Positions 1-64,000 of a stretch of DNA of 64,000 nt are shown here, piece by piece. The notes beneath the pieces were generated by a model. It saw only the letters and a list, made by a program, of their open reading frames with translations, was not told the DNA's origin and did no database searches. Location: the NCBI GenBank assembly GCA_017435465.1, contig JAFSEX010000019.1, forward strand, positions 1-64,000, given 5' to 3'. Source of the stretch: Bacilli bacterium. GTDB taxonomy: Bacteria; Bacillota_I; Bacilli_A; RF39; UBA660. Both the position numbers and the translations under genes were made by a program. Each line of letters begins with the position of its first letter. Position 1 is the first letter of the stretch.

Positions 1-2
1 GT

Positions 3-137
3 GAGAATGAAGAAATTGCATATGTAGATGAAAATAATAATATAATTGGAAAAAGTGAAGGAACAACAAAAATATATTTACAAACAAAAAACGGGAAAGT
101 AAAATCAAATATAATAGAAATAACAATAGTTGAATAG
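3..137 (+). CDS. C-terminal end of a Big/Ig-like domain surface protein (partial)
   Basis: An open frame enters from the left edge and ends at the TAG at 135-137, giving about 44 residues. The fragment alternates hydrophobic and polar residues like the last strands of a bacterial Ig-like (Big_2) domain: a short INxxGKSEGTTKIY-type stretch followed by a terminal ITIVE strand. The same pattern ends the small membrane-anchored protein at 19712-20062. The next gene starts 9 bases later, so the two probably share a transcript and both are likely cell-surface proteins. The N-terminus and full architecture lie outside the window; the domain call is by pattern only. Confidence 0.6.
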   Translation, partial: ENEEIAYVDENNNIIGKSEGTTKIYLQTKNGKVKSNIIEITIVE

Positions 138-146
138 GTGATAGCA

Positions 147-2561
147 ATGAAAAAGAAAGTAATACTAAGAATAAGTTTAGGAATAAGTTTAATCCTAACA
201 GGGATACTTTCATCAATGGCAATGAATACTAGTGCGGCTGGGGACTTTGAAGGTAAAGGTACAGAAAAAGATCCATATATAATTAAGACGGCTGAACAAC
301 TACAAAATGTAGGAAAATATTGTGGCAAAGACAATGCAAAATATTTTAAAATGGAAGTTAAAAATAATAAGTTAGATATGAAAGATATCCAAAACTTTAA
401 ACCAATATGTTCATTGATAAATAGTACAAATGAAGAAAAAGTATTTAAAGAAGCATTCTATGGACATTTTGACGGGAATAATACAGAATTAATAAACTTT
501 AAAATAGAAACAGATGCCTTTTTTGGAGGACTATTTGGAGCAACAAATGGTGCAACAATAAAAAATATAGGAATTGGAGAAAATAGTAGTATAACAGTTA
601 AAGAAAAATTATTTAATCAGGGAACATCTCCGACTGGTGGAATTGTAGGATATGCTCGCAACACAACAATAGAAAATGTATGGAATAGTGCAAAAATAGA
701 AGGAAAAGGTAGACAAGTTGGTGGTATTGTTGGGAAATTGCAAGGATATTCAATTGTTGATGGCAAAACAGAAGGAACATCAACCCTAAAGAAAGCAAAA
801 AATTCTGGAGAAGTTAGTGCTGAAAGATTAATTGGAGGTATTGTTGGTTATGTTTCTGATAACGTAACGATAGAAAATATTGAAAATAAAGCTTCTGTTA
901 CTGGTGTTGAAGATATGGTTGGAGGTATTGTTGGTTGTGCTTCTAATAAAGTACAAATAAAAGATGTTACAAATACTGGTGTAGTTAATGCTGGAAAAGA
1001 AGTTGAAGGTAATAGTGATGCTGGTGGAATTGTAGGATATGCTCGCAACACAACAATAGAAAATGTTGAAAATAAAGCTTCTGTTACTGGTGCTGGTGCA
1101 AGTGTTGGAGGTATTGTTGGTGAATTACTTGGATTTCCTTATGGATATACCATCGGTGAATCATCATTAATAAAGGCTACAAACTCTGGTAAAGTTGTTG
1201 CTGGAAAAAATTATCATGGAAGTGGGTTAGCTGGTGGCATTGTTGGGGTTGCCTTCAATAATTCATTAATAGAAGATGTATTAAATACTGCTTCTGTTAC
1301 TGGTGATGATGCTCGTGTTGGTGGTATTGTTGGGGAATTATCTGAATATTCAACATTAAGAAATGCTCTAAACTATAATGAAAACATTACTGGTTCAGAA
1401 CATGTTGGTTTATTGATTGGTATTATGCCAAATGATTCTATTACAACCGCAACAAATACATATACCCTAAAAGAAAATACAACTCTTAATGGTGTTGGTG
1501 GGTATCATAATGAGTATAGTAAAATAACAAGCATGAAAGGCTTTACAAAAGAGGAAATGAAAAATAAAGAAAACTTTGTAGGCTTTGATTTTGAAAATAT
1601 TTGGGTAATGGGTAGTGAACATCCAGAACTTAAAAGAGAGATTACTATTGAAGGTGGAGAAACAATAAGTGGAACAGGAAATACATCAATAACTATAAAA
1701 TATAATACTAAAACAATTAATGTTTCTAATTATTTATATAAAAAGAGAACATATGTAGATTTATATACATTCTGTAGTGAATCTGGAATATGTGAAGTAC
1801 ATAAAGATAAAGAAAATGAAAAGATATATAAAATATTAAAAAGTGAATCATTAACTAATACAGATGATCAAAAAAAATATCATTATTTAGTTGAACATAA
1901 AGCTGGGACATTTAACTTTAAATCAACAATATTAATAGGTGGAAGAAGTGTAGTAGATGATATAAATACACAGTTAAGTACTGATGTAATATCATGCCCT
2001 GATGAAGTAACAGATTCAAAATATCAATGTAGTGGTAATACAATATATGTGCCAGTTAGATTCTTAACACAAGCATTAGGACTTAGAGTCGAATGGGATG
2101 GAGATACTAATACAGTAATTATTAAAAATAATTTTGAAAAAACATTTAATGATGTATATACACCAATAATAACAGAAGGAAAATGTGAAGGTGATATAAG
2201 TTCATGTACACTAATAGAAAAAAATAGTGAAGGTAATTATGAATTAGAAAAAGATAAAACATATTATTTAGGGACAATGAAAAAAAATGACAAAACAGTT
2301 ATGAAATTTAAAAGATTCTTTAGTTTTTATGAGAGTGTAGACTCGGGCTTGGGAGTGAAAGTTGACAAAACTAAAGGAGAACCATATACATACACAAGAT
2401 TTACATTTTCAATTAGAGGCCCTGAAATAAAAATTGGAGGTCCAAGAGAACAAAGAGAAGATGTTGCGCAAATAATTATGTACGAAATCGCTACAGGTGA
2501 TGATGTACATGATGCTGGGTCTTATCCTATGCTTATTAATGGGTCATTTATTGTTAAATAA
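147..2561 (+). CDS. Secreted GLUG-repeat surface protein with copper-amine-oxidase-like module
   Basis: The start is set at the ATG at 147, six bases after AGGTG; the upstream in-frame GTG at 138 lies inside that Shine-Dalgarno sequence. The 804-residue product begins with a signal peptide (MKKK, then a hydrophobic stretch to about residue 27 ending near SAA). Residues about 160-420 contain repeated GGIVGxxxN units of the GLUG type, alternating with IENVxNxAxVxG strands, typical of adhesin-like beta-solenoids. Residues about 530-680 form a module with VPVRFLTQALG near 634, the signature of copper amine oxidase N-terminal (stalk) domains. The same module occurs in the protease-like protein at 35533-38229. 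No LPXTG anchor or terminal membrane segment is visible. Probably secreted or wall-associated; ligand unknown. Two direct DNA repeats lie inside the GLUG region. Confidence 0.8.
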   Translation: MKKKVILRISLGISLILTGILSSMAMNTSAAGDFEGKGTEKDPYIIKTAEQLQNVGKYCGKDNAKYFKMEVKNNKLDMKDIQNFKPICSLINSTNEEKVFKEAFYGHFDGNNTELINFKIETDAFFGGLFGATNGATIKNIGIGENSSITVKEKLFNQGTSPTGGIVGYARNTTIENVWNSAKIEGKGRQVGGIVGKLQGYSIVDGKTEGTSTLKKAKNSGEVSAERLIGGIVGYVSDNVTIENIENKASVTGVEDMVGGIVGCASNKVQIKDVTNTGVVNAGKEVEGNSDAGGIVGYARNTTIENVENKASVTGAGASVGGIVGELLGFPYGYTIGESSLIKATNSGKVVAGKNYHGSGLAGGIVGVAFNNSLIEDVLNTASVTGDDARVGGIVGELSEYSTLRNALNYNENITGSEHVGLLIGIMPNDSITTATNTYTLKENTTLNGVGGYHNEYSKITSMKGFTKEEMKNKENFVGFDFENIWVMGSEHPELKREITIEGGETISGTGNTSITIKYNTKTINVSNYLYKKRTYVDLYTFCSESGICEVHKDKENEKIYKILKSESLTNTDDQKKYHYLVEHKAGTFNFKSTILIGGRSVVDDINTQLSTDVISCPDEVTDSKYQCSGNTIYVPVRFLTQALGLRVEWDGDTNTVIIKNNFEKTFNDVYTPIITEGKCEGDISSCTLIEKNSEGNYELEKDKTYYLGTMKKNDKTVMKFKRFFSFYESVDSGLGVKVDKTKGEPYTYTRFTFSIRGPEIKIGGPREQREDVAQIIMYEIATGDDVHDAGSYPMLINGSFIVK
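634..679 (+). repeat. 46-bp direct repeat, copy 1, in GLUG coding region
   Basis: Bases 634-679 recur exactly at 1021-1066. The offset is 387 bases (129 codons), so recombination between copies would delete or duplicate 129 residues without changing frame. A second shared stretch of 27 bases lies at 880-906 and 1066-1092. Confidence 0.9.
1021..1066 (+). repeat. 46-bp direct repeat, copy 2, in GLUG coding region
   Basis: Exact copy of 634-679, in the same reading frame of the same gene. See the entry for copy 1. Confidence 0.9.
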
Positions 2562-2575
2562 ATTTAAAATATTAT

Positions 2576-2614
2576 AAAGAATAAATTTTAATTATAACAA
2601 AATTTATTCTTTTA
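2576..2614 (+). terminator. Rho-independent terminator after the GLUG protein
   Basis: Perfect 14-bp inverted repeat (2576-2589 and 2599-2612) with a 9-base loop, ending in a T-rich run. Confidence 0.8.
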
Positions 2615-2616
2615 CT

Positions 2617-2644
2617 TTGTAGAAATATAAAACTTTGATATAAT
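2617..2644 (+). promoter_or_regulatory. Promoter of the ABC-F/pepT pair
   Basis: TTGTAG at 2617-2622, a 16-base spacer and a perfect TATAAT at 2639-2644. It lies just after the terminator and 25 bases before the ABC-F start codon, which has a GGGAGGTAG ribosome site. Confidence 0.6.
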
Positions 2645-2669
2645 ATAACAGTATTAGGGAGGTAGTAGA

Positions 2670-4262
2670 ATGATATCAGCAAACAATATTGGACTGAGAT
2701 TTGGAAAAAGAGTATTATTTGAAGATGTTAATATAAAATTTGAAAAAGGTAATTGTTATGGAATAATTGGTGCGAATGGTGCTGGTAAATCAACATTTTT
2801 AAAAATCTTAAGTGGCGAAATTGATTCAACTAGTGGAGAAGTAATGATTACTAAAGGTGAGAGGTTATCTGTATTAAAACAAAATCATAACGAATATAAT
2901 AATTATTCAGTACTTGAAACTGTAATTATGGGTAATCAAAAATTATATGGTATTATGAAAGAAAAAGAAGCATTATATATGAAAGAAGATTTTAATGACG
3001 CAGATGGTATTAAAGTTGGGGAATTAGAAAGTGAATTTGCTTTAATGAATGGTTGGGAAGCTGAAAGTGATGCAGCAATTCTCTTATCTGGACTTGGAAT
3101 AGAAAATGAAGTACATGAATGTATGATGAGTGAATTAAAAGATTCAGATAAAGTAAAAGTCTTACTTGCTCAAGCCCTATTTGGTGAACCAGACATTCTA
3201 CTTTTAGATGAACCAACAAATGGTTTAGATATTGAAGCTAAAATGTGGCTAGAAGAATTCTTAATTAATTTTGAAAATACTGTTTTAGTTGTATCACATG
3301 ATAGACATTTCTTAAATAAAGTATGTACTCACATGGTAGATATAGATTTTGAAAAAGTAAAATTATTTGTAGGAAATTATGATTTTTGGTATGAATCTAG
3401 TCAATTATTATTAAAACAAATGAAAGAATCTAATAAGAAAAAAGAAGATAAAATTAAAGAGTTACAAGACTTTATTAGAAGATTCTCAGCAAATGCATCT
3501 AAATCTAAACAAGCGACATCAAGAAAGAAATCACTAGAAAAGATTCAATTAGATGAAATAAAACCATCCAGTAGAAAATATCCATATATTAACTTTGAAA
3601 TTGAAAGACCACTTGGTAAAGAAGTTTTAACGTTAAGTATGATTAATAAAGAAATAGAAGGAAAACAAATTATTAAAAATGTTGGTTTTGTAATGGATAA
3701 TACTGATAGAATTGCTTTTGTTGGAACTAATGAAATTGCGAAAACTACATTATTTAAAATTATTACAGGAGAATTAGAACAAGACACAGGAACAATTAAA
3801 ATTGGTACAACTGCATCTATTTCATATTTTCCAAAAAATCATGATGAATATTTTAATTGTGATGAAAATTTAGTAGAATGGTTAAGACAATATTCATATG
3901 ATAAAGATGATACGTTCGTTAGAGGGTTTTTAGGTAGAATGTTATTCTCTGGTGAAGAAGCCTTAAAAAAAGTTAATGTATTATCAGGTGGAGAAAAAGT
4001 TAGATGTATGATGTCTAAATTAATGTTATCTAAAGGAAATATTTTGATTTTAGATGAACCAACTAACCATTTAGATATTGAATCTATTACATCACTAAAT
4101 AATGCGATGAAAAATTACAATGGAGCGATTTTATTTGCATCTCATGACCATGAGTTAATTAGTACAATTGCAAATCGTATTATTGAATTTAAGGAAGATG
4201 GATCAATAATTGATAAACGTATGACATATGATGAATATTTAGAATGGAAGATGAATAAGTGA
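2670..4262 (+). CDS. ABC-F family ATPase (YkpA/YbiT type)
   Basis: A 530-residue soluble protein with two ABC ATPase domains and no membrane segments, as in ABC-F proteins that act on ribosomes rather than in transport. Domain 1 has Walker A GANGAGKS near residues 34-41 and Walker B LLLDEPTNGLD near 177-187; its signature motif is replaced by a MSELKDSDK-type sequence. Domain 2 has LSGGEK near 437 and LILDEPTNHLD near 460. Its P-loop reads GTNEIAKTT near 352, lacking the usual GxGKS pattern; I recall a similar degenerate P-loop in the YkpA/YbiT subgroup, so this is probably a subgroup trait, not decay. The basic linker between domains is retained. The stop overlaps the pepT start by 4 bases (GTGA), so the two genes are probably translationally coupled. 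Confidence 0.85.
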   Translation: MISANNIGLRFGKRVLFEDVNIKFEKGNCYGIIGANGAGKSTFLKILSGEIDSTSGEVMITKGERLSVLKQNHNEYNNYSVLETVIMGNQKLYGIMKEKEALYMKEDFNDADGIKVGELESEFALMNGWEAESDAAILLSGLGIENEVHECMMSELKDSDKVKVLLAQALFGEPDILLLDEPTNGLDIEAKMWLEEFLINFENTVLVVSHDRHFLNKVCTHMVDIDFEKVKLFVGNYDFWYESSQLLLKQMKESNKKKEDKIKELQDFIRRFSANASKSKQATSRKKSLEKIQLDEIKPSSRKYPYINFEIERPLGKEVLTLSMINKEIEGKQIIKNVGFVMDNTDRIAFVGTNEIAKTTLFKIITGELEQDTGTIKIGTTASISYFPKNHDEYFNCDENLVEWLRQYSYDKDDTFVRGFLGRMLFSGEEALKKVNVLSGGEKVRCMMSKLMLSKGNILILDEPTNHLDIESITSLNNAMKNYNGAILFASHDHELISTIANRIIEFKEDGSIIDKRMTYDEYLEWKMNK

Positions 4263-5500
4263 CAATATTAAAAAGATTCTTAAAATATGTAAGTATTTCT
4301 ACAACATCAAATAGTAAGAGTGAAACTACTCCTAGTACCAAAGAACAATTTGAATTTGCAAAACTTTTATATACCGAATTAAGTGAGCTTGGATTAGATA
4401 GAATATATTTTGATAGAGAACATTGTTATTTATATGGATATTTAAAAGGTAATAGTATAACTAGTACATCAATTGGATTTATTGCGCATATGGATACTAG
4501 CGAAGATGCTAAGGGTGATAATATTAAACCTAGAATAATTGAAAATTATGATGGCAAAGATATAAAATTAAATAACGATAAAACATTAGAGGTAAAATCT
4601 AATCCTGATTTATTAAAACATATAGGAAAAACTTTAATTACAACTGATGGTAATACATTACTTGGCGGGGATGATAAAGCTGGTATTGTTGAAATAATGA
4701 CAATGTTAGAACATTTTAAAAATACTAATGATCCGCATGGTGATATATATGTAGCATTCACACCAGATGAAGAATTAGGTAAAGGTACTAAATATTTCAA
4801 TTTTTATCAATTTAAACCAGATTTTGCATATACAGTAGATGGTGAATATTTAGGAGAATTTTCTTATGAAAATTTTAATGCAGCAACTGTAAATATAAGA
4901 ATTAAAGGTAACGATATTCACCCTGGATATGCCAAAGATAAAATGATTAATGCATTATTGCTTGCAAATGCGATAACTAATTCTTTACCGAATGAAACAC
5001 CATCAAATACTGAATTACGTGAGGGATTTTATCATTTGATGAAGTTAAATGGTAATGTTAGTAATGCAGAAATTAAGTATATTATACGAGATCACGATAA
5101 AGAAAAATTTGAAATGCGAAAACAATTTATTAAAGAAGTAGTTGATAATCTAAACTTATTATATAATAATTGTATTTCAATAAATATTAAGGATACATAT
5201 TATAATATGTATGAAAAAATTAAAGATAGAAATGAAATTATTGAAAATACAAAAGATACTATTAAAAGTTTAGGTATTGAACCAATTATTAAACCAATTC
5301 GTGGTGGTACTGATGGAGCAAATCTTTCACATATGGGACTTCCATGTCCAAATCTAGGTACAGGTGCTCATAATTTCCATAGTGTATATGAATATGCTGT
5401 ATTAGAAGATATGATTAAAACTAGTGAAATACTAATTAATATTGCAAAAAGTTATGTTAAAGAAAATACAAAAGCAGAAAAAATATATCAAAAATCGTAA
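4259..5500 (+). CDS. pepT: Peptidase T (tripeptide aminopeptidase)
   Basis: A 413-residue cytosolic M20B metallopeptidase that removes the N-terminal residue from tripeptides. Zinc-binding and catalytic positions are visible: AHMDTS near residue 77, GGDDKAG near 138, the TPDEE glutamates near 171, VDGE near 193 and the GAHNFHS histidine near 371. An HPGYAKDKMINA stretch marks the dimerisation domain. Length matches the family (about 410). The start is a GTG inside the 4-base overlap with the ABC-F gene. A strong terminator follows directly. Confidence 0.93.
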   Translation: MTILKRFLKYVSISTTSNSKSETTPSTKEQFEFAKLLYTELSELGLDRIYFDREHCYLYGYLKGNSITSTSIGFIAHMDTSEDAKGDNIKPRIIENYDGKDIKLNNDKTLEVKSNPDLLKHIGKTLITTDGNTLLGGDDKAGIVEIMTMLEHFKNTNDPHGDIYVAFTPDEELGKGTKYFNFYQFKPDFAYTVDGEYLGEFSYENFNAATVNIRIKGNDIHPGYAKDKMINALLLANAITNSLPNETPSNTELREGFYHLMKLNGNVSNAEIKYIIRDHDKEKFEMRKQFIKEVVDNLNLLYNNCISINIKDTYYNMYEKIKDRNEIIENTKDTIKSLGIEPIIKPIRGGTDGANLSHMGLPCPNLGTGAHNFHSVYEYAVLEDMIKTSEILINIAKSYVKENTKAEKIYQKS

Positions 5501-5526
5501 AATAGAGAGTAAAATCTCTATTTTTT
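5501..5526 (+). terminator. Terminator after pepT
   Basis: Inverted repeat AATAGAGA / TCTCTATT (5501-5508, 5515-5522) with a 6-base loop and a T run. Confidence 0.85.
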
Positions 5527-5575
5527 GTTTGTTATATTTTTCAAATTTGTTTATAATTATAATAGGTGAGGGATT

Positions 5576-6454
5576 ATGTATCTAGAAGATTTTATAAATT
5601 ATTTAATAATAGAAAAAAAACTTAGTGATAATACAAAAAAATCTTATTATAATGATTTAAAAAAATATATAGATTTTTTAAATCAAAAAAATATTAATAA
5701 TCCGTCACTTATAACACAGAAAGATATAGTTTCATATATTGAATATTTGAATAATGAGAAGTGTTCAATGAAGACGATATCGCATAATATTACATGTATT
5801 AAGGAATACCATAAATATTTACTTAAAGATGGAATATTAAAAGCTGATTGTAGTGAAAATATTAAAAGTCCAAAGTTGAAAAAAAGTTTGCCTCATGTTT
5901 TATCAATTGAAGAAGTAGATAAACTATTAAATATTAAATTATCTAATGCTTTTGATTACCGAAATAAAGCAATGATAGAACTTATGTATTCTTCAGGACT
6001 TAGAGTTAGTGAATTAGTATTTCTAGATTTACAAGATATAAATTTAAATATGGGCACTGTTAGATGTCTTGGGAAAGGTAGTAAAGAAAGAATTATTCCA
6101 ATTGGGGATGTTGCCTTAGAATATTTAGAAATATATATAAATGAATATAGAGATAGTATGAAAAAAGGATATTTATGTGATAAGTTATTTTTAAATAATC
6201 ATGGTAAAGAAATGACAAGACAAGGTTTCTTTAAAATACTTAAGAAAATAGCTAAAGATCAAGATATAAAAACAGAATTCTCACCACATACCCTAAGACA
6301 TTCATTTGCAACCCACTTACTTGAATATGGTGCAGATTTAAGAAGTATACAAGAACTACTCGGACATGAAGATATTTCTACAACACAAATATATACTCAT
6401 ATATCAAATAAAAAAATTAGGGATGAATATAATATGAGTCATCCAAGAAGTTAA
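5576..6454 (+). CDS. xerD: Site-specific tyrosine recombinase, XerD type
   Basis: A 292-residue tyrosine recombinase of the length expected for XerC/XerD, which resolve chromosome dimers at dif. The N-terminal SAM-like DNA-binding domain covers about residues 1-90. The catalytic set is complete: Arg in SSGLRVSEL (near 143), Lys in GKGSKER (near 169), HTLRH (near 238-242), His in LLGHED (near 264) and nucleophile Tyr in TQIYTH (near 273). A strong AGGTGAGGG site precedes the ATG. The phosphohexomutase follows after 17 bases, like the xerD-phosphomutase order in Bacillus, which is why I prefer XerD over XerC. A dif-like site lies at 25599-25626 in this window. Confidence 0.85.
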   Translation: MYLEDFINYLIIEKKLSDNTKKSYYNDLKKYIDFLNQKNINNPSLITQKDIVSYIEYLNNEKCSMKTISHNITCIKEYHKYLLKDGILKADCSENIKSPKLKKSLPHVLSIEEVDKLLNIKLSNAFDYRNKAMIELMYSSGLRVSELVFLDLQDINLNMGTVRCLGKGSKERIIPIGDVALEYLEIYINEYRDSMKKGYLCDKLFLNNHGKEMTRQGFFKILKKIAKDQDIKTEFSPHTLRHSFATHLLEYGADLRSIQELLGHEDISTTQIYTHISNKKIRDEYNMSHPRS

Positions 6455-6471
6455 TAGAAAAGAGGAATAAT

Positions 6472-7842
6472 ATGAAATTAGTAAAAAAGATTAATCAAAA
6501 TATTTTTAGAGAATATGATTTAAGAGGAATTTATAATGAGGATTTAAACGAAGATATTGCATATACAATAGGTAGGGCTTTTGGTAGTTATATGCAACAA
6601 AAAGGACAAAAAAAAACGATAGTTGGATATGATAATAGAGAATCATCACCAATACTTTCCAATGGATTGATTACAGGTATTTTAGAAACTGGAATGGATG
6701 TAATTAATTTAGGACTTGTTACTACACCAATGTATTATTTTGCAAAACAACACTTAGGTTTAACTAATGGTATAATGATAACTGCAAGTCACAATCCAAA
6801 AGAATATAATGGTTTTAAAATGTCTTTTTCTAAAATTGGAAATGCATATGGACCACTTATTAATGATTTTAAAGAATTTGTAAATAATGGTGTATTTATT
6901 GATGGAAAAGGTGTTGAAGAGAAAATAGACATTAGAAACTCTTATCTAGATTTAATTATATCAAGTATTGATTTAGGAAATAAAAAAATTAAAGCTGTTG
7001 TAGATTGTGGTAACGGAACAGGTTCAATAATTATAAAAGATATTTTAGATAGATTAAAGATTGAATATTATCCGTTATACTGTGATAGTGATTCTAATTT
7101 TCCAAATCATCATCCAGATCCATCAGTTAGTAAAAATATGATTGATTTATCAAATAAAGTTAAAGAATTAGGATATGATTTAGGTATTGGTATTGACGGG
7201 GATGCTGATAGAGTAGGAATAGTAGATGAAAAAGGTAATGTTATTGGTGCAGATTTATATATGCTTATAATTTATAGAAATTTAGTAAATAAATTAAAAA
7301 ATAAAAAAGCATTATATGATGTTAAATGTTCTAAAACTTTAATTGATGAATTAGATAAATTAGGTATTGAAAAAGTTATGTATAGAACTGGTAATTCATA
7401 TATGAATATGATGATGCAAGAAGGAAACTTTGATTTTGGTGGGGAATATTCAGGACATGTATTCTTTAGAGATAAATTTCCTGGATTTGATGATGGAATT
7501 TATGCTGGTCTTAGAATGATTGAAATATTATCTAATACAGACAAAAAATTAAGTGAACTATTAGATGGAATAAATAAATATTATTCTACTGAAGAATTAA
7601 AAATTGAAGTAACAGAAGAAAATAAATTTAAAATAGTTAATGAAGTTAAAAAATATTGCGATGAAAAAGAATATAAATACGTTGATATTGATGGTGTTAG
7701 GGTAGAATTTGATGATTCTTGGGCACTTGTAAGAGCCTCTAACACGGGTCCAAATATAACTGTACGTTTTGAAGCAAAAACGGAAAAAAGATTAGAAAAA
7801 ATTCAAGAAGAATTTATGAATGTAATTAAAAATTTATATTAA
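6472..7842 (+). CDS. Phosphomannomutase/phosphoglucomutase family
   Basis: A 456-residue alpha-D-phosphohexomutase that moves a phosphate between C6 and C1 of hexose phosphates, supplying sugar-1-phosphates for nucleotide-sugar and envelope synthesis. The N-terminal FREYDLRGIY motif is typical. The phosphoserine loop TASHNPKE lies near residue 104, the metal-binding GIDGDADR near 240, the sugar-specificity loop GGEYSGH near 323 and the phosphate-binding RASNTGPN near 420. Which sugar it prefers cannot be told from sequence alone. Probably co-transcribed with xerD (17-base gap, AGAGG site). Confidence 0.88.
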   Translation: MKLVKKINQNIFREYDLRGIYNEDLNEDIAYTIGRAFGSYMQQKGQKKTIVGYDNRESSPILSNGLITGILETGMDVINLGLVTTPMYYFAKQHLGLTNGIMITASHNPKEYNGFKMSFSKIGNAYGPLINDFKEFVNNGVFIDGKGVEEKIDIRNSYLDLIISSIDLGNKKIKAVVDCGNGTGSIIIKDILDRLKIEYYPLYCDSDSNFPNHHPDPSVSKNMIDLSNKVKELGYDLGIGIDGDADRVGIVDEKGNVIGADLYMLIIYRNLVNKLKNKKALYDVKCSKTLIDELDKLGIEKVMYRTGNSYMNMMMQEGNFDFGGEYSGHVFFRDKFPGFDDGIYAGLRMIEILSNTDKKLSELLDGINKYYSTEELKIEVTEENKFKIVNEVKKYCDEKEYKYVDIDGVRVEFDDSWALVRASNTGPNITVRFEAKTEKRLEKIQEEFMNVIKNLY

Positions 7843-7844
7843 AT

Positions 7845-7885
7845 AAATAAATAAAGAGGAAACAAGTTTTCCTCTTTATTTATTT
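7845..7885. terminator. Bidirectional terminator between convergent genes
   Basis: Perfect 18-bp inverted repeat (7845-7862 and 7868-7885) with a 5-base loop and A/T-rich flanks on both sides. It overlaps the stop codon of the - strand gene at 7876-8910. Confidence 0.85.
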
Positions 7886-8910
7886 AATGGATAGAACGGA
7901 TCTATTTTTTTCAAAGTTTTATAGGCTTTTTCATCTTTGATATCCTTACTATCATAATAATTATTAAAATATAAATAGTCACTAACCACACACTTACCAA
8001 AATTTTCATTTAATTCAAATTCCAAAAGTATTTGTTGTAAGGTTGAATTATCAATTAAATTTAAATATTGAATATCATCTTTGTTAAGATAATCTTTTTC
8101 ATTCTTTTTTAAATAAGTTAATCTATAGTAAGTAGAAATTACCATTAATGTTAATAATCTATTTAATTTTTCTTTATTATAAAAATTTTCTCCAAAATAA
8201 TATTCATAATATTCTTCATTTAAGCTGAATTTTGAACACAGATAATTATAAATTAAACTGATTGAACTATTATCTAAAGAACCATTTATAAAATTATAAT
8301 TATGAAAATTTATTAGAAATTCTTCACAAACTTCTTTTATAAAACGTATATTTTTTTCTTCATAAAAATCATAATTTGGTTCAATAAATAATATTTTATT
8401 TTCATCTTCAATTGAAATTGTAAAATTCGTAAGAATTTTATTGAATAATTCTTCGTTTTTTTGCATTGTATCTAATAATTCATTATCAGGAAGATCATTA
8501 ATATAATTTAATAGTTCTATTTCTTCATTACCATCATCATATTCTTTAATATAGTCATCAATTAAAAAATTTATGATTTTAATTTTAGTTTCATCACTAA
8601 TTTCTTCAGTTTCATTAATATAATCTATTAAATCATTTGTTGCTTCTTCGATCAAAATATAATCGGAAAATTCAATACAAATATTTTCTGGATTCATATC
8701 ATTAATATAATAAATGGCATCTTCCTTAGTTTCAAAAAAAGTAGGTTTATCCTCATTTTCGTTATGCACCCATATTAAAAGATCAATATCTTCATAATAA
8801 TCATCCTCAAGAATTTCTAATGCAGAATCAATATCATATTCAATTGGTTTCTTCATAAATAATTTATATTTTGTTTCCAAAAATTTTTTTATTAATGCCT
8901 CTATTTCCAT
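7876..8910 (-). CDS. Hypothetical acidic protein, unrecognised
   Basis: A 344-residue protein I do not recognise. It is very rich in Asp, Glu, Asn, Ile and Tyr, with no signal peptide, membrane segment, cysteine motif or obvious catalytic pattern. It looks like a soluble, mostly helical protein with long acidic stretches. The ATG follows a GGGGGATTTATC-type ribosome site. It is one of only two - strand genes left of the terminus, set between convergent and divergent neighbours, so it has its own promoter and was perhaps acquired separately. Possible roles (nucleic-acid mimic, immunity or anti-defence protein) would be speculation. Confidence 0.7.
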   Translation of the reverse strand: MEIEALIKKFLETKYKLFMKKPIEYDIDSALEILEDDYYEDIDLLIWVHNENEDKPTFFETKEDAIYYINDMNPENICIEFSDYILIEEATNDLIDYINETEEISDETKIKIINFLIDDYIKEYDDGNEEIELLNYINDLPDNELLDTMQKNEELFNKILTNFTISIEDENKILFIEPNYDFYEEKNIRFIKEVCEEFLINFHNYNFINGSLDNSSISLIYNYLCSKFSLNEEYYEYYFGENFYNKEKLNRLLTLMVISTYYRLTYLKKNEKDYLNKDDIQYLNLIDNSTLQQILLEFELNENFGKCVVSDYLYFNNYYDSKDIKDEKAYKTLKKIDPFYPLNK

Positions 8911-9007
8911 GATAAATCCCCCAATGTAAAAACTATTATACTACAAAACTTTAATTTTTGTTTATTAAAATTACAATTTATTACATATAATTCATTAGGT
9001 GATATAG

Positions 9008-9880
9008 ATGTTTAAAAATACTGTTAAATTTTGTGGGTTAATGATTCTTACACTTTTTAGCTTTTTCTATACCGAAAAAACTGTTAGTACTATTAAAAAC
9101 CAAGATCCATTAATGATGGAATTAAATATGATAAAGGATGAATATAAAGTAGATGCACATGACGTTATAAAAGAAGAAAACAATATTATTCCTGGTATGA
9201 TAGGTTGTGAAGTAGATGTAGATAAAAGTTATACTAATCTAAAAAGACTTGGTACTTTTAATTCAAATTTGCTAGTATATAAAGATATTTTCCCAGATCA
9301 AATGCTTGATAATCATTATGATAAATATATTATAAAAGGTAATAAAGAAAAAAATATGGTAACTTTAATTTTTAAAGTAAAATATGATACAAAAATAGAT
9401 AATATAGTAAAAATATTAAAAAATAAAAAAGTTAAAGCAACCTTCTTTATTGATGGAAAATATATTGAAAATAATATAGAAAAAGTTAAATATTTAATTA
9501 AAAATAATCATGAAGTATTAAATTATGGATATGATAACAAGTATGATAAAGATTTAATTGCTTGGAATAATAATTTAATAGACAGAATTAATTATAATAA
9601 TCCTAAGTTTTGTTATACAGAAGAAGAAAATTATGATATTTTAACCTTATGTGGAGTAAATAAAATGCATACAATAATTCCAAGTTTAATAGTTAAGAAT
9701 AATCCTTTAACTGAAGTTAAAAGTGGGATTGAAAAGGGTAGTTTAATATCTTTTAACATTAATTTACAAACAGAAAAGGAATTAAATTTAGTAATAAATT
9801 ATATTAATCAAAAAGGATATACAATTGATGTTTTATCAAAACATCTAAAAGAAGAAAAATTAAATAATTGTAAAAAATAA
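9008..9880 (+). CDS. Degenerate polysaccharide deacetylase-like protein
   Basis: A 290-residue protein with an N-terminal hydrophobic anchor (about residues 8-22) and a C-terminal region resembling the NodB/polysaccharide deacetylase barrel: a VTLIFKVKYD strand, KVKATFFIDGKYIE, HEVLNYGYDN, and a terminal GYTIDVLSKHL motif. In active enzymes the first strand carries TFDDG and the third carries HxxxH metal ligands; here both are replaced. The ATFFIDGKY segment is well kept, so the fold assignment is fair, but metal-dependent deacetylation is unlikely. It may bind glycans or act as a scaffold on the outer membrane face. The start has an AGGTGAT site. clpC follows 72 bases later. Confidence 0.65.
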   Translation: MFKNTVKFCGLMILTLFSFFYTEKTVSTIKNQDPLMMELNMIKDEYKVDAHDVIKEENNIIPGMIGCEVDVDKSYTNLKRLGTFNSNLLVYKDIFPDQMLDNHYDKYIIKGNKEKNMVTLIFKVKYDTKIDNIVKILKNKKVKATFFIDGKYIENNIEKVKYLIKNNHEVLNYGYDNKYDKDLIAWNNNLIDRINYNNPKFCYTEEENYDILTLCGVNKMHTIIPSLIVKNNPLTEVKSGIEKGSLISFNINLQTEKELNLVINYINQKGYTIDVLSKHLKEEKLNNCKK

Positions 9881-9952
9881 TATTTATGTGATTAAATACT
9901 CCAAAATACTTCCATTATTAATAATAGAATAGGTATGAAAGGAGAAAAAGTT

Positions 9953-12271
9953 ATGTTTTCAAAATTTGATGAAGATGCACAAAGGGTTTTAGTTGGCGCA
10001 AAAAAAGAGATGATGGATTTAAATCATCCATATGTAGGTAGTGAACATTTAGTATTATCAATGTTAAAAAATGATAATTCAATTTCTAAAAAATTAAGAT
10101 CATTTCACTTAGATTATTCAAAATTTAAGAATGAAATATTAAATATAATTGGAACCGGGAGTAAAAAAAGTGAGTGGTTTTTATATACTCCTTTATTAAA
10201 AAGAGTTATTGAAAATGCAATATTAGATAGTAAAGAAAATAATGATGGTGAAGTAAGTGTTGAACATTTATTTTCAGCACTCTTAGAAGAAGGAGAAGGT
10301 ATCGCAATTAGATTATTTATTTCAATGGATATAGATATTGATGAGTTATATAAAGATTTTTCTAAAAGGCTAGTTAAGCCAAGTAAGAATAAAAAAAATA
10401 AAAAATTATTATTAACTGAACTTGGTACTGATTTAACAGAATGTGCGAAAAAAGGAAATTTAGATCCTGTAATAGGAAGAGATATTGAGATAAAACGGGT
10501 TATTGAAATATTGTCTAGAAGGACAAAAAATAATCCTGTATTAGTAGGAGAAGCAGGAGTTGGAAAAACAGCAATAGTTGAAGGGCTTGCTAGAATGATA
10601 GTTAGTGGGGAAGTTCCAAATCATTTAAAAAATAAAAGAATTATTTCACTAGATATGGCAAGTACTGTGGCAGGCACTAAATATCGTGGAGAATTTGAAG
10701 AACGTGTTCGTAAAATATTAAAAGAAATAGAAGAAAATGATGACATAATTTTATTTATTGATGAAATACATACAATAGTTGGTGCAGGTGGAGCAGAAGG
10801 GGCGATTGATGCATCAAATATTCTAAAACCATCCCTTGCACGTGGTAAAATACGTTTAATTGGTGCAACTACAATAGAAGAATATAAAAAGTTTATAGAA
10901 GAAGATAGTGCCTTAGAAAGGCGTTTACAAAAAGTAAGTGTAGAAATACCTACTAAAGACACAGTGAAAAATATATTATACACTTTAAAACCAATTTATG
11001 AATCATATCATGGAGTAGTTTTAAATGATAACATATTGGATGATATTATAAAATATTCTGAAAAATATATTTATGATAGAAATGAACCAGATAGATCTAT
11101 AGATATTTTAGATGAAGTATGTGCGCGAGTAAGTATTGAAGAAACAAAAGAAGTAAAAAAAATAAATTTATTGAAAAAAGAATTAAGTAAGGTTATTAAT
11201 GAAAAAAATAAATTTATTTTAGAACAAGATTTTGATAGTGCTAGTACCTTAAAAGAAAAAGAATATAAGCTTAATAATGATATAAATAAATTAGAATTAA
11301 AATTATATTCAACTAAAATAGTAAAAGAAGTAACAAAAGATGATATTTTAAATGTTATTAGTATTAAAACGAAAATACCTATATATGAAATATCTAATAA
11401 TAATTTAAAATATATAGATGAATTTAAAGAAAAATTAAATAGTAGAGTAATTGGTCAAGAAGAAGCAATAAATAAACTTATTTGTACAACTAAAAAGATA
11501 AAACTAGGTTTAAAAGAAGAAAACAAACCATATTCATATCTTTTTGTAGGTCCTACAGGAGTTGGAAAAACGGATTTAGTAAAACAATATACTAAATTAT
11601 TTTATGGGAAAGAAAACTTAATTAGATTAGATATGAGTGAATATGGAGAATCACACACAATAAGTAAAATTATTGGTTCAGCACCAGGATATGTAGGATA
11701 TTCAGATAACAAAAACATTTTAGAAAAAGTAAAAAATAAACCAAATTCAGTTATTTTACTTGATGAAATTGAAAAAGCTCATCCAAAAGTTTTAAATATA
11801 TTTTTACAAATATTAGATGAAGGTTTTATAACAGATTCAAAGGGTAGTAAAATAAGATTTGATAATACTATAATTATTATGACATCTAATATTGGTTATA
11901 ATAAAATAACTGTTGGTTTTGAAAAACATGATGAAAACATATTAACTGATTTAAAAGATTTTTTAAGTATAGAATTTATAAATAGAATAGATAATATTAT
12001 TACTTTTAATAAATTATCTAAAGATAATATTATTACAATAATAAATAATAATATTAGTAAATTAAAAGAAAAATATAAAAAGAAAGGTATAAATATATCT
12101 TATAATAAAAATATAATTGATGAATTATTGGAATTATCTAATTATGAAGAATTAGGTGCTAGACAAATATCAAAAATAATTAAAGATAAATTTGAAAATA
12201 TTATTATTGATAAAATATTAATGGGCGAGCATAAAATAAATGTGAGTTCTATTAAAAATGTTATAGTTTAA
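9953..12271 (+). CDS. clpC: ATP-dependent Clp protease ATP-binding subunit ClpC
   Basis: A 772-residue AAA+ unfoldase that feeds proteins to ClpP. The start is the ATG at 9953, 8 bases after AAAGGAG; an in-frame ATG at 9935 precedes the ribosome site. The double Clp-N domain covers about 1-140. AAA1 has Walker A GEAGVGKT (near 199) and LFIDEIH (near 268). A short UVR-like coiled-coil middle domain (near 406-453) identifies ClpC rather than ClpB. AAA2 has GPTGVGKT (near 533) and LLDEIEKAHP (near 602), and a VGF tripeptide near 653 that corresponds to the ClpP-docking loop. Slightly shorter than Bacillus ClpC (about 810). Unlike Bacillus, no ctsR-mcsA-mcsB genes are adjacent. Confidence 0.92.
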   Translation: MFSKFDEDAQRVLVGAKKEMMDLNHPYVGSEHLVLSMLKNDNSISKKLRSFHLDYSKFKNEILNIIGTGSKKSEWFLYTPLLKRVIENAILDSKENNDGEVSVEHLFSALLEEGEGIAIRLFISMDIDIDELYKDFSKRLVKPSKNKKNKKLLLTELGTDLTECAKKGNLDPVIGRDIEIKRVIEILSRRTKNNPVLVGEAGVGKTAIVEGLARMIVSGEVPNHLKNKRIISLDMASTVAGTKYRGEFEERVRKILKEIEENDDIILFIDEIHTIVGAGGAEGAIDASNILKPSLARGKIRLIGATTIEEYKKFIEEDSALERRLQKVSVEIPTKDTVKNILYTLKPIYESYHGVVLNDNILDDIIKYSEKYIYDRNEPDRSIDILDEVCARVSIEETKEVKKINLLKKELSKVINEKNKFILEQDFDSASTLKEKEYKLNNDINKLELKLYSTKIVKEVTKDDILNVISIKTKIPIYEISNNNLKYIDEFKEKLNSRVIGQEEAINKLICTTKKIKLGLKEENKPYSYLFVGPTGVGKTDLVKQYTKLFYGKENLIRLDMSEYGESHTISKIIGSAPGYVGYSDNKNILEKVKNKPNSVILLDEIEKAHPKVLNIFLQILDEGFITDSKGSKIRFDNTIIIMTSNIGYNKITVGFEKHDENILTDLKDFLSIEFINRIDNIITFNKLSKDNIITIINNNISKLKEKYKKKGINISYNKNIIDELLELSNYEELGARQISKIIKDKFENIIIDKILMGEHKINVSSIKNVIV

Positions 12272-12302
12272 TAAATAATTCGTTTATATTAAAATATATG
12301 CA

Positions 12303-12382
12303 TTTTCCAAAAATCATCAAAAATCAATAGTTTTGGAAAAATATTTCCAAAACTTGACTTTGGCTGATTTATAATATATAAT
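12303..12382 (+). promoter_or_regulatory. Promoter with palindromic operator, AAA_14/DUF4143 gene 1
   Basis: A near-consensus promoter: TTGACT at 12354-12359, a 17-base spacer and TATAAT at 12377-12382. An 11+4+11 bp palindrome, AGTTTTGGAAA...TTTCCAAAACT, covers 12329-12354 and touches the -35 box. An extra half site TTTCCAAAA lies at 12304-12312, 16 bases upstream. The paralogous gene at 31206-32417 has the same layout with GC in place of GG/CC. This suggests an autoregulatory operator. Confidence 0.7.
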
Positions 12383-12401
12383 TATATCAGAGGTGAAAAC
12401 T

Positions 12402-13601
12402 ATGATAGAAAGAACTGAATATCTTGAAGAATTAAAAAGATGGAAAGATAAAGATTTAATCAAAGTTGTTACTGGTATAAGAAGATGTGGTAAATCTACA
12501 TTATTTGAATTATTTATTAATTATTTAAAAGAAAATAATATTAATGATGAACAAATAATAAAAATAAATTTAGAAGATGCAGATTATGATTTTAAAGATT
12601 ATAAAGAATTATATAACTATATAAATAGTAAAATAGATTCTAAAATACAATATTATATATTTTTAGATGAAGTTCAAAATGTTCCAGAATTTCAAAAGGC
12701 AGTAGATAGTTTATATATAAAGAAAAATGTTGATGTATATATAACCGGGTCAAATGCTTACCTTTTATCTGGAGAACTTGCAACATTATTATCTGGAAGA
12801 TATATAGAAATAAAAATGTTACCATTATCATTTAAAGAATATATAACAGCATTCAATAATAATAACTACCAACAATTATTCTTAAATTATATGAAGAATG
12901 GTGGAATGCCTGGAAATATTAGTATACTACAAACTAATCCCAATGATGTAGATAGATATTTGGATGGTATATTTTCAACCATAGTATATAAAGATATAAT
13001 GGCAAGAAATAATATATCTGATAAAATGTTATTAGAAAGTGTATTAAAATTTATATTTGATAGTATAGGAAGCCCTATCTCAACAAAAAAAATAAGTGAT
13101 ACATTAACAAGTAAAGGTATGTCTACAAGTAATCATACAGTTGAAAATTATATAACAGCATTCCAAGAAAGTTTCTTAATATATAAAGCTGAAAGATTTG
13201 ATGTTAAAGGTAAGAATTTGCTTGCAAGAGATTATAAGTATTATGCAGTAGATTCAGGACTAAGAAGTTATCTTTTAGGTAAGAAAGCAGATAGTGATAT
13301 GGGACATATATTAGAAAATATTGTATATTTAGAATTACTTAGAAGAGGATATAAAGTTTATGTTGGTAAGGTTGATGATTTAGAAATAGATTTTGTTGCT
13401 GAGAATAGAGATGGATTAAAATATTATCAAGTGGCATTAACCCTTAGAGATGAAAAAGTATTAGAAAGAGAATTAAAATCCTTACAAAAAACTAATGATC
13501 ATTATCCAAAATATTTATTGACTTTAGATATGGATTTAGAATCTGACTATAATGGTATAACAAAAATAAATGTAATTGACTGGTTATTAAAAGGAGAATA
13601 A
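12402..13601 (+). CDS. AAA_14/DUF4143 ATPase, paralog 1
   Basis: A 399-residue ATPase of the AAA_14-DUF4143 family. The N-terminal domain has Walker A GIRRCGKST (near 25-33), Walker B FLDEVQNV (near 87-94) and a TGSNAYLL sensor (near 115). The C-terminal DUF4143 region carries EIDFVAEN (near 328) and a YQVA strand, a pattern like PD-(D/E)xK nuclease folds. The family is widespread and often multicopy in anaerobes; its function is not established to my knowledge. The start is the ATG at 12402 after AGAGGTG. A paralog at 31206-32417 is clearly similar over its length. The gene is monocistronic, with its own promoter, operator and terminator. Confidence 0.85.
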   Translation: MIERTEYLEELKRWKDKDLIKVVTGIRRCGKSTLFELFINYLKENNINDEQIIKINLEDADYDFKDYKELYNYINSKIDSKIQYYIFLDEVQNVPEFQKAVDSLYIKKNVDVYITGSNAYLLSGELATLLSGRYIEIKMLPLSFKEYITAFNNNNYQQLFLNYMKNGGMPGNISILQTNPNDVDRYLDGIFSTIVYKDIMARNNISDKMLLESVLKFIFDSIGSPISTKKISDTLTSKGMSTSNHTVENYITAFQESFLIYKAERFDVKGKNLLARDYKYYAVDSGLRSYLLGKKADSDMGHILENIVYLELLRRGYKVYVGKVDDLEIDFVAENRDGLKYYQVALTLRDEKVLERELKSLQKTNDHYPKYLLTLDMDLESDYNGITKINVIDWLLKGE

Positions 13602-13608
13602 AAAATGT

Positions 13609-13636
13609 AAAACAACTATTATTGGTTGTTTTTTTT
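13609..13636 (+). terminator. Terminator after AAA_14 gene 1
   Basis: AAAACAAC / GTTGTTTT stem (13609-13616, 13625-13632) followed by a T run. Confidence 0.8.
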
Positions 13637-13657
13637 AAACATTTTGTGATAAAATAT
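13626..13657 (+). promoter_or_regulatory. Promoter of the small TasA-like gene
   Basis: TTGTTT (13626-13631), an 18-base spacer and TAAAAT (13650-13655). It includes the 17-mer ATTTTGTGATAAAATAT (13641-13657), found with one change upstream of the next TasA-like gene (14255-14271), suggesting shared control. Confidence 0.5.
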
Positions 13658-13680
13658 TAATATAATTGGAGGAATCAAAA

Positions 13681-14232
13681 ATGGTTGAGGCAAAAATAGA
13701 TCCAGAAAAAAAAGTATTGTTTTTATTAGTGTTTTTAGCACTGGTTGGTGGAATATATGGAACATATGCATATTTTAGTGCACAAGGACAAAGTAGTACA
13801 CAAACAGTTACTACTGGAACAATGGAACTAACATTTACTGATAATAGTGAAATTATAAATGCAGTAAATATAGCACCAATAGTTGAAAGTGATGTATTAA
13901 CCAAAGCAACTAAGAAAAGTTTTTCAGTTAAAAATACAGGTAGTATAGATTCTACTATGACAATTTCTTTAAGTTCTATAGATATTACCGAAAATTTAAA
14001 AAGCCCTGATTTTAGATGGGCATTATATGAAGAAGGTGCTAAAATAGCAGAAGATAGTTTTGATAAATTAGGAATTAATACATCTTTTGAATTAAAAACT
14101 AATATAGAAATTGCTTCAAATGTTACAAAATCATATGATTTATATATTTGGATAAATGAAACAGGTATGCCACAAGATGAATTACAAGAAGGAAAATTGA
14201 CAGGAACAATTACTGCAACTTCAGAACAATAA
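13681..14232 (+). CDS. TasA/camelysin-like surface protein
   Basis: A 183-residue exported protein. The start is the ATG at 13681, 8 bases after GGAGG. The N-terminus has a hydrophobic segment ending in a TYAYFSAQGQS-type site, the motif handled by the SipW class of signal peptidase in TasA and camelysin (CalY) proteins. The rest fits the TasA beta-sandwich: TGTMELTFTDN early, a KKSFSVKNTG strand, and SYDLYIWINETG near the end. TasA-family proteins form matrix fibres on the cell surface. Two further proteins in the window (14340-16775, 51089-52348) share this N-terminal module. No SipW gene is present in the window. Confidence 0.8.
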   Translation: MVEAKIDPEKKVLFLLVFLALVGGIYGTYAYFSAQGQSSTQTVTTGTMELTFTDNSEIINAVNIAPIVESDVLTKATKKSFSVKNTGSIDSTMTISLSSIDITENLKSPDFRWALYEEGAKIAEDSFDKLGINTSFELKTNIEIASNVTKSYDLYIWINETGMPQDELQEGKLTGTITATSEQ

Positions 14233-14240
14233 AAAATATG

Positions 14241-14271
14241 TTGTTCAATGTGTTATTTTGTGATAGAATAT
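14241..14271 (+). promoter_or_regulatory. Promoter of the large TasA-like gene
   Basis: TTGTTC (14241-14246), a 17-base spacer and TAGAAT (14264-14269) inside ATTTTGTGATAGAATAT (14255-14271), which matches 16 of 17 bases of the promoter element of the preceding gene. Confidence 0.45.
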
Positions 14272-14339
14272 ATATTGTATGATAATATAAAAATATACAT
14301 AATATAGATATTTCAAAGGGTAGAAAGGATCAATGTATT

Positions 14340-16775
14340 ATGAAGAATAGTAAATTAATAAAAAAATTAAAAAAATTTAATAAAAAAGAAAAAACAATAT
14401 TTATATTAACTTTAGTTGCCATTGTTGCTTTAATTGCAACTTTAGCAACAACAAGTTATGCTATGTTATTTAAAACTAAGGGAAGTGAAATAAAGGATTT
14501 ATTTGCTACTGGTGATATGACTATAACTTTTACGGAAAATGAAGATTCAGTAATTAATATAAATCCGGCTATACCTGTTAGTGATGAATATGGACTTAAA
14601 TCATCACCATATAAATTTACAATTACAAATAGTGGTACATATAAAGGAAGTTATAGTATAAAATTAGTTGAAGATGCTACAACAACAATTCCACTAAATA
14701 ATGTTAAATATAGTATTAATGGGAGTGTGCCAAAATTATTATCAGAAAGAGAAAATCAAATACTTGAAACAGGAATAATTGCTCCTGGAAATAATAAGAC
14801 GTTCGAACTTAGACTATGGATAAATGAAGAAGCAAATGAAGAAATAAACGGATTAGTATATATGGGTAAAATCCAAGTAAGCGGAAAAGCAGAAAAATAT
14901 AAAACAATTGCTGGTGATATAAATATATCTACTGATGGATATACCGGGGCCTTAAATGGATTGAAAATAAAAGGAAATAGTATACAAGAACAAGAATTAT
15001 TAACTAGCTCTGATTTTACAATTAAAGGGCAACATGATTCAACAGGTGTTTTTGATTCATCAAAAGCATATTACACCCATGATTATTTAGCCGTTGAAGA
15101 GTTAAATACATATAAAATATATTTATATAATTGGTCAGGTAATACATACCCAGTTGTTATTAATTATTTTAATAACAATCAAGAATGGATTAGCAGAGAA
15201 AGTTTTAATATTTTAGGAAAGACATATAATGATTTTTCATTTACCATACCAAATGGTAAGGATATTAAATATATTAAAATTGATGTTGAACATAGATGTA
15301 AAAATCCAGTATTATCATTATTTAGGATAACTGGTTCACCTTCTAATCCAATAGAAGTTCAAAGTGTTGGTGATAAAATTTCTAATGTTACTGATGAAGT
15401 TATACTTGATGAATCATTATTTAGTTCGGTAAATGTTTTCAATACAACATATAGTTCTGGATATAGTTATACATATATTGAAGGGTTAAAGCCTAATACT
15501 ACTTATAATGTTACTGTAGAAAGATTAAATGGTTCTAAATATAATTCTGTTAGTGCCACATTATTAATATCTAATGGTACATTTGCGGTTTCTAGTGGAA
15601 AATATACTGTTATATCCCATTCTAGTGATGCAAACGGATCACCACATACTACAGATGCTAATGGTAGATTGACAATTGGTGCTGCTGTTGCAGGACTTAC
15701 TCAAGAAGAACTTGACACAATATGGAAAAATACAAATATAAAGATTCAAAGTGTTGAACCAATGGATAAATATAAAATACCAGTAACAGTTAGTAGTAAA
15801 AATTTATTTGATGGGACTTCACATACAACTAGTTGTTCCTCATGCACTATCTTGGAAAAAAATGATTCACATATAAGTGCCCAAATGAGTTCTAGTGCTG
15901 CAAATGCTACACCAGGTTCAACTAATTCTAGTAGTGGATGGTTATCAGTTTCTTATTCACTTAAACCATATACTACATATACTATTAGTTATGATGTGGA
16001 ATACTTAGAAATACCTGATAATATTACATTGCCTATTCAACACGGAATATTAGATCAAAGTGGAGGAAATTTCAATATAATATCAATTTCTCAGTTGAAT
16101 ACAAAATATAAAAATGTTCAAACAATAAAGACTTCAAATACAGGAATATTAAAAATGATCTTTACATGTAATTCATCTAAAATTAAAATTTCAAATATAC
16201 AAATTGAATATGGTATGAGTGCAACTGATTATGAACCATATATAACACCAATAACTACAGATATTTATTTATATGAACCTTTAAGAGCAATTAATGGGAA
16301 TTATGATTATATTGATTTCCAAAATAATAAAATTGTTAGAAATATCGCTATGAGAGAGTTTACTGGCACTGAAACATTTTCAATGTTTACAGCTAGTTCT
16401 ACAAATTTCTTTAGAGTTACTTTGAGCGATTTTAAATATAAACCATATGTTGTAAATAGTACAAATTTATATACAAATGGATTATGTAATTATTATCCAG
16501 TTGTAACTTCAGGAAAAAGAACGACAAAAACATTAAATGGTGGTGCTAGTGCACTAACAACTTATGACTTCGGGGATAATGATTATGCAAATGCTGATGC
16601 CTTTAAATCATATCTTGCAGGATTATATGCAAATGGTAATCCGTTAAAAGTATATATTGTTTCAGCAAATCCAACTGAAAGTTATATTAATTTACCAAAA
16701 TTACCTGATTTTGATGGAAATATAAATGTTAGTTTAAACACTACAGTTCCATCATCATTTGAATTATCATATTAA
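14340..16775 (+). CDS. Large TasA-N-terminal surface protein
   Basis: An 811-residue exported protein. The N-terminus is basic (about residues 1-18), then hydrophobic to a TTSYAMLF site, followed by a TasA-like domain (FATGDMTITFTEN, YKFTITNSGTYKGSY, FELRLWINEEA) to about residue 185. The remaining 600 residues are Ser/Thr/Asn-rich beta-strand sequence. Segments near 225-340 and 490-640 resemble carbohydrate-binding jelly-roll modules, such as SISYDVEYLEIP followed by an IQIEYGMSATDYEPY motif that is common in tail-fibre and adhesin proteins. It is probably a cell-surface adhesin or matrix protein. The ATG at 14340 follows AAAGGA by 10 bases. No C-terminal anchor is visible. Confidence 0.7.
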   Translation: MKNSKLIKKLKKFNKKEKTIFILTLVAIVALIATLATTSYAMLFKTKGSEIKDLFATGDMTITFTENEDSVININPAIPVSDEYGLKSSPYKFTITNSGTYKGSYSIKLVEDATTTIPLNNVKYSINGSVPKLLSERENQILETGIIAPGNNKTFELRLWINEEANEEINGLVYMGKIQVSGKAEKYKTIAGDINISTDGYTGALNGLKIKGNSIQEQELLTSSDFTIKGQHDSTGVFDSSKAYYTHDYLAVEELNTYKIYLYNWSGNTYPVVINYFNNNQEWISRESFNILGKTYNDFSFTIPNGKDIKYIKIDVEHRCKNPVLSLFRITGSPSNPIEVQSVGDKISNVTDEVILDESLFSSVNVFNTTYSSGYSYTYIEGLKPNTTYNVTVERLNGSKYNSVSATLLISNGTFAVSSGKYTVISHSSDANGSPHTTDANGRLTIGAAVAGLTQEELDTIWKNTNIKIQSVEPMDKYKIPVTVSSKNLFDGTSHTTSCSSCTILEKNDSHISAQMSSSAANATPGSTNSSSGWLSVSYSLKPYTTYTISYDVEYLEIPDNITLPIQHGILDQSGGNFNIISISQLNTKYKNVQTIKTSNTGILKMIFTCNSSKIKISNIQIEYGMSATDYEPYITPITTDIYLYEPLRAINGNYDYIDFQNNKIVRNIAMREFTGTETFSMFTASSTNFFRVTLSDFKYKPYVVNSTNLYTNGLCNYYPVVTSGKRTTKTLNGGASALTTYDFGDNDYANADAFKSYLAGLYANGNPLKVYIVSANPTESYINLPKLPDFDGNINVSLNTTVPSSFELSY

Positions 16776-16781
16776 AATATT

Positions 16782-16819
16782 AATTGATCAAATAAATTTA
16801 ATTATTTGATCAATTTTAT
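16782..16819 (+). terminator. Terminator after the large TasA-like gene
   Basis: Perfect 14-bp inverted repeat (16782-16795, 16802-16815) with a 6-base loop and a T-rich tail. Confidence 0.85.
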
Positions 16820-16866
16820 TGATTTAAACAATTATATATTATAGAATTATTTATGGAGGATGAATT

Positions 16867-18273
16867 ATGGATTTAGAAAAATATATTACAGTCGGTGATT
16901 TAAACAAATATATAAAAGGTGTTATGGAAAGTAATTCTAACCTTCAAAATGTATATTTAAAAGGCGAAATATCCAATTTTAAAGCACATACAAGGGGACA
17001 TTGGTACTTTACTTTAAAAGATGAAACAAGTAGAATTAATGCAATTATGTTTTCCTTTAATGCTAGTAAAGTTAAATTTGTTCCAATTGATGGAATGAAA
17101 GTTTTAGTAAATGGAAAAATAAGTGTATATGAAGCAAGTGGTAGTTATCAAATATATGTTACTGATATTATGAGTGATGGAGTAGGTAACTTACATATCG
17201 CTTTTGAACAATTAAAGAAAAAGTTAGAAACTGAAGGATTATTTGATAAAAAATACAAGAAACGTGTTCCTAAAATTCCTAAAAAAATTGGTATTGTAAC
17301 TGCACCAACTGGGGCCGCAATTAAAGATATATTATCAACTATTAAAAGAAGGTTCCCATTATGTGAAACTATTCTTTTTCCAGCACTAGTGCAAGGTGTT
17401 GATGCTGCACCATCAATTGTAAAACAAATTGAAAAAGCACAAAATTATGATATAGATACATTAATTGTTGGACGTGGTGGTGGAAGTATAGAGGATTTAT
17501 GGGCTTTTAACGAAGAAATAGTTGCCCGTGCAATATTTGCCTCTAAAGTCCCTGTAATAAGTGCTGTAGGTCATGAAATAGACTTTACAATAAGTGATTT
17601 TGTGGCAGATCTTAGAGCTCCAACACCAACAGGTGCTGCAGAAATGGCTGTTCCAAACTTTAAAGATATTTTAAATTATATTAGTCAAGTAAATATTAGA
17701 CTAAATGAGGCTTTAAAAAAGAAATTAGATTATTTAAGTTTAAATTTAACAAAAATCAAAAATTCATATATATTAAAAAATCCTATTTCAATGTATGAAA
17801 TGAAAGAACAAAAATTAGATATTTTAATTGATAAGTTAAATAGTAATATTCAAAATAAATTAGAAGTTAGTAAGAATAGATTTAATCAAATTAAGAATAA
17901 CTATACTTTAAATAATCCTAAAAATATATATGAAATTAAAAAACAAAACTTAAATAATTTAATATATACTTTATCTACTAAAACAAATAATATTGTTAAA
18001 GATAATAAAGTTAGACTTGCTAAATATGATAGTAAACGAATAAATCAAATTACTATGAATTATATTAATAATAGTAATTTAAAAATAAATAATGTTATTG
18101 AAAAATTAGAAGTATTAAATCCTTTAAATTCTTTAAAAAGAGGATATTCAATAGTTAAAAAGAATGGTAAATCTATTAAAGATGTTAGAAATTTAAAAGA
18201 AAATGATATAATAAATATTGAGTTAAATAATGGTATAATTAAATCTACCGTTAATCAAATAGAAATGAGGTAA
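16867..18273 (+). CDS. xseA: Exodeoxyribonuclease VII large subunit
   Basis: A 468-residue nuclease subunit that, with XseB, degrades single-stranded DNA. An N-terminal OB fold covers about residues 1-105 (YLKGEISNFK, GHWYFTLKDE). The catalytic domain follows, with IGIVTAPTGAA (near 140), the signature RGGGSIEDLWAFN (near 203) and GHEIDFTISD (near 237). A long helical C-terminal half follows. Length is normal for Bacilli. Good GGAGG site. xseB follows after 4 bases, so the pair is an operon. Confidence 0.95.
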   Translation: MDLEKYITVGDLNKYIKGVMESNSNLQNVYLKGEISNFKAHTRGHWYFTLKDETSRINAIMFSFNASKVKFVPIDGMKVLVNGKISVYEASGSYQIYVTDIMSDGVGNLHIAFEQLKKKLETEGLFDKKYKKRVPKIPKKIGIVTAPTGAAIKDILSTIKRRFPLCETILFPALVQGVDAAPSIVKQIEKAQNYDIDTLIVGRGGGSIEDLWAFNEEIVARAIFASKVPVISAVGHEIDFTISDFVADLRAPTPTGAAEMAVPNFKDILNYISQVNIRLNEALKKKLDYLSLNLTKIKNSYILKNPISMYEMKEQKLDILIDKLNSNIQNKLEVSKNRFNQIKNNYTLNNPKNIYEIKKQNLNNLIYTLSTKTNNIVKDNKVRLAKYDSKRINQITMNYINNSNLKINNVIEKLEVLNPLNSLKRGYSIVKKNGKSIKDVRNLKENDIINIELNNGIIKSTVNQIEMR

Positions 18274-18277
18274 TAAT

Positions 18278-18502
18278 ATGGAAGAAAAAGGAAAAACATT
18301 TGAACAAAAAATTAAAGAATTAGAACTTATTGTATCACAATTAGAAAGTGGTAATGTTGATTTAGATGATGCAATAAATAAATATACTAGTGCGATGCAA
18401 ATTGCTAAAGAATGCTCTGAAAAGTTGAAAAACGCAGAAGAACAAATCAATAAAGTTTTAACTGAAAATGGTACTTTAGAAGATTTTAAATTAAGTGAAT
18501 AA
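18278..18502 (+). CDS. xseB: Exodeoxyribonuclease VII small subunit
   Basis: A 74-residue protein of normal XseB length with the typical FEQKIKELELIVSQLESG start and a helical hairpin continuing through LDDAINKYTSAM. It binds the XseA C-terminal helices. It starts 4 bases after xseA with an ATGAGGT ribosome site inside the end of xseA. Confidence 0.95.
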   Translation: MEEKGKTFEQKIKELELIVSQLESGNVDLDDAINKYTSAMQIAKECSEKLKNAEEQINKVLTENGTLEDFKLSE

Positions 18503-18547
18503 ATTTAATATTACTATAGTAAAAAACGATGAAAAATTAAAAAATCC

Positions 18548-18577
18548 AAATAATTCCAGCAATGGAATTATTTTTCA
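18548..18577 (+). terminator. Terminator after xseAB
   Basis: AAATAATTCC / GGAATTATTT stem (18548-18557, 18564-18573), a 6-base loop and a T run. Confidence 0.85.
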
Positions 18578-18639
18578 TTTATAATATTTAAATATCATCT
18601 CATAATAATAATGTAGTCTGTGATACTATAGAAAAGGAG

Positions 18640-19644
18640 ATGATTAAAATTTTTAAAAAATTTAAAAACATTGTAATTAGTATTACACTATCTCTACTCA
18701 CTATTATACCCAGTAATGTTTTAGCTTATTCAGATAAAATAATTCCAGGTGGTGAAAATATTGGCATACAAATTGATACAAAAGGTATAATGATTGTTGG
18801 ACTTTATAAAGTAAATGATATTTATCCTGGACGTGAAGCTAATTTAAAAGTTGGAGATATAATTACTAAAGTAAATGATGAAGTATGTGAAAATATTTCT
18901 GAAATGGTTAAAAAAATAGAAAATTTAGAAGATAAAGCCAATATTAAAATAACTTATTTAAGAAATAGCGCTGAAAATGAAACGACTTTAAAATTAGTTA
19001 AACAAAAGGATAATGTATATCGTACTGGATTATATGTTAAAGACTCAGTAAATGGTATTGGTACACTAACATATATTGACCCTGAAACTAAGTTTTATGG
19101 TGCATTAGGACATGAAATAATAGAAACTAATTCAGGTAAGAGACTTGATATAAAAGATGGAAAAATCTATAAATCAGATGTTACAAGCATAGATAAAAGT
19201 AGTAGGGGAAATCCAGGTGAGAAAAACGCTAAATATTATCCAGAAGAAGTTTTTGGTAATATAAAAGAAAATACAACTTCTGGTATATTTGGTACTTATA
19301 CTGATGAACTTCCAAATAAAGATACATTAAAAGTTGGTACAAAAGAAGATGTTAACCTTGGTAAAGCAACTATTAGAACAGTTTTAGAGGGTAACAAAAT
19401 TGAAGAATTTGAAATTCTAATTACTAAAGTTGACTATAATCTTGCTAGTACAAAAAATATTTTATTTGAAATAACTGATGAAAAACTTCTTACAAAAACA
19501 GGTGGAGTTGTTCAAGGTATGAGTGGTAGTCCAATAATTCAAAATGATATGATAATAGGCGCAGTTACACACGTGATAGTAGATGATACTACAAAAGGAT
19601 ATGGAATATTTATAACTACAATGTTGGAAGAAGGTGAAAATTAG
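18640..19644 (+). CDS. spoIVB: SpoIVB family serine peptidase
   Basis: A 334-residue exported PDZ-serine peptidase of family S55. In spore formers SpoIVB is secreted from the forespore and signals pro-sigma-K processing in the mother cell. Visible parts: N-terminal signal/anchor (about 10-30), PDZ domain (about 50-120, with ANLKVGDII), catalytic His in YGALGHEI (near 157), and a GVVQGMSGSPII nucleophile loop (near 289) before VTHVIVDD. The start is uncertain. The ATG at 18640 is embedded in AAGGAGATGATT, itself almost a full-length Shine-Dalgarno sequence; an ATT at 18649 sits at ideal spacing and no other usual start is near. The gene follows xseAB, as in the broader Bacillus region. Confidence 0.88.
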   Translation: MIKIFKKFKNIVISITLSLLTIIPSNVLAYSDKIIPGGENIGIQIDTKGIMIVGLYKVNDIYPGREANLKVGDIITKVNDEVCENISEMVKKIENLEDKANIKITYLRNSAENETTLKLVKQKDNVYRTGLYVKDSVNGIGTLTYIDPETKFYGALGHEIIETNSGKRLDIKDGKIYKSDVTSIDKSSRGNPGEKNAKYYPEEVFGNIKENTTSGIFGTYTDELPNKDTLKVGTKEDVNLGKATIRTVLEGNKIEEFEILITKVDYNLASTKNILFEITDEKLLTKTGGVVQGMSGSPIIQNDMIIGAVTHVIVDDTTKGYGIFITTMLEEGEN

Positions 19645-19667
19645 GAGTATTTTACTCCTAATTTTTA
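19641..19667 (+). terminator. Terminator after spoIVB
   Basis: TTAGGAGTA / TACTCCTAA stem (19641-19649, 19653-19661) with a T run. It includes the spoIVB stop codon. Confidence 0.85.
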
Positions 19668-19711
19668 CAAATATTTTAAAATAATTATGGTTAAATAAAA
19701 TTGGTGATACT

Positions 19712-20062
19712 ATGATTAAAGTTTTAAAGAATATAATTATATGTTGTATTATATCAATCATTTTAGTTATTATACTAAAGAATAATACTGAATCAATATA
19801 TGTAGATATAGTAAATCCTAGTAATGCTAAAGTAGTATTTAATTCAATTTTAGGAGATAGTGTTGAAATAAAACGTGGAAATTTTATTACAATTGATATT
19901 AATAGTGATTTAGATGAATATAAGATTATAGATACTAACAATCTTTTAAAGATTGAAAATAATAGAATAAGTGCTGAAAATATTGGTAAAACAGAGATTT
20001 ATGTAATAAGTTTAGATGAAAAGATAAAATCTAATATTTATACTATTAATGTTATTGAATAA
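19712..20062 (+). CDS. Small membrane-anchored Big-like domain protein
   Basis: A 116-residue protein with one N-terminal hydrophobic helix (about 5-24) and an extracellular domain of beta-strand character. The pattern LLKIENNRISAENIGKTEIYVIS near 77-100 resembles a Big_2 (Ig-like) domain and matches the partial protein at 3-137. Its function is unknown; it may be a small wall or membrane-associated adhesin. The ATG has a GGTGATACT site. Flanked by terminators on both sides, so monocistronic. Confidence 0.6.
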   Translation: MIKVLKNIIICCIISIILVIILKNNTESIYVDIVNPSNAKVVFNSILGDSVEIKRGNFITIDINSDLDEYKIIDTNNLLKIENNRISAENIGKTEIYVISLDEKIKSNIYTINVIE

Positions 20063-20076
20063 ATTTTGAAAAAATT

Positions 20077-20098
20077 AAGACTTAAAAGTCTTTTTTTG
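20077..20098 (+). terminator. Terminator after the Big-like gene
   Basis: AAGACT / AGTCTT stem with a TAAA loop, followed by seven T. Confidence 0.8.
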
Positions 20099-20127
20099 TT
20101 ATAATTATTGTATAGTAGGTGAGAGTA

Positions 20128-20388
20128 ATGAAAAGAATGATTGAATATATTCCAACAGGAGTTTGTTCTAGAAAAATTATTATTGAAATAGAAAATGATA
20201 TTATTAATAATTTAAAAGTAATTGGTGGATGTTCAGGTAATTTACTTGGAATTAGTGCTTTGTGTAAAGGAATGAAAGTTGATGAAGTTATTCAAAAATT
20301 GAATGGGATAAAATGTGGTATGAAACATACTTCTTGTCCAGATCAAATTTCAAAAGCATTATTAAGTATTAAAGAAGGTGTAAAATAA
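20128..20388 (+). CDS. TSCPD domain protein (TIGR03905 family)
   Basis: An 86-residue protein. The start is the ATG at 20128 after AGGTGAG; the upstream GTG at 20119 lies in that site. The sequence carries conserved cysteines in the TSCPD pattern: GVCSRK, GGCSGN, CKGM, KCGMKHTSCPDQI. The family resembles the C-terminal zinc-binding tail of class II ribonucleotide reductases; a stand-alone function has not been established to my knowledge. It abuts the DUF1846 gene with no gap. Confidence 0.85.
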   Translation: MKRMIEYIPTGVCSRKIIIEIENDIINNLKVIGGCSGNLLGISALCKGMKVDEVIQKLNGIKCGMKHTSCPDQISKALLSIKEGVK

Positions 20389-21849
20389 ATGAAGAAAGGT
20401 TTTGACAACAAAAAATATTTAGAAATTCAAAGTGAAAAAATATTAGAAAGAATTAAAATGTTTGACAACAAATTATATTTAGAATTTGGTGGTAAAATAT
20501 TTGATGATTTTCATGCTGCTAGGGTATTACCAGGCTTTGAACCGGATTCTAAAATACAACTTTTAAGAACTTTAAAAGATGATTTAGAGATAATTTTTTG
20601 TATAAGTGCGAAAGATATTGAAAAAAATAAAATACGTGCAGATCATGGTATAACATATGATATGGAACTATTAAGATTAATTGATAGTTTAAGAAAATTG
20701 GATTTGACAGTGTCAAGTGTAGTTATTACACAATTTTCAGGACAACCATCCGCACAAACTTTTAAAAATAAATTAGAAAGATTAGATATTAAAACATATA
20801 TCCATACTTATACAAAAGGTTATCCTACTGATGTAGATGTTATTGTTAGTGATGAAGGATATGGGGCAAATCCATATATTGAAACTACTAAACCATTAGT
20901 AGTAGTTGCAGCACCTGGCCCATGTAGTGGGAAACTTGCTACTTGTTTATCACAGTTGTACCATGAACATAAAAGAAATATCAAGGCTGGATATGCAAAA
21001 TTTGAAACATTTCCAGTATGGAGTTTACCACTTAAACATCCTGTAAATGTAGCGTATGAAGCTGCTACTGCAGATTTAAAAGATGTTAATATGATAGATT
21101 CATTTCATTTAACTGAATATGGAATAACAGCTGTAAACTATAATCGTGATTTAGAAGTATTCCCAGTACTTAAAAATATTCTTTACAAAATAACTGGAGA
21201 ATATATTTACAAATCCCCAACAGATATGGGTGTAAATATGATTGGTAGTTGTATAATAGATGATAATATAGTTTGTGAAGCTTCAAAACAAGAAATTATT
21301 AGAAGATATTATAATAGTTTGTGTGATTATAAAAAAGGTGAATTAGAGTTGGATGCATCCCAAAGAATAAAAGTCTTAATGGACGAATTATCAATTAAAA
21401 CATCTGATAGAAAAGTAGTAGAGCCTACATTAAATAAATTAATTGAAAAGAAAACAAATGTAATTTCAATTGAAATAAATGGTGATATTATTTCCGGAAA
21501 AGATTCTAAAATAATGAGTTGTTCGGCATCTATGATAATTAATACAATCAAAAAACTTGCTAAAATTGATGATGAAATTCATTTAATTTCTCCTATAGTT
21601 TTAGAACCAATGCTAAAATTAAAACGTGAAATATACAAAAATGATGATGTGTTAAGTTTACATGATGTGTTGACTGCACTTAGTATATGCGCCGCAACTA
21701 ATCCTACGGTTGAGATTACATTATCAAAAATTAAAAACTTAGAAAATTGTGATGCACATGCAAGTTGTATATTGCCAGATGAAGATTTAAAAATATTAAA
21801 GAAACTTAAAATAAATGTAACATCTGAACCAGTTTTTAATACAAAATAA
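20389..21849 (+). CDS. DUF1846 family protein
   Basis: A 486-residue protein of the DUF1846 (UPF0371) family, at normal length. Family landmarks: [25 protein letters not shown] near the N-terminus, a FSGQPSA loop, [19 protein letters not shown] near 180, and [13 protein letters not shown] near 280. The protein looks cytosolic. Crystal structures of the family exist as I recall, but I do not know a confirmed reaction. The start lies directly after the TSCPD stop, with AAGGTG in the end of that gene, so the two are co-translated. Confidence 0.9.
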
Positions 21850-21873
21850 AAAAGTTCCACTTGGAACTTTTTT
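21848..21873. terminator. Terminator between DUF1846 and the microprotein
   Basis: AAAAAAGTTCC / GGAACTTTTTT stem (21848-21858, 21863-21873), symmetrical, so usable in both directions. Confidence 0.85.
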
Positions 21874-21958
21874 AAATCATAATTAAACTTGCTACAAATG
21901 TCGCAATCATTGCAATTGCCAAAACTAAAGCTATAATTTTTCTAGTTTTTTTACCCAT
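21872..21958 (-). CDS. 28-aa membrane microprotein, Prli42-like
   Basis: Reading the - strand gives a 28-residue peptide that begins MGKKTRKIIALVL and ends in a hydrophobic helix and MI. A GAGGTG ribosome site precedes the ATG, which supports translation. Basic start, one short membrane helix containing AIAMIAT, and length near 30 match my recollection of Prli42, the stressosome-associated miniprotein of Firmicutes. DUF4044-type small proteins are an alternative. It lies opposite in direction to its neighbours and shares the bidirectional terminator. Confidence 0.5.
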   Translation of the reverse strand: MGKKTRKIIALVLAIAMIATFVASLIMI

Positions 21959-22063
21959 TTTTTATACACCTCGATATAATTATAATAAATATCAAAATAA
22001 AAATCAAATATTTAAGTAATAAATTTGAATTTTACAAATATAATTAACTGGGTGAAGAAATAA

Positions 22064-22693
22064 ATGAGAAAATTATTCAAAATAATAAACGTAGAATTTA
22101 AAAAACATAAAAAATTACTAATATTTGTAACAATTCTTCTAACAATTGGATTAATAACTGGATCACTATTTATTACAATTTTAAATGATAGCGATAAAAA
22201 ATTAGTGTTAGAAACAATTACTAATTATTTTAATCAAATAAAATTAAATAAAGTTGATTTTTTATATTGTCTTAGGACAAGTTTAATATCTAATTTAATA
22301 TATATATTATTCATTTGGTTATTGGGTATATCAATAATAGGAATTCCTTTAATATTATTTTTAATTTTTATTAAAAGTTTTATATTAGGTTTTTCAATTG
22401 GTTCAATTATATGTAAATATGGTTTTAGTGGAATATTATTATCCCTTAGTTATACATTTCCACATCATATTATAAATATTATAATTGTAAGTTTTATTGG
22501 ATTATATGCGCTAAAAGTATCCTTATCTTTATTTCAATTAATATTTAGTAAGAAACAAATTAATTTTAAAATAATTATTAGAAAATATTTTGGTGTGTTA
22601 ATAATTACTATTATACTTGCAATCATGTCTTCTTTGATTGAAACATTTATTACACCATACTTTATTAATTTATTTTCTTTTCTTATTAAATAG
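22064..22693 (+). CDS. spoIIM: Stage II sporulation protein M (SpoIIM)
   Basis: A 209-residue integral membrane protein with about five hydrophobic helices, beginning with a short basic cytosolic tail. The pattern of a first helix near 20-42, a short extracellular loop, then helices near 70-115 with a GFSIGS stretch, PHHIINI near 142, and a final pair of helices fits SpoIIM. SpoIIM joins SpoIID and SpoIIP in the complex that degrades septal peptidoglycan during engulfment. A SpoIIP gene is present at 29860-30888; SpoIID is not seen here. Monocistronic, with a GGGTGAAG site. Confidence 0.85.
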   Translation: MRKLFKIINVEFKKHKKLLIFVTILLTIGLITGSLFITILNDSDKKLVLETITNYFNQIKLNKVDFLYCLRTSLISNLIYILFIWLLGISIIGIPLILFLIFIKSFILGFSIGSIICKYGFSGILLSLSYTFPHHIINIIIVSFIGLYALKVSLSLFQLIFSKKQINFKIIIRKYFGVLIITIILAIMSSLIETFITPYFINLFSFLIK

Positions 22694-22714
22694 TTTACAT
22701 ATGTACTAAAAAAC

Positions 22715-22743
22715 TTGAAAATTAGACATATTTATGTTAATAT
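22715..22743 (+). promoter_or_regulatory. Promoter of mnmA (extended -10)
   Basis: TTGAAA (22715-22720), a 17-base spacer and TAATAT (22738-22743) preceded by TGT. Predicted transcription start near 22750, at the base of the leader hairpin. Confidence 0.65.
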
Positions 22744-22753
22744 GTAAATAGAT

Positions 22754-22784
22754 TAGTACTTAATCAATAACTGATTGGGTACTA
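22754..22784 (+). promoter_or_regulatory. mnmA leader hairpin
   Basis: A 13-bp stem (22754-22766 with 22772-22784), including two G-U pairs, closed by a 5-base loop, lies between promoter and start codon and is followed by a weak T-rich stretch. It could be an attenuator or a 5' stabiliser. Confidence 0.5.
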
Positions 22785-22811
22785 TTTATTTAGTTATCGT
22801 GTGGTGAGATT

Positions 22812-23924
22812 ATGGATAAAAAAGTTATTGTTGGAATGAGTGGGGGAGTTGACTCTTCAGTTGCGGCGATTCTATTAAAAGAACAAGGATACGTTGTTGA
22901 AGGATTATTCATGCGCAATTGGGATAGTATGATGAATAATGATATTTTAGGTAATCCCGATTTAGAAAAAAATGATATTTGTCCTCAAGAACAAGATTAT
23001 AATGATGCTTTAGAAGTTTGTAAAAAACTTAATATTCCTTTACATAGAGTAGACTTTGTAAAAGAATATTGGGATTATGTATTCGAGTATTTTTTAGATG
23101 AATTAAAACGTGGTAGAACTCCTAATCCAGATATAATGTGTAATAAGTTTATTAAATTTGATTTATTTATCAAAGAAGCTAAAAAACTAGGTGCAGATTA
23201 TATCGCAACAGGCCATTATGCTAGACTAAAAGATGGTAAGTTACTAAGGGGTTTAGATAATAATAAAGATCAAACATATTTTTTATGTCAGTTATCAAAC
23301 AATCAACTTGATAATGTATTATTTCCAGTAGGAGATTTAAATAAAAGTGAAGTTCGTGAAATAGCTTCTAAATTTGATTTAATAACTGCAAATAAAAAAG
23401 ATTCAACCGGTATATGTTTTATTGGGGAGAGAAACTTTACAAATTTCTTAAAAAATTATCTACCAAATCAACCTGGTAAAATAATTGATATTGACACTAA
23501 TGAAGTAATTGGTGAACATATTGGACTTATGCATTATACTATTGGACAACGTAAAGGTATTGGTGTATCTGGAAATAAAGAAAAATTATTTGTTGTAGGT
23601 AAAAACATTGAAGATAATATCTTATATGTTTCATTTGGAGATGATAGTGAATACTTATATTCAGATGAAGCAATAATTGAAGATATGAATTTTATTAGTG
23701 ATTTAAGACCAACTAATGCAAGCGCAAAATTTAGATATAGACAACAAGATATTCCAGTTGAAATTGAATATATTGATGAAAAACATATAAAAGTTAGATA
23801 TCCTGAAAAAGTACGAGCGGTAACACCTGGACAAGCATGTGTATTATATTTAGGTGAAGAATGTCTTGGTGGGGGAATTATTAAAGAAATAAGAAAAAAC
23901 AATGAAAAGTTGTGGTATTTATAA
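22812..23924 (+). CDS. mnmA: tRNA-specific 2-thiouridylase MnmA
   Basis: A 370-residue enzyme that thiolates U34 of tRNAs for Lys, Glu and Gln, using ATP and a persulfide donor. The PP-loop GMSGGVDSS lies near residues 8-16. The two catalytic cysteines are visible in NPDIMCNKF (near 110) and TGICFIGE (near 202). A GHYAR motif lies near 135, and a C-terminal beta-barrel ends in LGGGIIKE. The length is standard. GTGGTGAG ribosome site; own promoter and a hairpin-bearing leader. Confidence 0.95.
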
Positions 23925-23943
23925 TTTTACACTTTATTAATAC

Positions 23944-23971
23944 TTGACATTATTCATAATCATGGTAAAAT
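23944..23971 (+). promoter_or_regulatory. Promoter of the XRE-type regulator
   Basis: TTGACA (23944-23949), a 16-base spacer and TAAAAT (23966-23971) preceded by TGG (extended -10). A strong promoter with a leader of only about 23 bases. Confidence 0.7.
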
Positions 23972-24000
23972 TATTAATGTGGAATATGGAGGTTTTCATA

Positions 24001-24771
24001 ATGGAAGAACTTAACAAAGTTTTACAAGAATTAGATATTTCAAAAGTTCGTTTAGCAAAATTCTTAGGTGTTTCTAGACAAATGGTATATAACTATTTAG
24101 ATAGTGATAATTTGGAGAAAATGCCTACAGATAAAAAATTAAAATTATTTGACTTATTAAATATTGAAGATTTAAATGATTTAAAAAAACTTAAAATTGA
24201 TGCTGAATATTCAATGGAAATAGATTCTAAATTAAATCAAGGAGTTAAGAGAGTTTCAAACGAGAATACAACAGTTGATTTAAAAGGATTAAACAAAAAT
24301 GATGCTGAAATTTTAAATAATATTTTCAATTATATTAAAGATAAATTAATGGATGATAAAACAGATACATCATCAAATATATTTAAATATTTATATCATT
24401 TTTTACAATCAATGGACAATGCTAAAGAGTTAAAATATATTTTAGGTTATGTTTCAAAATCTACTGGATTTACTGATCCTAATAAATTTGTTTTTAATGA
24501 AGACCAACAATTTATTTTTGAAGGTATTATGTATTCAGCAATGACATTATATACTAATGGTGGAGCATCAAAAAGTAAAGTTGCTGAATCCCATAGACGT
24601 TGGGTTTCTGAAATTGAAGCTAAAAAAGAAGAAAAATTAAGTAGAACTCAACAATTAAATTCTGCTAAAGTTCAAGCTTTAAAAGAACTTGGTTATTCTG
24701 AAATAAATGAAACTAATGCTGGCGAAGTATTAGAAAAAATAGCAGAAATTCAATCTAGAAATGTAGTTTAA
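24001..24771 (+). CDS. Helix-turn-helix (XRE-like) regulator, unknown targets
   Basis: A 256-residue protein. The start is the ATG at 24001, 8 bases after GGAGG; the longer upstream frame runs across the promoter. Residues about 1-60 form a lambda-repressor-like helix-turn-helix (DISKVRLAKFLGVSRQMVYNYL). The remaining 190 residues are helical and charged, with no recognised sensor domain: a central region (near 95-175) with ILNNIFNYIKDKL and a C-terminal coiled-coil-like stretch with KKEEKLSRTQQ. The strong promoter suggests an abundant DNA-binding protein. A terminator and then the small peptide gene at 24853 follow. Confidence 0.75.
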   Translation: MEELNKVLQELDISKVRLAKFLGVSRQMVYNYLDSDNLEKMPTDKKLKLFDLLNIEDLNDLKKLKIDAEYSMEIDSKLNQGVKRVSNENTTVDLKGLNKNDAEILNNIFNYIKDKLMDDKTDTSSNIFKYLYHFLQSMDNAKELKYILGYVSKSTGFTDPNKFVFNEDQQFIFEGIMYSAMTLYTNGGASKSKVAESHRRWVSEIEAKKEEKLSRTQQLNSAKVQALKELGYSEINETNAGEVLEKIAEIQSRNVV

Positions 24772-24800
24772 ACAATCCAATTATTTGGATTGTTTTTTTT
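24770..24800 (+). terminator. Terminator after the XRE gene
   Basis: AAACAATCCAA / TTGGATTGTTT stem (24770-24780, 24785-24795), a 4-base loop and eight T. Confidence 0.9.
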
Positions 24801-24852
24801 GACAACAAATAAAATTTATTATATAATTAATTCATGATAGGAGGATTAAAAA

Positions 24853-25029
24853 ATGGAATTAACAAATGAACAATTAAATAAAGTTATTGCAGGTAATTCA
24901 CATGGGATGAGTGAAGATGCTGCACTTCAAAATGAAAATCTATATAGAGAAAAAATGATTGAAAAATTAAAAGAAGAAAAAGAAAAATTGATTGATAATA
25001 ATCAAAAAAACAATAACAAAAATAAATAA
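24853..25029 (+). CDS. 58-aa charged peptide with leader-like N-terminus
   Basis: A 58-residue ORF with an excellent AGGAGGA site (24839-24845). It starts MELTNEQLNKVIAG, which resembles double-glycine-type peptide leaders (acidic or polar helix, Leu at -7/-4-like positions, ending in AG). What follows is a hydrophilic helical stretch rich in Glu, Lys and Asn, not a hydrophobic bacteriocin core. It is unlikely to be a classical bacteriocin; a signalling peptide or a small structural protein is possible. No transporter or modification gene is adjacent. The transcript probably ends at the terminator at 25147-25177. Confidence 0.65.
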   Translation: MELTNEQLNKVIAGNSHGMSEDAALQNENLYREKMIEKLKEEKEKLIDNNQKNNNKNK

Positions 25030-25146
25030 TATTTTATACAAAATTTAACAGTAAATCATTTAATTTAATAAAACATTCAGTTTCTTATATACTTTTTTTA
25101 ATATTTTGTATTGTATTAATTATAATCAATTTATTAAGTGGAATAT
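25030..25146 (+). other. Possible start-less membrane peptide frame
   Basis: Between the 58-aa gene and the terminator there is an open frame ending at the TAA at 25146-25148 that encodes a basic stretch followed by a strongly hydrophobic helix (SYILFLIFCIVLIIINLL). It has no ATG, GTG or TTG and no clear ribosome site. It may be a remnant, a chance AT-rich hydrophobic frame, or use a non-standard start. Confidence 0.25.
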
Positions 25147-25177
25147 AAAAAATCACAAAATTTATTGTGATTTTTTT
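25147..25177 (+). terminator. Terminator after the small peptide gene
   Basis: AAAAAATCACAA / TTGTGATTTTTT stem (25147-25158, 25165-25176), a 6-base loop and a T run. Confidence 0.9.
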
Positions 25178-25183
25178 GTTATA

Positions 25184-25598
25184 ACTCCCCTTTTTTATTA
25201 ATAATAAAAATAGGGGAGAGTATGTATTTAGTATTTTTATATTTATATTCAACATATTAAATTTAAATCAATTTAGATGAATAATTCATCAACTATGAAT
25301 TATAAATTTGATTTAAATTTAATAAAAAATATGTAATAATTAATAATATAGTTATATTATAGGATAATGAATAATTAATATAATAATTAAATTAAATAGA
25401 ATTTATATCATAAATGTAATTTTTTTTGTTAAAATAATATTTATATTAATTGAGAGTATAATACAAAATAAATTTAATTATTAAATAATTAAATTTAAAG
25501 TGATGTGCTGGTAATTTGATTAGTTTTAGTAGTGTATAATATAATTATATAGCTGATAAAATTGATAATATATACTGTATATATTACCTATACTATTC
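25184..25598. other. Palindrome-rich AT-rich non-coding region beside dif
   Basis: No gene is visible here. The stretch holds a CTCCCC...GGGGAG hairpin (25184-25217), a large imperfect inverted repeat whose outer 16 bp are perfect (about 25257-25323), a 13+1+13 bp perfect palindrome (25470-25496) and a short palindrome around the CTG near 25570. It separates the last + strand gene from the convergent murF and ends at dif. Such a gap between opposing replichores fits a replication terminus. Confidence 0.7.
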
Positions 25599-25626
25599 AC
25601 TTCCTATAATATGTATTATGTTAACT
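25599..25626. other. dif: dif chromosome-dimer resolution site
   Basis: The 28 bases begin ACTTCCTATAAT and end TATTATGTTAACT. Compared with the Bacillus subtilis dif sequence as I recall it, 25 of 28 positions agree, with both XerC/XerD-binding arms retained. It sits exactly where gene direction switches from + to -, which is the expected place for the terminus. A XerD-type recombinase is encoded at 5576-6454. Confidence 0.85.
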
Positions 25627-25645
25627 TCTTTATTTTGGAATTATT

Positions 25646-27025
25646 TTATTCAGATATAATACTATTAACTATCTTATCTAATCCTATTTTTCTAGAACTT
25701 TTAAAATATACTACACTTCTCTTATATTTATTTAAATCTAATTTAATTGAATCAGAAATTAATTTATAATCATTATCAGAATTAATTTTTAATTCTTTTT
25801 TTATTATTTTTAAATTATTTACTGCTTCATTAATGAATTTTATTTCATTTCCTGAAGTATATAATACATCTATATTGCTAGAATTAATTAATGTACCAAT
25901 TTTATGATGATAATATTTGCTCCACTCCCCTAGTTCTAACATATCGCCAAGGTAGAGTAGAATGTGATATTTTTTTTGATATTTTTTTAAAACAAACTCA
26001 ATACCACTTTTCATAGAATCGTAATTAGCATTATAACTGTCATTTATAATTAAATTATTTTTATATTTAATTAATTCCATTCGCATTTTAGGATTTTTAT
26101 GTAATTTAAGATATTTTTTAATTTTATTAGGTTTTATATTAAAATGTGACGCTATTTTATATGCTAGAATAGAGTTAATTAAATCAAACTCCCCTACTTC
26201 ATTAATTTTAATTTTTTCTCCTTGTATTTTAAAATTAATCTTATTATTCTTTCTTTTTAAATCAGTTATATCATCATAACCATATCTACATATATTTAGA
26301 TGATTATTTAAATTAATAGAATTTAAATAATCATCTTCTTTATTTAAAATAAGTAATCCATTTTCTTTTAATCCAGTACATATCTCTAATTTAGCTTTCA
26401 AAATGTTTTCTCTTGAACCTAGTAAACCTATATGTGCGGTACCAATATTTGTAATAATTGCGATATCAGGAAGTGCTATTTTACTTAACTTTTCAATTTC
26501 ACCTAAATGATTCATACCCATTTCTAAAATACATATATCATGTCCTTTTAATTTTAAAAGAGTTAAAGGTAATCCAATATGATTATTTAAATTACCTTCG
26601 GTTTTTAAAACATTATAATCATATTTTAATACATCATATAATATATCTTTTGTGCTAGTTTTACCATTACTTCCTGTAATTGCAATTAAAATTGTATCTT
26701 TATTTTTTAGTCTATTATGGTGTGCTAATTTTGACAATGCTTCTAGGGTATCATCAACCTCAATAAGTGCAATATTTTTCTTTTTACATATTCTAATTAT
26801 ATTTTTCTTACTTTTATAATTTTTAGTAATTAAACACCCCACTACCCCATTTTTAATAGCATCTAATATAAAATCATTCCCATCATATTTTTGTCCAATA
26901 ATCGGGATAAAAAGGCCATTAGAATTCACTTTTTTACTATTAGTAGTAAATGTATCTATATTTTTAGAATTGTCATATATTAAATTTCCATTAATTATTT
27001 TACTAATTTCTTTAGCAGTATACAT
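25646..27025 (-). CDS. murF: UDP-N-acetylmuramoyl-tripeptide--D-Ala-D-Ala ligase
   Basis: A 459-residue cytosolic Mur ligase that adds D-Ala-D-Ala to the UDP-MurNAc tripeptide, completing the peptidoglycan precursor. The N-terminal domain starts with the MurF-type YTAKEISKIINGNL and TNSKKVNSNGLFIPI. The ATP loop ITGSNGKTSTK lies near 112. LEMGMNHLGEI near 164, TNIGTAHIGLLGS near 186 and NDSYNANYDSM near 325 are MurF landmarks. AGGAG site 8 bases before the ATG. It is the first gene of the right arm, convergent on the terminus, and appears to be expressed alone. Confidence 0.95.
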   Translation of the reverse strand: MYTAKEISKIINGNLIYDNSKNIDTFTTNSKKVNSNGLFIPIIGQKYDGNDFILDAIKNGVVGCLITKNYKSKKNIIRICKKKNIALIEVDDTLEALSKLAHHNRLKNKDTILIAITGSNGKTSTKDILYDVLKYDYNVLKTEGNLNNHIGLPLTLLKLKGHDICILEMGMNHLGEIEKLSKIALPDIAIITNIGTAHIGLLGSRENILKAKLEICTGLKENGLLILNKEDDYLNSINLNNHLNICRYGYDDITDLKRKNNKINFKIQGEKIKINEVGEFDLINSILAYKIASHFNIKPNKIKKYLKLHKNPKMRMELIKYKNNLIINDSYNANYDSMKSGIEFVLKKYQKKYHILLYLGDMLELGEWSKYYHHKIGTLINSSNIDVLYTSGNEIKFINEAVNNLKIIKKELKINSDNDYKLISDSIKLDLNKYKRSVVYFKSSRKIGLDKIVNSIISE

Positions 27026-27106
27026 ATAATCAACTCCTATACCATTATAGTATATTCGTCTATAAATTATCTGGTACTTTTGTATAAATAAAAATTTAAA
27101 ATAATA

Positions 27107-27136
27107 TTGACAGCAAGTACATTTGTTCGATACAAT
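27107..27136 (+). promoter_or_regulatory. Promoter of the ORF6N gene
   Basis: TTGACA (27107-27112), an 18-base spacer and TACAAT (27131-27136). A TTGT-TCGAT-ACAA inverted repeat overlaps the -10 region and could be an operator. Confidence 0.65.
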
Positions 27137-27167
27137 TGTGTTATCACACTAAAGGGGGAAATTATTT

Positions 27168-28025
27168 ATGAATGAATTATTAACAACAGAAAATAGAAAA
27201 ATAGAAAATTTAATTTATGAAATTAGAGGAAAACAAGTAATGTTAGATTCAGATTTAGCAAAACTTTACCAATGTAAAAATGGAACTAAAGAAATTAATC
27301 AAGCAGTTAAAAATAATCCATTAAAATTTCCAGAAAGATTTTGTTTTCAACTAACCAATGAAGAACTTATAAATTTGCGGTCAAAATTTTTGACCACAAA
27401 TATTAATAATATGTCTAGGAGTAACCCCAAGGTATTTACAGAACAAGGAGTTGCAATGTTAGCAACAATACTAAAAACAAAACAAGCTACAATTACTAGT
27501 ATAGCAATTATGGATGCCTTTGTTTCAATGAGACATTATATATTAAATAATACTTCAGAACAAAAATATATTAACAAAATGGTTTTAAAACATGATGATG
27601 AAATAAAGACTTTACAAAATATATTTGAAAAATTTAAACCACATAATAACCATATATTTTACAAAAATCAAATATATGATGCCTACTCTCTTTTGTTAGA
27701 TATATTTAATAGTTCTAAACAAAATATCATTATTATAGATAATTATATAGATAAAGGTCTATTAGATCTATTGTCAAAAACTAAAAAAGATATATTAATT
27801 ATTACAAATAAATATAATAATGAAGATTATGAAAAGTATAAACAACAATATAGTAATATAAAAATAAAGATTTCTAATTCATTTCATGATAGGTTTATAA
27901 TAATAGATAACAAAATTTTATATCACTCAGGTGCGTCTTTTAAAGATTTAGGTAAGAAATGTTTTACACTTAGTAAAATTGATGAACAAAATATTTTGGA
28001 TAGCTTAATAAGAAAAATTCATTAA
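27168..28025 (+). CDS. ORF6N domain protein with PLD-like C-terminal domain
   Basis: A 285-residue protein. Residues about 8-100 are an ORF6N domain: NLIYEIRGKQVMLDSDLAKLY, then NNPLKFPERFCFQLTNEE, then KVFTEQGVAMLATIL. This is a DNA-binding module typical of phage and mobile-element proteins. After a helical linker, residues about 165-285 resemble a small phospholipase-D-like fold: NIIIIDNYID, ILIITNKY, and a C-terminal HDRFIIIDNKILYHSGAS. The HKD motif is imperfect (HxR...D). It is one of only two + strand genes in the right arm and sits 1.5 kb from dif, suggesting acquisition. Its own promoter and a 19-bp terminator frame it. Confidence 0.8.
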   Translation: MNELLTTENRKIENLIYEIRGKQVMLDSDLAKLYQCKNGTKEINQAVKNNPLKFPERFCFQLTNEELINLRSKFLTTNINNMSRSNPKVFTEQGVAMLATILKTKQATITSIAIMDAFVSMRHYILNNTSEQKYINKMVLKHDDEIKTLQNIFEKFKPHNNHIFYKNQIYDAYSLLLDIFNSSKQNIIIIDNYIDKGLLDLLSKTKKDILIITNKYNNEDYEKYKQQYSNIKIKISNSFHDRFIIIDNKILYHSGASFKDLGKKCFTLSKIDEQNILDSLIRKIH

Positions 28026-28061
28026 AAAATTTAAATAAATATAATTTTTTAATGAATTTTT
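28013..28061 (+). terminator. Terminator of the ORF6N gene
   Basis: Perfect 19-bp inverted repeat (28013-28031, 28043-28061) enclosing the stop codon, with an 11-base loop. Confidence 0.85.
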
Positions 28062-28140
28062 CTGTTATGTCAAAATCTATCTCATGTAGAATATATAAAT
28101 AATATTCCGGTTATAAAAATTGAAAAATTATTAAAATTAT

Positions 28141-28171
28141 AAAAAGACACATCAATTTAAAGTGTCTTTTT
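28141..28171 (-). terminator. Terminator of dusB
   Basis: AAAAAGACAC / GTGTCTTTTT stem (28141-28150, 28162-28171); on the - strand it is followed by a T-rich tract. Confidence 0.75.
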
Positions 28172-29131
28172 GTAATTTTCTAAAATATTAATAAATTCGT
28201 CTTTAGTAGTAATTTTAAATATTTCTTTTTTTACTTCAATACTCTTTCTTAAACCTTTTAAATAAAATGAAATATTACTTCTCATTTCTAAAACAGCTTT
28301 TTTTTCTGGATTTGTTTCCATCAAATAGTTTAAATGAAGAATAGCCATATCTATTTTATCAATTGGAGATGGTTTATCAATAATAATACCTTTTTCAATA
28401 TATGAAACAACTTCTCTAATAAACCAAGGATTCCCTAAGGATCCCCTACCTATCATAATTGCATCACAACCAGTTTCATCTAACATTTTTTTTGCATCAT
28501 AAATAGTTTTAATATCACCATTACCAATAACGGGAATCCTAACTGCTTCTTTAACTTGTTTTATAATATTCCAATCTGCACTACCACTATATCCTTGCGC
28601 TCTAGTTCTTGGATGAACAGTAATTGCACTTGCTCCTACACTTTCACATATTTTAGCAACTTCAACTGCATTAATAGAATTATTATCCCATCCACTTCTA
28701 ATTTTCACAGTAACTGGAATGTTTACACTATTAACAACTGCTTCAACTATCTCTTTAATTTTTTCTGGATTTTTTAAAAGTCCAGATCCAGCTTGAGCTC
28801 TAAGTGCAACTTTGGGTACAGGACATCCCATATTTATATCAATAATATCCGGGTGCATTGTTTTTTCAATATATTTTGCAGCATATACAAAACTATCTAC
28901 ATCACTACCAAATATTTGTTGTGCGATAGGTCTTTCATAGTCAGTCATATATAATAAATCATTAGTTTTCTTATCACTATAATATATACCTTTATCACTA
29001 ACCATCTCAGCATATATTAACCCACAACCCATATCTTTTACTATACGTCTAAAAGCACTATTAGAATATCCTGCCATAGGTGCTAAAACAACTCTATTTT
29101 TAATTTCTAAATTTCCTATTTTAAAACTCAT
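28157..29131 (-). CDS. dusB: tRNA-dihydrouridine synthase (DusB family)
   Basis: A 324-residue flavoenzyme that reduces uridines in the tRNA D-loop. It starts [22 protein letters not shown], the standard DusB N-terminus, so this ATG is right. [10 protein letters not shown] near 98 marks the FMN/substrate site, with the catalytic cysteine in that segment, and [13 protein letters not shown] near 167 and GNGDI near 198 complete the barrel. The leader is odd: the only good ribosome site, GAGAGGTG at 29158-29165, is 26 bases from the ATG, and a hairpin-forming repeat fills the gap. A similar leader precedes the small frameshifted ORF upstream. Confidence 0.93.
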
Positions 29132-29165
29132 AAAATTCCGAGTAGTCGACTCGACTACACCTCTC
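29132..29165 (-). promoter_or_regulatory. dusB leader: ribosome site, hairpin, then start codon
   Basis: On the - strand GAGAGGTG (29165-29158) is followed by GTAGTC...GACTAC arms (29142-29158) and then a 10-base run to the ATG. An overlapping alternative hairpin CGAGT/ACTCG uses 29139-29153. If folded, the hairpin would bring the ribosome site to working distance from the start codon. Confidence 0.55.
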
Positions 29166-29196
29166 TTTCATTATTAAATGATAATATTTCTTATTA

Positions 29197-29399
29197 TTAT
29201 TTTGGAGTATATTTTGAAGAAATATCAACATTCATTATCCCTTTAATGAAAAGCGAATATCTTTCCATATTTATATTTTCAAAATTTTTAGTGAAAAAAA
29301 TATTATGTTCTAACATTTCTTCGCCAGGATTAAATGATACTAACATTTGTTGAAACACATAATTAATATTGCAATAAACATCTTTTTTTCTTTAATCAT
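29197..29399 (-). pseudogene. Small ORF needing a -1 frameshift (67 aa), unrecognised
   Basis: From the ATG at 29399 the zero frame stops after 19 codons. A -1 shift at the heptamer A AAA AAG, six codons in, opens a frame to the TAA at 29197-29199 that would give 67 residues with good protein-like composition (DVYCNINYVFQQM, then SFNPGEEMLEHNIFF, then MERYSLFIKGIMNVD). A AAA AAG is the classic bacterial -1 slippery sequence, as in dnaX. The ORF has its own GAGAGGTG ribosome site with a hairpin between it and the ATG. It may be a decayed gene, an assembly error in the A tract, or a real frameshift gene. The family is not recognised. Confidence 0.5.
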
Positions 29400-29404
29400 A
29401 AATT

Positions 29405-29435
29405 TAATTGAGTATATTACTCAATTACACCTCTC
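29405..29435 (-). promoter_or_regulatory. Second ribosome site/hairpin/start leader
   Basis: GAGAGGTG (29435-29428) followed by a perfect 10-bp hairpin with a 3-base loop (29405-29427) and then 5 bases to the ATG of the frameshifted ORF. The layout matches the dusB leader, but the stem sequence differs on both arms. Confidence 0.55.
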
Positions 29436-29543
29436 TTTATTTGTATGATATTTTTTGTATATAAAAATTATAACAAAATATATATAATTTATCAAACAAA
29501 AACAGAATTAATTATTCTGTTTTCAATAAAATTAAAAATATTT

Positions 29544-29870
29544 TTATTTTTCCTTTACAACATCAGATATTGCTTCAAATGAACTATTAATAATTTTTTG
29601 GACATATTCTTCAATTGTTTCAGAAAGTTTTAGACCTACATTAGATACTTTATTTCCATATTCTTTTTTTGTTTGTCCAACATAATCTTTTATATCAACT
29701 TTTTTACCTTCTTTTATATCACGTTCAAACTCTTTAATTTGTTCTTTAGTAAGTGCAACTTTTTTATATTGTTCATATTCATAATATCCAGCTGATTGTG
29801 AAATATATAATGATATAAAAATTATAAATAAAATACTTAGAATTGGTTTAAATATCTTCTCAGGCTTCAT
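29544..29870 (-). CDS. Small single-pass membrane protein downstream of spoIIP
   Basis: A 108-residue protein with one N-terminal membrane helix (about 9-26) and a charged, helical outer domain containing LTKEQIKEFERDIKEGK and IEEYVQKIINSSFEAI. I do not recognise the family. The start overlaps the end of spoIIP by 11 bases, so it is translationally coupled and probably works with SpoIIP, for instance as an accessory or anchor in septal peptidoglycan turnover. That role is inferred from coupling only. Confidence 0.7.
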   Translation of the reverse strand: MKPEKIFKPILSILFIIFISLYISQSAGYYEYEQYKKVALTKEQIKEFERDIKEGKKVDIKDYVGQTKKEYGNKVSNVGLKLSETIEEYVQKIINSSFEAISDVVKEK

Positions 29871-30888
29871 CTACATCACTCTTTATATATTCACTAAGTT
29901 TTTTTGCTAATACTTGTGTAGTATTTTTAACTTCTTCAATCGTATTATCTACTCCACCAAATTCAATTAGTAAAACATTTTTATTTATATCTTGATTATA
30001 TACACCATTAACACCTGGGCCTTCTTTTGCTAAAATTCCTTTACTTATCCCTTTATGAGTTGAATTTAACATTTCATCTAATTTTTTGGCAAATTCCATG
30101 TTATATTTGTAATTTGGATTTTCTAAACCAATAACAAAATATAATTTCGCATATGTTTTACCATTTATTTCTGTGGTTGTATAATTTCTTGAAACTGAAT
30201 CTCTATGTACATCTATAAAATATTTTATACTTTTATTCTTTTCTATCGCATCTTCAATTAAGATTTTAGATGCCCTATAAGCACTAGATCCACCCCACCC
30301 ATTAACTTTTAATAATTCAGTAATATTGGTTTCCTCTACTAATGAATTTATACCATATTTTTTTAATTCTTCTCTTAACATATACGAAGTCATCATAACA
30401 TTAGGTTTAATATTATATACTTCTAAATTATTAGCTGAATAATTTTCTAATTGATGTGAATTATAAATATAAACTATTGGATTTTCTAAATTTTCTTCTG
30501 GATTTGGATCTTCAATATATTTAGATACTTTTTCCAATTCTCCTAAATTTGAATAATCATCATTATCATTACTTGAAACTTTTATAATAGTTGAAGCGAT
30601 ATTATCATCAAGTGCAGTTACAGGTTTACTTATATCAACATTAGAAAATAATTTGAAAAAATTATTAATAAGTTTTGAAGAATCAAAATCTTTTTTTATA
30701 ACGTGATTAGTATCTGATAATAGAACACTAAATATATCTTTATTTGAAATACTAATTTCATGATTTTTTAAATAATTAAAAGTTAGAGTACCCATAAGAT
30801 AAATTCCTAAAATATATAAAATATATTTTAATCTTATTTTTTGTTTCTTCTTAGTTATCTTTTTGCTTTTAAATACGCGTCTAGGCAC
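29860..30888 (-). CDS. spoIIP: Stage II sporulation protein P (SpoIIP) amidase/endopeptidase
   Basis: A 342-residue membrane-anchored peptidoglycan hydrolase. The start is set at the GTG at 30888, six bases after AGAGGTG; an in-frame GTG at 30897 lies in that site. A basic N-terminus and one membrane helix (about 22-42) are followed by a linker to about 140 and the SpoIIP domain: VYIYNSHQLENYS (zinc-binding His), MTSYMLREELKKYGI, WGGSSAYRASKI, KYFIDVHRDS (second His) and LLIEFGGVDNT near the end. It cleaves septal wall with SpoIID and SpoIIM during engulfment. It overlaps the small membrane protein gene at its 3' end. Confidence 0.88.
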   Translation of the reverse strand: MPRRVFKSKKITKKKQKIRLKYILYILGIYLMGTLTFNYLKNHEISISNKDIFSVLLSDTNHVIKKDFDSSKLINNFFKLFSNVDISKPVTALDDNIASTIIKVSSNDNDDYSNLGELEKVSKYIEDPNPEENLENPIVYIYNSHQLENYSANNLEVYNIKPNVMMTSYMLREELKKYGINSLVEETNITELLKVNGWGGSSAYRASKILIEDAIEKNKSIKYFIDVHRDSVSRNYTTTEINGKTYAKLYFVIGLENPNYKYNMEFAKKLDEMLNSTHKGISKGILAKEGPGVNGVYNQDINKNVLLIEFGGVDNTIEEVKNTTQVLAKKLSEYIKSDVDEA

Positions 30889-30965
30889 AATAATCACCTC
30901 TTATTTAATTGTATGATTATTGTAATCTATTAAATGAATATATTTTGTCATATTAACTGGATTGA

Positions 30966-31067
30966 CTAAACTTTAATTAAAAGTGTAACTATTGTATCTA
31001 TAAATATTATTATTAAAAACAATTTGGTTAATTTATGTGGTATTATTTTTATCAATTTATCTGTCAT
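30966..31067 (-). CDS. Possible 33-aa membrane peptide (weak)
   Basis: A 33-residue frame beginning MTDKLIKIIPHKL and continuing into a hydrophobic helix and a Lys-Val end. It lies about 15 bases downstream of the predicted start point of the repeat-borne promoter at 31088-31116. No ribosome site is visible, so translation would need to be leaderless-like. Peptide-like composition could be chance in AT-rich sequence. Confidence 0.3.
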   Translation of the reverse strand: MTDKLIKIIPHKLTKLFLIIIFIDTIVTLLIKV

Positions 31068-31087
31068 TGGTTTTAAAAAATATATAA

Positions 31088-31116
31088 ATATTAAACTTAA
31101 TATTCCCCCAAGTCAA
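31088..31116 (-). promoter_or_regulatory. Promoter in repeat cassette, copy 1
   Basis: On the - strand TTGACT (31116-31111), a 17-base spacer with a run of five G, and TAATAT (31093-31088). It points toward the 33-aa frame and spoIIP. Apart from this promoter, the 30898-31205 gap holds only the repeat and the weak 33-aa frame. Confidence 0.55.
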
Positions 31117-31163
31117 GAAAAAGTTTTCAACAGGTGTCAATTTGACACTCCATTGAAAACTTT
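31101..31163 (-). repeat. Terminator-promoter repeat cassette, copy 1
   Basis: About 63 bases nearly identical to 52440-52504: a few substitutions and a length difference in the G/C run. It forms a two-tier hairpin: outer arms AAAGTTTTCAA/TTGAAAACTTT and inner arms GTGTCAA/TTGACAC. On the - strand it lies just after the AAA_14 gene and ends in TTTTTCTTGACT, merging terminator tail and -35 box. Confidence 0.8.
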
Positions 31164-31205
31164 TTTTTATTTAAATATTTTTAAATTTGCAAATTATTTT
31201 ATATT

Positions 31206-32417
31206 TTATTTCTCTTCATCAGATAACAACCAATCAATTATATTAATAACCTTAATACCATTATAATCTTTGTTTATTGTTTTGTCCATAGTTAATATTA
31301 TTTTTTCATAATTATCTTCTATATTTTCTAAACTTCTTAATTCCCTATTTCTAACTTTGTCATCTTTTATACTTTTGGATACTTGAAAATATTTTATTTC
31401 ATTAGGATTTTCAGCAACAAAATCAACTTCATAATCATTTGTTTTTCCTATATTTACTCTATATTCTCGTCTTAAAAGTTCTAAATAAACAATATTTTCT
31501 AATAAGTGACCTTCATTTATATTTCTAAAACCTAATATTATATTTCTTATACCAGGGTCAGATATATAATATTTTCCTAATGTTTTTAACAATGCTTTGC
31601 TCTTTATATCTGTTCTATCTGCTTTGTACATTATAAAAGATTTTTCTAACATATTTAAATAATTATCTATTGTTTGATGATTTGATTTTTCGACTATCTT
31701 ATTACTATTTAAGTAATCACTGATTTTTGATGCTGATGCAGAACTACCTATATTATTTGATAAATATTTTATTATGTTTTCAAGTAATGCTGTATCTTTA
31801 ATATTATTTCTATCTATAATATCTTTTTTTACGATAGTATTATAAATATCATTTAAATAAGATAAAACTAATGCATCGTTATCTTTTATTAGTGTTATAG
31901 CAGGTAATCCACCATATTTCAAATATTCATTAAATTTTTCTTCTAAATTGTTATTATCATAATTATTAAAAACTAAATATTCTTTAAAAGATAATGGATA
32001 CATTTTTATTTCTATATATCTACCAGATAATAAAGTAGACAATTCACTAGATAAAAGATAAGCATTTGAACCAGTTAAATATATATCTATATTAAAATCA
32101 ACTTTAAAAGAATTTATTGCTTTTTCCCATGATTCTACATTTTGAACTTCATCTAAAAGTAAATACATTTTATCCTTTTTGATTTTTTCTTTTACAAATT
32201 TATATAGATCTTTATAATTTTTTATATCATCATATATAGCAGATTCAAAATTTATATGGATTATATTTTCTTCATTAATACCATTATCAAGTAAATAATC
32301 TTTAAACATTAACATCAAAGTGGATTTGCCACTACGTCTAACCCCAGTGATTACTTTTATGAATTCAGTATCTTTGGCTGCTATCATTCTGTTGAGATAT
32401 TTTTCTCTTATTATCAT
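31206..32417 (-). CDS. AAA_14/DUF4143 ATPase, paralog 2
   Basis: A 403-residue paralog of the protein at 12402-13601, collinear over the full length. Walker A GVRRSGKST lies near 26-34, Walker B LLDEVQNV near 88-95, TGSNAYLL near 115, LLSGRYIEIKM near 130, and the DUF4143 nuclease-like strand EVDFVAEN near 330 with YFQVSKS. The function of the family is not established. GGGTG ribosome site. It has a palindromic operator of the same layout as paralog 1, with a different central dinucleotide. Monocistronic; its transcript runs into the terminator-promoter cassette. Confidence 0.85.
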   Translation of the reverse strand: MIIREKYLNRMIAAKDTEFIKVITGVRRSGKSTLMLMFKDYLLDNGINEENIIHINFESAIYDDIKNYKDLYKFVKEKIKKDKMYLLLDEVQNVESWEKAINSFKVDFNIDIYLTGSNAYLLSSELSTLLSGRYIEIKMYPLSFKEYLVFNNYDNNNLEEKFNEYLKYGGLPAITLIKDNDALVLSYLNDIYNTIVKKDIIDRNNIKDTALLENIIKYLSNNIGSSASASKISDYLNSNKIVEKSNHQTIDNYLNMLEKSFIMYKADRTDIKSKALLKTLGKYYISDPGIRNIILGFRNINEGHLLENIVYLELLRREYRVNIGKTNDYEVDFVAENPNEIKYFQVSKSIKDDKVRNRELRSLENIEDNYEKIILTMDKTINKDYNGIKVINIIDWLLSDEEK

Positions 32418-32453
32418 ATTTTTTCACCCATTAACATATTATCACATTTTCAA

Positions 32454-32504
32454 AAGTTTTGCAACTCAATTTGCAAAACTTATTTTTTTGACATTTTTTG
32501 CAAA
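32454..32504 (-). promoter_or_regulatory. Palindromic operator, AAA_14/DUF4143 gene 2
   Basis: An 11+6+11 bp palindrome AAGTTTTGCAA...TTGCAAAACTT at 32454-32481, overlapping the likely -35 (TTGCAA) of a promoter whose -10 is GATAAT. An extra half site TTTTGCAAA lies at 32496-32504, 15 bases upstream, matching the arrangement at 12304-12354 where the centre is GG/CC instead of GC. Confidence 0.7.
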
Positions 32505-32517
32505 TGAAATATTTTTA

Positions 32518-32598
32518 TTATAAAGTCGTTTCTAATGAAGTTTCTACTTCTTTTTTTCTAATTTCAAGTGTTAATACGTATTGTAAATCAAAAAAATC
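32518..32598 (-). other. Short open remnant frame, no start
   Basis: A - strand frame of about 26 codons without a start codon, ending at the TAA at 32518-32520, reads like a protein C-terminus (YVLTLEIRKKEVETSLETTL). It sits between the gpsA terminator and the AAA_14 operator. It may be the tail of a lost gene; evidence is weak. Confidence 0.2.
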
Positions 32599-32629
32599 TC
32601 AACAGATTAAAACCTGTTGAGATTTTTTT
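32590..32629 (-). terminator. Terminator after gpsA
   Basis: Perfect 16-bp stem (32590-32605, 32614-32629) with an 8-base loop and T/A runs on both sides. Confidence 0.9.
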
Positions 32630-33614
32630 ATTTAAATATTTTTAATATTTCTTTTTTAGGCTCTTTATTTTTAAAGAAAATATTGTATATTGCATTAGTT
32701 ATTGGAAGTTCAATTTTGTGTTTTTTAGAAAGTTTATACATTGCTTTTGCACATTCTACACCTTCTACTACAGTTTTAGTAGTTTCAATTGCAGCATCTA
32801 TCTTTTGACCTTCACCAACTTTTTTACCAGTAATATAATTTCTACTTGTAGTACTAGATGCAGTTAATACTAGATCACCAATACCAGAAACTGATAAGAT
32901 AGTATTGGTGTCAATATTGTAGAAAAGTGCTAACTTCATCATCTCTTTTATGCCTTCGGTAATAATTAATGCATGAGTATTATTTTGATATCCAAGTCCA
33001 TCTAAAATCCCTGATGCTAGTGCGACAATATTTTTTATTGAGGATATTATTTCTATACCTTTTATATCATTTGTAACATCAATCAATATATATTCATTTT
33101 CAAATAAACTTTTTATTAATGTAGCATCATCTAAATCTTTACCTGCTAAAGAAAATTTAGAAATTTTTCTTTCAATTATTTCTTTAGCAAATGTAGGTCC
33201 TGTCATTGTATATGTTTTTTTTATATATATATTATCAATGTTATTTTCAATTATTTCTGAAATAGTTGTTAAATTTTTATAATCTATTCCTTTAGACATA
33301 TTTAAAAATACTTTTTTTGATTTTGTTTGTTTTAAGATTTTATTTATTTTTTTCGTTACATCACTAATTATTTTTGATGGAAGTGCAATTATTATTAATT
33401 CTGAATATTCTAATAATTCATTTAAATTAGAAGTTGCACTTACTTTATTTGAAAATTTAAAATTATCATAATATTGTTGATTAGTATGTCTTGTATTTAT
33501 TTCATTTATCTGTTTTAAATCATTTGTCCATAATAATACATCATTATTATTATCAGTTAAAATTTGCGCAATTGCGCTTGCAAAACTCCCTGTACCTAAT
33601 ACTGATACTTTCAT
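32628..33614 (-). CDS. gpsA: Glycerol-3-phosphate dehydrogenase [NAD(P)+]
   Basis: A 328-residue enzyme that reduces dihydroxyacetone phosphate to sn-glycerol-3-phosphate for phospholipid synthesis. The Rossmann motif GTGSFASAIA is at 7-16, MSKGID near 110, TGPTFAKEI near 138, the catalytic-lysine segment IKNIVALASGILDG near 190 and GIGDLVLTASS near 245. The start overlaps the der stop by one base (TAATG), so translation is coupled. The der-gpsA pairing is conserved in Bacilli. Confidence 0.95.
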   Translation of the reverse strand: MKVSVLGTGSFASAIAQILTDNNNDVLLWTNDLKQINEINTRHTNQQYYDNFKFSNKVSATSNLNELLEYSELIIIALPSKIISDVTKKINKILKQTKSKKVFLNMSKGIDYKNLTTISEIIENNIDNIYIKKTYTMTGPTFAKEIIERKISKFSLAGKDLDDATLIKSLFENEYILIDVTNDIKGIEIISSIKNIVALASGILDGLGYQNNTHALIITEGIKEMMKLALFYNIDTNTILSVSGIGDLVLTASSTTSRNYITGKKVGEGQKIDAAIETTKTVVEGVECAKAMYKLSKKHKIELPITNAIYNIFFKNKEPKKEILKIFK

Positions 33615-34921
33615 TATTCTTCTCCCTTATTTTTCCATTGTAAAATTATTGGTGTTCCTGTTAAATCAAAATTTTCACGTAATTTATTCTCAATGTATCT
33701 TTCATATGAAAAATGGATTAATCCTTTGCTGTTTACATTAAAAGTAAATTTAGGAGGTTTATTTCCTGTTTGACTAACAAAATATATTTTAAGTCTTTTA
33801 CCTTTATATGAAGGTGGAGGATTTAAACTTACCGCATCCATAATTACATTATTTAATAAACTAGTTTTAATTTCTTTAGTAGAATTTTCATAAGCTTTTA
33901 AAACTTCTGGCATAAGCGTATGAATTCTTTTTTTAGTTAGTGCTGATAAAAATACTATTGGTGCGTATGGCATAAATTGAAAATTATTTTTAACTTCATC
34001 TCTAAATTTACGAATATCATTTTTATTTTCAACTGTATCCCACTTATTAACTACTAATACAACAGCTTTACCACTTTCAATTGCGTATCCTGCAATATGT
34101 TTATCATGCTCAATTATTCCTTCTTCAGCATTTATAACAATTAAACACACATCACTTCTATCAATTGCTTTCATACTACGAATTAAACTATATTTTTCAA
34201 CATTTTCATATATTTTACCTTTTTTACGCATACCTGCGGTGTCTATTAATACATAATCTTGTTTATCATAAGTAAATACAGTATCTACTGAATCACGAGT
34301 TGTCCCTGCTTGATCTGACACAATTACTCTATCTTCATTTAAAAGTGCATTAACTAAACTACTTTTTCCTACGTTTGGCCTACCGATTACACAAAATTTA
34401 AGTAAATCTTCATATTCTTCTTCTACAGTATAAAAATCCCTTACAATTTCGTCTAATAGCTCTCCGATGCCAATATTGTGTTCTGCACTTATTGGTATAT
34501 AGTTATCAAAACCAAGTTCATAGAAGTCATAGATATTTTCCATGCGTTTTTGGTTATCTATTTTATTAACCGCAACTATAACTTTTTTATTAGACTTCCT
34601 AAGCATATCACGAACTACTAAATCATTAGATGTAATACCTTCTTTACCATCTAATATAAATACCACCACATCAGCTTCAGAAATCGCAATTTCAGCTTGT
34701 ACTTTGATTTCATCATTAAATTTTTCATTTGATAAATCTATTCCACCTGTATCAATTAAATGGAATTTATAATCTCTATATGATGCATCTGCATATATTC
34801 TATCTCTTGTAATACCAGGAATATCTTCAATGATAGATATTTTTTTTCCTGCAATTCTATTAAAAAGTGTAGATTTACCGACGTTTGGTCTACCTACCAA
34901 TGCGACTGTTGGTTTTTTCAT
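33614..34921 (-). CDS. der: Ribosome biogenesis GTPase Der (EngA)
   Basis: A 435-residue tandem GTPase needed for 50S subunit assembly. Two G domains: the first with GRPNVGKST near 9-17, DTGGI near 57 and NKID near 118; the second with GRPNVGKSS near 178, DTAGMRKKG near 225 and NKWD near 290. A KH-like C-terminal domain ends in LTGTPIILQWKNKGE. Length is standard. Good GGAGG site. It is the first gene of the der-gpsA operon. Confidence 0.97.
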   Translation of the reverse strand: MKKPTVALVGRPNVGKSTLFNRIAGKKISIIEDIPGITRDRIYADASYRDYKFHLIDTGGIDLSNEKFNDEIKVQAEIAISEADVVVFILDGKEGITSNDLVVRDMLRKSNKKVIVAVNKIDNQKRMENIYDFYELGFDNYIPISAEHNIGIGELLDEIVRDFYTVEEEYEDLLKFCVIGRPNVGKSSLVNALLNEDRVIVSDQAGTTRDSVDTVFTYDKQDYVLIDTAGMRKKGKIYENVEKYSLIRSMKAIDRSDVCLIVINAEEGIIEHDKHIAGYAIESGKAVVLVVNKWDTVENKNDIRKFRDEVKNNFQFMPYAPIVFLSALTKKRIHTLMPEVLKAYENSTKEIKTSLLNNVIMDAVSLNPPPSYKGKRLKIYFVSQTGNKPPKFTFNVNSKGLIHFSYERYIENKLRENFDLTGTPIILQWKNKGEE

Positions 34922-34983
34922 AATATCGCCTCCAAACTAGATATATTATAACATTTAAATCACTTTATGTAAAATTTTAAAAG

Positions 34984-35005
34984 AAAAAAGACAATAGTCT
35001 TTTTT
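34984..35005 (-). terminator. Terminator after the VirB2-like gene
   Basis: AAAAAAGAC / GTCTTTTTT stem (34984-34992, 34997-35005) with a 4-base loop. Confidence 0.8.
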
Positions 35006-35523
35006 CAGTTAGGAATAGACGCAGTAGTATTCTTGCATCCAAAATCCTCATCCCAAATCCATATCCCCTCTGCATCATTTGGACCATTTTCTTCTTTGCA
35101 ACACTTATTTTTATCAATATAATTTTTACATTTTGTGTCGTTTAAATTAATATTATTAATTGGTATTGTATTTTCTTGAATTGTATTACAAATAGTATTT
35201 TTGGGATTAGTAAAGCACGTCATACAAAAATTTTCTTGGTTTTCATCAACCAATCCTATTACAAGATTAACTATTGGACTAACAAAAAATATAGCTAGAC
35301 TAATTATTATTTTTTTTATTAATACATTAGTTGTAGATTTTATGTTTTCGTTATTTTGGGATACTAATATTTTTATAAAATCTATTGTAGCAATTAATAT
35401 TAAAATAATTGGAATAATAATAATTAAAATATCAAAAATTTCACCTAAAAATATAAATATTTTTTTACCAGCATTCGATTTACAAAAATCATTTGTTTGC
35501 GATAATATTAGATTCATCTTCAT
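35005..35523 (-). CDS. Small two-helix membrane protein, TrbC/VirB2-like
   Basis: A 172-residue protein. The start is the ATG at 35523 after AGGTGAG, which overlaps the stop of the preceding gene. Two hydrophobic helices (about 25-50 and 70-95) are separated by a short polar loop, like VirB2/TrbC pilin-type proteins, and are followed by a 75-residue tail with nine cysteines, including a KCC pair. The rest of a type IV secretion system is not present. Given tight coupling with the protease-like surface protein upstream, it more likely works with that protein in the membrane. Family assignment is tentative. Confidence 0.55.
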   Translation of the reverse strand: MKMNLILSQTNDFCKSNAGKKIFIFLGEIFDILIIIIPIILILIATIDFIKILVSQNNENIKSTTNVLIKKIIISLAIFFVSPIVNLVIGLVDENQENFCMTCFTNPKNTICNTIQENTIPINNINLNDTKCKNYIDKNKCCKEENGPNDAEGIWIWDEDFGCKNTTASIPN

Positions 35524-35532
35524 TATACTCAC

Positions 35533-38229
35533 CTACTGAATGTTAACATTTACTTCACTAATTATTGGATATATACCTGATTTTGACTTATATTCTTTAT
35601 CTTCAATGGTAATTGTTGAAATAATTGCAATTGTTCCATTTCCAGAATTTCCAGTTTTTAATGTTGAGTAAGTAACATTGTTATTATTATTAGTTTCTAA
35701 ATCATTAATTATTGTGAAATTTTTACTTGAACCAGATAAAAGAACAAAGCCACTATTAAATACACGTTTATTATCTTTATCAATCAAATATGCATAATAT
35801 GTAGTATTCTTACTTAATGTTTGTGTATTATTTAATTCAATAAAATTTGTAACGACATTACCAATACTAATCTTATCTTTTGAAATAACGCTTCTATAAT
35901 TGTTTTCTTTTATTATTTTATCTTGTAATCCTGTATTAATATCAATTCTATTAGGGTTATCCTTATTCCAAGTAACATCATATCCTAATGCTTGGGAAAC
36001 AAATCTTATTGGAACATAAAATGAACTTTCGTCACATTTTGGTATATCATAACCATTAGAATCTTTACCTTCAGGACATGAAGGAGCATCAACGTTTAAT
36101 TGACTTAAATAAAATGTTTGGTCTTTTGCAATTAATCCAGAATTAAAATTTTGTGTACCTTTTTCATTATTTAGTATATATTGATATACATTATTGTTTG
36201 TTTTAAATATTGACATAACAGAAATTTTATTATAATTATTATTAATATAACTTACTATGCATATACCTGTATTACATAATTCTTTTATATTAACAAATGC
36301 TCTATTATTTTGTGCAAAATTATTAATCTTGTATTCTTTATTATCAATATATATATTATAGATTTGTGATGGTCTATCATTTGAATTGTTTGAATCATTT
36401 GAATTGCTCGAATTGTTATTGTTATTATTTGTATTATTAGTTGTGGTGGTATTTAACTCAATATTCATATTGTCACTTGTTTCTTCAATTTTATATTTCA
36501 TTTCATCAGTTAAATGCCCATTTGTAATTGATATTACTACCTGTTCACCATCTATTTTAGATAAATCAACTATAACATCACCTGTAAATTTTTGAGAATA
36601 TACAACTTTTTGATCAGCAAAACTTTCTACTTTTTGATTATATCCCTCAAATTCCTTTAAATTAGAAAGAGAGAAAATATTTATATATTCTGTATTATTA
36701 TTTGATAAATTCGATATTTTATATTTTTTGTTAGTTTTTTCCGAAAAGAAGTACTCCATTGAAACATTTTTGATAGTACCATCGGTATTTTTAATTGTTT
36801 TCTTTTTGAGATCACAAACTTCTTCACCATCACCATTTTTAACAATGTTACATTCACCAATATAAGAGTAATTAGCTTCTTTTAATCCTTTGACAGCTTC
36901 AAATTTGTAATCATTAATTAAATTGTTTTTAGCTAAACTATTTAAAACTTCCGGCATTTTACCATTTGCTGCTTCATATAAATATTTTAAAGTATCTCCA
37001 TTATGATTTTTTTTTAAAAGTCCATTTAATATTTTTTGTTTTCCATTATCAACAATATTTTCATAATTATGTAAAAAGTACATAGCAGCGTATGGATTAA
37101 TTTCATCAATCGATTTATAGTAGTTATATAAATAAGATGTTATATATCCATTCATCAAGATTGAATTATCTGTTATTTTTGTTGCTGCCCAATTTGCAGT
37201 TGTTTCTTTAATAAATAATGGGTCACCTTTTTCGTTGTTTTCGCAAAACTGATATGTTCCTTCTCCACAAATATATGGTTGATAATGGTGAAATAATTCG
37301 TGTGCGATTGTACTGTTCAGTGAATTACTATCACTTATTTTATTCGAAGCGACATTTATATATGGAGCAACTGGAATACCTCCAAGATTACTATTATTAG
37401 TCTCACTTTGATCAGATAATTGTACATTAGGTATTGCACCAATATAATATGCTACAGATTTAGTATTATTTGCTGATGATGAAACATACACAGGCATTGC
37501 ATTAAATAATGCATCAGCACTATTTGAATCAATATTTTTCAAAAATTCCATATATTTTGTTTCATCATATCCATTGCAATACGATTTTTCCCATTTAAAT
37601 TCAATATCATATTCATCAGAATATTTTTCAATATAAATTTCAATATTATCAGCGATTTGTTTAGCCTGTTCATCAGTTATTTTATCTTCTGTATTTTTTG
37701 TAGTGTACCATACAACAACTTTTTTGTTCGGAGATAATATATATTTATCCAATCTGGTTTTTAAATCCCCTGTAATTGCCACATTATTAGAAATTGGTGT
37801 GACATTAGAATTATTATATGATGTTTCATTTGTTTCTGGACCAAGTATAACATTTTTCATTTGAATTTTATCATTAATATATTTCTTAGTTTCTTCCGAT
37901 AATTCGTTATTATAATTTTGCATTAAACTATATAAATCAGGTGCCATTTCATATTCAATATTTGATTTATATTTTTTATCAAGTTTATTACTATCATATA
38001 TTGAATATGCAGAATATAATACATATTCATCTATAGATATCTCTTTATTGCGTAAAGCATTACTTAATTTTTCACTAGTTGTTGATTCAATAGTATATGT
38101 TTCAAATACTACTTTATTTTTACTATTTAATCCAAAATATAACAGTATGGATAACAATCCTATACAAAGTATACTTAATACAATCCATCCTTTTTTAGTT
38201 AAAGTATATTTTTTGCCAAATAAAATCAT
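35533..38229 (-). CDS. Membrane-anchored zinc-protease-like surface protein
   Basis: An 898-residue protein with one N-terminal helix (about 15-33) and a large outer region. AHELFHH near 308-314 is an HExxH zinc motif, and an ETTANW glutamate near 338 could be the third ligand, giving a gluzincin-like arrangement. A Ser/Asn-rich linker lies near 600-615. Residues about 625-760 carry a copper-amine-oxidase-like stalk module with a cysteine pair and VPIRFVSQALG near 742, closely resembling the one in the GLUG protein at 147-2561. The C-terminal domain is beta-rich. The substrate is unknown. GGAGG site. The VirB2-like gene follows with overlap of stop and ribosome site. Confidence 0.7.
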   Translation of the reverse strand: MILFGKKYTLTKKGWIVLSILCIGLLSILLYFGLNSKNKVVFETYTIESTTSEKLSNALRNKEISIDEYVLYSAYSIYDSNKLDKKYKSNIEYEMAPDLYSLMQNYNNELSEETKKYINDKIQMKNVILGPETNETSYNNSNVTPISNNVAITGDLKTRLDKYILSPNKKVVVWYTTKNTEDKITDEQAKQIADNIEIYIEKYSDEYDIEFKWEKSYCNGYDETKYMEFLKNIDSNSADALFNAMPVYVSSSANNTKSVAYYIGAIPNVQLSDQSETNNSNLGGIPVAPYINVASNKISDSNSLNSTIAHELFHHYQPYICGEGTYQFCENNEKGDPLFIKETTANWAATKITDNSILMNGYITSYLYNYYKSIDEINPYAAMYFLHNYENIVDNGKQKILNGLLKKNHNGDTLKYLYEAANGKMPEVLNSLAKNNLINDYKFEAVKGLKEANYSYIGECNIVKNGDGEEVCDLKKKTIKNTDGTIKNVSMEYFFSEKTNKKYKISNLSNNNTEYINIFSLSNLKEFEGYNQKVESFADQKVVYSQKFTGDVIVDLSKIDGEQVVISITNGHLTDEMKYKIEETSDNMNIELNTTTTNNTNNNNNNSSNSNDSNNSNDRPSQIYNIYIDNKEYKINNFAQNNRAFVNIKELCNTGICIVSYINNNYNKISVMSIFKTNNNVYQYILNNEKGTQNFNSGLIAKDQTFYLSQLNVDAPSCPEGKDSNGYDIPKCDESSFYVPIRFVSQALGYDVTWNKDNPNRIDINTGLQDKIIKENNYRSVISKDKISIGNVVTNFIELNNTQTLSKNTTYYAYLIDKDNKRVFNSGFVLLSGSSKNFTIINDLETNNNNNVTYSTLKTGNSGNGTIAIISTITIEDKEYKSKSGIYPIISEVNVNIQ

Positions 38230-38280
38230 TTTTATTCCTCCAATTATTCATATAATTTAGTATACCATTTTTTTAATTAA

Positions 38281-38308
38281 AAATAAAGATGATTATACAT
38301 CTTTATTT
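38281..38308 (-). terminator. Terminator of the lipid kinase gene
   Basis: AAATAAAGATG / CATCTTTATTT stem (38281-38291, 38298-38308); includes the end of the coding sequence. Confidence 0.8.
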
Positions 38309-39225
38309 TCTTCGTCTAAAAATAATTTAGGTAATTCTTTTGTAGGTAATAACATTTCTACATTTCGAACAACTTTTATATTATATTCTCTTGTTTTATT
38401 ATCATATTTTTCACCATCAACACACCATGGTTTTGATTTTTTCTTAAATTTAATAGTTAAATTATTTGTTTTATGAAAATAAAAACCTGGAACTTGTGTA
38501 ATATCACTTGTTTTTAAATAATATAAACTTTTTATAATATCTTTTTTCTTAGTTAAATTACAAAACAATACTTCAAATTGGTCATCATCTAATTTAACGT
38601 CTTTAAAAATATTATTAATGCCCGCTATTCTAGTTGCACTAGAAGCAATCATAAACGAATATAATCCAGAATATGTTTTTCCGTTTACTGTATAAGACAA
38701 TTCACTTAATCTAGTTCTCTGTATAAAATCTTTAATACCATTAATTAAGTATGCTAAATATCCCATTCTTTTTTTTAGACTACTAGAAGTTTCATATGGT
38801 ATATTCATAAATTTCCCAAATCCGGCAACATAAACAAATGGATGCCCATTAAGCGTACATATATCTATTTTTTTAACTTTTCCATTTAATATTAGTTTAA
38901 GGTTGCTTAAAACATTCTTATTCAATCCAAACATTTTACCAATATCATTTGTTGTACCAAGTGGAATATGAGATACTAACAATCTTTCTTTTCTTTTAAA
39001 ATTACCGGTCATAACTTCATTGAAAGTTCCATCACCACCAAGGGATATAACTAAATCTGCGTAATCTATATTTTGCATTATTTTTTTAGCGTGTCCTTGA
39101 TATTTTGTTATATAAGTTTCTACTAAATAATCGTTTTCTCTTAGGATATTTTCAAATTTATTAAGTGTTTTTTTCTTTATACCTTTCCCACTGTGTATAT
39201 TACAAATAATACTACATTTTTTCAT
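38293..39225 (-). CDS. Diacylglycerol kinase family lipid kinase
   Basis: A 310-residue soluble kinase of the DgkB/YegS type. The start is the ATG at 39225, seven bases after GGTGAT. The nucleotide-binding SLGGDGTFNEV is near 62, followed by HIPLGTTNDIGK near 85 and FGKFMNIPYETSS near 145. The C-terminal half has the WCVDGEKYD motif that replaces the usual xxDGE end strand. It phosphorylates diacylglycerol or a similar lipid for recycling into phospholipid synthesis; exact substrate not determinable. Own terminator. Confidence 0.88.
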   Translation of the reverse strand: MKKCSIICNIHSGKGIKKKTLNKFENILRENDYLVETYITKYQGHAKKIMQNIDYADLVISLGGDGTFNEVMTGNFKRKERLLVSHIPLGTTNDIGKMFGLNKNVLSNLKLILNGKVKKIDICTLNGHPFVYVAGFGKFMNIPYETSSSLKKRMGYLAYLINGIKDFIQRTRLSELSYTVNGKTYSGLYSFMIASSATRIAGINNIFKDVKLDDDQFEVLFCNLTKKKDIIKSLYYLKTSDITQVPGFYFHKTNNLTIKFKKKSKPWCVDGEKYDNKTREYNIKVVRNVEMLLPTKELPKLFLDEENKDV

Positions 39226-39273
39226 AAAACAAATCACCAATAATATTATATATTATTTTATAATAAATTAAAA

Positions 39274-39297
39274 GACAAAGAGCATTAGTTCTTTGTC
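39274..39297 (-). terminator. Terminator after the RluD-like gene
   Basis: GACAAAGA / TCTTTGTC stem (39274-39281, 39290-39297), followed on the - strand by TTTTAATTT. Confidence 0.75.
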
Positions 39298-39325
39298 AAG
39301 TACATAAACAAAATATTGGAATATC

Positions 39326-40222
39326 TTATTCATTTTTAAAAATATCTATTAATTCGATAAATTCTTCAGGTAAATCACTATCAAATTCCATGTATTTATT
39401 TGTAGTTGGATGAACAAAACCAAGGGTTTTGGCATGTAATAACTGTCCAAAATCGTTAATAGTTTTTTTATGACCATAAACTTTATCATTAACTATAGGA
39501 TACCCTATATAATTCATATGTACACGAATTTGGTGAGTTCTTCCAGTCTCTAGTTGTAGTTCTATTAGGGTTGTTCTTTTATATCTTTCTAAAACTTTAA
39601 AGTGTGTAACTGCATCTTTACTATTAATATCAGTAACATTCATTTTTTGTCTATCGTTTGAATCTCTTCCTATTGGTGCATCAATTGTACCAGTATCGTG
39701 ATTAATTACTCCCCACACTAAAGCTATATATTTTCTAGTTGTAGTTTTCAAACTTAGTTGTTCAGCAAGTATTTTATGTGCATTATCATTTTTTGCTATC
39801 ATTAAAAGTCCACTTGTATCTTTGTCAATTCTATGTACTATTCCAGGTCTTATATCATGTGTACTTAGATTATTACAGTGATATAATAAAGCGTTAACTA
39901 AAGTTTTTGAATAATTACCGTGTGCAGGGTGTACAACCATTCCACTAGGTTTATTAACCACTAATACATCATCATCTTCATATACAATATTTAAAGGAAT
40001 ATTTTCTGGAGTAATATCAGTACTTTCATTTAATTCACCAATTATATTTATATTATCATTTTGTTTTACTATATAACTTGGTTTTACTGATATATCATCA
40101 ACTAATATTAGTCCTTCCTTAATCATTTTAACTATTTTACTTCTAGAATAATCAGTTATTTTAGATAAATATTGATCAATTCTAAGACCTTTTTCTTCAT
40201 CTGTTACGATATATTCATTCAT
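39326..40222 (-). CDS. RluA/RluD family pseudouridine synthase
   Basis: A 298-residue rRNA (or tRNA) pseudouridine synthase. The start is the ATG at 40222, overlapping the lspA stop; upstream codons of the open frame lie inside lspA. An N-terminal S4 RNA-binding domain (about 10-75, LRIDQYLSK) precedes the catalytic domain with VVNKPSGMVVHPAHGN near 90 and the active-site HRIDKDTSGLL near 130. LETGRTHQIRVH near 210 and LLHAKTLGF near 240 complete the family set. The lspA-pseudouridine synthase order is conserved in Bacilli (lspA-ylyB). Confidence 0.92.
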   Translation of the reverse strand: MNEYIVTDEEKGLRIDQYLSKITDYSRSKIVKMIKEGLILVDDISVKPSYIVKQNDNINIIGELNESTDITPENIPLNIVYEDDDVLVVNKPSGMVVHPAHGNYSKTLVNALLYHCNNLSTHDIRPGIVHRIDKDTSGLLMIAKNDNAHKILAEQLSLKTTTRKYIALVWGVINHDTGTIDAPIGRDSNDRQKMNVTDINSKDAVTHFKVLERYKRTTLIELQLETGRTHQIRVHMNYIGYPIVNDKVYGHKKTINDFGQLLHAKTLGFVHPTTNKYMEFDSDLPEEFIELIDIFKNE

Positions 40223-40682
40223 TTTTTTCACCACCCACAAAATTTTCAATTAATATCAGTAATACTCCTAAAACTATAAAAATATCACTGAAATTAAATA
40301 TTGGGAAATTATATCCAAATATATTGAAATCTAAAAAATCTATCACATACCCATGTAAAATACGATCTATAAAATTTCCAACTATTCCACCAATTAAAAA
40401 TCCGTAATATATATTTTTAAGATTATTCAACCGTTTTTCTTTATGTATTAAATAAATTATGAAGATTAAAGCAAGTATTGTAATAATTATTAAGAATAAT
40501 CTTTGATTCCACATAATACTCCATGCAGCTCCAAAATTTTTTGTATATGTTATTTTAAAGATATTGCAAATTATATTTATACTTTCATGTAAATCTAATA
40601 GATTTGAAATTAATATTTTACTTGCTTGATCTAAAATAATTATTATGATTGAAATAATGGATAATTTATTAATTTTTTTCAT
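40215..40682 (-). CDS. lspA: Lipoprotein signal peptidase (signal peptidase II)
   Basis: A 155-residue, four-helix membrane aspartyl protease that removes signal peptides from prolipoproteins. Catalytic aspartates lie in GNFIDRILHGYVIDFLDF (near 110) and NFSDIFI (near 132). An early LDQASKILI motif near 18 and a TKNFGAAWS motif near 50 are typical. GGGTG site. Overlaps the pseudouridine synthase start by 8 bases. Confidence 0.95.
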   Translation of the reverse strand: MKKINKLSIISIIIIILDQASKILISNLLDLHESINIICNIFKITYTKNFGAAWSIMWNQRLFLIIITILALIFIIYLIHKEKRLNNLKNIYYGFLIGGIVGNFIDRILHGYVIDFLDFNIFGYNFPIFNFSDIFIVLGVLLILIENFVGGEKNE

Positions 40683-40707
40683 TTAAATCACCCTTTTATA
40701 AGTTAAA

Positions 40708-40729
40708 AGAAGTTATTTTTATAACTTCT
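40708..40729 (-). terminator. Terminator after the rhomboid gene
   Basis: AGAAGTTAT / ATAACTTCT stem (40708-40716, 40721-40729); on the - strand followed by TTTTAACTT. Confidence 0.8.
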
Positions 40730-41867
40730 AATTCATAAAGAATGCTAGATAGATAAGGAATACAACTAGGATAACTGTAATAATGAATCCATTTACTTTA
40801 TCTATTTTATCATCTCTATCTTTTACTCCAACCATCATTGAAGCAAGTATTCCACCAATTAAACCACCAATATGAGCAGCATTATCAATACTTGATGAAG
40901 AAAACCCAATAATTAAATTAATAACAATTACTGGAATAATTTGTGATTTTATTACTGTTCCTAAATACATTCTATGATGATATCCAAAGTATAACATTGA
41001 ACCAAGTAATCCAAATATTGCTCCACTTGCTCCTACGCTCCATGTTTGAGTAAAAATCATAGAAAATAGGCACCCCAAAATCCCACTTATAAGATAAATT
41101 ATTATATATTTAAATTTATTAAAGAAACTTTCTATTTGACTACCAATTATATATAGTGCATACATATTGAACAATAAGTGTGTTGTACTTGCATGCATAA
41201 ACATACATGTAATAATTCTATAATATTCTCCTGCCTTAACCAATTCTGGATGTAATCCAAATAATCCTACCATTGTATTTTTTCCAATTACTAATGAAAG
41301 AATGTATAATATTACATTAATGATAATTAGTGTATAAGTTACAATTGGTTTTCTTGGAGCAAAAATATCTTGATTTTTTTTTGCCTTTATTTCGTTAGAT
41401 TTATTTATTTCAGTTGTAAGTTTAGAGAATAAATTTATTCCTTTTTCTTTAATATTTAAATTATGTTTTAATGTTGGAAAATTTATTTTTAAATTATCAT
41501 ATTTATCAATATCGTCAATATTTGATAAATACACACAATCTACTTTATCAGTTGATTCTAGTTTAACATTATCTCCCAAATCAACATAAATACTAAGTGT
41601 ATTTATGCTTAAAGAAAATGTTTTTTTCTTTATTTGTTTAATAATTTGTTTAGTTTTATAAGAATCAAAACTAAATTGTTCATTATTATGTATATATCCT
41701 GAAACTATTCTAACAACCCCATATTCATTGTTATCTTCAATATTTTCTAGCCAAATTTCATCCTTACCACCATGTAAAACAATAGGATTATATCCTTTTT
41801 CAGTAATAAAATAATGTAATAGTTTCATAACTAATTCTTCTTTTTCATCTATGACAAGTTCATTCAT
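40728..41867 (-). CDS. Rhomboid family intramembrane serine protease
   Basis: A 379-residue protein with a cytosolic N-terminal half (about 1-170, no recognised domain) and a rhomboid membrane domain of six to seven helices. FMHASTTHLLFNMYAL near 225 is the conserved helix-2 motif, WSVGASGAIFGLLG near 277 contains the nucleophile serine, and NAAHIGGLIGG near 333 contains the catalytic histidine. The extended N-terminus resembles YqgP-type rhomboids of Bacilli. It cleaves membrane proteins within the bilayer; the substrate is unknown. GGGAGGATT site. Confidence 0.9.
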   Translation of the reverse strand: MNELVIDEKEELVMKLLHYFITEKGYNPIVLHGGKDEIWLENIEDNNEYGVVRIVSGYIHNNEQFSFDSYKTKQIIKQIKKKTFSLSINTLSIYVDLGDNVKLESTDKVDCVYLSNIDDIDKYDNLKINFPTLKHNLNIKEKGINLFSKLTTEINKSNEIKAKKNQDIFAPRKPIVTYTLIIINVILYILSLVIGKNTMVGLFGLHPELVKAGEYYRIITCMFMHASTTHLLFNMYALYIIGSQIESFFNKFKYIIIYLISGILGCLFSMIFTQTWSVGASGAIFGLLGSMLYFGYHHRMYLGTVIKSQIIPVIVINLIIGFSSSSIDNAAHIGGLIGGILASMMVGVKDRDDKIDKVNGFIITVILVVFLIYLAFFMN

Positions 41868-41925
41868 TGTATAATCCTCCCGTCAATATTTATATTATAT
41901 TACATTTTTAAAAAGTATTCAACTA

Positions 41926-41949
41926 AAAATAAAAAGTGTGAAATCACAC
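41926..41949 (-). terminator. Terminator after recA
   Basis: GTGTGA / TCACAC stem (41936-41941, 41944-41949), followed on the - strand by TTTTTATTTTT. Confidence 0.75.
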
Positions 41950-41952
41950 CAA

Positions 41953-42993
41953 TTATTTTTCTTTTGTTGATTTTGATTCTTTTTTAGCTTTTTCTGATAC
42001 TCCAATTCCATAATGTTCTCTAACTTTTTGGTCTAATTCATTGAATATTTCTGGATGTTGTTTTAAAAATGATTTAACATTTTCTTTACCTTGTCCAATT
42101 TTTTCACCTTTATATGAATACCAAGCTCCAGATTTTTCTAAAATATTGTTGTTAGCTGCTAAATCTATTACTTCTCCTTCTTTTGAGACACCTTCGCCAT
42201 ACATTATTTCAACTTCTGCAGTTTTAAATGGTGGGGCAACTTTATTTTTAACTACTTTTACAGTTGTTCTATTACCTATTACATCTGTACCTTGTTTTAA
42301 TTGTTCATTTCTTCTTACATCTAATCTAATTGTAGAATAGAATTTAAGGGCTCTACCACCTGGAGTAGTTTCTGGATTTCCAAACATAACTCCTACTTTT
42401 TCTCTTAATTGGTTAATAAAGATTGCAATTGTATTTGTTTTATTAATTGTTCCAGATAATTTTCTTAATGCTTGACTCATTAATCTTGCTTGTAGTCCAA
42501 CATGTGAGTCTCCCATTTCTCCTTCAATTTCTGCTTGTGGAACTAAGGCAGCAACTGAATCTATTACAATTATCCCAATTGCTTCACTTCTAACTAAGGC
42601 TTCACAAATTTCTAAAGCTTGTTCTCCAGTATCTGGTTGTGATAATAATAATTCATTAATATTTACTCCTAATTTTTTAGCATATATTGGATCTAATGCA
42701 TGTTCTGCATCAATAAATGCTGCACGTCCTCCCATTTTTTGCATTTCTGCAATTGCATGTAATGCAAAAGTAGTTTTACCACTAGATTCAGGTCCATATA
42801 TTTCTATAATTCTTCCTTTTGGATAACCGCCAACTCCTAGGGCAATATCCAAAGTTAATGATCCAGATGGACAAACATCTACTTGATTATGTTCAGTTTC
42901 CCCCAATTTCATTACTGAACCTTTCCCAAATTGCTTTTCGATATCTAATAGTACTTGTTCTAAAGTTTTATCTTTAGCTGTTGATTTTAACAT
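41953..42993 (-). CDS. recA: Recombinase RecA
   Basis: A 346-residue recombinase that forms filaments on single-stranded DNA for homologous recombination and induces the SOS response. The start is the ATG at 42993 ([13 protein letters not shown]) after AAAGGATGAG; the longer open frame runs through the promoter. Walker [10 protein letters not shown] lies near 65-73, [10 protein letters not shown] near 140, INQLREKVG near 210 and [11 protein letters not shown] near 228. The C-terminal tail is basic rather than acidic. A LexA-type box lies upstream. Confidence 0.96.
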
Positions 42994-43023
42994 GTAATTC
43001 TCATCCTTTCTTTTCATAGTTAC

Positions 43024-43076
43024 ATTATAATTCATAATGATATAAAAAGTCAATACCTTTTTCAAACGTTTGTTCG
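43024..43076 (-). promoter_or_regulatory. recA promoter with LexA (SOS) box
   Basis: On the - strand CGAACAAACGTTTG (43076-43063) matches the Gram-positive SOS box CGAAC-N4-GTTYG. It is followed by TTGACT (43053-43048), an 18-base spacer and TATAAT (43029-43024). Direct LexA control of recA is expected. Confidence 0.85.
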
Positions 43077-43107
43077 TTATTTTTGAAGTTTAAATTTTAA
43101 CAGAAAT

Positions 43108-43141
43108 AAAAAATCCACCCTACAAATTAGGGGGATTTTTT
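43108..43141 (-). terminator. Terminator after pgsA
   Basis: AAAAAATCC-CCCTA / TAGGG-GATTTTTT imperfect stem (43108-43141) separating pgsA from the recA promoter. Confidence 0.8.
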
Positions 43142-43174
43142 ATATATTTAATAACAAATTTTAATTATTTGATT

Positions 43175-43789
43175 TTACAACTTTTTTTCAAAAATTAAAT
43201 CTTTATTTAAAATATAATATTGTACACCAGAAATTACTGATAAAACTGTCGCAATAATTAATAAGGCATCTGATACATTTATATTCCACATTTCAAAAGG
43301 TAAATTATAGAACAATGTTAAAACAACACCAACCATTAAACATGCAGTTTTCCATTTACCACTTTTAATAGCTGCAACTACTTTACCTTTATTACCAGCC
43401 ATCATTTTAATTACATCAACTACTGTATCACGCATTATAATAATTACTGGGATTATTGGATTAATAAATCCTAAACTTTTTGATGCTAAAACAATTAACA
43501 CAGAATTTACTAATATTTTATCTGCAATTGCATCTAACATTTTACCTGTATCAGTAATTAAATTATATTTTCTTGCTATATAACCATCTAAGAAATCAGT
43601 TATTGATGCAATAATAAATAATATACCTGCAATAATATATTTACTATTTACTACTATAGTAGCCTTGTTACCATTGATTACAAATTCTGGAAAATTCAAA
43701 TTAATATCTGAAAATGGAAATAGTAAAATAAATATTATAAATATTGTTAAAATAATTCTAAACATTGTCAATTTATTTGGTAAATTCAT
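43175..43789 (-). CDS. pgsA: CDP-diacylglycerol--glycerol-3-phosphate phosphatidyltransferase
   Basis: A 204-residue membrane enzyme that makes phosphatidylglycerophosphate, the first step to phosphatidylglycerol and cardiolipin. The CDP-alcohol phosphotransferase motif D-x2-DG-x2-AR-x8-G-x3-D-x3-D is complete (DFLDGYIAR near 62, then GKMLDAIADK near 82). The N-terminus NLPNKLTMFR is typical. GTAGGTGAG site; 8-base gap after rodZ. Confidence 0.95.
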   Translation of the reverse strand: MNLPNKLTMFRIILTIFIIFILLFPFSDINLNFPEFVINGNKATIVVNSKYIIAGILFIIASITDFLDGYIARKYNLITDTGKMLDAIADKILVNSVLIVLASKSLGFINPIIPVIIIMRDTVVDVIKMMAGNKGKVVAAIKSGKWKTACLMVGVVLTLFYNLPFEMWNINVSDALLIIATVLSVISGVQYYILNKDLIFEKKL

Positions 43790-43797
43790 ATTCTCAC

Positions 43798-44271
43798 CTA
43801 CTCAATTACATAATTATATGATATTTGATCTTTAAAACCACTGTTTGGCGTTAAACTATTTGCAATCAAATACCCAATTACAATTAATACCAACACTATT
43901 AACACATAAATAATTTTATGTGGAGCAATATTTGTTTTAGATTTTGAAACAGTATAAGGAGAAACAATTTTTTTAGGTTCTTCTTTTTTAGTATTATTTG
44001 CTTTCTTAATTTTATCTAATGGAATTCTAGATGTATAATCAAATAAGAATTCATTAAAATCATCAAGTATCTTTTCTCCATCTAACCCCAAATATTTTGC
44101 ATAATCTCTTACAAAAAACTTAACATAAAAAATATCTTTAAACTCTTTGATATTCCCATCTTCTAGATTTTTCAGTTGTGAAGGTCTAATTTTTAAATCT
44201 TCTGCAGCTTCTTCTATGCTGACACCATGACTTTCTCTTGCTTCTCTAAGCTTTTCACCAATCTCGTTCAA
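43798..44271 (-). CDS. rodZ: RodZ-like helix-turn-helix membrane protein
   Basis: A 157-residue protein. The start is the TTG at 44271 (MNEIGEKLREARE), six bases after AGAGGTG; the in-frame GTG at 44280 is part of that ribosome site. Residues 1-70 form the HTH_25 domain (GVSIEEAAEDLKI...RPSQLKNLE) that in RodZ binds MreB and supports rod-shape wall synthesis. A membrane helix lies near 120-140, with only about 17 residues outside, so this is a short form lacking the usual external domain. Followed by pgsA and recA, as in the Bacillus ymfM-pgsA-recA region. Confidence 0.85.
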   Translation of the reverse strand: MNEIGEKLREARESHGVSIEEAAEDLKIRPSQLKNLEDGNIKEFKDIFYVKFFVRDYAKYLGLDGEKILDDFNEFLFDYTSRIPLDKIKKANNTKKEEPKKIVSPYTVSKSKTNIAPHKIIYVLIVLVLIVIGYLIANSLTPNSGFKDQISYNYVIE

Positions 44272-44317
44272 TTTTGGCACCTCTTTTTCAATACTATAAT
44301 AAAAAAATAATAATTTT

Positions 44318-44664
44318 AATAAGCCATGTTCTGTACCTATAAATAGGTGACAAACATTTATCTATTGATTAAAAATCAATCTTTCGCATCGGTTCAGTTC
44401 CCTAGCAAAAGTTCCCCTACCATATTTTGGGTTTCTCACTCGTGGGGTTTACCAACGTTCCACTCTTTTTATTTCTAAAAAGCATCGTCACTATGGCACT
44501 TTTATATCTAATTAAACCATATCGTATGACTTAGGTTTGTTCGAAGCCGTTAGTTATAAAACTACTATAGGTTATTGTTTCCCTATACACGAACACTACT
44601 ACCATCACAGGTTAGTGTGAGCATGGACTTTCCTCTACATAGCAAGGTATGCAGCGTTTGTCTA
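44318..44664 (-). ncRNA. rnpB: RNase P RNA, type B
   Basis: The - strand matches the Bacillus-type RNase P RNA skeleton: AGAGGAAAGTCCATGCTC near the 5' end (P4/P3 region), GTGTTCGTG, AAAGTGCCATAGTGACG, GAGTGGAACG, GTAAACCCCACGAGTGAGAA, ACCCAAAATATGGTAGGGG, and a closing ACAGAACATGGCTTA. It is the catalytic RNA that matures tRNA 5' ends. It lies between gpsB and rodZ; gpsB-rnpB adjacency is conserved in Bacilli. Ends are approximate by a few bases. Confidence 0.95.
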
Positions 44665-44671
44665 AAAATTA

Positions 44672-44995
44672 TTATTCTTTACCATAAACTATTTTTTCTA
44701 ATTGCGAAATTCTTCTAATGATATCTACATTTGTAATTTCTCTTTCACCACTATTTTTAGCAACTTCAATATTTGTTTTAATAGTTCTGATTTCTTGTTT
44801 TAAACGCATAATATCATTTAAAAGTTGTTCTTTTTCGTCTTCAAGGCGGTCGATTGTGTTAAATAATTCAGTGTAGTCCCCCATAATTACATCTAAAAAT
44901 TTATCTACTTCTTGCATTCTATAGCCTCTCGCGTCTATTTTGAATTCTTTTTCAAGTATATCTTTAGGAGTTAGTATTATGTTTTCTTTGTACAT
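44672..44995 (-). CDS. gpsB: Cell-division protein GpsB (DivIVA family)
   Basis: A 107-residue coiled-coil protein. The start is the ATG at 44995 after GGGTGAT. The N-terminal DivIVA-like membrane-binding segment reads LTPKDILEKEFKIDARGYRMQEVDKFLD; a coiled coil (about 45-80) and a short C-terminal trimerisation helix follow. It moves penicillin-binding proteins between septum and side wall. Length matches GpsB rather than DivIVA. Confidence 0.93.
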   Translation of the reverse strand: MYKENIILTPKDILEKEFKIDARGYRMQEVDKFLDVIMGDYTELFNTIDRLEDEKEQLLNDIMRLKQEIRTIKTNIEVAKNSGEREITNVDIIRRISQLEKIVYGKE

Positions 44996-45022
44996 CGTAT
45001 CACCCAACCTTTTACGTACAAC

Positions 45023-45051
45023 ATTATCTCAAAAAAATCGTATTTTGTCAA
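45023..45051 (-). promoter_or_regulatory. Promoter of gpsB (and probably rnpB)
   Basis: On the - strand TTGACA (45051-45046), a 17-base spacer and GATAAT (45028-45023). Confidence 0.75.
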
Positions 45052-45142
45052 TTATAGTATTTTTTAATTTATTTTTAATTAATTATATTCATATTTTGAA
45101 TATTTTAAATGTTTTTTTCAAAGAGAAAATTTACATATAAAA

Positions 45143-45161
45143 AGACTAAAATATTTAGTCT
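45143..45161 (-). terminator. Terminator after the fic gene
   Basis: AGACTAAA / TTTAGTCT stem (45143-45150, 45154-45161), followed on the - strand by TTTTTATATG. Confidence 0.75.
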
Positions 45162-45165
45162 AAAA

Positions 45166-45777
45166 TTAATTATTATCTAATTCTCCTATTGAATATGTGT
45201 TATATCCTTCATAATGATAACTTACATCTATTCCCTTCATATAAACACTTCTGTCATTAACTTTATTACTTAATGCATTTTTAAGTAGCAATCTAATTTC
45301 AGTATCTTTTATTGGGCTTCTTTCCATTGCAAGCAAATATTCTTCTTTGTTTACTTTACTCCAATCCACAACTTTACCAAGTTCTTTTTTTAATATCATA
45401 TCAAGCCAAATACGAGTACTTCTTCCATTACCTTCTCTAAATGGATGGGCAATATTCATTTCAATATATTTTTTTATAATATTTTCAAAATTATTTTGTG
45501 GCATAGAATCTATTTTATTTAAAGCATCTTCCAAATACATTATAGAGGCAAATCTAAAACTACCTTTAGAAATATTTTCTTTTCTAATATTTCCTGCAAA
45601 CTCATAAATGTCAGAAAATAAATACTCATGTATTTTAGCAAGGCCATTAAATGTCCCTACTTCAAATTCATTTATTTTATTAGTGTCAAATAGTTCTAAT
45701 GCTTTTAATTTTGTTATACGTTCTTCTTCATTTGCAAGTAAAACTTCATTTGTAATTCCAAGTTTATTGTTTAACAT
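45166..45777 (-). CDS. Fic family AMP-transferase, class III
   Basis: A 203-residue Fic protein. The start is the ATG at 45777 after GGGGTGA. The catalytic motif HPFREGNGRSTR is intact at 111-122. A Fic flap precedes it (GSFRFAS near 72-78). A C-terminal SYHYEG (near 186-191) fits the [S/T]xxxE[G/N] inhibitory helix of class III Fic enzymes, which self-inhibit as oligomers and modify targets such as gyrase with AMP when released. No separate antitoxin gene is adjacent, consistent with self-inhibition. Own promoter region and terminator. Confidence 0.88.
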   Translation of the reverse strand: MLNNKLGITNEVLLANEEERITKLKALELFDTNKINEFEVGTFNGLAKIHEYLFSDIYEFAGNIRKENISKGSFRFASIMYLEDALNKIDSMPQNNFENIIKKYIEMNIAHPFREGNGRSTRIWLDMILKKELGKVVDWSKVNKEEYLLAMERSPIKDTEIRLLLKNALSNKVNDRSVYMKGIDVSYHYEGYNTYSIGELDNN

Positions 45778-45846
45778 TTTTTCACCCCACAACTATATAT
45801 ATTATACCATAAACATACACTTATTTCCACTATAAGATAATATATA

Positions 45847-47136
45847 TTATGATGAAAGTGACATATTTTTAATGATTACTGAAGGTGATGCAAAATTAAG
45901 AGAAGTATATTTAATATCGTTACCTATTTCAGTAATATTATTTAATAATTCAAAAATATCTGTTGAAATTATAAATAATTTAGAAGAATCAATCATTTTA
46001 CCATTTTCTATTATATACCCTTCACATTGTAAAGATATATTCCCATTATATGGATTTATAGTTGCATGCATACCATGAACTTTATCAATTAAAATACCAT
46101 TATCTAACTTATTTAATAAATCTTCAAAAGAATTATTCTCAGGTTTCAAATAAAAGTTTTTAAAACCAATTCCATTATATTTGTTACCTGTAGATTTAAT
46201 ATTTTCTTTTTCACCACTTTTAATATCATATATTGGTGATTTAAATACTCCATCACTTACAATTTCTTTGTATGATGTTAATGTCCCTTCATTATCAAAT
46301 AAACGTTTTCCAAAATAATTTTCATCATTTGGATTTTCAATAATAGTTATATTATTTCCAAATACTTTTTCGCCTATTTTATTTACTAATGGTGATTTAT
46401 TATTTTGAATATTATCTCCAAAGAATATAGAATTTATGTTTTGAAAAATATTAGATAGACATTCATTTTTAAGTAATACATTATATTTTCCATTTTTAAT
46501 TTTTTTAAAATTTAATTTATCATTAGTATTTTTAACATTATCAGTTACGAATTTATCTAAATCTAATTCATTTACATCATTAATATAAATTTCATCAAAT
46601 GTAGATGAAATTTTATCATTTTCCTTAAATATAGCATTAGTAACAACCATACAATATTTATTATCATCTTCCATTACTACATCATTATTATTTACAATTT
46701 TAATTCTAGTATATATTTCATAATATTCATTACTTATTTCTATAAAATTATCATATTCTTCCCTTAGTGTATTGTATGAAAGTAATTTATCAGTAATATT
46801 AGTATTAAACACAATATCATCATCACGACTTAGTAAACAATTATTACTTGTATCACTAATTATATAATCTTTTTCACTACTATCAAGATATTTTGAATTA
46901 TTTTTAATACATTCAATAATTTTATCTAAATCAAAATCATTTTTTTCTAAATTAATATATACAGTTTTATTATCAATGATAGCTTTTATATTATATTTAT
47001 TATTAGAATGTATTTCATATATTTCTACATTATCATTTGTAGTTTTAACATGAAATAATTTTACATATTCATCTATAACTTGTATATCATTAATATTATT
47101 TTCTTTAGCCTTACTAAATAACTTTTGATAATCCAT
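45847..47136 (-). CDS. pmbA: TldE/PmbA family metalloprotease subunit
   Basis: A 429-residue partner of TldD. It lacks the HExxxH motif, as expected for TldE/PmbA. Landmarks are the N-terminal FSKAKENN...IQVIDEY region and C-terminal GIGFKNFYLKPEN, DKVHGMHATINPYNGNIS and SPSVIIKNMSLS segments. TldD/TldE form a heterodimer that degrades unfolded peptides and, in other bacteria, matures RiPPs such as microcin B17. The start overlaps the tldD stop by one base (TAATG), so the subunits are made together. Confidence 0.85.
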   Translation of the reverse strand: MDYQKLFSKAKENNINDIQVIDEYVKLFHVKTTNDNVEIYEIHSNNKYNIKAIIDNKTVYINLEKNDFDLDKIIECIKNNSKYLDSSEKDYIISDTSNNCLLSRDDDIVFNTNITDKLLSYNTLREEYDNFIEISNEYYEIYTRIKIVNNNDVVMEDDNKYCMVVTNAIFKENDKISSTFDEIYINDVNELDLDKFVTDNVKNTNDKLNFKKIKNGKYNVLLKNECLSNIFQNINSIFFGDNIQNNKSPLVNKIGEKVFGNNITIIENPNDENYFGKRLFDNEGTLTSYKEIVSDGVFKSPIYDIKSGEKENIKSTGNKYNGIGFKNFYLKPENNSFEDLLNKLDNGILIDKVHGMHATINPYNGNISLQCEGYIIENGKMIDSSKLFIISTDIFELLNNITEIGNDIKYTSLNFASPSVIIKNMSLSS

Positions 47137-48521
47137 TACTTATCATCCTTTCCACCAACTAATATTTTAGAAACTTTAATTGTAGGTTGTCCAACATTAA
47201 CTGGAACATAACCTGAATCTGCACCACAGTATCCTGGATCATGTAATAAATCACTACCAACCATTTCTACATTTTTAATTATTTCACTACCATTACCAAT
47301 TAAACATACGTCACTTACACTCTCAGCAATTTTTCCATCACGAATCATATATGCGCTAGTAACTGCAAAGTTAAAATCACTTGTATTTTGGTTTACTGAA
47401 CCACCACCCATTTTATGAGCATATAATCCATATTTAATACTTTTAATCATGTCTTCTTTAGTATCAGTACCAGGAGCTAAATAAGTATTATTCATACGAG
47501 CAGTTGGTGCATAAGTATAGTTTTCTCTTCTTCCTGAACCAGTAATATCCATATTCATTATTTTAGAATTTAATTCATCAATTAAATAACTTTTTAAAAT
47601 ACCATTTTCAATTAAAATATTCTTTTTAGTTTTATTACCTTCATCATCAATATTTACTGACCCCCATTCACTATTTAGTGTTCCATCATCAATAAGAGTA
47701 ACTTTATTTGATGCCACCATACTACCTATCATATTCGCAAATGGTCCAGAATTTTTTGCTGTAGTAGCGGCTTCTAGGGAATGTACGCATGCTTCATGAA
47801 ATATTACTCCACCAAAACCTGCCGCGATAACTACAGGCATTTCTCCACCAGGACATGGTACTGCAATAATTTTATCATTTGTTTCTTTAATTAATTTATC
47901 TATTTCTTCTTCAAAATTAATTTTATCTAAAAATTCATATCCACCCATAGTCGCAAATCTAGAATAACTTGCTTCCATTTTTCCATCAACACTAACAAAA
48001 ATATATAAATCTAATCTAATTCTTACTCTATTATCTTTTATATATTTACCAGTACTATTTGCAATTATAACATCTTGATTTTCTTCAAATAATTTTATTT
48101 GAACTTGACTAACATTTTTATCCTTATTTCTAGCATAATTATCAATTCTTTTAAATAATTCTTTTTTCTTACCTATATCAAAGTCTTCTAACTCAATAAC
48201 TGGCTTATATTTATTGTCAATTTTTTCTTCAAATAAATTTATATAATCAATAATCCTATTACTTTTATAAACGCTACTTAAATCATCAATCAAATTATTA
48301 ATAGAAGTATCATCTAATTTATTTGTACTACCATATACTGTTTTTGAATCCCTGCTTAGTCTAATACCTATTCCGCTAATAAAATTTGGAGTTGTTTTAT
48401 CAATTTTACTAGATAAAAATAAATAATTATTTGTATATTTATTTTCATAAAATACTTCTGAAAAACCCGCACCTGTTTCTAATGATTTATTTACTAACTT
48501 TTCAAAATATTTAATATCCAT
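47136..48521 (-). CDS. tldD: TldD metalloprotease
   Basis: A 461-residue catalytic subunit of the TldD/TldE protease. The start is the ATG at 48521, eight bases after GGAGG. The zinc motif HEACVHSLEA (HExxxH) lies near 240; GRRENYTYAPTARMNNTY near 330 and the Gly-rich MGGGSVNQNTSDFNF near 370 are characteristic. In E. coli the motif is HEAxGH; here Val replaces Gly, which is unusual but leaves the ligands intact. No RiPP gene cluster is adjacent. Confidence 0.92.
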   Translation of the reverse strand: MDIKYFEKLVNKSLETGAGFSEVFYENKYTNNYLFLSSKIDKTTPNFISGIGIRLSRDSKTVYGSTNKLDDTSINNLIDDLSSVYKSNRIIDYINLFEEKIDNKYKPVIELEDFDIGKKKELFKRIDNYARNKDKNVSQVQIKLFEENQDVIIANSTGKYIKDNRVRIRLDLYIFVSVDGKMEASYSRFATMGGYEFLDKINFEEEIDKLIKETNDKIIAVPCPGGEMPVVIAAGFGGVIFHEACVHSLEAATTAKNSGPFANMIGSMVASNKVTLIDDGTLNSEWGSVNIDDEGNKTKKNILIENGILKSYLIDELNSKIMNMDITGSGRRENYTYAPTARMNNTYLAPGTDTKEDMIKSIKYGLYAHKMGGGSVNQNTSDFNFAVTSAYMIRDGKIAESVSDVCLIGNGSEIIKNVEMVGSDLLHDPGYCGADSGYVPVNVGQPTIKVSKILVGGKDDK

Positions 48522-48587
48522 GTATATTTCCTCCATTCTTTATAATTATAACAAAAAACAACTACAAAAATAAATATGTAATTGTTT

Positions 48588-49814
48588 TTATTCTTCATAT
48601 ATTGTTTCAATACTTATATTTCTTGAATGATTTATTTCCTCCCAAACATTAGTTTTTTTTAATAAACAAATTATATTAATTGGTATCCAACTAAGTAGAA
48701 ATATTGAAAACATAATTATTCCTGAAATTGTATCTCTAATATTTTTATTTAAATATTTTACAACAAATATACTTAATAAAACACTAATAATATATGTAAT
48801 AATTAAGAATATTTCATTATAGGCAAAAAGATAAGAAAAAATATCATATAATTTAATACCTAATATAGTATAAGTTACTAAAAGAATAAATACTAATCCA
48901 GAAATTAATTGAATTACAGGGGCCATAAAGAATAGTAACATATCCAAACAAGAAATATTTTTATTCTTAATTAGTCCATTAATTAATTGTTTGAAGTATG
49001 TTGTTAAACATTGATAAGTACCAGTTGACCATCTTATTCTTTGTTTCCACGACATTCTAAAAGTTAGGGGTTGTTCATCATATGTAATCGCATCTTGTAT
49101 GAATGCTATTTTTTTATTGTTAATTGCACAAAGAGCCGTAAATTCGATATCTTCAGTCATTGTAACAGTATTAAACCCCATCTCTTCTATAACACTACGT
49201 TTTATCATAAATCCAGTACCATTTATAGATGCTGAAGCATGCATATTCATTCTTGATTTATTAAAAAATATATTTTGACCCCAATAGAACAATGAATAAC
49301 TTCCACAAATCCAATTATCACTTGGATTTTTACTATCTCTAAAACCTTGGGCTACTTCATAACCTTCTATTAATGCGTCATTTACTCTCGCTAAAAAATT
49401 AGGATGAACAATGTTGTCTGCATCAAAAATAATATATGCATCAAAATTATGATGTTTATTTAAATGATTAAATGCATATTTTAGTGCTTGTCCTTTAGAT
49501 TTTATTTCTTCTTTACATTTAATTATTTTAGCTCCTGCTTCTTTTGAAATATCATAAGTATTATCTGTACAGTTATTGGGTAATATAAAAATATCATATA
49601 AATTTTTAGGATATTTCTGTTTTTTAATACTATTTATTAATGAAGCTATTACTTTTCCTTCATTACGAGCTGCAACTACTACAGCTAATCTATTTTTTGG
49701 TTTATATTTTTTTATTGTATTTTTTTTAGTAAAGGCAAATATACCAGTTATTAAAAAATACATACCATAAATAAAAATTGGAATAAATAATATATAATAA
49801 ATAAATTGGTACAT
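48588..49814 (-). CDS. Membrane glycosyltransferase family 2 (processive type)
   Basis: A 408-residue enzyme. The start is the ATG at 49814 (MYQFIYY) after TAGGGAAAG. It has an N-terminal membrane helix (about 4-27), a GT2 catalytic domain (VVVAARNEGKVI near 50, FDADN near 133, TEDIEF near 224 and QRIRWSTGT near 263) and three to four C-terminal helices. The D, DxD, TED, QxxRW set is that of processive synthases such as cellulose, hyaluronan and poly-N-acetylglucosamine synthases, so it may polymerise an exopolysaccharide; the sugar is unknown. The start codon lies inside a 12-bp inverted repeat. Confidence 0.85.
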   Translation of the reverse strand: MYQFIYYILFIPIFIYGMYFLITGIFAFTKKNTIKKYKPKNRLAVVVAARNEGKVIASLINSIKKQKYPKNLYDIFILPNNCTDNTYDISKEAGAKIIKCKEEIKSKGQALKYAFNHLNKHHNFDAYIIFDADNIVHPNFLARVNDALIEGYEVAQGFRDSKNPSDNWICGSYSLFYWGQNIFFNKSRMNMHASASINGTGFMIKRSVIEEMGFNTVTMTEDIEFTALCAINNKKIAFIQDAITYDEQPLTFRMSWKQRIRWSTGTYQCLTTYFKQLINGLIKNKNISCLDMLLFFMAPVIQLISGLVFILLVTYTILGIKLYDIFSYLFAYNEIFLIITYIISVLLSIFVVKYLNKNIRDTISGIIMFSIFLLSWIPINIICLLKKTNVWEEINHSRNISIETIYEE

Positions 49815-49853
49815 ACTTTCCCTACTTTCTTTTATATGAATAGTATGTACCAA
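49806..49853 (-). promoter_or_regulatory. Hairpin covering the glycosyltransferase start codon
   Basis: A perfect 12-bp inverted repeat, TTGGTACATACT (49806-49817) and AGTATGTACCAA (49842-49853), with 24 bases between. On the mRNA the AUG lies in one arm and the ribosome site in the loop, so folding would mask translation initiation. Confidence 0.65.
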
Positions 49854-49863
49854 AAATTAGTAA

Positions 49864-50397
49864 TTATTTATTAATATATCCAATTATCCCAATATCTTCA
49901 AAATAGTTATTATATACAACACTAGTTGGTAAATAAAATAGGTATGGTGCGGTAACAAGTGCTAGAATAAAAGCAATTTTTTTCTTTAAATTATCTTTTA
50001 TATTAATATTTTTAAATGTTATTTTTTTATTAAATAAATATATAAACAATCCACTAATTATAATTGCAATTGTACAATATAAAAAGGAATATACTGTTTC
50101 AAATGGATTCCACATAAGTGGGGACAGAACTTTATCATACCAAAAATTTCCAGGTATAAACATTGATAAAAACAAAAATAATGCGCCAATAATGTCAGAT
50201 AAAAATCCAAATATCCATACTTTAAATATTGTTTTTTTGTATATTTCGTTTATATTAGAAATTTTAAATAATTTTAATGAAATAATTAACACTAATGAAT
50301 CGATTATAAAATTACTAGGCAAAACAATTAAAATTACTGGTGGAACAATAAAAAGTATCCATATTGGAAAAATTATATTATACAGTTTCTTTTTCAT
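49864..50397 (-). CDS. Multi-pass membrane protein, unrecognised
   Basis: A 177-residue protein with about five hydrophobic helices (near 8-28, 30-45, 60-82, 105-125 and 140-160) and basic loops. The start is the ATG at 50397, seven bases after AAAGGAG. It overlaps the end of queH, so it is co-expressed with it, and lies upstream of the glycosyltransferase. No family motif is recognised; it could be an accessory membrane protein of the glycosyltransferase. Confidence 0.65.
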   Translation of the reverse strand: MKKKLYNIIFPIWILFIVPPVILIVLPSNFIIDSLVLIISLKLFKISNINEIYKKTIFKVWIFGFLSDIIGALFLFLSMFIPGNFWYDKVLSPLMWNPFETVYSFLYCTIAIIISGLFIYLFNKKITFKNINIKDNLKKKIAFILALVTAPYLFYLPTSVVYNNYFEDIGIIGYINK

Positions 50398-51010
50398 AAT
50401 CATTCTCCTTTATTTTTAATCTTTTAGAAAATTCACACCCACAATAATCTTGTCTATATAAATTGTATTCTTTTGATAATTCTATACTTCTTTTATATCC
50501 ATTCTTCTTTTTAAAATCTGAAAATAAATAATTTATACCATATTCATTTTGTAACAATTCACCAATTTCATTTAATTTTTTAGAATTTTTATATGGACTT
50601 ACTGTTAGGGTTGTTCCAAAATAATCATAATTCTTTTCTTTAGCAACTCCAGCAGTAGCCTTAAGTCTTAATTCATAACACTTAAAACATCTTTTTCCGC
50701 CTTCTATTTCGTTTTCTAAACCATTAGATATTTCATAAAATTTATCTTTATCATAATCTCCTTCAATAATGTCAATTGGATATTTACTTTTAAATTTTTT
50801 AATAAATTCTTTTTGTTCTTTTACCCTTTTTTCATATTCAGTATCTGGTGATATATTTGGATTATAATAAAATACTGTAATTTTAAAATAGTTTGACAAA
50901 TATTCTAAAACATAACTACTACATGGTGCACAACAGCTATGAAGCAACAATGTTTCTCCATTTATATTTTTTAATATTTCATCTAATTTCTTTTGATAAT
51001 TTATATTCAT
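50378..51010 (-). CDS. queH: Epoxyqueuosine reductase QueH
   Basis: A 210-residue enzyme of the former DUF208 family that reduces epoxyqueuosine to queuosine in tRNA. The start is the ATG at 51010, six bases after AGAGGG. The cysteine set is intact: HSCCAPCSS near 27, KRCFKCYELRL near 105 and YCGCEFS near 193, which hold the iron-sulfur cluster and metal site. FYYNPNISPDTEY near 50 and GTTLTVSPYKN near 132 are family landmarks. No other queuosine genes are near. Confidence 0.93.
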   Translation of the reverse strand: MNINYQKKLDEILKNINGETLLLHSCCAPCSSYVLEYLSNYFKITVFYYNPNISPDTEYEKRVKEQKEFIKKFKSKYPIDIIEGDYDKDKFYEISNGLENEIEGGKRCFKCYELRLKATAGVAKEKNYDYFGTTLTVSPYKNSKKLNEIGELLQNEYGINYLFSDFKKKNGYKRSIELSKEYNLYRQDYCGCEFSKRLKIKENDYEKETV

Positions 51011-51052
51011 ATACATCCCTCTAAACGTATTATATATTATTTTTAACTAAAT

Positions 51053-51080
51053 TAAAAGACAAAGAATAATTTCTTTGTCT
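51053..51080 (-). terminator. Terminator after the LRR surface protein
   Basis: AGACAAAGAA / TTCTTTGTCT stem (51057-51066, 51071-51080), with TTTTAATTT following on the - strand. Confidence 0.85.
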
Positions 51081-51088
51081 ATAAGTAA

Positions 51089-52348
51089 CTATGGTTTATA
51101 TATAACTTCCATGCCAATAACTTCACCATTATATCCATTATCATTCCATCCGCTTTCAAATCCAGAAGGTATAGAACTTCTACCAATTATAATTACTTCG
51201 GTTAAAGGAGTATCATCGAATGCATTACTACCAATAGAATTAACACTATTTGGTATTACCATTTTTTCTAATGAAGTAGTCATAAATGCATTACCACCAA
51301 TAGAATTAACACTATTTGGTATTATTATATTTTTTAAACTACTATTATACATGAATAAACTCGCAGTAATGTTCTTAATAGTATTTGGTATAAAAATACC
51401 ATTAATAGAAGTATACATAAAAGCTCCTTCTCCAATAGATGTAACACTATTCGGAATTGATATATTTTTCAAACTAGTACTAGCAAATGCATATTCTCCA
51501 ATAGATGTAACACTATTTGGTATAAAAATATTAGTTAAATTGTACATGTTTTCAAATGCATTACTACCAATCTCAGTAACAGTATTTGGTATTATTATAT
51601 TATTAATACCATCTAAAAATCCACCAGCAATTTTAGTAACAGTAACACTATTAACTACTGATGGAATAATTACTAAGTTTTCATCAGTTCCATTATATGC
51701 AGTTAATACTCCACTTGAATTAACTTCAAAATCACTTTCTGGACTTGTATAATATACTTCTCCTTCTGCTTGAATTGTTGCTTTAAAAGTTTGTCCCATC
51801 ATTATGCTTTGGTCTAAATGAGTTTCTTCTATCCATATATATAAATTATATGTTTTTTCATCACCAGCTTCAAATACTTGATATGGTGCAACCATTAAGC
51901 TTGTTCCTGCTCCATCAAATGATCCATTACTTACATTTTTTTCTATATTATTTGTTGTATCTGTCACTTCATATAATGACCACATAAAATCATATCTTTT
52001 TAAGTTTGTAGGTAATGTCATATCTTCTAATGAAATATGAATATACATTTTTTCTGTTCCTGTATTTTCAATTGTGAATTTTTTTGTTACTGCTTTTCCT
52101 GCAGTTGTTACTTTACCTGTACTATCTTGTGTTGGTAGCGCATCTTCTCTTATTAATGGGGAAATCCCACTTGCATTAACTATTGCTGTTCCATCACCAA
52201 ATTCTATTCCCATATTTGATGTTGTAATTGATTGTTCTGTACTTTGTCCTTGTGCAGCAAAGTATGCATAACTTATTCCTAGTACTAATGCTAGTACAAT
52301 TATCAATGATGCAATTGCGATTGTTGTTTTTTGTTTTCTTTCATTCAT
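51089..52348 (-). CDS. TasA-like N-terminus fused to BspA-type leucine-rich repeats
   Basis: A 419-residue exported protein. The N-terminus (hydrophobic helix ending SYAYFAAQGQS) and residues to about 200 form a TasA/camelysin-like domain similar to the protein at 13681-14232: KKFTIENTG, YDFMWSLYE, TYNLYIWIEE. Residues about 235-400 are LRR_5 (BspA-type) repeats of about 23 residues: IPNSVTSIGEYAFAS, then IPNSVNSIGGNAFMT and so on. BspA repeats are common in surface proteins that bind host or matrix components. The repeats are near-identical at DNA level, so the array could change length. Its promoter has a G8 tract in the spacer (52431-52458), suggesting phase-variable expression. Confidence 0.85.
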   Translation of the reverse strand: MNERKQKTTIAIASLIIVLALVLGISYAYFAAQGQSTEQSITTSNMGIEFGDGTAIVNASGISPLIREDALPTQDSTGKVTTAGKAVTKKFTIENTGTEKMYIHISLEDMTLPTNLKRYDFMWSLYEVTDTTNNIEKNVSNGSFDGAGTSLMVAPYQVFEAGDEKTYNLYIWIEETHLDQSIMMGQTFKATIQAEGEVYYTSPESDFEVNSSGVLTAYNGTDENLVIIPSVVNSVTVTKIAGGFLDGINNIIIPNTVTEIGSNAFENMYNLTNIFIPNSVTSIGEYAFASTSLKNISIPNSVTSIGEGAFMYTSINGIFIPNTIKNITASLFMYNSSLKNIIIPNSVNSIGGNAFMTTSLEKMVIPNSVNSIGSNAFDDTPLTEVIIIGRSSIPSGFESGWNDNGYNGEVIGMEVIYKP

Positions 52349-52430
52349 ATCATATACTCTCCTATCTACTTCATTGTGAATATTTTTAATAATAAGTGAT
52401 TATTACTGTCTATCCACAATTTTCAATATA

Positions 52431-52458
52431 AGTATATAATATTCCCCCCCCGAGTCAA
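52431..52458 (-). promoter_or_regulatory. Poly-G spacer promoter of the LRR surface protein
   Basis: On the - strand TTGACT (52458-52453), then C plus eight G (52452-52444) and AATATTA, then TATACT (52436-52431). The spacer is 16 bp; one extra G would give the optimal 17. Leader to the ATG is about 75-80 bases. Confidence 0.65.
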
Positions 52459-52504
52459 GAAAAAGTTTTCAACAGTTGTCAATTTGACACTCTATTGAAA
52501 ACTT
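52440..52504 (-). repeat. Terminator-promoter repeat cassette, copy 2
   Basis: Near-identical to 31101-31163 apart from a few substitutions and a G8 rather than G5 tract. On the - strand it follows yneF as a hairpin terminator and its T-rich tail merges into the -35 box of the LRR gene promoter. Confidence 0.8.
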
Positions 52505-52510
52505 TCTACA

Positions 52511-52720
52511 TTACATATATTTATTCATTGATTTCATCATTTGATTAACTTGTTTTTGAGAAGGCTTTCTTCCCATTTGAGTCATCATTGCTTTTATCAT
52601 TTCTTCATTTATTGGTGGGTTTTCTTTCATCATCTTTTTAGTATATCTTTGAGATATGAAAAAACCTACTACTACACCAATAATTAATCCTATTACTACA
52701 TAAAGTATATCCATCCACAT
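52511..52720 (-). CDS. YneF family small membrane protein
   Basis: A 69-residue protein of the UPF0154/YneF family: one N-terminal helix with GLIIGVVVGFFISQRY, then a charged segment with MKENPPINEEMIKAMMTQMGRKPSQKQVNQMM. Function unknown. GGAGGG site. The upstream neighbour is the SirA-like gene, the same neighbour as in Bacillus (yneE/sirA-yneF). Confidence 0.93.
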   Translation of the reverse strand: MWMDILYVVIGLIIGVVVGFFISQRYTKKMMKENPPINEEMIKAMMTQMGRKPSQKQVNQMMKSMNKYM

Positions 52721-52761
52721 AGTTATTTCCCTCCAAATTAATTTTACTAAAAATATATATT

Positions 52762-53190
52762 TTATACAAGTGTTTTAATAATATTATCTAACCAAAAATA
52801 ATCATGATTAGAAAAATCACATATAAATAAATCCCTACTATAGTTATTTAATAACTTTAAAAATTCAGAAATATTATTGTTAGTTTTTAATTTAATATGA
52901 GAATTATATACAATTAAACTACTAAATTCATTTTTAAATCTATCATTTATAATATGTTTATTAATATTTTTAATATAAAACAAATTATCTTTATATGTAC
53001 TATAAATATATTCATTCATATTATTTTTATTAAAGAATATCGCAAATTGTTCAAAAAATTTATATCCTAAAACAACATCGGTTTTATTTAGTTTATAAAT
53101 TCCAGTTAAGATATCATATATAACATATTCTTGTTTTCTATATAAATTTGCGACTGATTTATTTATTCTAAATATATAATAAATTCTCAT
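52762..53190 (-). CDS. sirA: SirA-like inhibitor of replication initiation
   Basis: A 142-residue protein. The start is the ATG at 53190 after AGGTGAT; the GTG at 53199 lies in that site. It begins MRIYYIFRI and ends with FLKLLNNYSRDLFICDFSNHDYFWL, which resembles the C-terminal motif of Bacillus SirA (length 148), a protein that binds DnaA domain I to block new replication at the onset of sporulation. Identity is low, but yneF follows directly as in Bacillus, which supports the assignment. The alternative is an unrelated small protein. Confidence 0.6.
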   Translation of the reverse strand: MRIYYIFRINKSVANLYRKQEYVIYDILTGIYKLNKTDVVLGYKFFEQFAIFFNKNNMNEYIYSTYKDNLFYIKNINKHIINDRFKNEFSSLIVYNSHIKLKTNNNISEFLKLLNNYSRDLFICDFSNHDYFWLDNIIKTLV

Positions 53191-53216
53191 AGATATCACC
53201 TATTACGAATTTTATA

Positions 53217-54872
53217 CTATTGATTAGTTGTTTTTTGTCGTTTTATAAATTTACTTTTAATTGTATCTAATAATTTTTTACCAAATATATCATTAATTAC
53301 TTTTGTTTTATATGTAAGAATAAAATATGTTAATCCACCTAATATTCCATATATTGATACAATAATAATCGATATTACTCTACTATCACTATACATTGGT
53401 ATGAATAAATGTAATAAGAATATTACTATACACATTACTAATACACTTAAAATAATTTTTAATAATGATTTGAAGGTATTTGAATAATTAACTTTCATTG
53501 TTTTATTTAATACAATTAAATTAATTGTTATTGAAATGATTAGTCCAATTAAAGTTGCGGTGATTGCTCCATAAAATCCTTCTAACCCTAGTGTATGTGT
53601 TAAATTCATTAGTGGTATATTTAGGATTAGTTTAGCAATTGCTCCACTAAATAAACTTATAAATACTGCTTTATATTTACTTAGTGATTGTAAAATAATT
53701 ATAGTAGTATTAAATAAGCATGTTCCAACTGCTATAAATACTGAATATCTAAATACTATTGGTCCCCAAGTGTTAGCTCCATAAAATGCATTAAATACTG
53801 GATTTGCAAGAATACTAAGTCCTACTGCAATAGGTAAACCAATAAATAATAATATTTGAATTGATTGATTAACTTTTCTTCTGACATCATCATATTTTTT
53901 TGCTACAAAACTACTTGTTATATTTGGTACTAAACTAGTTGTAAGTCCAGTTGATATCGCAATTATTATATTGTTAAGTTTTGCTCCCCATGTATTTAAT
54001 ACTCCAATTACGCTTTCAGCTGCATCAATTGTATAACCTAGTGTATTAGTCATGGTTTTAACAACTGTTAACATATCTACAAATTGATATACTGACATAG
54101 TAAGTCCAAACATTATAAATGGTAATGAATAACCTAAGATTTTCTTTAATATATCTTTATTAGTGATTTTCTTTTCTTCTTCTGTTTGTTCTGAAGTAGT
54201 ATTTAATTGATCTTTATTTTTATGTATTTTATGTAATATATAGCATAATGCCGCAATTGCCCCTATGGTTGCGCCAAATACAGCTATACCTATCGCATTA
54301 GTCATTCCTAGGTTGAATATATTTAAGAAAGTATAACTACCTACTAATATTACTATTATACGTATAACTTGTTCTAGTATTTGACTAAATGATGAAGGGG
54401 AAATAAATTTGTGACCCTGTAAATATCCTTTTGAAACACTTAAGAGTGGTACAAAAAGTATTGCGGTTGATATTACTCTTACTACAAAAGTAATATCTTC
54501 TATGCTGTTTCCACCTGTCGCATCTCCTATTATTGCATGCGCAATACTTGGTGCAAAGGCAAATAATACAATGAATGATATAATACTTAGGATAAGCATA
54601 ACTATTTTACCAAGTTTATATGCCCTTTCTTTTGTATGAAAATATCCTAGTGTATTATATTCACTTATTAGTTTACTCATTGCAGGTGGAATACCTACTG
54701 TAGATAAAGCTAAAAATAAGTTATATATTGTATAAGCATATCCATATAATGAACCATTTTGTTCTCCAATAATTTGATAAAATGGTATTACATATACAAT
54801 ACCTAAAAATTTTGTTACAAAGATTGCTAGAGTTGCTATAAACGCACCTTTAATGAATGAATTTTTTTTCAT
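53217..54872 (-). CDS. Polysaccharide/lipid flippase (YtgP/SpoVB/MurJ-like)
   Basis: A 551-residue membrane protein of the MOP exporter superfamily with about fourteen helices. The N-terminus KGAFIATLAIFVTKFLGIVYVIPFY and YTIYNLFLALSTVGIPPAMSKLISEY match the SpoVB/YtgP branch. Members flip lipid-linked wall precursors; in Bacillus the branch includes the MurJ-type flippase YtgP and SpoVB for spore cortex. Which role applies here is open. A charged loop near 220-235 separates the halves. GGAAGTGAT site. cse60 lies upstream. Confidence 0.88.
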   Translation of the reverse strand: MKKNSFIKGAFIATLAIFVTKFLGIVYVIPFYQIIGEQNGSLYGYAYTIYNLFLALSTVGIPPAMSKLISEYNTLGYFHTKERAYKLGKIVMLILSIISFIVLFAFAPSIAHAIIGDATGGNSIEDITFVVRVISTAILFVPLLSVSKGYLQGHKFISPSSFSQILEQVIRIIVILVGSYTFLNIFNLGMTNAIGIAVFGATIGAIAALCYILHKIHKNKDQLNTTSEQTEEEKKITNKDILKKILGYSLPFIMFGLTMSVYQFVDMLTVVKTMTNTLGYTIDAAESVIGVLNTWGAKLNNIIIAISTGLTTSLVPNITSSFVAKKYDDVRRKVNQSIQILLFIGLPIAVGLSILANPVFNAFYGANTWGPIVFRYSVFIAVGTCLFNTTIIILQSLSKYKAVFISLFSGAIAKLILNIPLMNLTHTLGLEGFYGAITATLIGLIISITINLIVLNKTMKVNYSNTFKSLLKIILSVLVMCIVIFLLHLFIPMYSDSRVISIIIVSIYGILGGLTYFILTYKTKVINDIFGKKLLDTIKSKFIKRQKTTNQ

Positions 54873-54890
54873 GATATCACTTCCATAATT

Positions 54891-55061
54891 CTATTTATAT
54901 ATTATCATCGCACTAAAACAATAAATTTGTTCTTCATGATCTACTGAAACCGCCACTTGAAATTTTATATCTATTATTTCTTTCTCTAATTCAGATAAAA
55001 ACTCATTTACAGAAGTTTCTAAATCTTTTTCATGTGCTTCATCAATTATTTTTACTTTCAT
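54891..55061 (-). CDS. Sporulation protein Cse60 family
   Basis: A 56-residue protein read from the - strand, starting MKVKIIDEAHEKDLE and ending QIYCFSAMIIYK. Length and both end motifs match the Cse60 family, a small sigma-E-regulated sporulation protein of unknown function in Bacillus. GGTGATACT precedes the ATG. It lies just upstream of the SpoVB/YtgP-type flippase, with 18 bases between. Confidence 0.78.
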   Translation of the reverse strand: MKVKIIDEAHEKDLETSVNEFLSELEKEIIDIKFQVAVSVDHEEQIYCFSAMIIYK

Positions 55062-55309
55062 AGTATCACCAATTTTAGGATAATATAAAGTATTTAATTA
55101 ATTTGTCTATTTTTGTTTATAATCAAATTATACCTTAAATAATTAATAATGTTAAGTATTAACTAAATACTATTCAAAAAAATTTGTAAATAAAACGAAA
55201 AAGTTATTTACTAGTTAACTTGAAATATTATATAATTAATATGGATACATTTGAAAAGTCAGATGCTTTCCCTTCTTTTATCAATTGATATTGGAAGGTG
55301 GTGGTTTTT

Positions 55310-55387
55310 ATGACAGAAAGAGAAACTTCTCAATTTATCATAATTCTACTATTATTCTTTATAGTAATAGTTTTACTATTTAAATAA
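55310..55387 (+). CDS. 25-aa hydrophobic membrane peptide, toxin-like
   Basis: A 25-residue peptide: MTERETSQ, then one hydrophobic helix rich in Ile, Leu and Phe, and a terminal Lys. GGAAGGTGGTGG at 55293-55304 is a very strong ribosome site. Size, charge pattern and the self-pairing mRNA recall type I toxin peptides (TxpA/Fst/holin-like), which depolarise the membrane when freed from RNA control. It is one of only two + strand genes in the right arm. The antisense antitoxin RNA was not identified. A small structural membrane peptide is the main alternative. Confidence 0.65.
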   Translation: MTERETSQFIIILLLFFIVIVLLFK

Positions 55388-55436
55388 TAAAACATCTGAT
55401 TTCACAACATGGTGATTTCAGATGTACCCTAATTAA

Positions 55437-55477
55437 GGGAATGCATTTGATTCGCACTATCAAATGTATCCTTTTTT
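55437..55477 (+). terminator. Terminator of the peptide mRNA
   Basis: Stem 55437-55450 with 55460-55471 (one bulge, one G-U), a 9-base loop and six T. Confidence 0.8.
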
Positions 55478-55530
55478 AATTTTATGAAGTTTCCCTCATC
55501 TATATACATAATATCATAAAAATTACTTTT

Positions 55531-56820
55531 TTACAAGTTGTTTTCAAATGGCTTTACTAAGAAAATAGCTTTATTAGATACATCTAATTTTTTAAGTATT
55601 TTCTTTAATTCATCCATATTTAATTCATTAGATAATTTTATAAAATTTTCATCAAATGTTCCATAGTTTATAACATTTGAAATAATTGTATCATTTAAAT
55701 CTTCAATATTATCAAACATTTTAATATTTATACTATGTAATATTTTTTTACTTCTTTCTAAATCTGTTTCTTCAATATTTAAATTTTTTAGTAATGCATT
55801 AATTTCTGCAAACAATTCTTTTGGAAAATTTGTTTCACCAATTAAAGTAATTAATGCATGGGTATCAGTATAAATTTTATCTATACCAAGTGGTGAAGAT
55901 AAATAATTTTTTTCAGTCATTTGTTCATAGAATTCTGAAGTAATTCCAAATAATGTATCAAAAATTATTGAAATATATAATCTTTTTTTCTTTTCAGAAA
56001 TATTACCTAATTTGGATAAATTGATTTTAATTCCATAAGAAAATTTATTTATATCGATATTTTTTTCTATTTCCATATAATCTTTTACAACTTTATCATT
56101 TTCCTTATATTCTTTAATTTTTACCTTTTCCATTGGTTTAAAATTTTTCTTTTCTTGATTTTCTTTTATTTCATTTAAAGTTATATTAGGATCAAAATTA
56201 CCTGTTATAACTACAAACATATTTGCGGGATTATAAAATGTATTATAACATTTTTCTAAATCTTCTTTAGTTATTTTATAAATACTTTCTACGGTTCCAC
56301 CAATTGGATATTTGGTTGGATTTTGACTAAATATATTATTTCTTATTCCATCATACATTGACCAAAATGGATCATCCATATACATTTTAAGTTCTTGTTC
56401 AATAATACCTTTTTCTTTTTCTACACTATCATCTGTAATGTATAATTCTTGAACATAATCCAATAAATAATTTATATTTTCAATAAAATTATTTGGTCCC
56501 ATAAATTCGTAGGTAGTATTTTTTAGGGCAGTATGTGCATTTGCATTAGTACCACTTTTTGAAAAAAATTCAAAAGGATTAATTCCATCTTCTTGTTCAA
56601 ACATTTTATGTTCTAGAAAATGTGCGATACCTTTAGGTACAGAAATCATTTTGTTAGAATTAATTGGTACAAATTCATCATGAATTGAACCATATTTAGT
56701 AGTAAAAGTTGCATAAACATTTTTAACATTGTTATTAGGAATCATATATACTTCTAGACCGTTATCTAATTTTGAATAATATAGTTTTTCATTTGCAATT
56801 TCGATTATTTTTTCTTCCAT
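55531..56820 (-). CDS. M16 family zinc peptidase, catalytic subunit (YmfH-like)
   Basis: A 429-residue M16 peptidase. The start is the ATG at 56820 after GGAGAGGAT. The inverted zinc motif HFLEH (HxxEH) lies near 65-69, followed by FEQEDG and a distal glutamate pair near VEKEKGIIEQELKMY (near 140). The N-terminal half is the active clan-ME domain, the C-terminal half the inactive repeat. Paired with the gene upstream (gap of one base), like the Bacillus ymfF-ymfH pair, whose role is unclear. Confidence 0.9.
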   Translation of the reverse strand: MEEKIIEIANEKLYYSKLDNGLEVYMIPNNNVKNVYATFTTKYGSIHDEFVPINSNKMISVPKGIAHFLEHKMFEQEDGINPFEFFSKSGTNANAHTALKNTTYEFMGPNNFIENINYLLDYVQELYITDDSVEKEKGIIEQELKMYMDDPFWSMYDGIRNNIFSQNPTKYPIGGTVESIYKITKEDLEKCYNTFYNPANMFVVITGNFDPNITLNEIKENQEKKNFKPMEKVKIKEYKENDKVVKDYMEIEKNIDINKFSYGIKINLSKLGNISEKKKRLYISIIFDTLFGITSEFYEQMTEKNYLSSPLGIDKIYTDTHALITLIGETNFPKELFAEINALLKNLNIEETDLERSKKILHSINIKMFDNIEDLNDTIISNVINYGTFDENFIKLSNELNMDELKKILKKLDVSNKAIFLVKPFENNL

Positions 56821-56821
56821 A

Positions 56822-58084
56822 TTAATTATCCTCTCCATACATTAGATAAACAGTATCTATTTTTATTTTGCTTGCTAAAGAAATTATATCTTCTTTTGTA
56901 ACTTTATTTACCATTTCAATACGCTTATTTATATCATCCCCTGATGTAAGTTCTTTTGAAAAATATAAACTTATAATTCTTGCTGGAGAATCAGTTATTG
57001 TATTTAATGATGTAATGATTCCTTCTTTTGCAACTTTTATTTCTTCGTCTAATATATTTCCTTTTTTCATATTAGTCATTTCTTTTTTAATTATATTTAA
57101 AGCTTTGTCTGAATCTTTTTTATTTAATCCACAATATATCATTAGTAAATTATCGTATATTTTTAATGCAGAATTTACATAATATACTAAAGAATTTTTT
57201 TCTCTTACATTTTTAAATAGTTTGGATTCAGAAGAACCTCCTAAAATTTCATTGTATACTAGTAAAACATATTTTCTTTCAAATTCTGATAGGTTTTTTA
57301 ACTTACAACCTATATTTAATTTAGATTGAATAATGTTTTCCCATTCAGAAACTTTAGATAATCTAGAACGTATTTTATCATGTTCAATTACAGGATTACC
57401 AAGTTCTTTCTTAACTGTATTTATTTTTAAATTATTATTTACTAGACTAACTATTTCTTCTACATCTACATCCCCTACTACAAATATATCTACTTTATCA
57501 CTTCTTAAAATGTCTTTATAATATTCATATAGATTTTCTGTAGTAATTTTTTCTAAATCTTCTAAATATCCAAACCCAATATAAGTATACGGTTCATCTT
57601 TCCCCATTTTTTCTAGCATTTTAATTAACGCATATTTAGTCATATTATCTTTAACACTTTTTATTTCAGTTTTGATTGCTTCTTTAACGATATTAAAAGA
57701 TTTTAAATCAAAATTATTATCTTTAACATTCGGATTAAATATTGTATCAAAGAAAAATTCTATTGATTTTTTTTGCATTCCAATTTCAGTATACTTTTCA
57801 TTTAAAAATTGTAATGAAAAAGATAAATCTGAGAAATTACCTATTCTACTATTTTGGGTACTAATATTTGCATTATATAAATCGTTAGATTTTAATGCAA
57901 GTAAGCGTTTTGATGGATAATTCTTTGATGATTGAACTAGTATTTCACTTAAAAAATTTCTAGTTGTTATTTCTTCTTTTTTAATTTTTCTTAAGAAATT
58001 AATTTCTAAAGTAACTGTTTTAAATACATCTGTTTTAATTACATGAATGTTGTAAGCTGCATATTCTTTTTTTATATATTCCAC
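56822..58084 (-). CDS. M16 family peptidase-like subunit (YmfF-like, no zinc motif)
   Basis: A 420-residue protein with the M16 fold but no HxxEH: the corresponding segment reads TRNFLSEILVQ. Other family parts remain, including NDLYNANISTQNSRIGN near 75, FGYLEDLEKIT near 172 and LGGSSESKLFKNVREKNSLVYYV near 285. It starts at a GTG after GGTGAATAT. As in YmfF it is probably the non-catalytic partner of the next subunit, forming a heterodimer. Confidence 0.88.
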   Translation of the reverse strand: MEYIKKEYAAYNIHVIKTDVFKTVTLEINFLRKIKKEEITTRNFLSEILVQSSKNYPSKRLLALKSNDLYNANISTQNSRIGNFSDLSFSLQFLNEKYTEIGMQKKSIEFFFDTIFNPNVKDNNFDLKSFNIVKEAIKTEIKSVKDNMTKYALIKMLEKMGKDEPYTYIGFGYLEDLEKITTENLYEYYKDILRSDKVDIFVVGDVDVEEIVSLVNNNLKINTVKKELGNPVIEHDKIRSRLSKVSEWENIIQSKLNIGCKLKNLSEFERKYVLLVYNEILGGSSESKLFKNVREKNSLVYYVNSALKIYDNLLMIYCGLNKKDSDKALNIIKKEMTNMKKGNILDEEIKVAKEGIITSLNTITDSPARIISLYFSKELTSGDDINKRIEMVNKVTKEDIISLASKIKIDTVYLMYGEDN

Positions 58085-58129
58085 ATATTCACCAACTTTC
58101 TTTTATTAGTATACTTACATTTTTGAAAA

Positions 58130-58831
58130 TTATAATGATAATGTGCTTTCTAGTGCAACTAAAATCATGTTATTTAAATTTTTTTGTCTTTCAACACTTG
58201 TTAATTCTTTTTTTGTATATATATTATCTGAAACGGTTAGTAAACATCCTGCTTTTTTATTTAATTTTTTAGCAATTAAGAATAGTGCAAATGCTTCCAT
58301 TTCAGCTACTTTAATATTTTTATTAGATAAATCAATATCACAATATGGATCAAATATATCTGATGATGTTACTTCACTTTCTATTAAATTAATATTTAAT
58401 TTTTTTGCACTTTCTTTTAAAATGTCATTAATATTATCGAATGCATCGACATTATAAATTTCCTCATTATAAAATTGTTTAGCAAAACTACTTTCTGTAT
58501 TCGCGCTTGTTGCTAAAATAGTTGAACCTACTTCTACATTTGGATCATAGCATCCACATGAACCTAACCTAATTATTATATCTGCATCATACATTTTAAA
58601 TAATTCATATGCATATATTGCAATAGATGGAATTCCCATTCCATGTCCCATTACGGTAATTCTTTTTCCTTTGTAAAAACCAGTATATGCATACATATTT
58701 CTTACATCATTTACTAATTCATAATTTTCTAAATAATTCTCAGCAATGTATTTTGCTCTTAGTGGGTCTCCACTCATTAATATTATATTACTAATTTCAT
58801 CTTTATTTGCATTGTTATGTACTGTTGCCAT
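58130..58831 (-). CDS. deoD: Purine nucleoside phosphorylase DeoD type
   Basis: A 233-residue enzyme that splits purine nucleosides with phosphate for salvage. ILMSGDPLRAKYIAE near 17, VMGHGMGIPSI near 60, IRLGSCG near 86 (phosphate), VAEMEAFALF near 177 and the LTVSDN catalytic Asp near 200 match trimeric/hexameric PNP of the DeoD class. Normal length. GGAGG site. Confidence 0.95.
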   Translation of the reverse strand: MATVHNNANKDEISNIILMSGDPLRAKYIAENYLENYELVNDVRNMYAYTGFYKGKRITVMGHGMGIPSIAIYAYELFKMYDADIIIRLGSCGCYDPNVEVGSTILATSANTESSFAKQFYNEEIYNVDAFDNINDILKESAKKLNINLIESEVTSSDIFDPYCDIDLSNKNIKVAEMEAFALFLIAKKLNKKAGCLLTVSDNIYTKKELTSVERQKNLNNMILVALESTLSL

Positions 58832-58888
58832 AATTTTCCTCCAATCATATGAACATTATATCATGTTTATTGATTAGAATAAATAAAA

Positions 58889-58916
58889 TGAGCAGTAAAA
58901 ATATTTTTACTGCTCA
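58889..58916 (-). terminator. Terminator after dnaJ
   Basis: A perfect 14+14 bp palindrome (TGAGCAGTAAAAAT and its complement), followed on the - strand by TTTATTTATT. Confidence 0.9.
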
Positions 58917-58921
58917 ATACT

Positions 58922-60043
58922 TTATTTATTCTTTCTTAAATAATCATTATATTTTTTGATTTCCGAATTGTTATCTAAGCCGGTTTTAGCAAGCGTTTCT
59001 AACAATTTCTTTTGTTCTCTAGATATTTTTTCAGGCATAACTATTTTTAGGGTAATATACATATCTCCTTTTCTATGGTTTGATACATTTTCTACACCCT
59101 TACCTCTTAATCTATGTTTATCTCCATTTTGGCTACCCGCTGGAATTACTAGATTAATATTTCCATATAAAGTTGGAACTTCTTTTTTAGTACCTAAAAT
59201 GGCTTCTGTAATAGTTATTGGTAAATCTAAATATATGTCATCTTCATTACGTATATATAATTGATGAGATAATACATCAAATTCGATATAGATATCTCCA
59301 TTAGGTCCACCATTAATTCCTGCTTCACCTTTACCAGATAATCTTAGTTGATTTCCAGTATCTACACCAGCTGGAATCTTAACTTCAATTGTTTTATTTT
59401 TTCGTACCTGACCTTTACCTCTACATTTTGAACATGTATTTTTATAAGTTTTTCCTTTTCCTTCACATTTAGGACAAGTTGTTTTAGTAGCATATACTCC
59501 AAGTATAGTTCTTTGCTCTCTTGTAACAGTTCCACTACCTCTACATTCTGAACATGTTTCCTCACCATGTCCGCCTTTACCATCACACTCATCACATGTA
59601 TCCATTACATCTAAGTTAATATCTTTTTTGGTTCCAAAAACTGCTTCTTCAAAAGATAATCTCATACCAACAATTTTATCTCTACCTTTTCTAGCACGAG
59701 ATGAATTACCGCCACCAAAGTTAAAGCCAAATCCACCACCAAAGATATCACCAAAAATATCTGAAAAATCAAAATCGCCAAAATCAAATCCACCAAATCC
59801 TTGTGAGTTACCAGCTCCCCCTTGGAATGCGGCATGACCAAATTGATCATATTGTCTTCTTCTATTTTCATCAGATAATACAGCATAAGCTTCTTGAATT
59901 TCTTTGAATTTAGCCTCTGCATCGGGCTCTTTATTTACGTCTGGGTGATATTGCTTTGCAAGTCGTCTAAAAGCACTTTTAATCTCTTTATCAGAAGCAG
60001 ACTTTTCTACACCTAAGACTTCATAGTAATCTCTTTTATTCAT
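58922..60043 (-). CDS. dnaJ: Chaperone protein DnaJ
   Basis: A 373-residue type I Hsp40. The J domain (1-70) contains the YHPD motif near 32-35. A Gly/Phe-rich region (about 75-115) follows. The zinc region has four CxxCxGxG repeats ([24 protein letters not shown] and CSKCRGKG, near 148-215). A C-terminal substrate domain ends the protein. It delivers substrates to DnaK. AAGGAGG site. Separated from dnaK by pepF, which is not the usual order. Confidence 0.97.
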
Positions 60044-60061
60044 GTTGTTACCTCCTTTTTA

Positions 60062-61867
60062 CTAGTTTTTTTCTCCTTCAATTAAATTTTCGTATTCAAA
60101 TAAATACTTATCAAATATTGTGAATGCATTTTCTATAACTTTTGGATCTGATAAATCATAACCACATTCTTTTAAAATTTCTAAAGGATAATTACTTGAA
60201 CCACTAGATAAAAATTTAATATAGTTATCTAATGCACCATCTTTTTTATTTATTATGTCACTTGCAATTATACAAGCAATAGATAATCCAGTTGCATATT
60301 TATATACATAAAATGAATTATAGAAATGCGGGATTCTTGCCCATTCATAACGGATTTCATCATCACTTACTATATCATCACCATAATATTTTTTATTTAA
60401 ATCATAATATATATCACTTAATGCTTTTTCAGTTAAAGTCTCATTATTTTCTTCTTTTTCGTGAACGATATATTCAAATTCTGCAAACATAGTTTGTCTA
60501 TATAAAGTTCCTCTAAAACTATCTAAAAAATCATTTAAAATATATTCTTTTTCTTGCTTATCTTTGCTATTTTTAAGCATATAATCAGCTAATAATACTT
60601 CATTTACAGTAGAAGCAATTTCAGCTAAAATTATTGGATAACTATGATATAAATAATCTTGATTAGAATTAGATAAATAGCTGTGAATACTATGTCCTAG
60701 TTCATGGGCTAGTGTACCAACACTATTGATTGTATTATCATAATTTAACATTAATACTGGATTAGAATCATACGTACCCCAACTATAAGCACCTGTTCTT
60801 TTATATTTATTAGGCATTACATCTACCCATTTTTCATCAAATGCTTTACAAAGAATATTAACATAATCTTGACCTAATACATTCAATGCATTAATAATTA
60901 TATCTTTTGCTTCTTCAAAACTATATTCTTTATTAAACGTAGAAGCACTTGATGCATACACATCATACATATGCATTTCATCAAGATTTAAACATTTTTT
61001 CTTTATAGAAAAGAATTTGTGTAATTTATCTAAATTTTTATTAACTATATCAATTAAGTTTTTATAAACTTTAATATCAACTGAATCTTTATATAAACTA
61101 GCTTCTAAACTAGAGTTATAACCACGTAGTCTAGATAAAATTGCATCTTTTTTTATATTAGTAATATAAGTTTGTGCGATAGTATTTTTATGTTTAGCAT
61201 ATTCTTTATATAATAATTCAAAAGCTTCTTTTCTTACTCTTCTATCATTTGAACTTATATACTTAGTATATAATTCATTTGAAAAATCTACTAAATTACC
61301 ATTTTCATCTTTAATTTTATCGAACGTTAAATCAGTATTATCTAATGAGTTAAATGTTTCTTTAGACGAATTAATTACTGGTGATAAAGCACTTAGTATT
61401 TTTTCTTCTGATTCTGATAATGTATATTTTTTATATCTAAATGCTTTTTCTAAATAAAATTTGTATTTTTCTAATTCTTTTAATTCTAAAACATATTTTT
61501 CAATAATTTTATAATCAATATTTAATAATTCAACGTCAAAAAATGATATTTCTTCAGTTATTTCATTATAAAATTTATATACTTTATTTTTATATTCTTG
61601 TGCATTATTATATTGCGTATCTTCATAGTGTTTTAAGAATGCGTAAACATATAAATTTTCTAAATTCCTTGATATTTTTGTACTAAGTTCTAAAGCATCA
61701 AATAAGTTTTTAGGACTATTACCAATTTTACCTTTATAGCTTTTTAATTTTTCAGTTAATTTCTTAGTTTCTAAAAAAATATCATTTCTTTTTTCGCATA
61801 TATCAGTTAATTTACTTAAATCCCATTTATACTTTTCATCTATATCGCATCTATTTTTAATTTCCAT
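60062..61867 (-). CDS. pepF: Oligoendopeptidase F (M3 family)
   Basis: A 601-residue cytosolic zinc peptidase that degrades oligopeptides. AHELGHSIHS near 387 holds HExxH, and the third ligand lies about 25 residues later in IILAEIASTVNE. The N-terminal helical region and a C-terminal NYPLEILKECGYDLSDP motif are typical. Length fits PepF (about 600). It sits between dnaK and dnaJ on the same strand, with 18 bases to dnaJ, so it probably shares the heat-shock transcript. Confidence 0.94.
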   Translation of the reverse strand: MEIKNRCDIDEKYKWDLSKLTDICEKRNDIFLETKKLTEKLKSYKGKIGNSPKNLFDALELSTKISRNLENLYVYAFLKHYEDTQYNNAQEYKNKVYKFYNEITEEISFFDVELLNIDYKIIEKYVLELKELEKYKFYLEKAFRYKKYTLSESEEKILSALSPVINSSKETFNSLDNTDLTFDKIKDENGNLVDFSNELYTKYISSNDRRVRKEAFELLYKEYAKHKNTIAQTYITNIKKDAILSRLRGYNSSLEASLYKDSVDIKVYKNLIDIVNKNLDKLHKFFSIKKKCLNLDEMHMYDVYASSASTFNKEYSFEEAKDIIINALNVLGQDYVNILCKAFDEKWVDVMPNKYKRTGAYSWGTYDSNPVLMLNYDNTINSVGTLAHELGHSIHSYLSNSNQDYLYHSYPIILAEIASTVNEVLLADYMLKNSKDKQEKEYILNDFLDSFRGTLYRQTMFAEFEYIVHEKEENNETLTEKALSDIYYDLNKKYYGDDIVSDDEIRYEWARIPHFYNSFYVYKYATGLSIACIIASDIINKKDGALDNYIKFLSSGSSNYPLEILKECGYDLSDPKVIENAFTIFDKYLFEYENLIEGEKN

Positions 61868-61883
61868 AATTACCCTTTCATAT

Positions 61884-61928
61884 AAACCAAGAGAAAGTTC
61901 TAGTTATTCTAGAACTTTTTTTGGTTTA
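61884..61928 (-). terminator. Hairpin between dnaK and pepF
   Basis: AAAGTTCTAG / CTAGAACTTT stem (about 61891-61914) within a longer imperfect AACCAA...TTGGTT stem. On the - strand its T tail is short, so it may only partly terminate or protect the dnaK message. Confidence 0.55.
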
Positions 61929-61937
61929 TTAATAATA

Positions 61938-63770
<1,833 letters not shown>

Positions 63771-63789
63771 TTATTCACCTTTCCTTTAT

Positions 63790-64000
63790 CTATTTTTTAT
63801 TTACTTTAACCATTGCTGGTCTAATTACTTTATCTTTATACATATAACCTTTTTGAAGTACTTCTAATACTATATTGTCGTCTTTATCTTCAATACTTTC
63901 AGTTAGTACTCCTTGATGATAAACTGGATCAAATTCTTCTCCTACCGGATTAATTGCTTTAACTTCATTTTTTTCTAATATTGAAATCAAATTTGTATAA
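63790..64000 (-). CDS. grpE: GrpE nucleotide exchange factor, C-terminal part
   Basis: The gene enters from the right edge; about 69 residues are seen. ISILEKNEVKAINPVGEEFDPVYH and VLQKGYMYKDKVIRPAMVKV are the conserved GrpE beta-wing motifs that release ADP from DnaK. The N-terminus and start are outside the window. 22 bases separate it from dnaK. Confidence 0.95.
   Translation of the reverse strand, partial: YTNLISILEKNEVKAINPVGEEFDPVYHQGVLTESIEDKDDNIVLEVLQKGYMYKDKVIRPAMVKVNKK

Follow-up and report, generated by a model that had tools for sequence, protein, structure and literature searches.

We have analyzed a window of 64,000 nucleotides of bacterial DNA, and conclude that it almost certainly includes the replication terminus of the circular chromosome of an uncultured gut member of the Bacilli, with a dif site at 25599-25626 that would serve the resolution of chromosome dimers by XerC and XerD. 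We regard this assignment as secure because it draws together the site itself, its uniqueness, its position at the turn of the GC skew, the presence of genes for both recombinases and for a gamma-domain translocase, and the conservation of the site in relatives. The dif site is of an ordinary, textbook type, and dif with XerCD is a system of a kind already known. What is new here is the conserved neighborhood of dif. As judged by sequence comparison, a gene for a helix-turn-helix (HTH) protein, xerD and a TAGGGGA repeat are conserved companions of the site.

A single dif site in the window

The site comprises two 11-bp arms flanking a 6-bp center.

25599-25626, + strand: dif site of 28 bp, ACTTCCTATAATATGTATTATGTTAACT
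Parts of the site: XerC arm ACTTCCTATAA, center TATGTA, XerD arm TTATGTTAACT

The left arm is assigned to XerC and the right arm to XerD by analogy with the dif sites of Escherichia coli and Bacillus subtilis. The first-pass annotation had proposed agreement with Bacillus dif at 25 of 28 positions. This is upheld, with three mismatches to what we take to be the B. subtilis sequence. No match with three or fewer mismatches arose in 100 shuffles of the window. The source assembly is a draft of 65 contigs (1.46 Mb, 86% complete), of which 1,426,636 of 1,461,275 bases were covered. In the assembly the site is the sole match at up to three mismatches, and within the 97.6% covered the runner-up has seven. 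The expectation that dif should occur once in the genome was thus borne out, and no better site lies elsewhere in the sequence searched.

Gene orientation and GC skew turn at dif

The genes change strand at dif in the manner originally described, + to the left and − to the right. Counting open reading frames (ORFs) of at least 90 aa over the whole 80-kb contig, there are 17 + and 1 − to the left, and 3 + and 44 − to the right. The mean GC skew is +0.24 to the left of dif and −0.20 to the right. A turn of the cumulative skew had been predicted at about 25.6 kb, and its maximum is found at 25564, just 35 bp from dif. No comparable turn from + to − was seen on the other examined contigs of at least 8 kb (1.43 Mb). 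The opposite turn, from − to +, occurs at position 9185 of contig C57, beside dnaA (8241-8741). The direction of the turn at dif fits converging forks, and supports the earlier suggestion that the replichores meet within the window.

The skew turn is not merely a by-product of gene orientation, because intergenic DNA taken alone has a skew of +0.204 to the left of dif and −0.204 to the right. The coding strand accounts for much of the GC skew; measured on that strand, the skew is +0.257 for leading genes and still +0.207 for lagging genes. A replication component is also present, since it is seen both in the intergenic DNA and at fourfold sites, where the skew is +0.170 for leading and +0.009 for lagging genes.

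The recombinases and the translocase

The genome encodes both recombinases and a translocase with an FtsK gamma domain.

5576-6454, + strand: xerD, 19 kb from dif (TIGR02225, 356.5 bits against a cut-off of 329.6)
1177-2070 of another contig, L003: xerC (350.9 bits against a cut-off of 335.15)
418-2613 of contig L252: FtsK/SpoIIIE-type translocase of 731 aa, with FtsK_alpha, FtsK_SpoIIIE (motor) and FtsK_gamma domains

A single-recombinase system of the difSL/XerS type was considered. It is excluded because there are two recombinases, each scoring above its cut-off, together with a standard 28-mer; the XerS model gave 128 bits against a cut-off of 267.

From what is known of this family, binding by XerC and XerD, strand exchange and activation by the translocase would be expected to occur at dif. 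Replication forks setting out from an origin near dnaA would converge in the spacer at 25.0-25.6 kb. When homologous recombination has generated a dimeric chromosome, the FtsK/SpoIIIE-type translocase would join the two copies of dif at the septum. With XerC on the left and XerD on the right 11-bp arm, strands would be exchanged across the 6-bp center and monomers restored. No octamer was both strand-skewed and over-represented relative to a Markov model, so that no KOPS/SRS-like motif can be named. The candidate GAGAAGGG occurs just 4 times in the leading and 0 times in the lagging orientation, and GGGNAGGG 13 times and once.

dif in related genomes

One dif with at most three mismatches is present in 28 of 60 relatives, while a reversed control sequence gave no matches. 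A profile built from 38 sites finds a match in 89 of the 117 genomes of the source's bacterial family, single in 88 of these, and none in the other 28. All 18 relatives examined show a drop in GC skew from the left to the right side of dif, and in 12 of them the cumulative maximum lies within about 750 bp of the site. In nine genomes (G017, G023, G064, G074, G078, G098, G103, G114 and G127) dif has been inverted in place between HTH and xerD genes that have not moved. This suggests that either orientation of dif serves equally well, which is what one would expect where a site is approached from both directions.

The convergent spacer

Three features of the spacer and a small ORF adjoining it are as follows.

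25030-25645: convergent spacer, 14% G+C, with an excess of inverted repeats
25147-25176: terminator-like hairpin, AAAAAATCACAA/TTGTGATTTTTT
25184-25219: inverted repeat ACTCCCC...AATAGGGGAG, the TAGGGGA repeat
24853-25029, + strand: small ORF of 58 aa, preceded by GGAGG, no family match

With a G+C content this low, the position of the skew turn has a resolution of a few hundred bases. The description of this gap as the largest in the window holds among ORFs of at least 90 aa, where it measures 874 bp. It fails if the 58-aa ORF is counted, the gap at dif then being probably 616 bp and shorter than the 658 bp at 54873-55530. The reported wealth of palindromes is a real excess; the longest perfect palindrome arm (17 bp) was matched in none of 100 shuffles, and the folding z-score is −4.5. 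The hairpin at 25147-25176 is a putative terminator. A search of the spacer for RNA elements gave no Rfam match at the gathering score or at E ≤ 1. A tRNA attachment site was rejected, the window containing no tRNA. The 58-aa ORF was likewise rejected as a conserved dif-linked gene, with no convincing relative in the loci examined. Its N-terminus, MELTNEQLNKVIAG, resembles leaders of the double-glycine type.

The inverted repeat at 25184-25219 is the sole instance of a CTCCCC-N(8-45)-GGGGAG pair in the covered 97.6% of the genome. The repeat recurs near dif in relatives. TAGGGGA is found in 20 of 48 spacers between the HTH gene and dif, against 3.6 expected. The paired form occurs 7 times in 99 kb lying within 1.5 kb of dif and once in 722 kb beyond, and is thus about 50-fold denser near dif, although the numbers are small and the contrast is inflated since spacers near dif are longer than the average intergenic stretch. 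The element is absent from the HTH-dif spacer in genomes where that spacer is short.

The genes around dif

The genes closest to the site are listed below.

22812-23924, + strand: mnmA (tRNA 2-thiouridylase), a conserved neighbor
24001-24771, + strand: gene for a family-specific HTH protein of 256 aa, located 5′ of dif, with the 3′ end of the gene towards the site
25646-27025, − strand: murF, convergent, its end 20 bp from dif

The HTH gene is found in 107 of the 117 family genomes, including every genome that carries dif. The only matches beyond the family are weak and partial, and they come from a single other family. Both are on one contig in 81 genomes, and in every one of these the gene's 3′ end is directed at dif, at a median distance of 403 bp (at most 100 bp in 23, 600 bp in 55 and 2.5 kb in 75). 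The gene and dif share one orientation in 66 of these genomes and are opposed in 15. The gene usually lies close to mnmA in an operon-like pair; in several genomes it stands beside dif though mnmA is more than 1 kb away. Nearly all of 43 members of the protein family have weak matches to Pfam HTH models at the N-terminus, and the recognition helix region SRQM-YNYL is nearly invariant. The structure model is all-helical, with good local confidence (pLDDT 84.6, pTM 0.49). Searching the PDB with this model returned just weak matches to Cro/C1-like HTH proteins, all with E > 1.

Linkage extends to xerD. Among 60 family genomes xerD is on the same contig as dif in 45, within 20 kb in 44 and within 5 kb in 35, and in all 45 it is transcribed towards dif. 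Its distance is commonly 1-5 kb in relatives, compared with 19 kb here. Only 3 of 23 family genomes have the second, XerC-like gene on the contig that carries dif. Outside the family, 34 genomes have xerD and dif on one contig. In 20 of these, from eight families, the two are no more than 10 kb apart; xerD is then invariably located on the side of the XerD arm and transcribed towards dif. The other same-contig genomes have it 29-236 kb from the site. In the literature the genes of two-recombinase (XerCD) systems are described as scattered, and a limited search turned up no account of xerD being linked to dif in one of them.

murF holds the same place in a genome of the same genus (G001). The genes spoIVB (18640-19644), spoIIM (22064-22693) and spoIIP (29860-30897) are all situated no more than 8 kb from dif in this reduced-genome lineage. 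The contig has only three + genes rightward of dif, and one of them, at 27168-28025, is an ORF6N-domain gene of phage type. A class-B (Bacillus-type) RNase P RNA is encoded at 44315-44669 on the − strand (E = 3.4e-89). The order RF39 is reported to carry spoIIM and spoIIP (PMC10868615), and the RNase P class together with spoIIM, spoIIP and spoIVB would fit that order.

Probable inherited gene order, or a possible terminus module

Why do these neighbors stay beside dif? The explanation that we consider probable is that they merely retain an inherited arrangement where a replichore ends and are not functionally coupled to dif. We favor this on account of the operon-like pairing of mnmA with the HTH gene in most loci. 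The linkage of xerD is common to other families and so probably ancestral, and all the neighboring genes point to dif, as leading-strand genes do. Simple inheritance is less easily reconciled with the shuffling of spoIVB, spoIIM and murF among relatives while the HTH and xerD genes mostly stay, or with the in-place inversions of dif, which indicate that the segment is not frozen.

It is possible, if rather unlikely, that HTH-dif-xerD is a functional terminus module, in which the HTH protein binds repeats near dif (TAGGGGA or others) and organizes the terminus or assists Xer synapsis, with selection keeping the linkage. The constant direction and short distance of the HTH gene, its presence in every dif-bearing genome, its near confinement to the family and its position beside dif even where mnmA is distant all point this way, as do the near-invariant recognition helix region and the density of the paired repeat near dif. 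Against this, the operon-like adjacency to mnmA means that inherited order could explain everything, and TAGGGGA is missing from the short spacers. Moreover, the 10 genomes lacking both the HTH gene and dif are what linkage and missing contigs would produce. About equally doubtful is a bolder version of this idea. In it the HTH protein would be a hitherto unknown factor that binds the terminus and, through the spacer repeats, positions dif recombination or permits it, and a two-recombinase Xer system would include HTH-dif-xerD as a selected module.

We find it scarcely conceivable that the 28-mer arose by chance or came from a plasmid or phage, and that a local inversion or an assembly join produced the strand switch. 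Relatives refute this reading, 18 of them having the site at a skew turn and G001 having the same gene context; zero matches are expected by chance, and nothing was found in its favor.

Comparison with known systems

The site closely resembles the dif of B. subtilis, which is acted on by CodV (XerC) and RipX (XerD), in its 28-bp length and sequence, its location at the terminus, its two recombinases and its FtsK/SpoIIIE-type translocase. The present locus differs from that of B. subtilis, whose ripX gene is remote from dif, in having a family-specific HTH gene beside dif, and xerD 19 kb away.

MatP and RTP are DNA-binding proteins that organize the terminus, and the HTH protein may be likened to them as a putative DNA-binding protein whose gene is linked to the terminus. 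It matches neither in sequence or fold, its only resemblance being a weak one to HTH domains of the Cro/C1 type. No protein like MatP or RTP is known to us from this lineage, and the conserved HTH-dif-xerD neighborhood provides a concrete candidate gene for a terminus factor.

For an uncultured lineage with a reduced genome, the analysis locates the terminus to within a few hundred bases. In Proteobacteria the median distance between dif and the skew turn is 7.3 kb (PMC2731167); the 35 bp observed here is far closer, with gene orientation adding to the skew in this case. Linkage of a recombinase gene to its own terminus site is known for difSL/XerS and difH/XerH (PMC5357621, PMC2731167), and in this respect the present system is like them. 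Those systems employ one recombinase and an atypical site, whereas here there are both XerC and XerD, with xerC elsewhere in the genome, acting presumably at a standard 28-mer.
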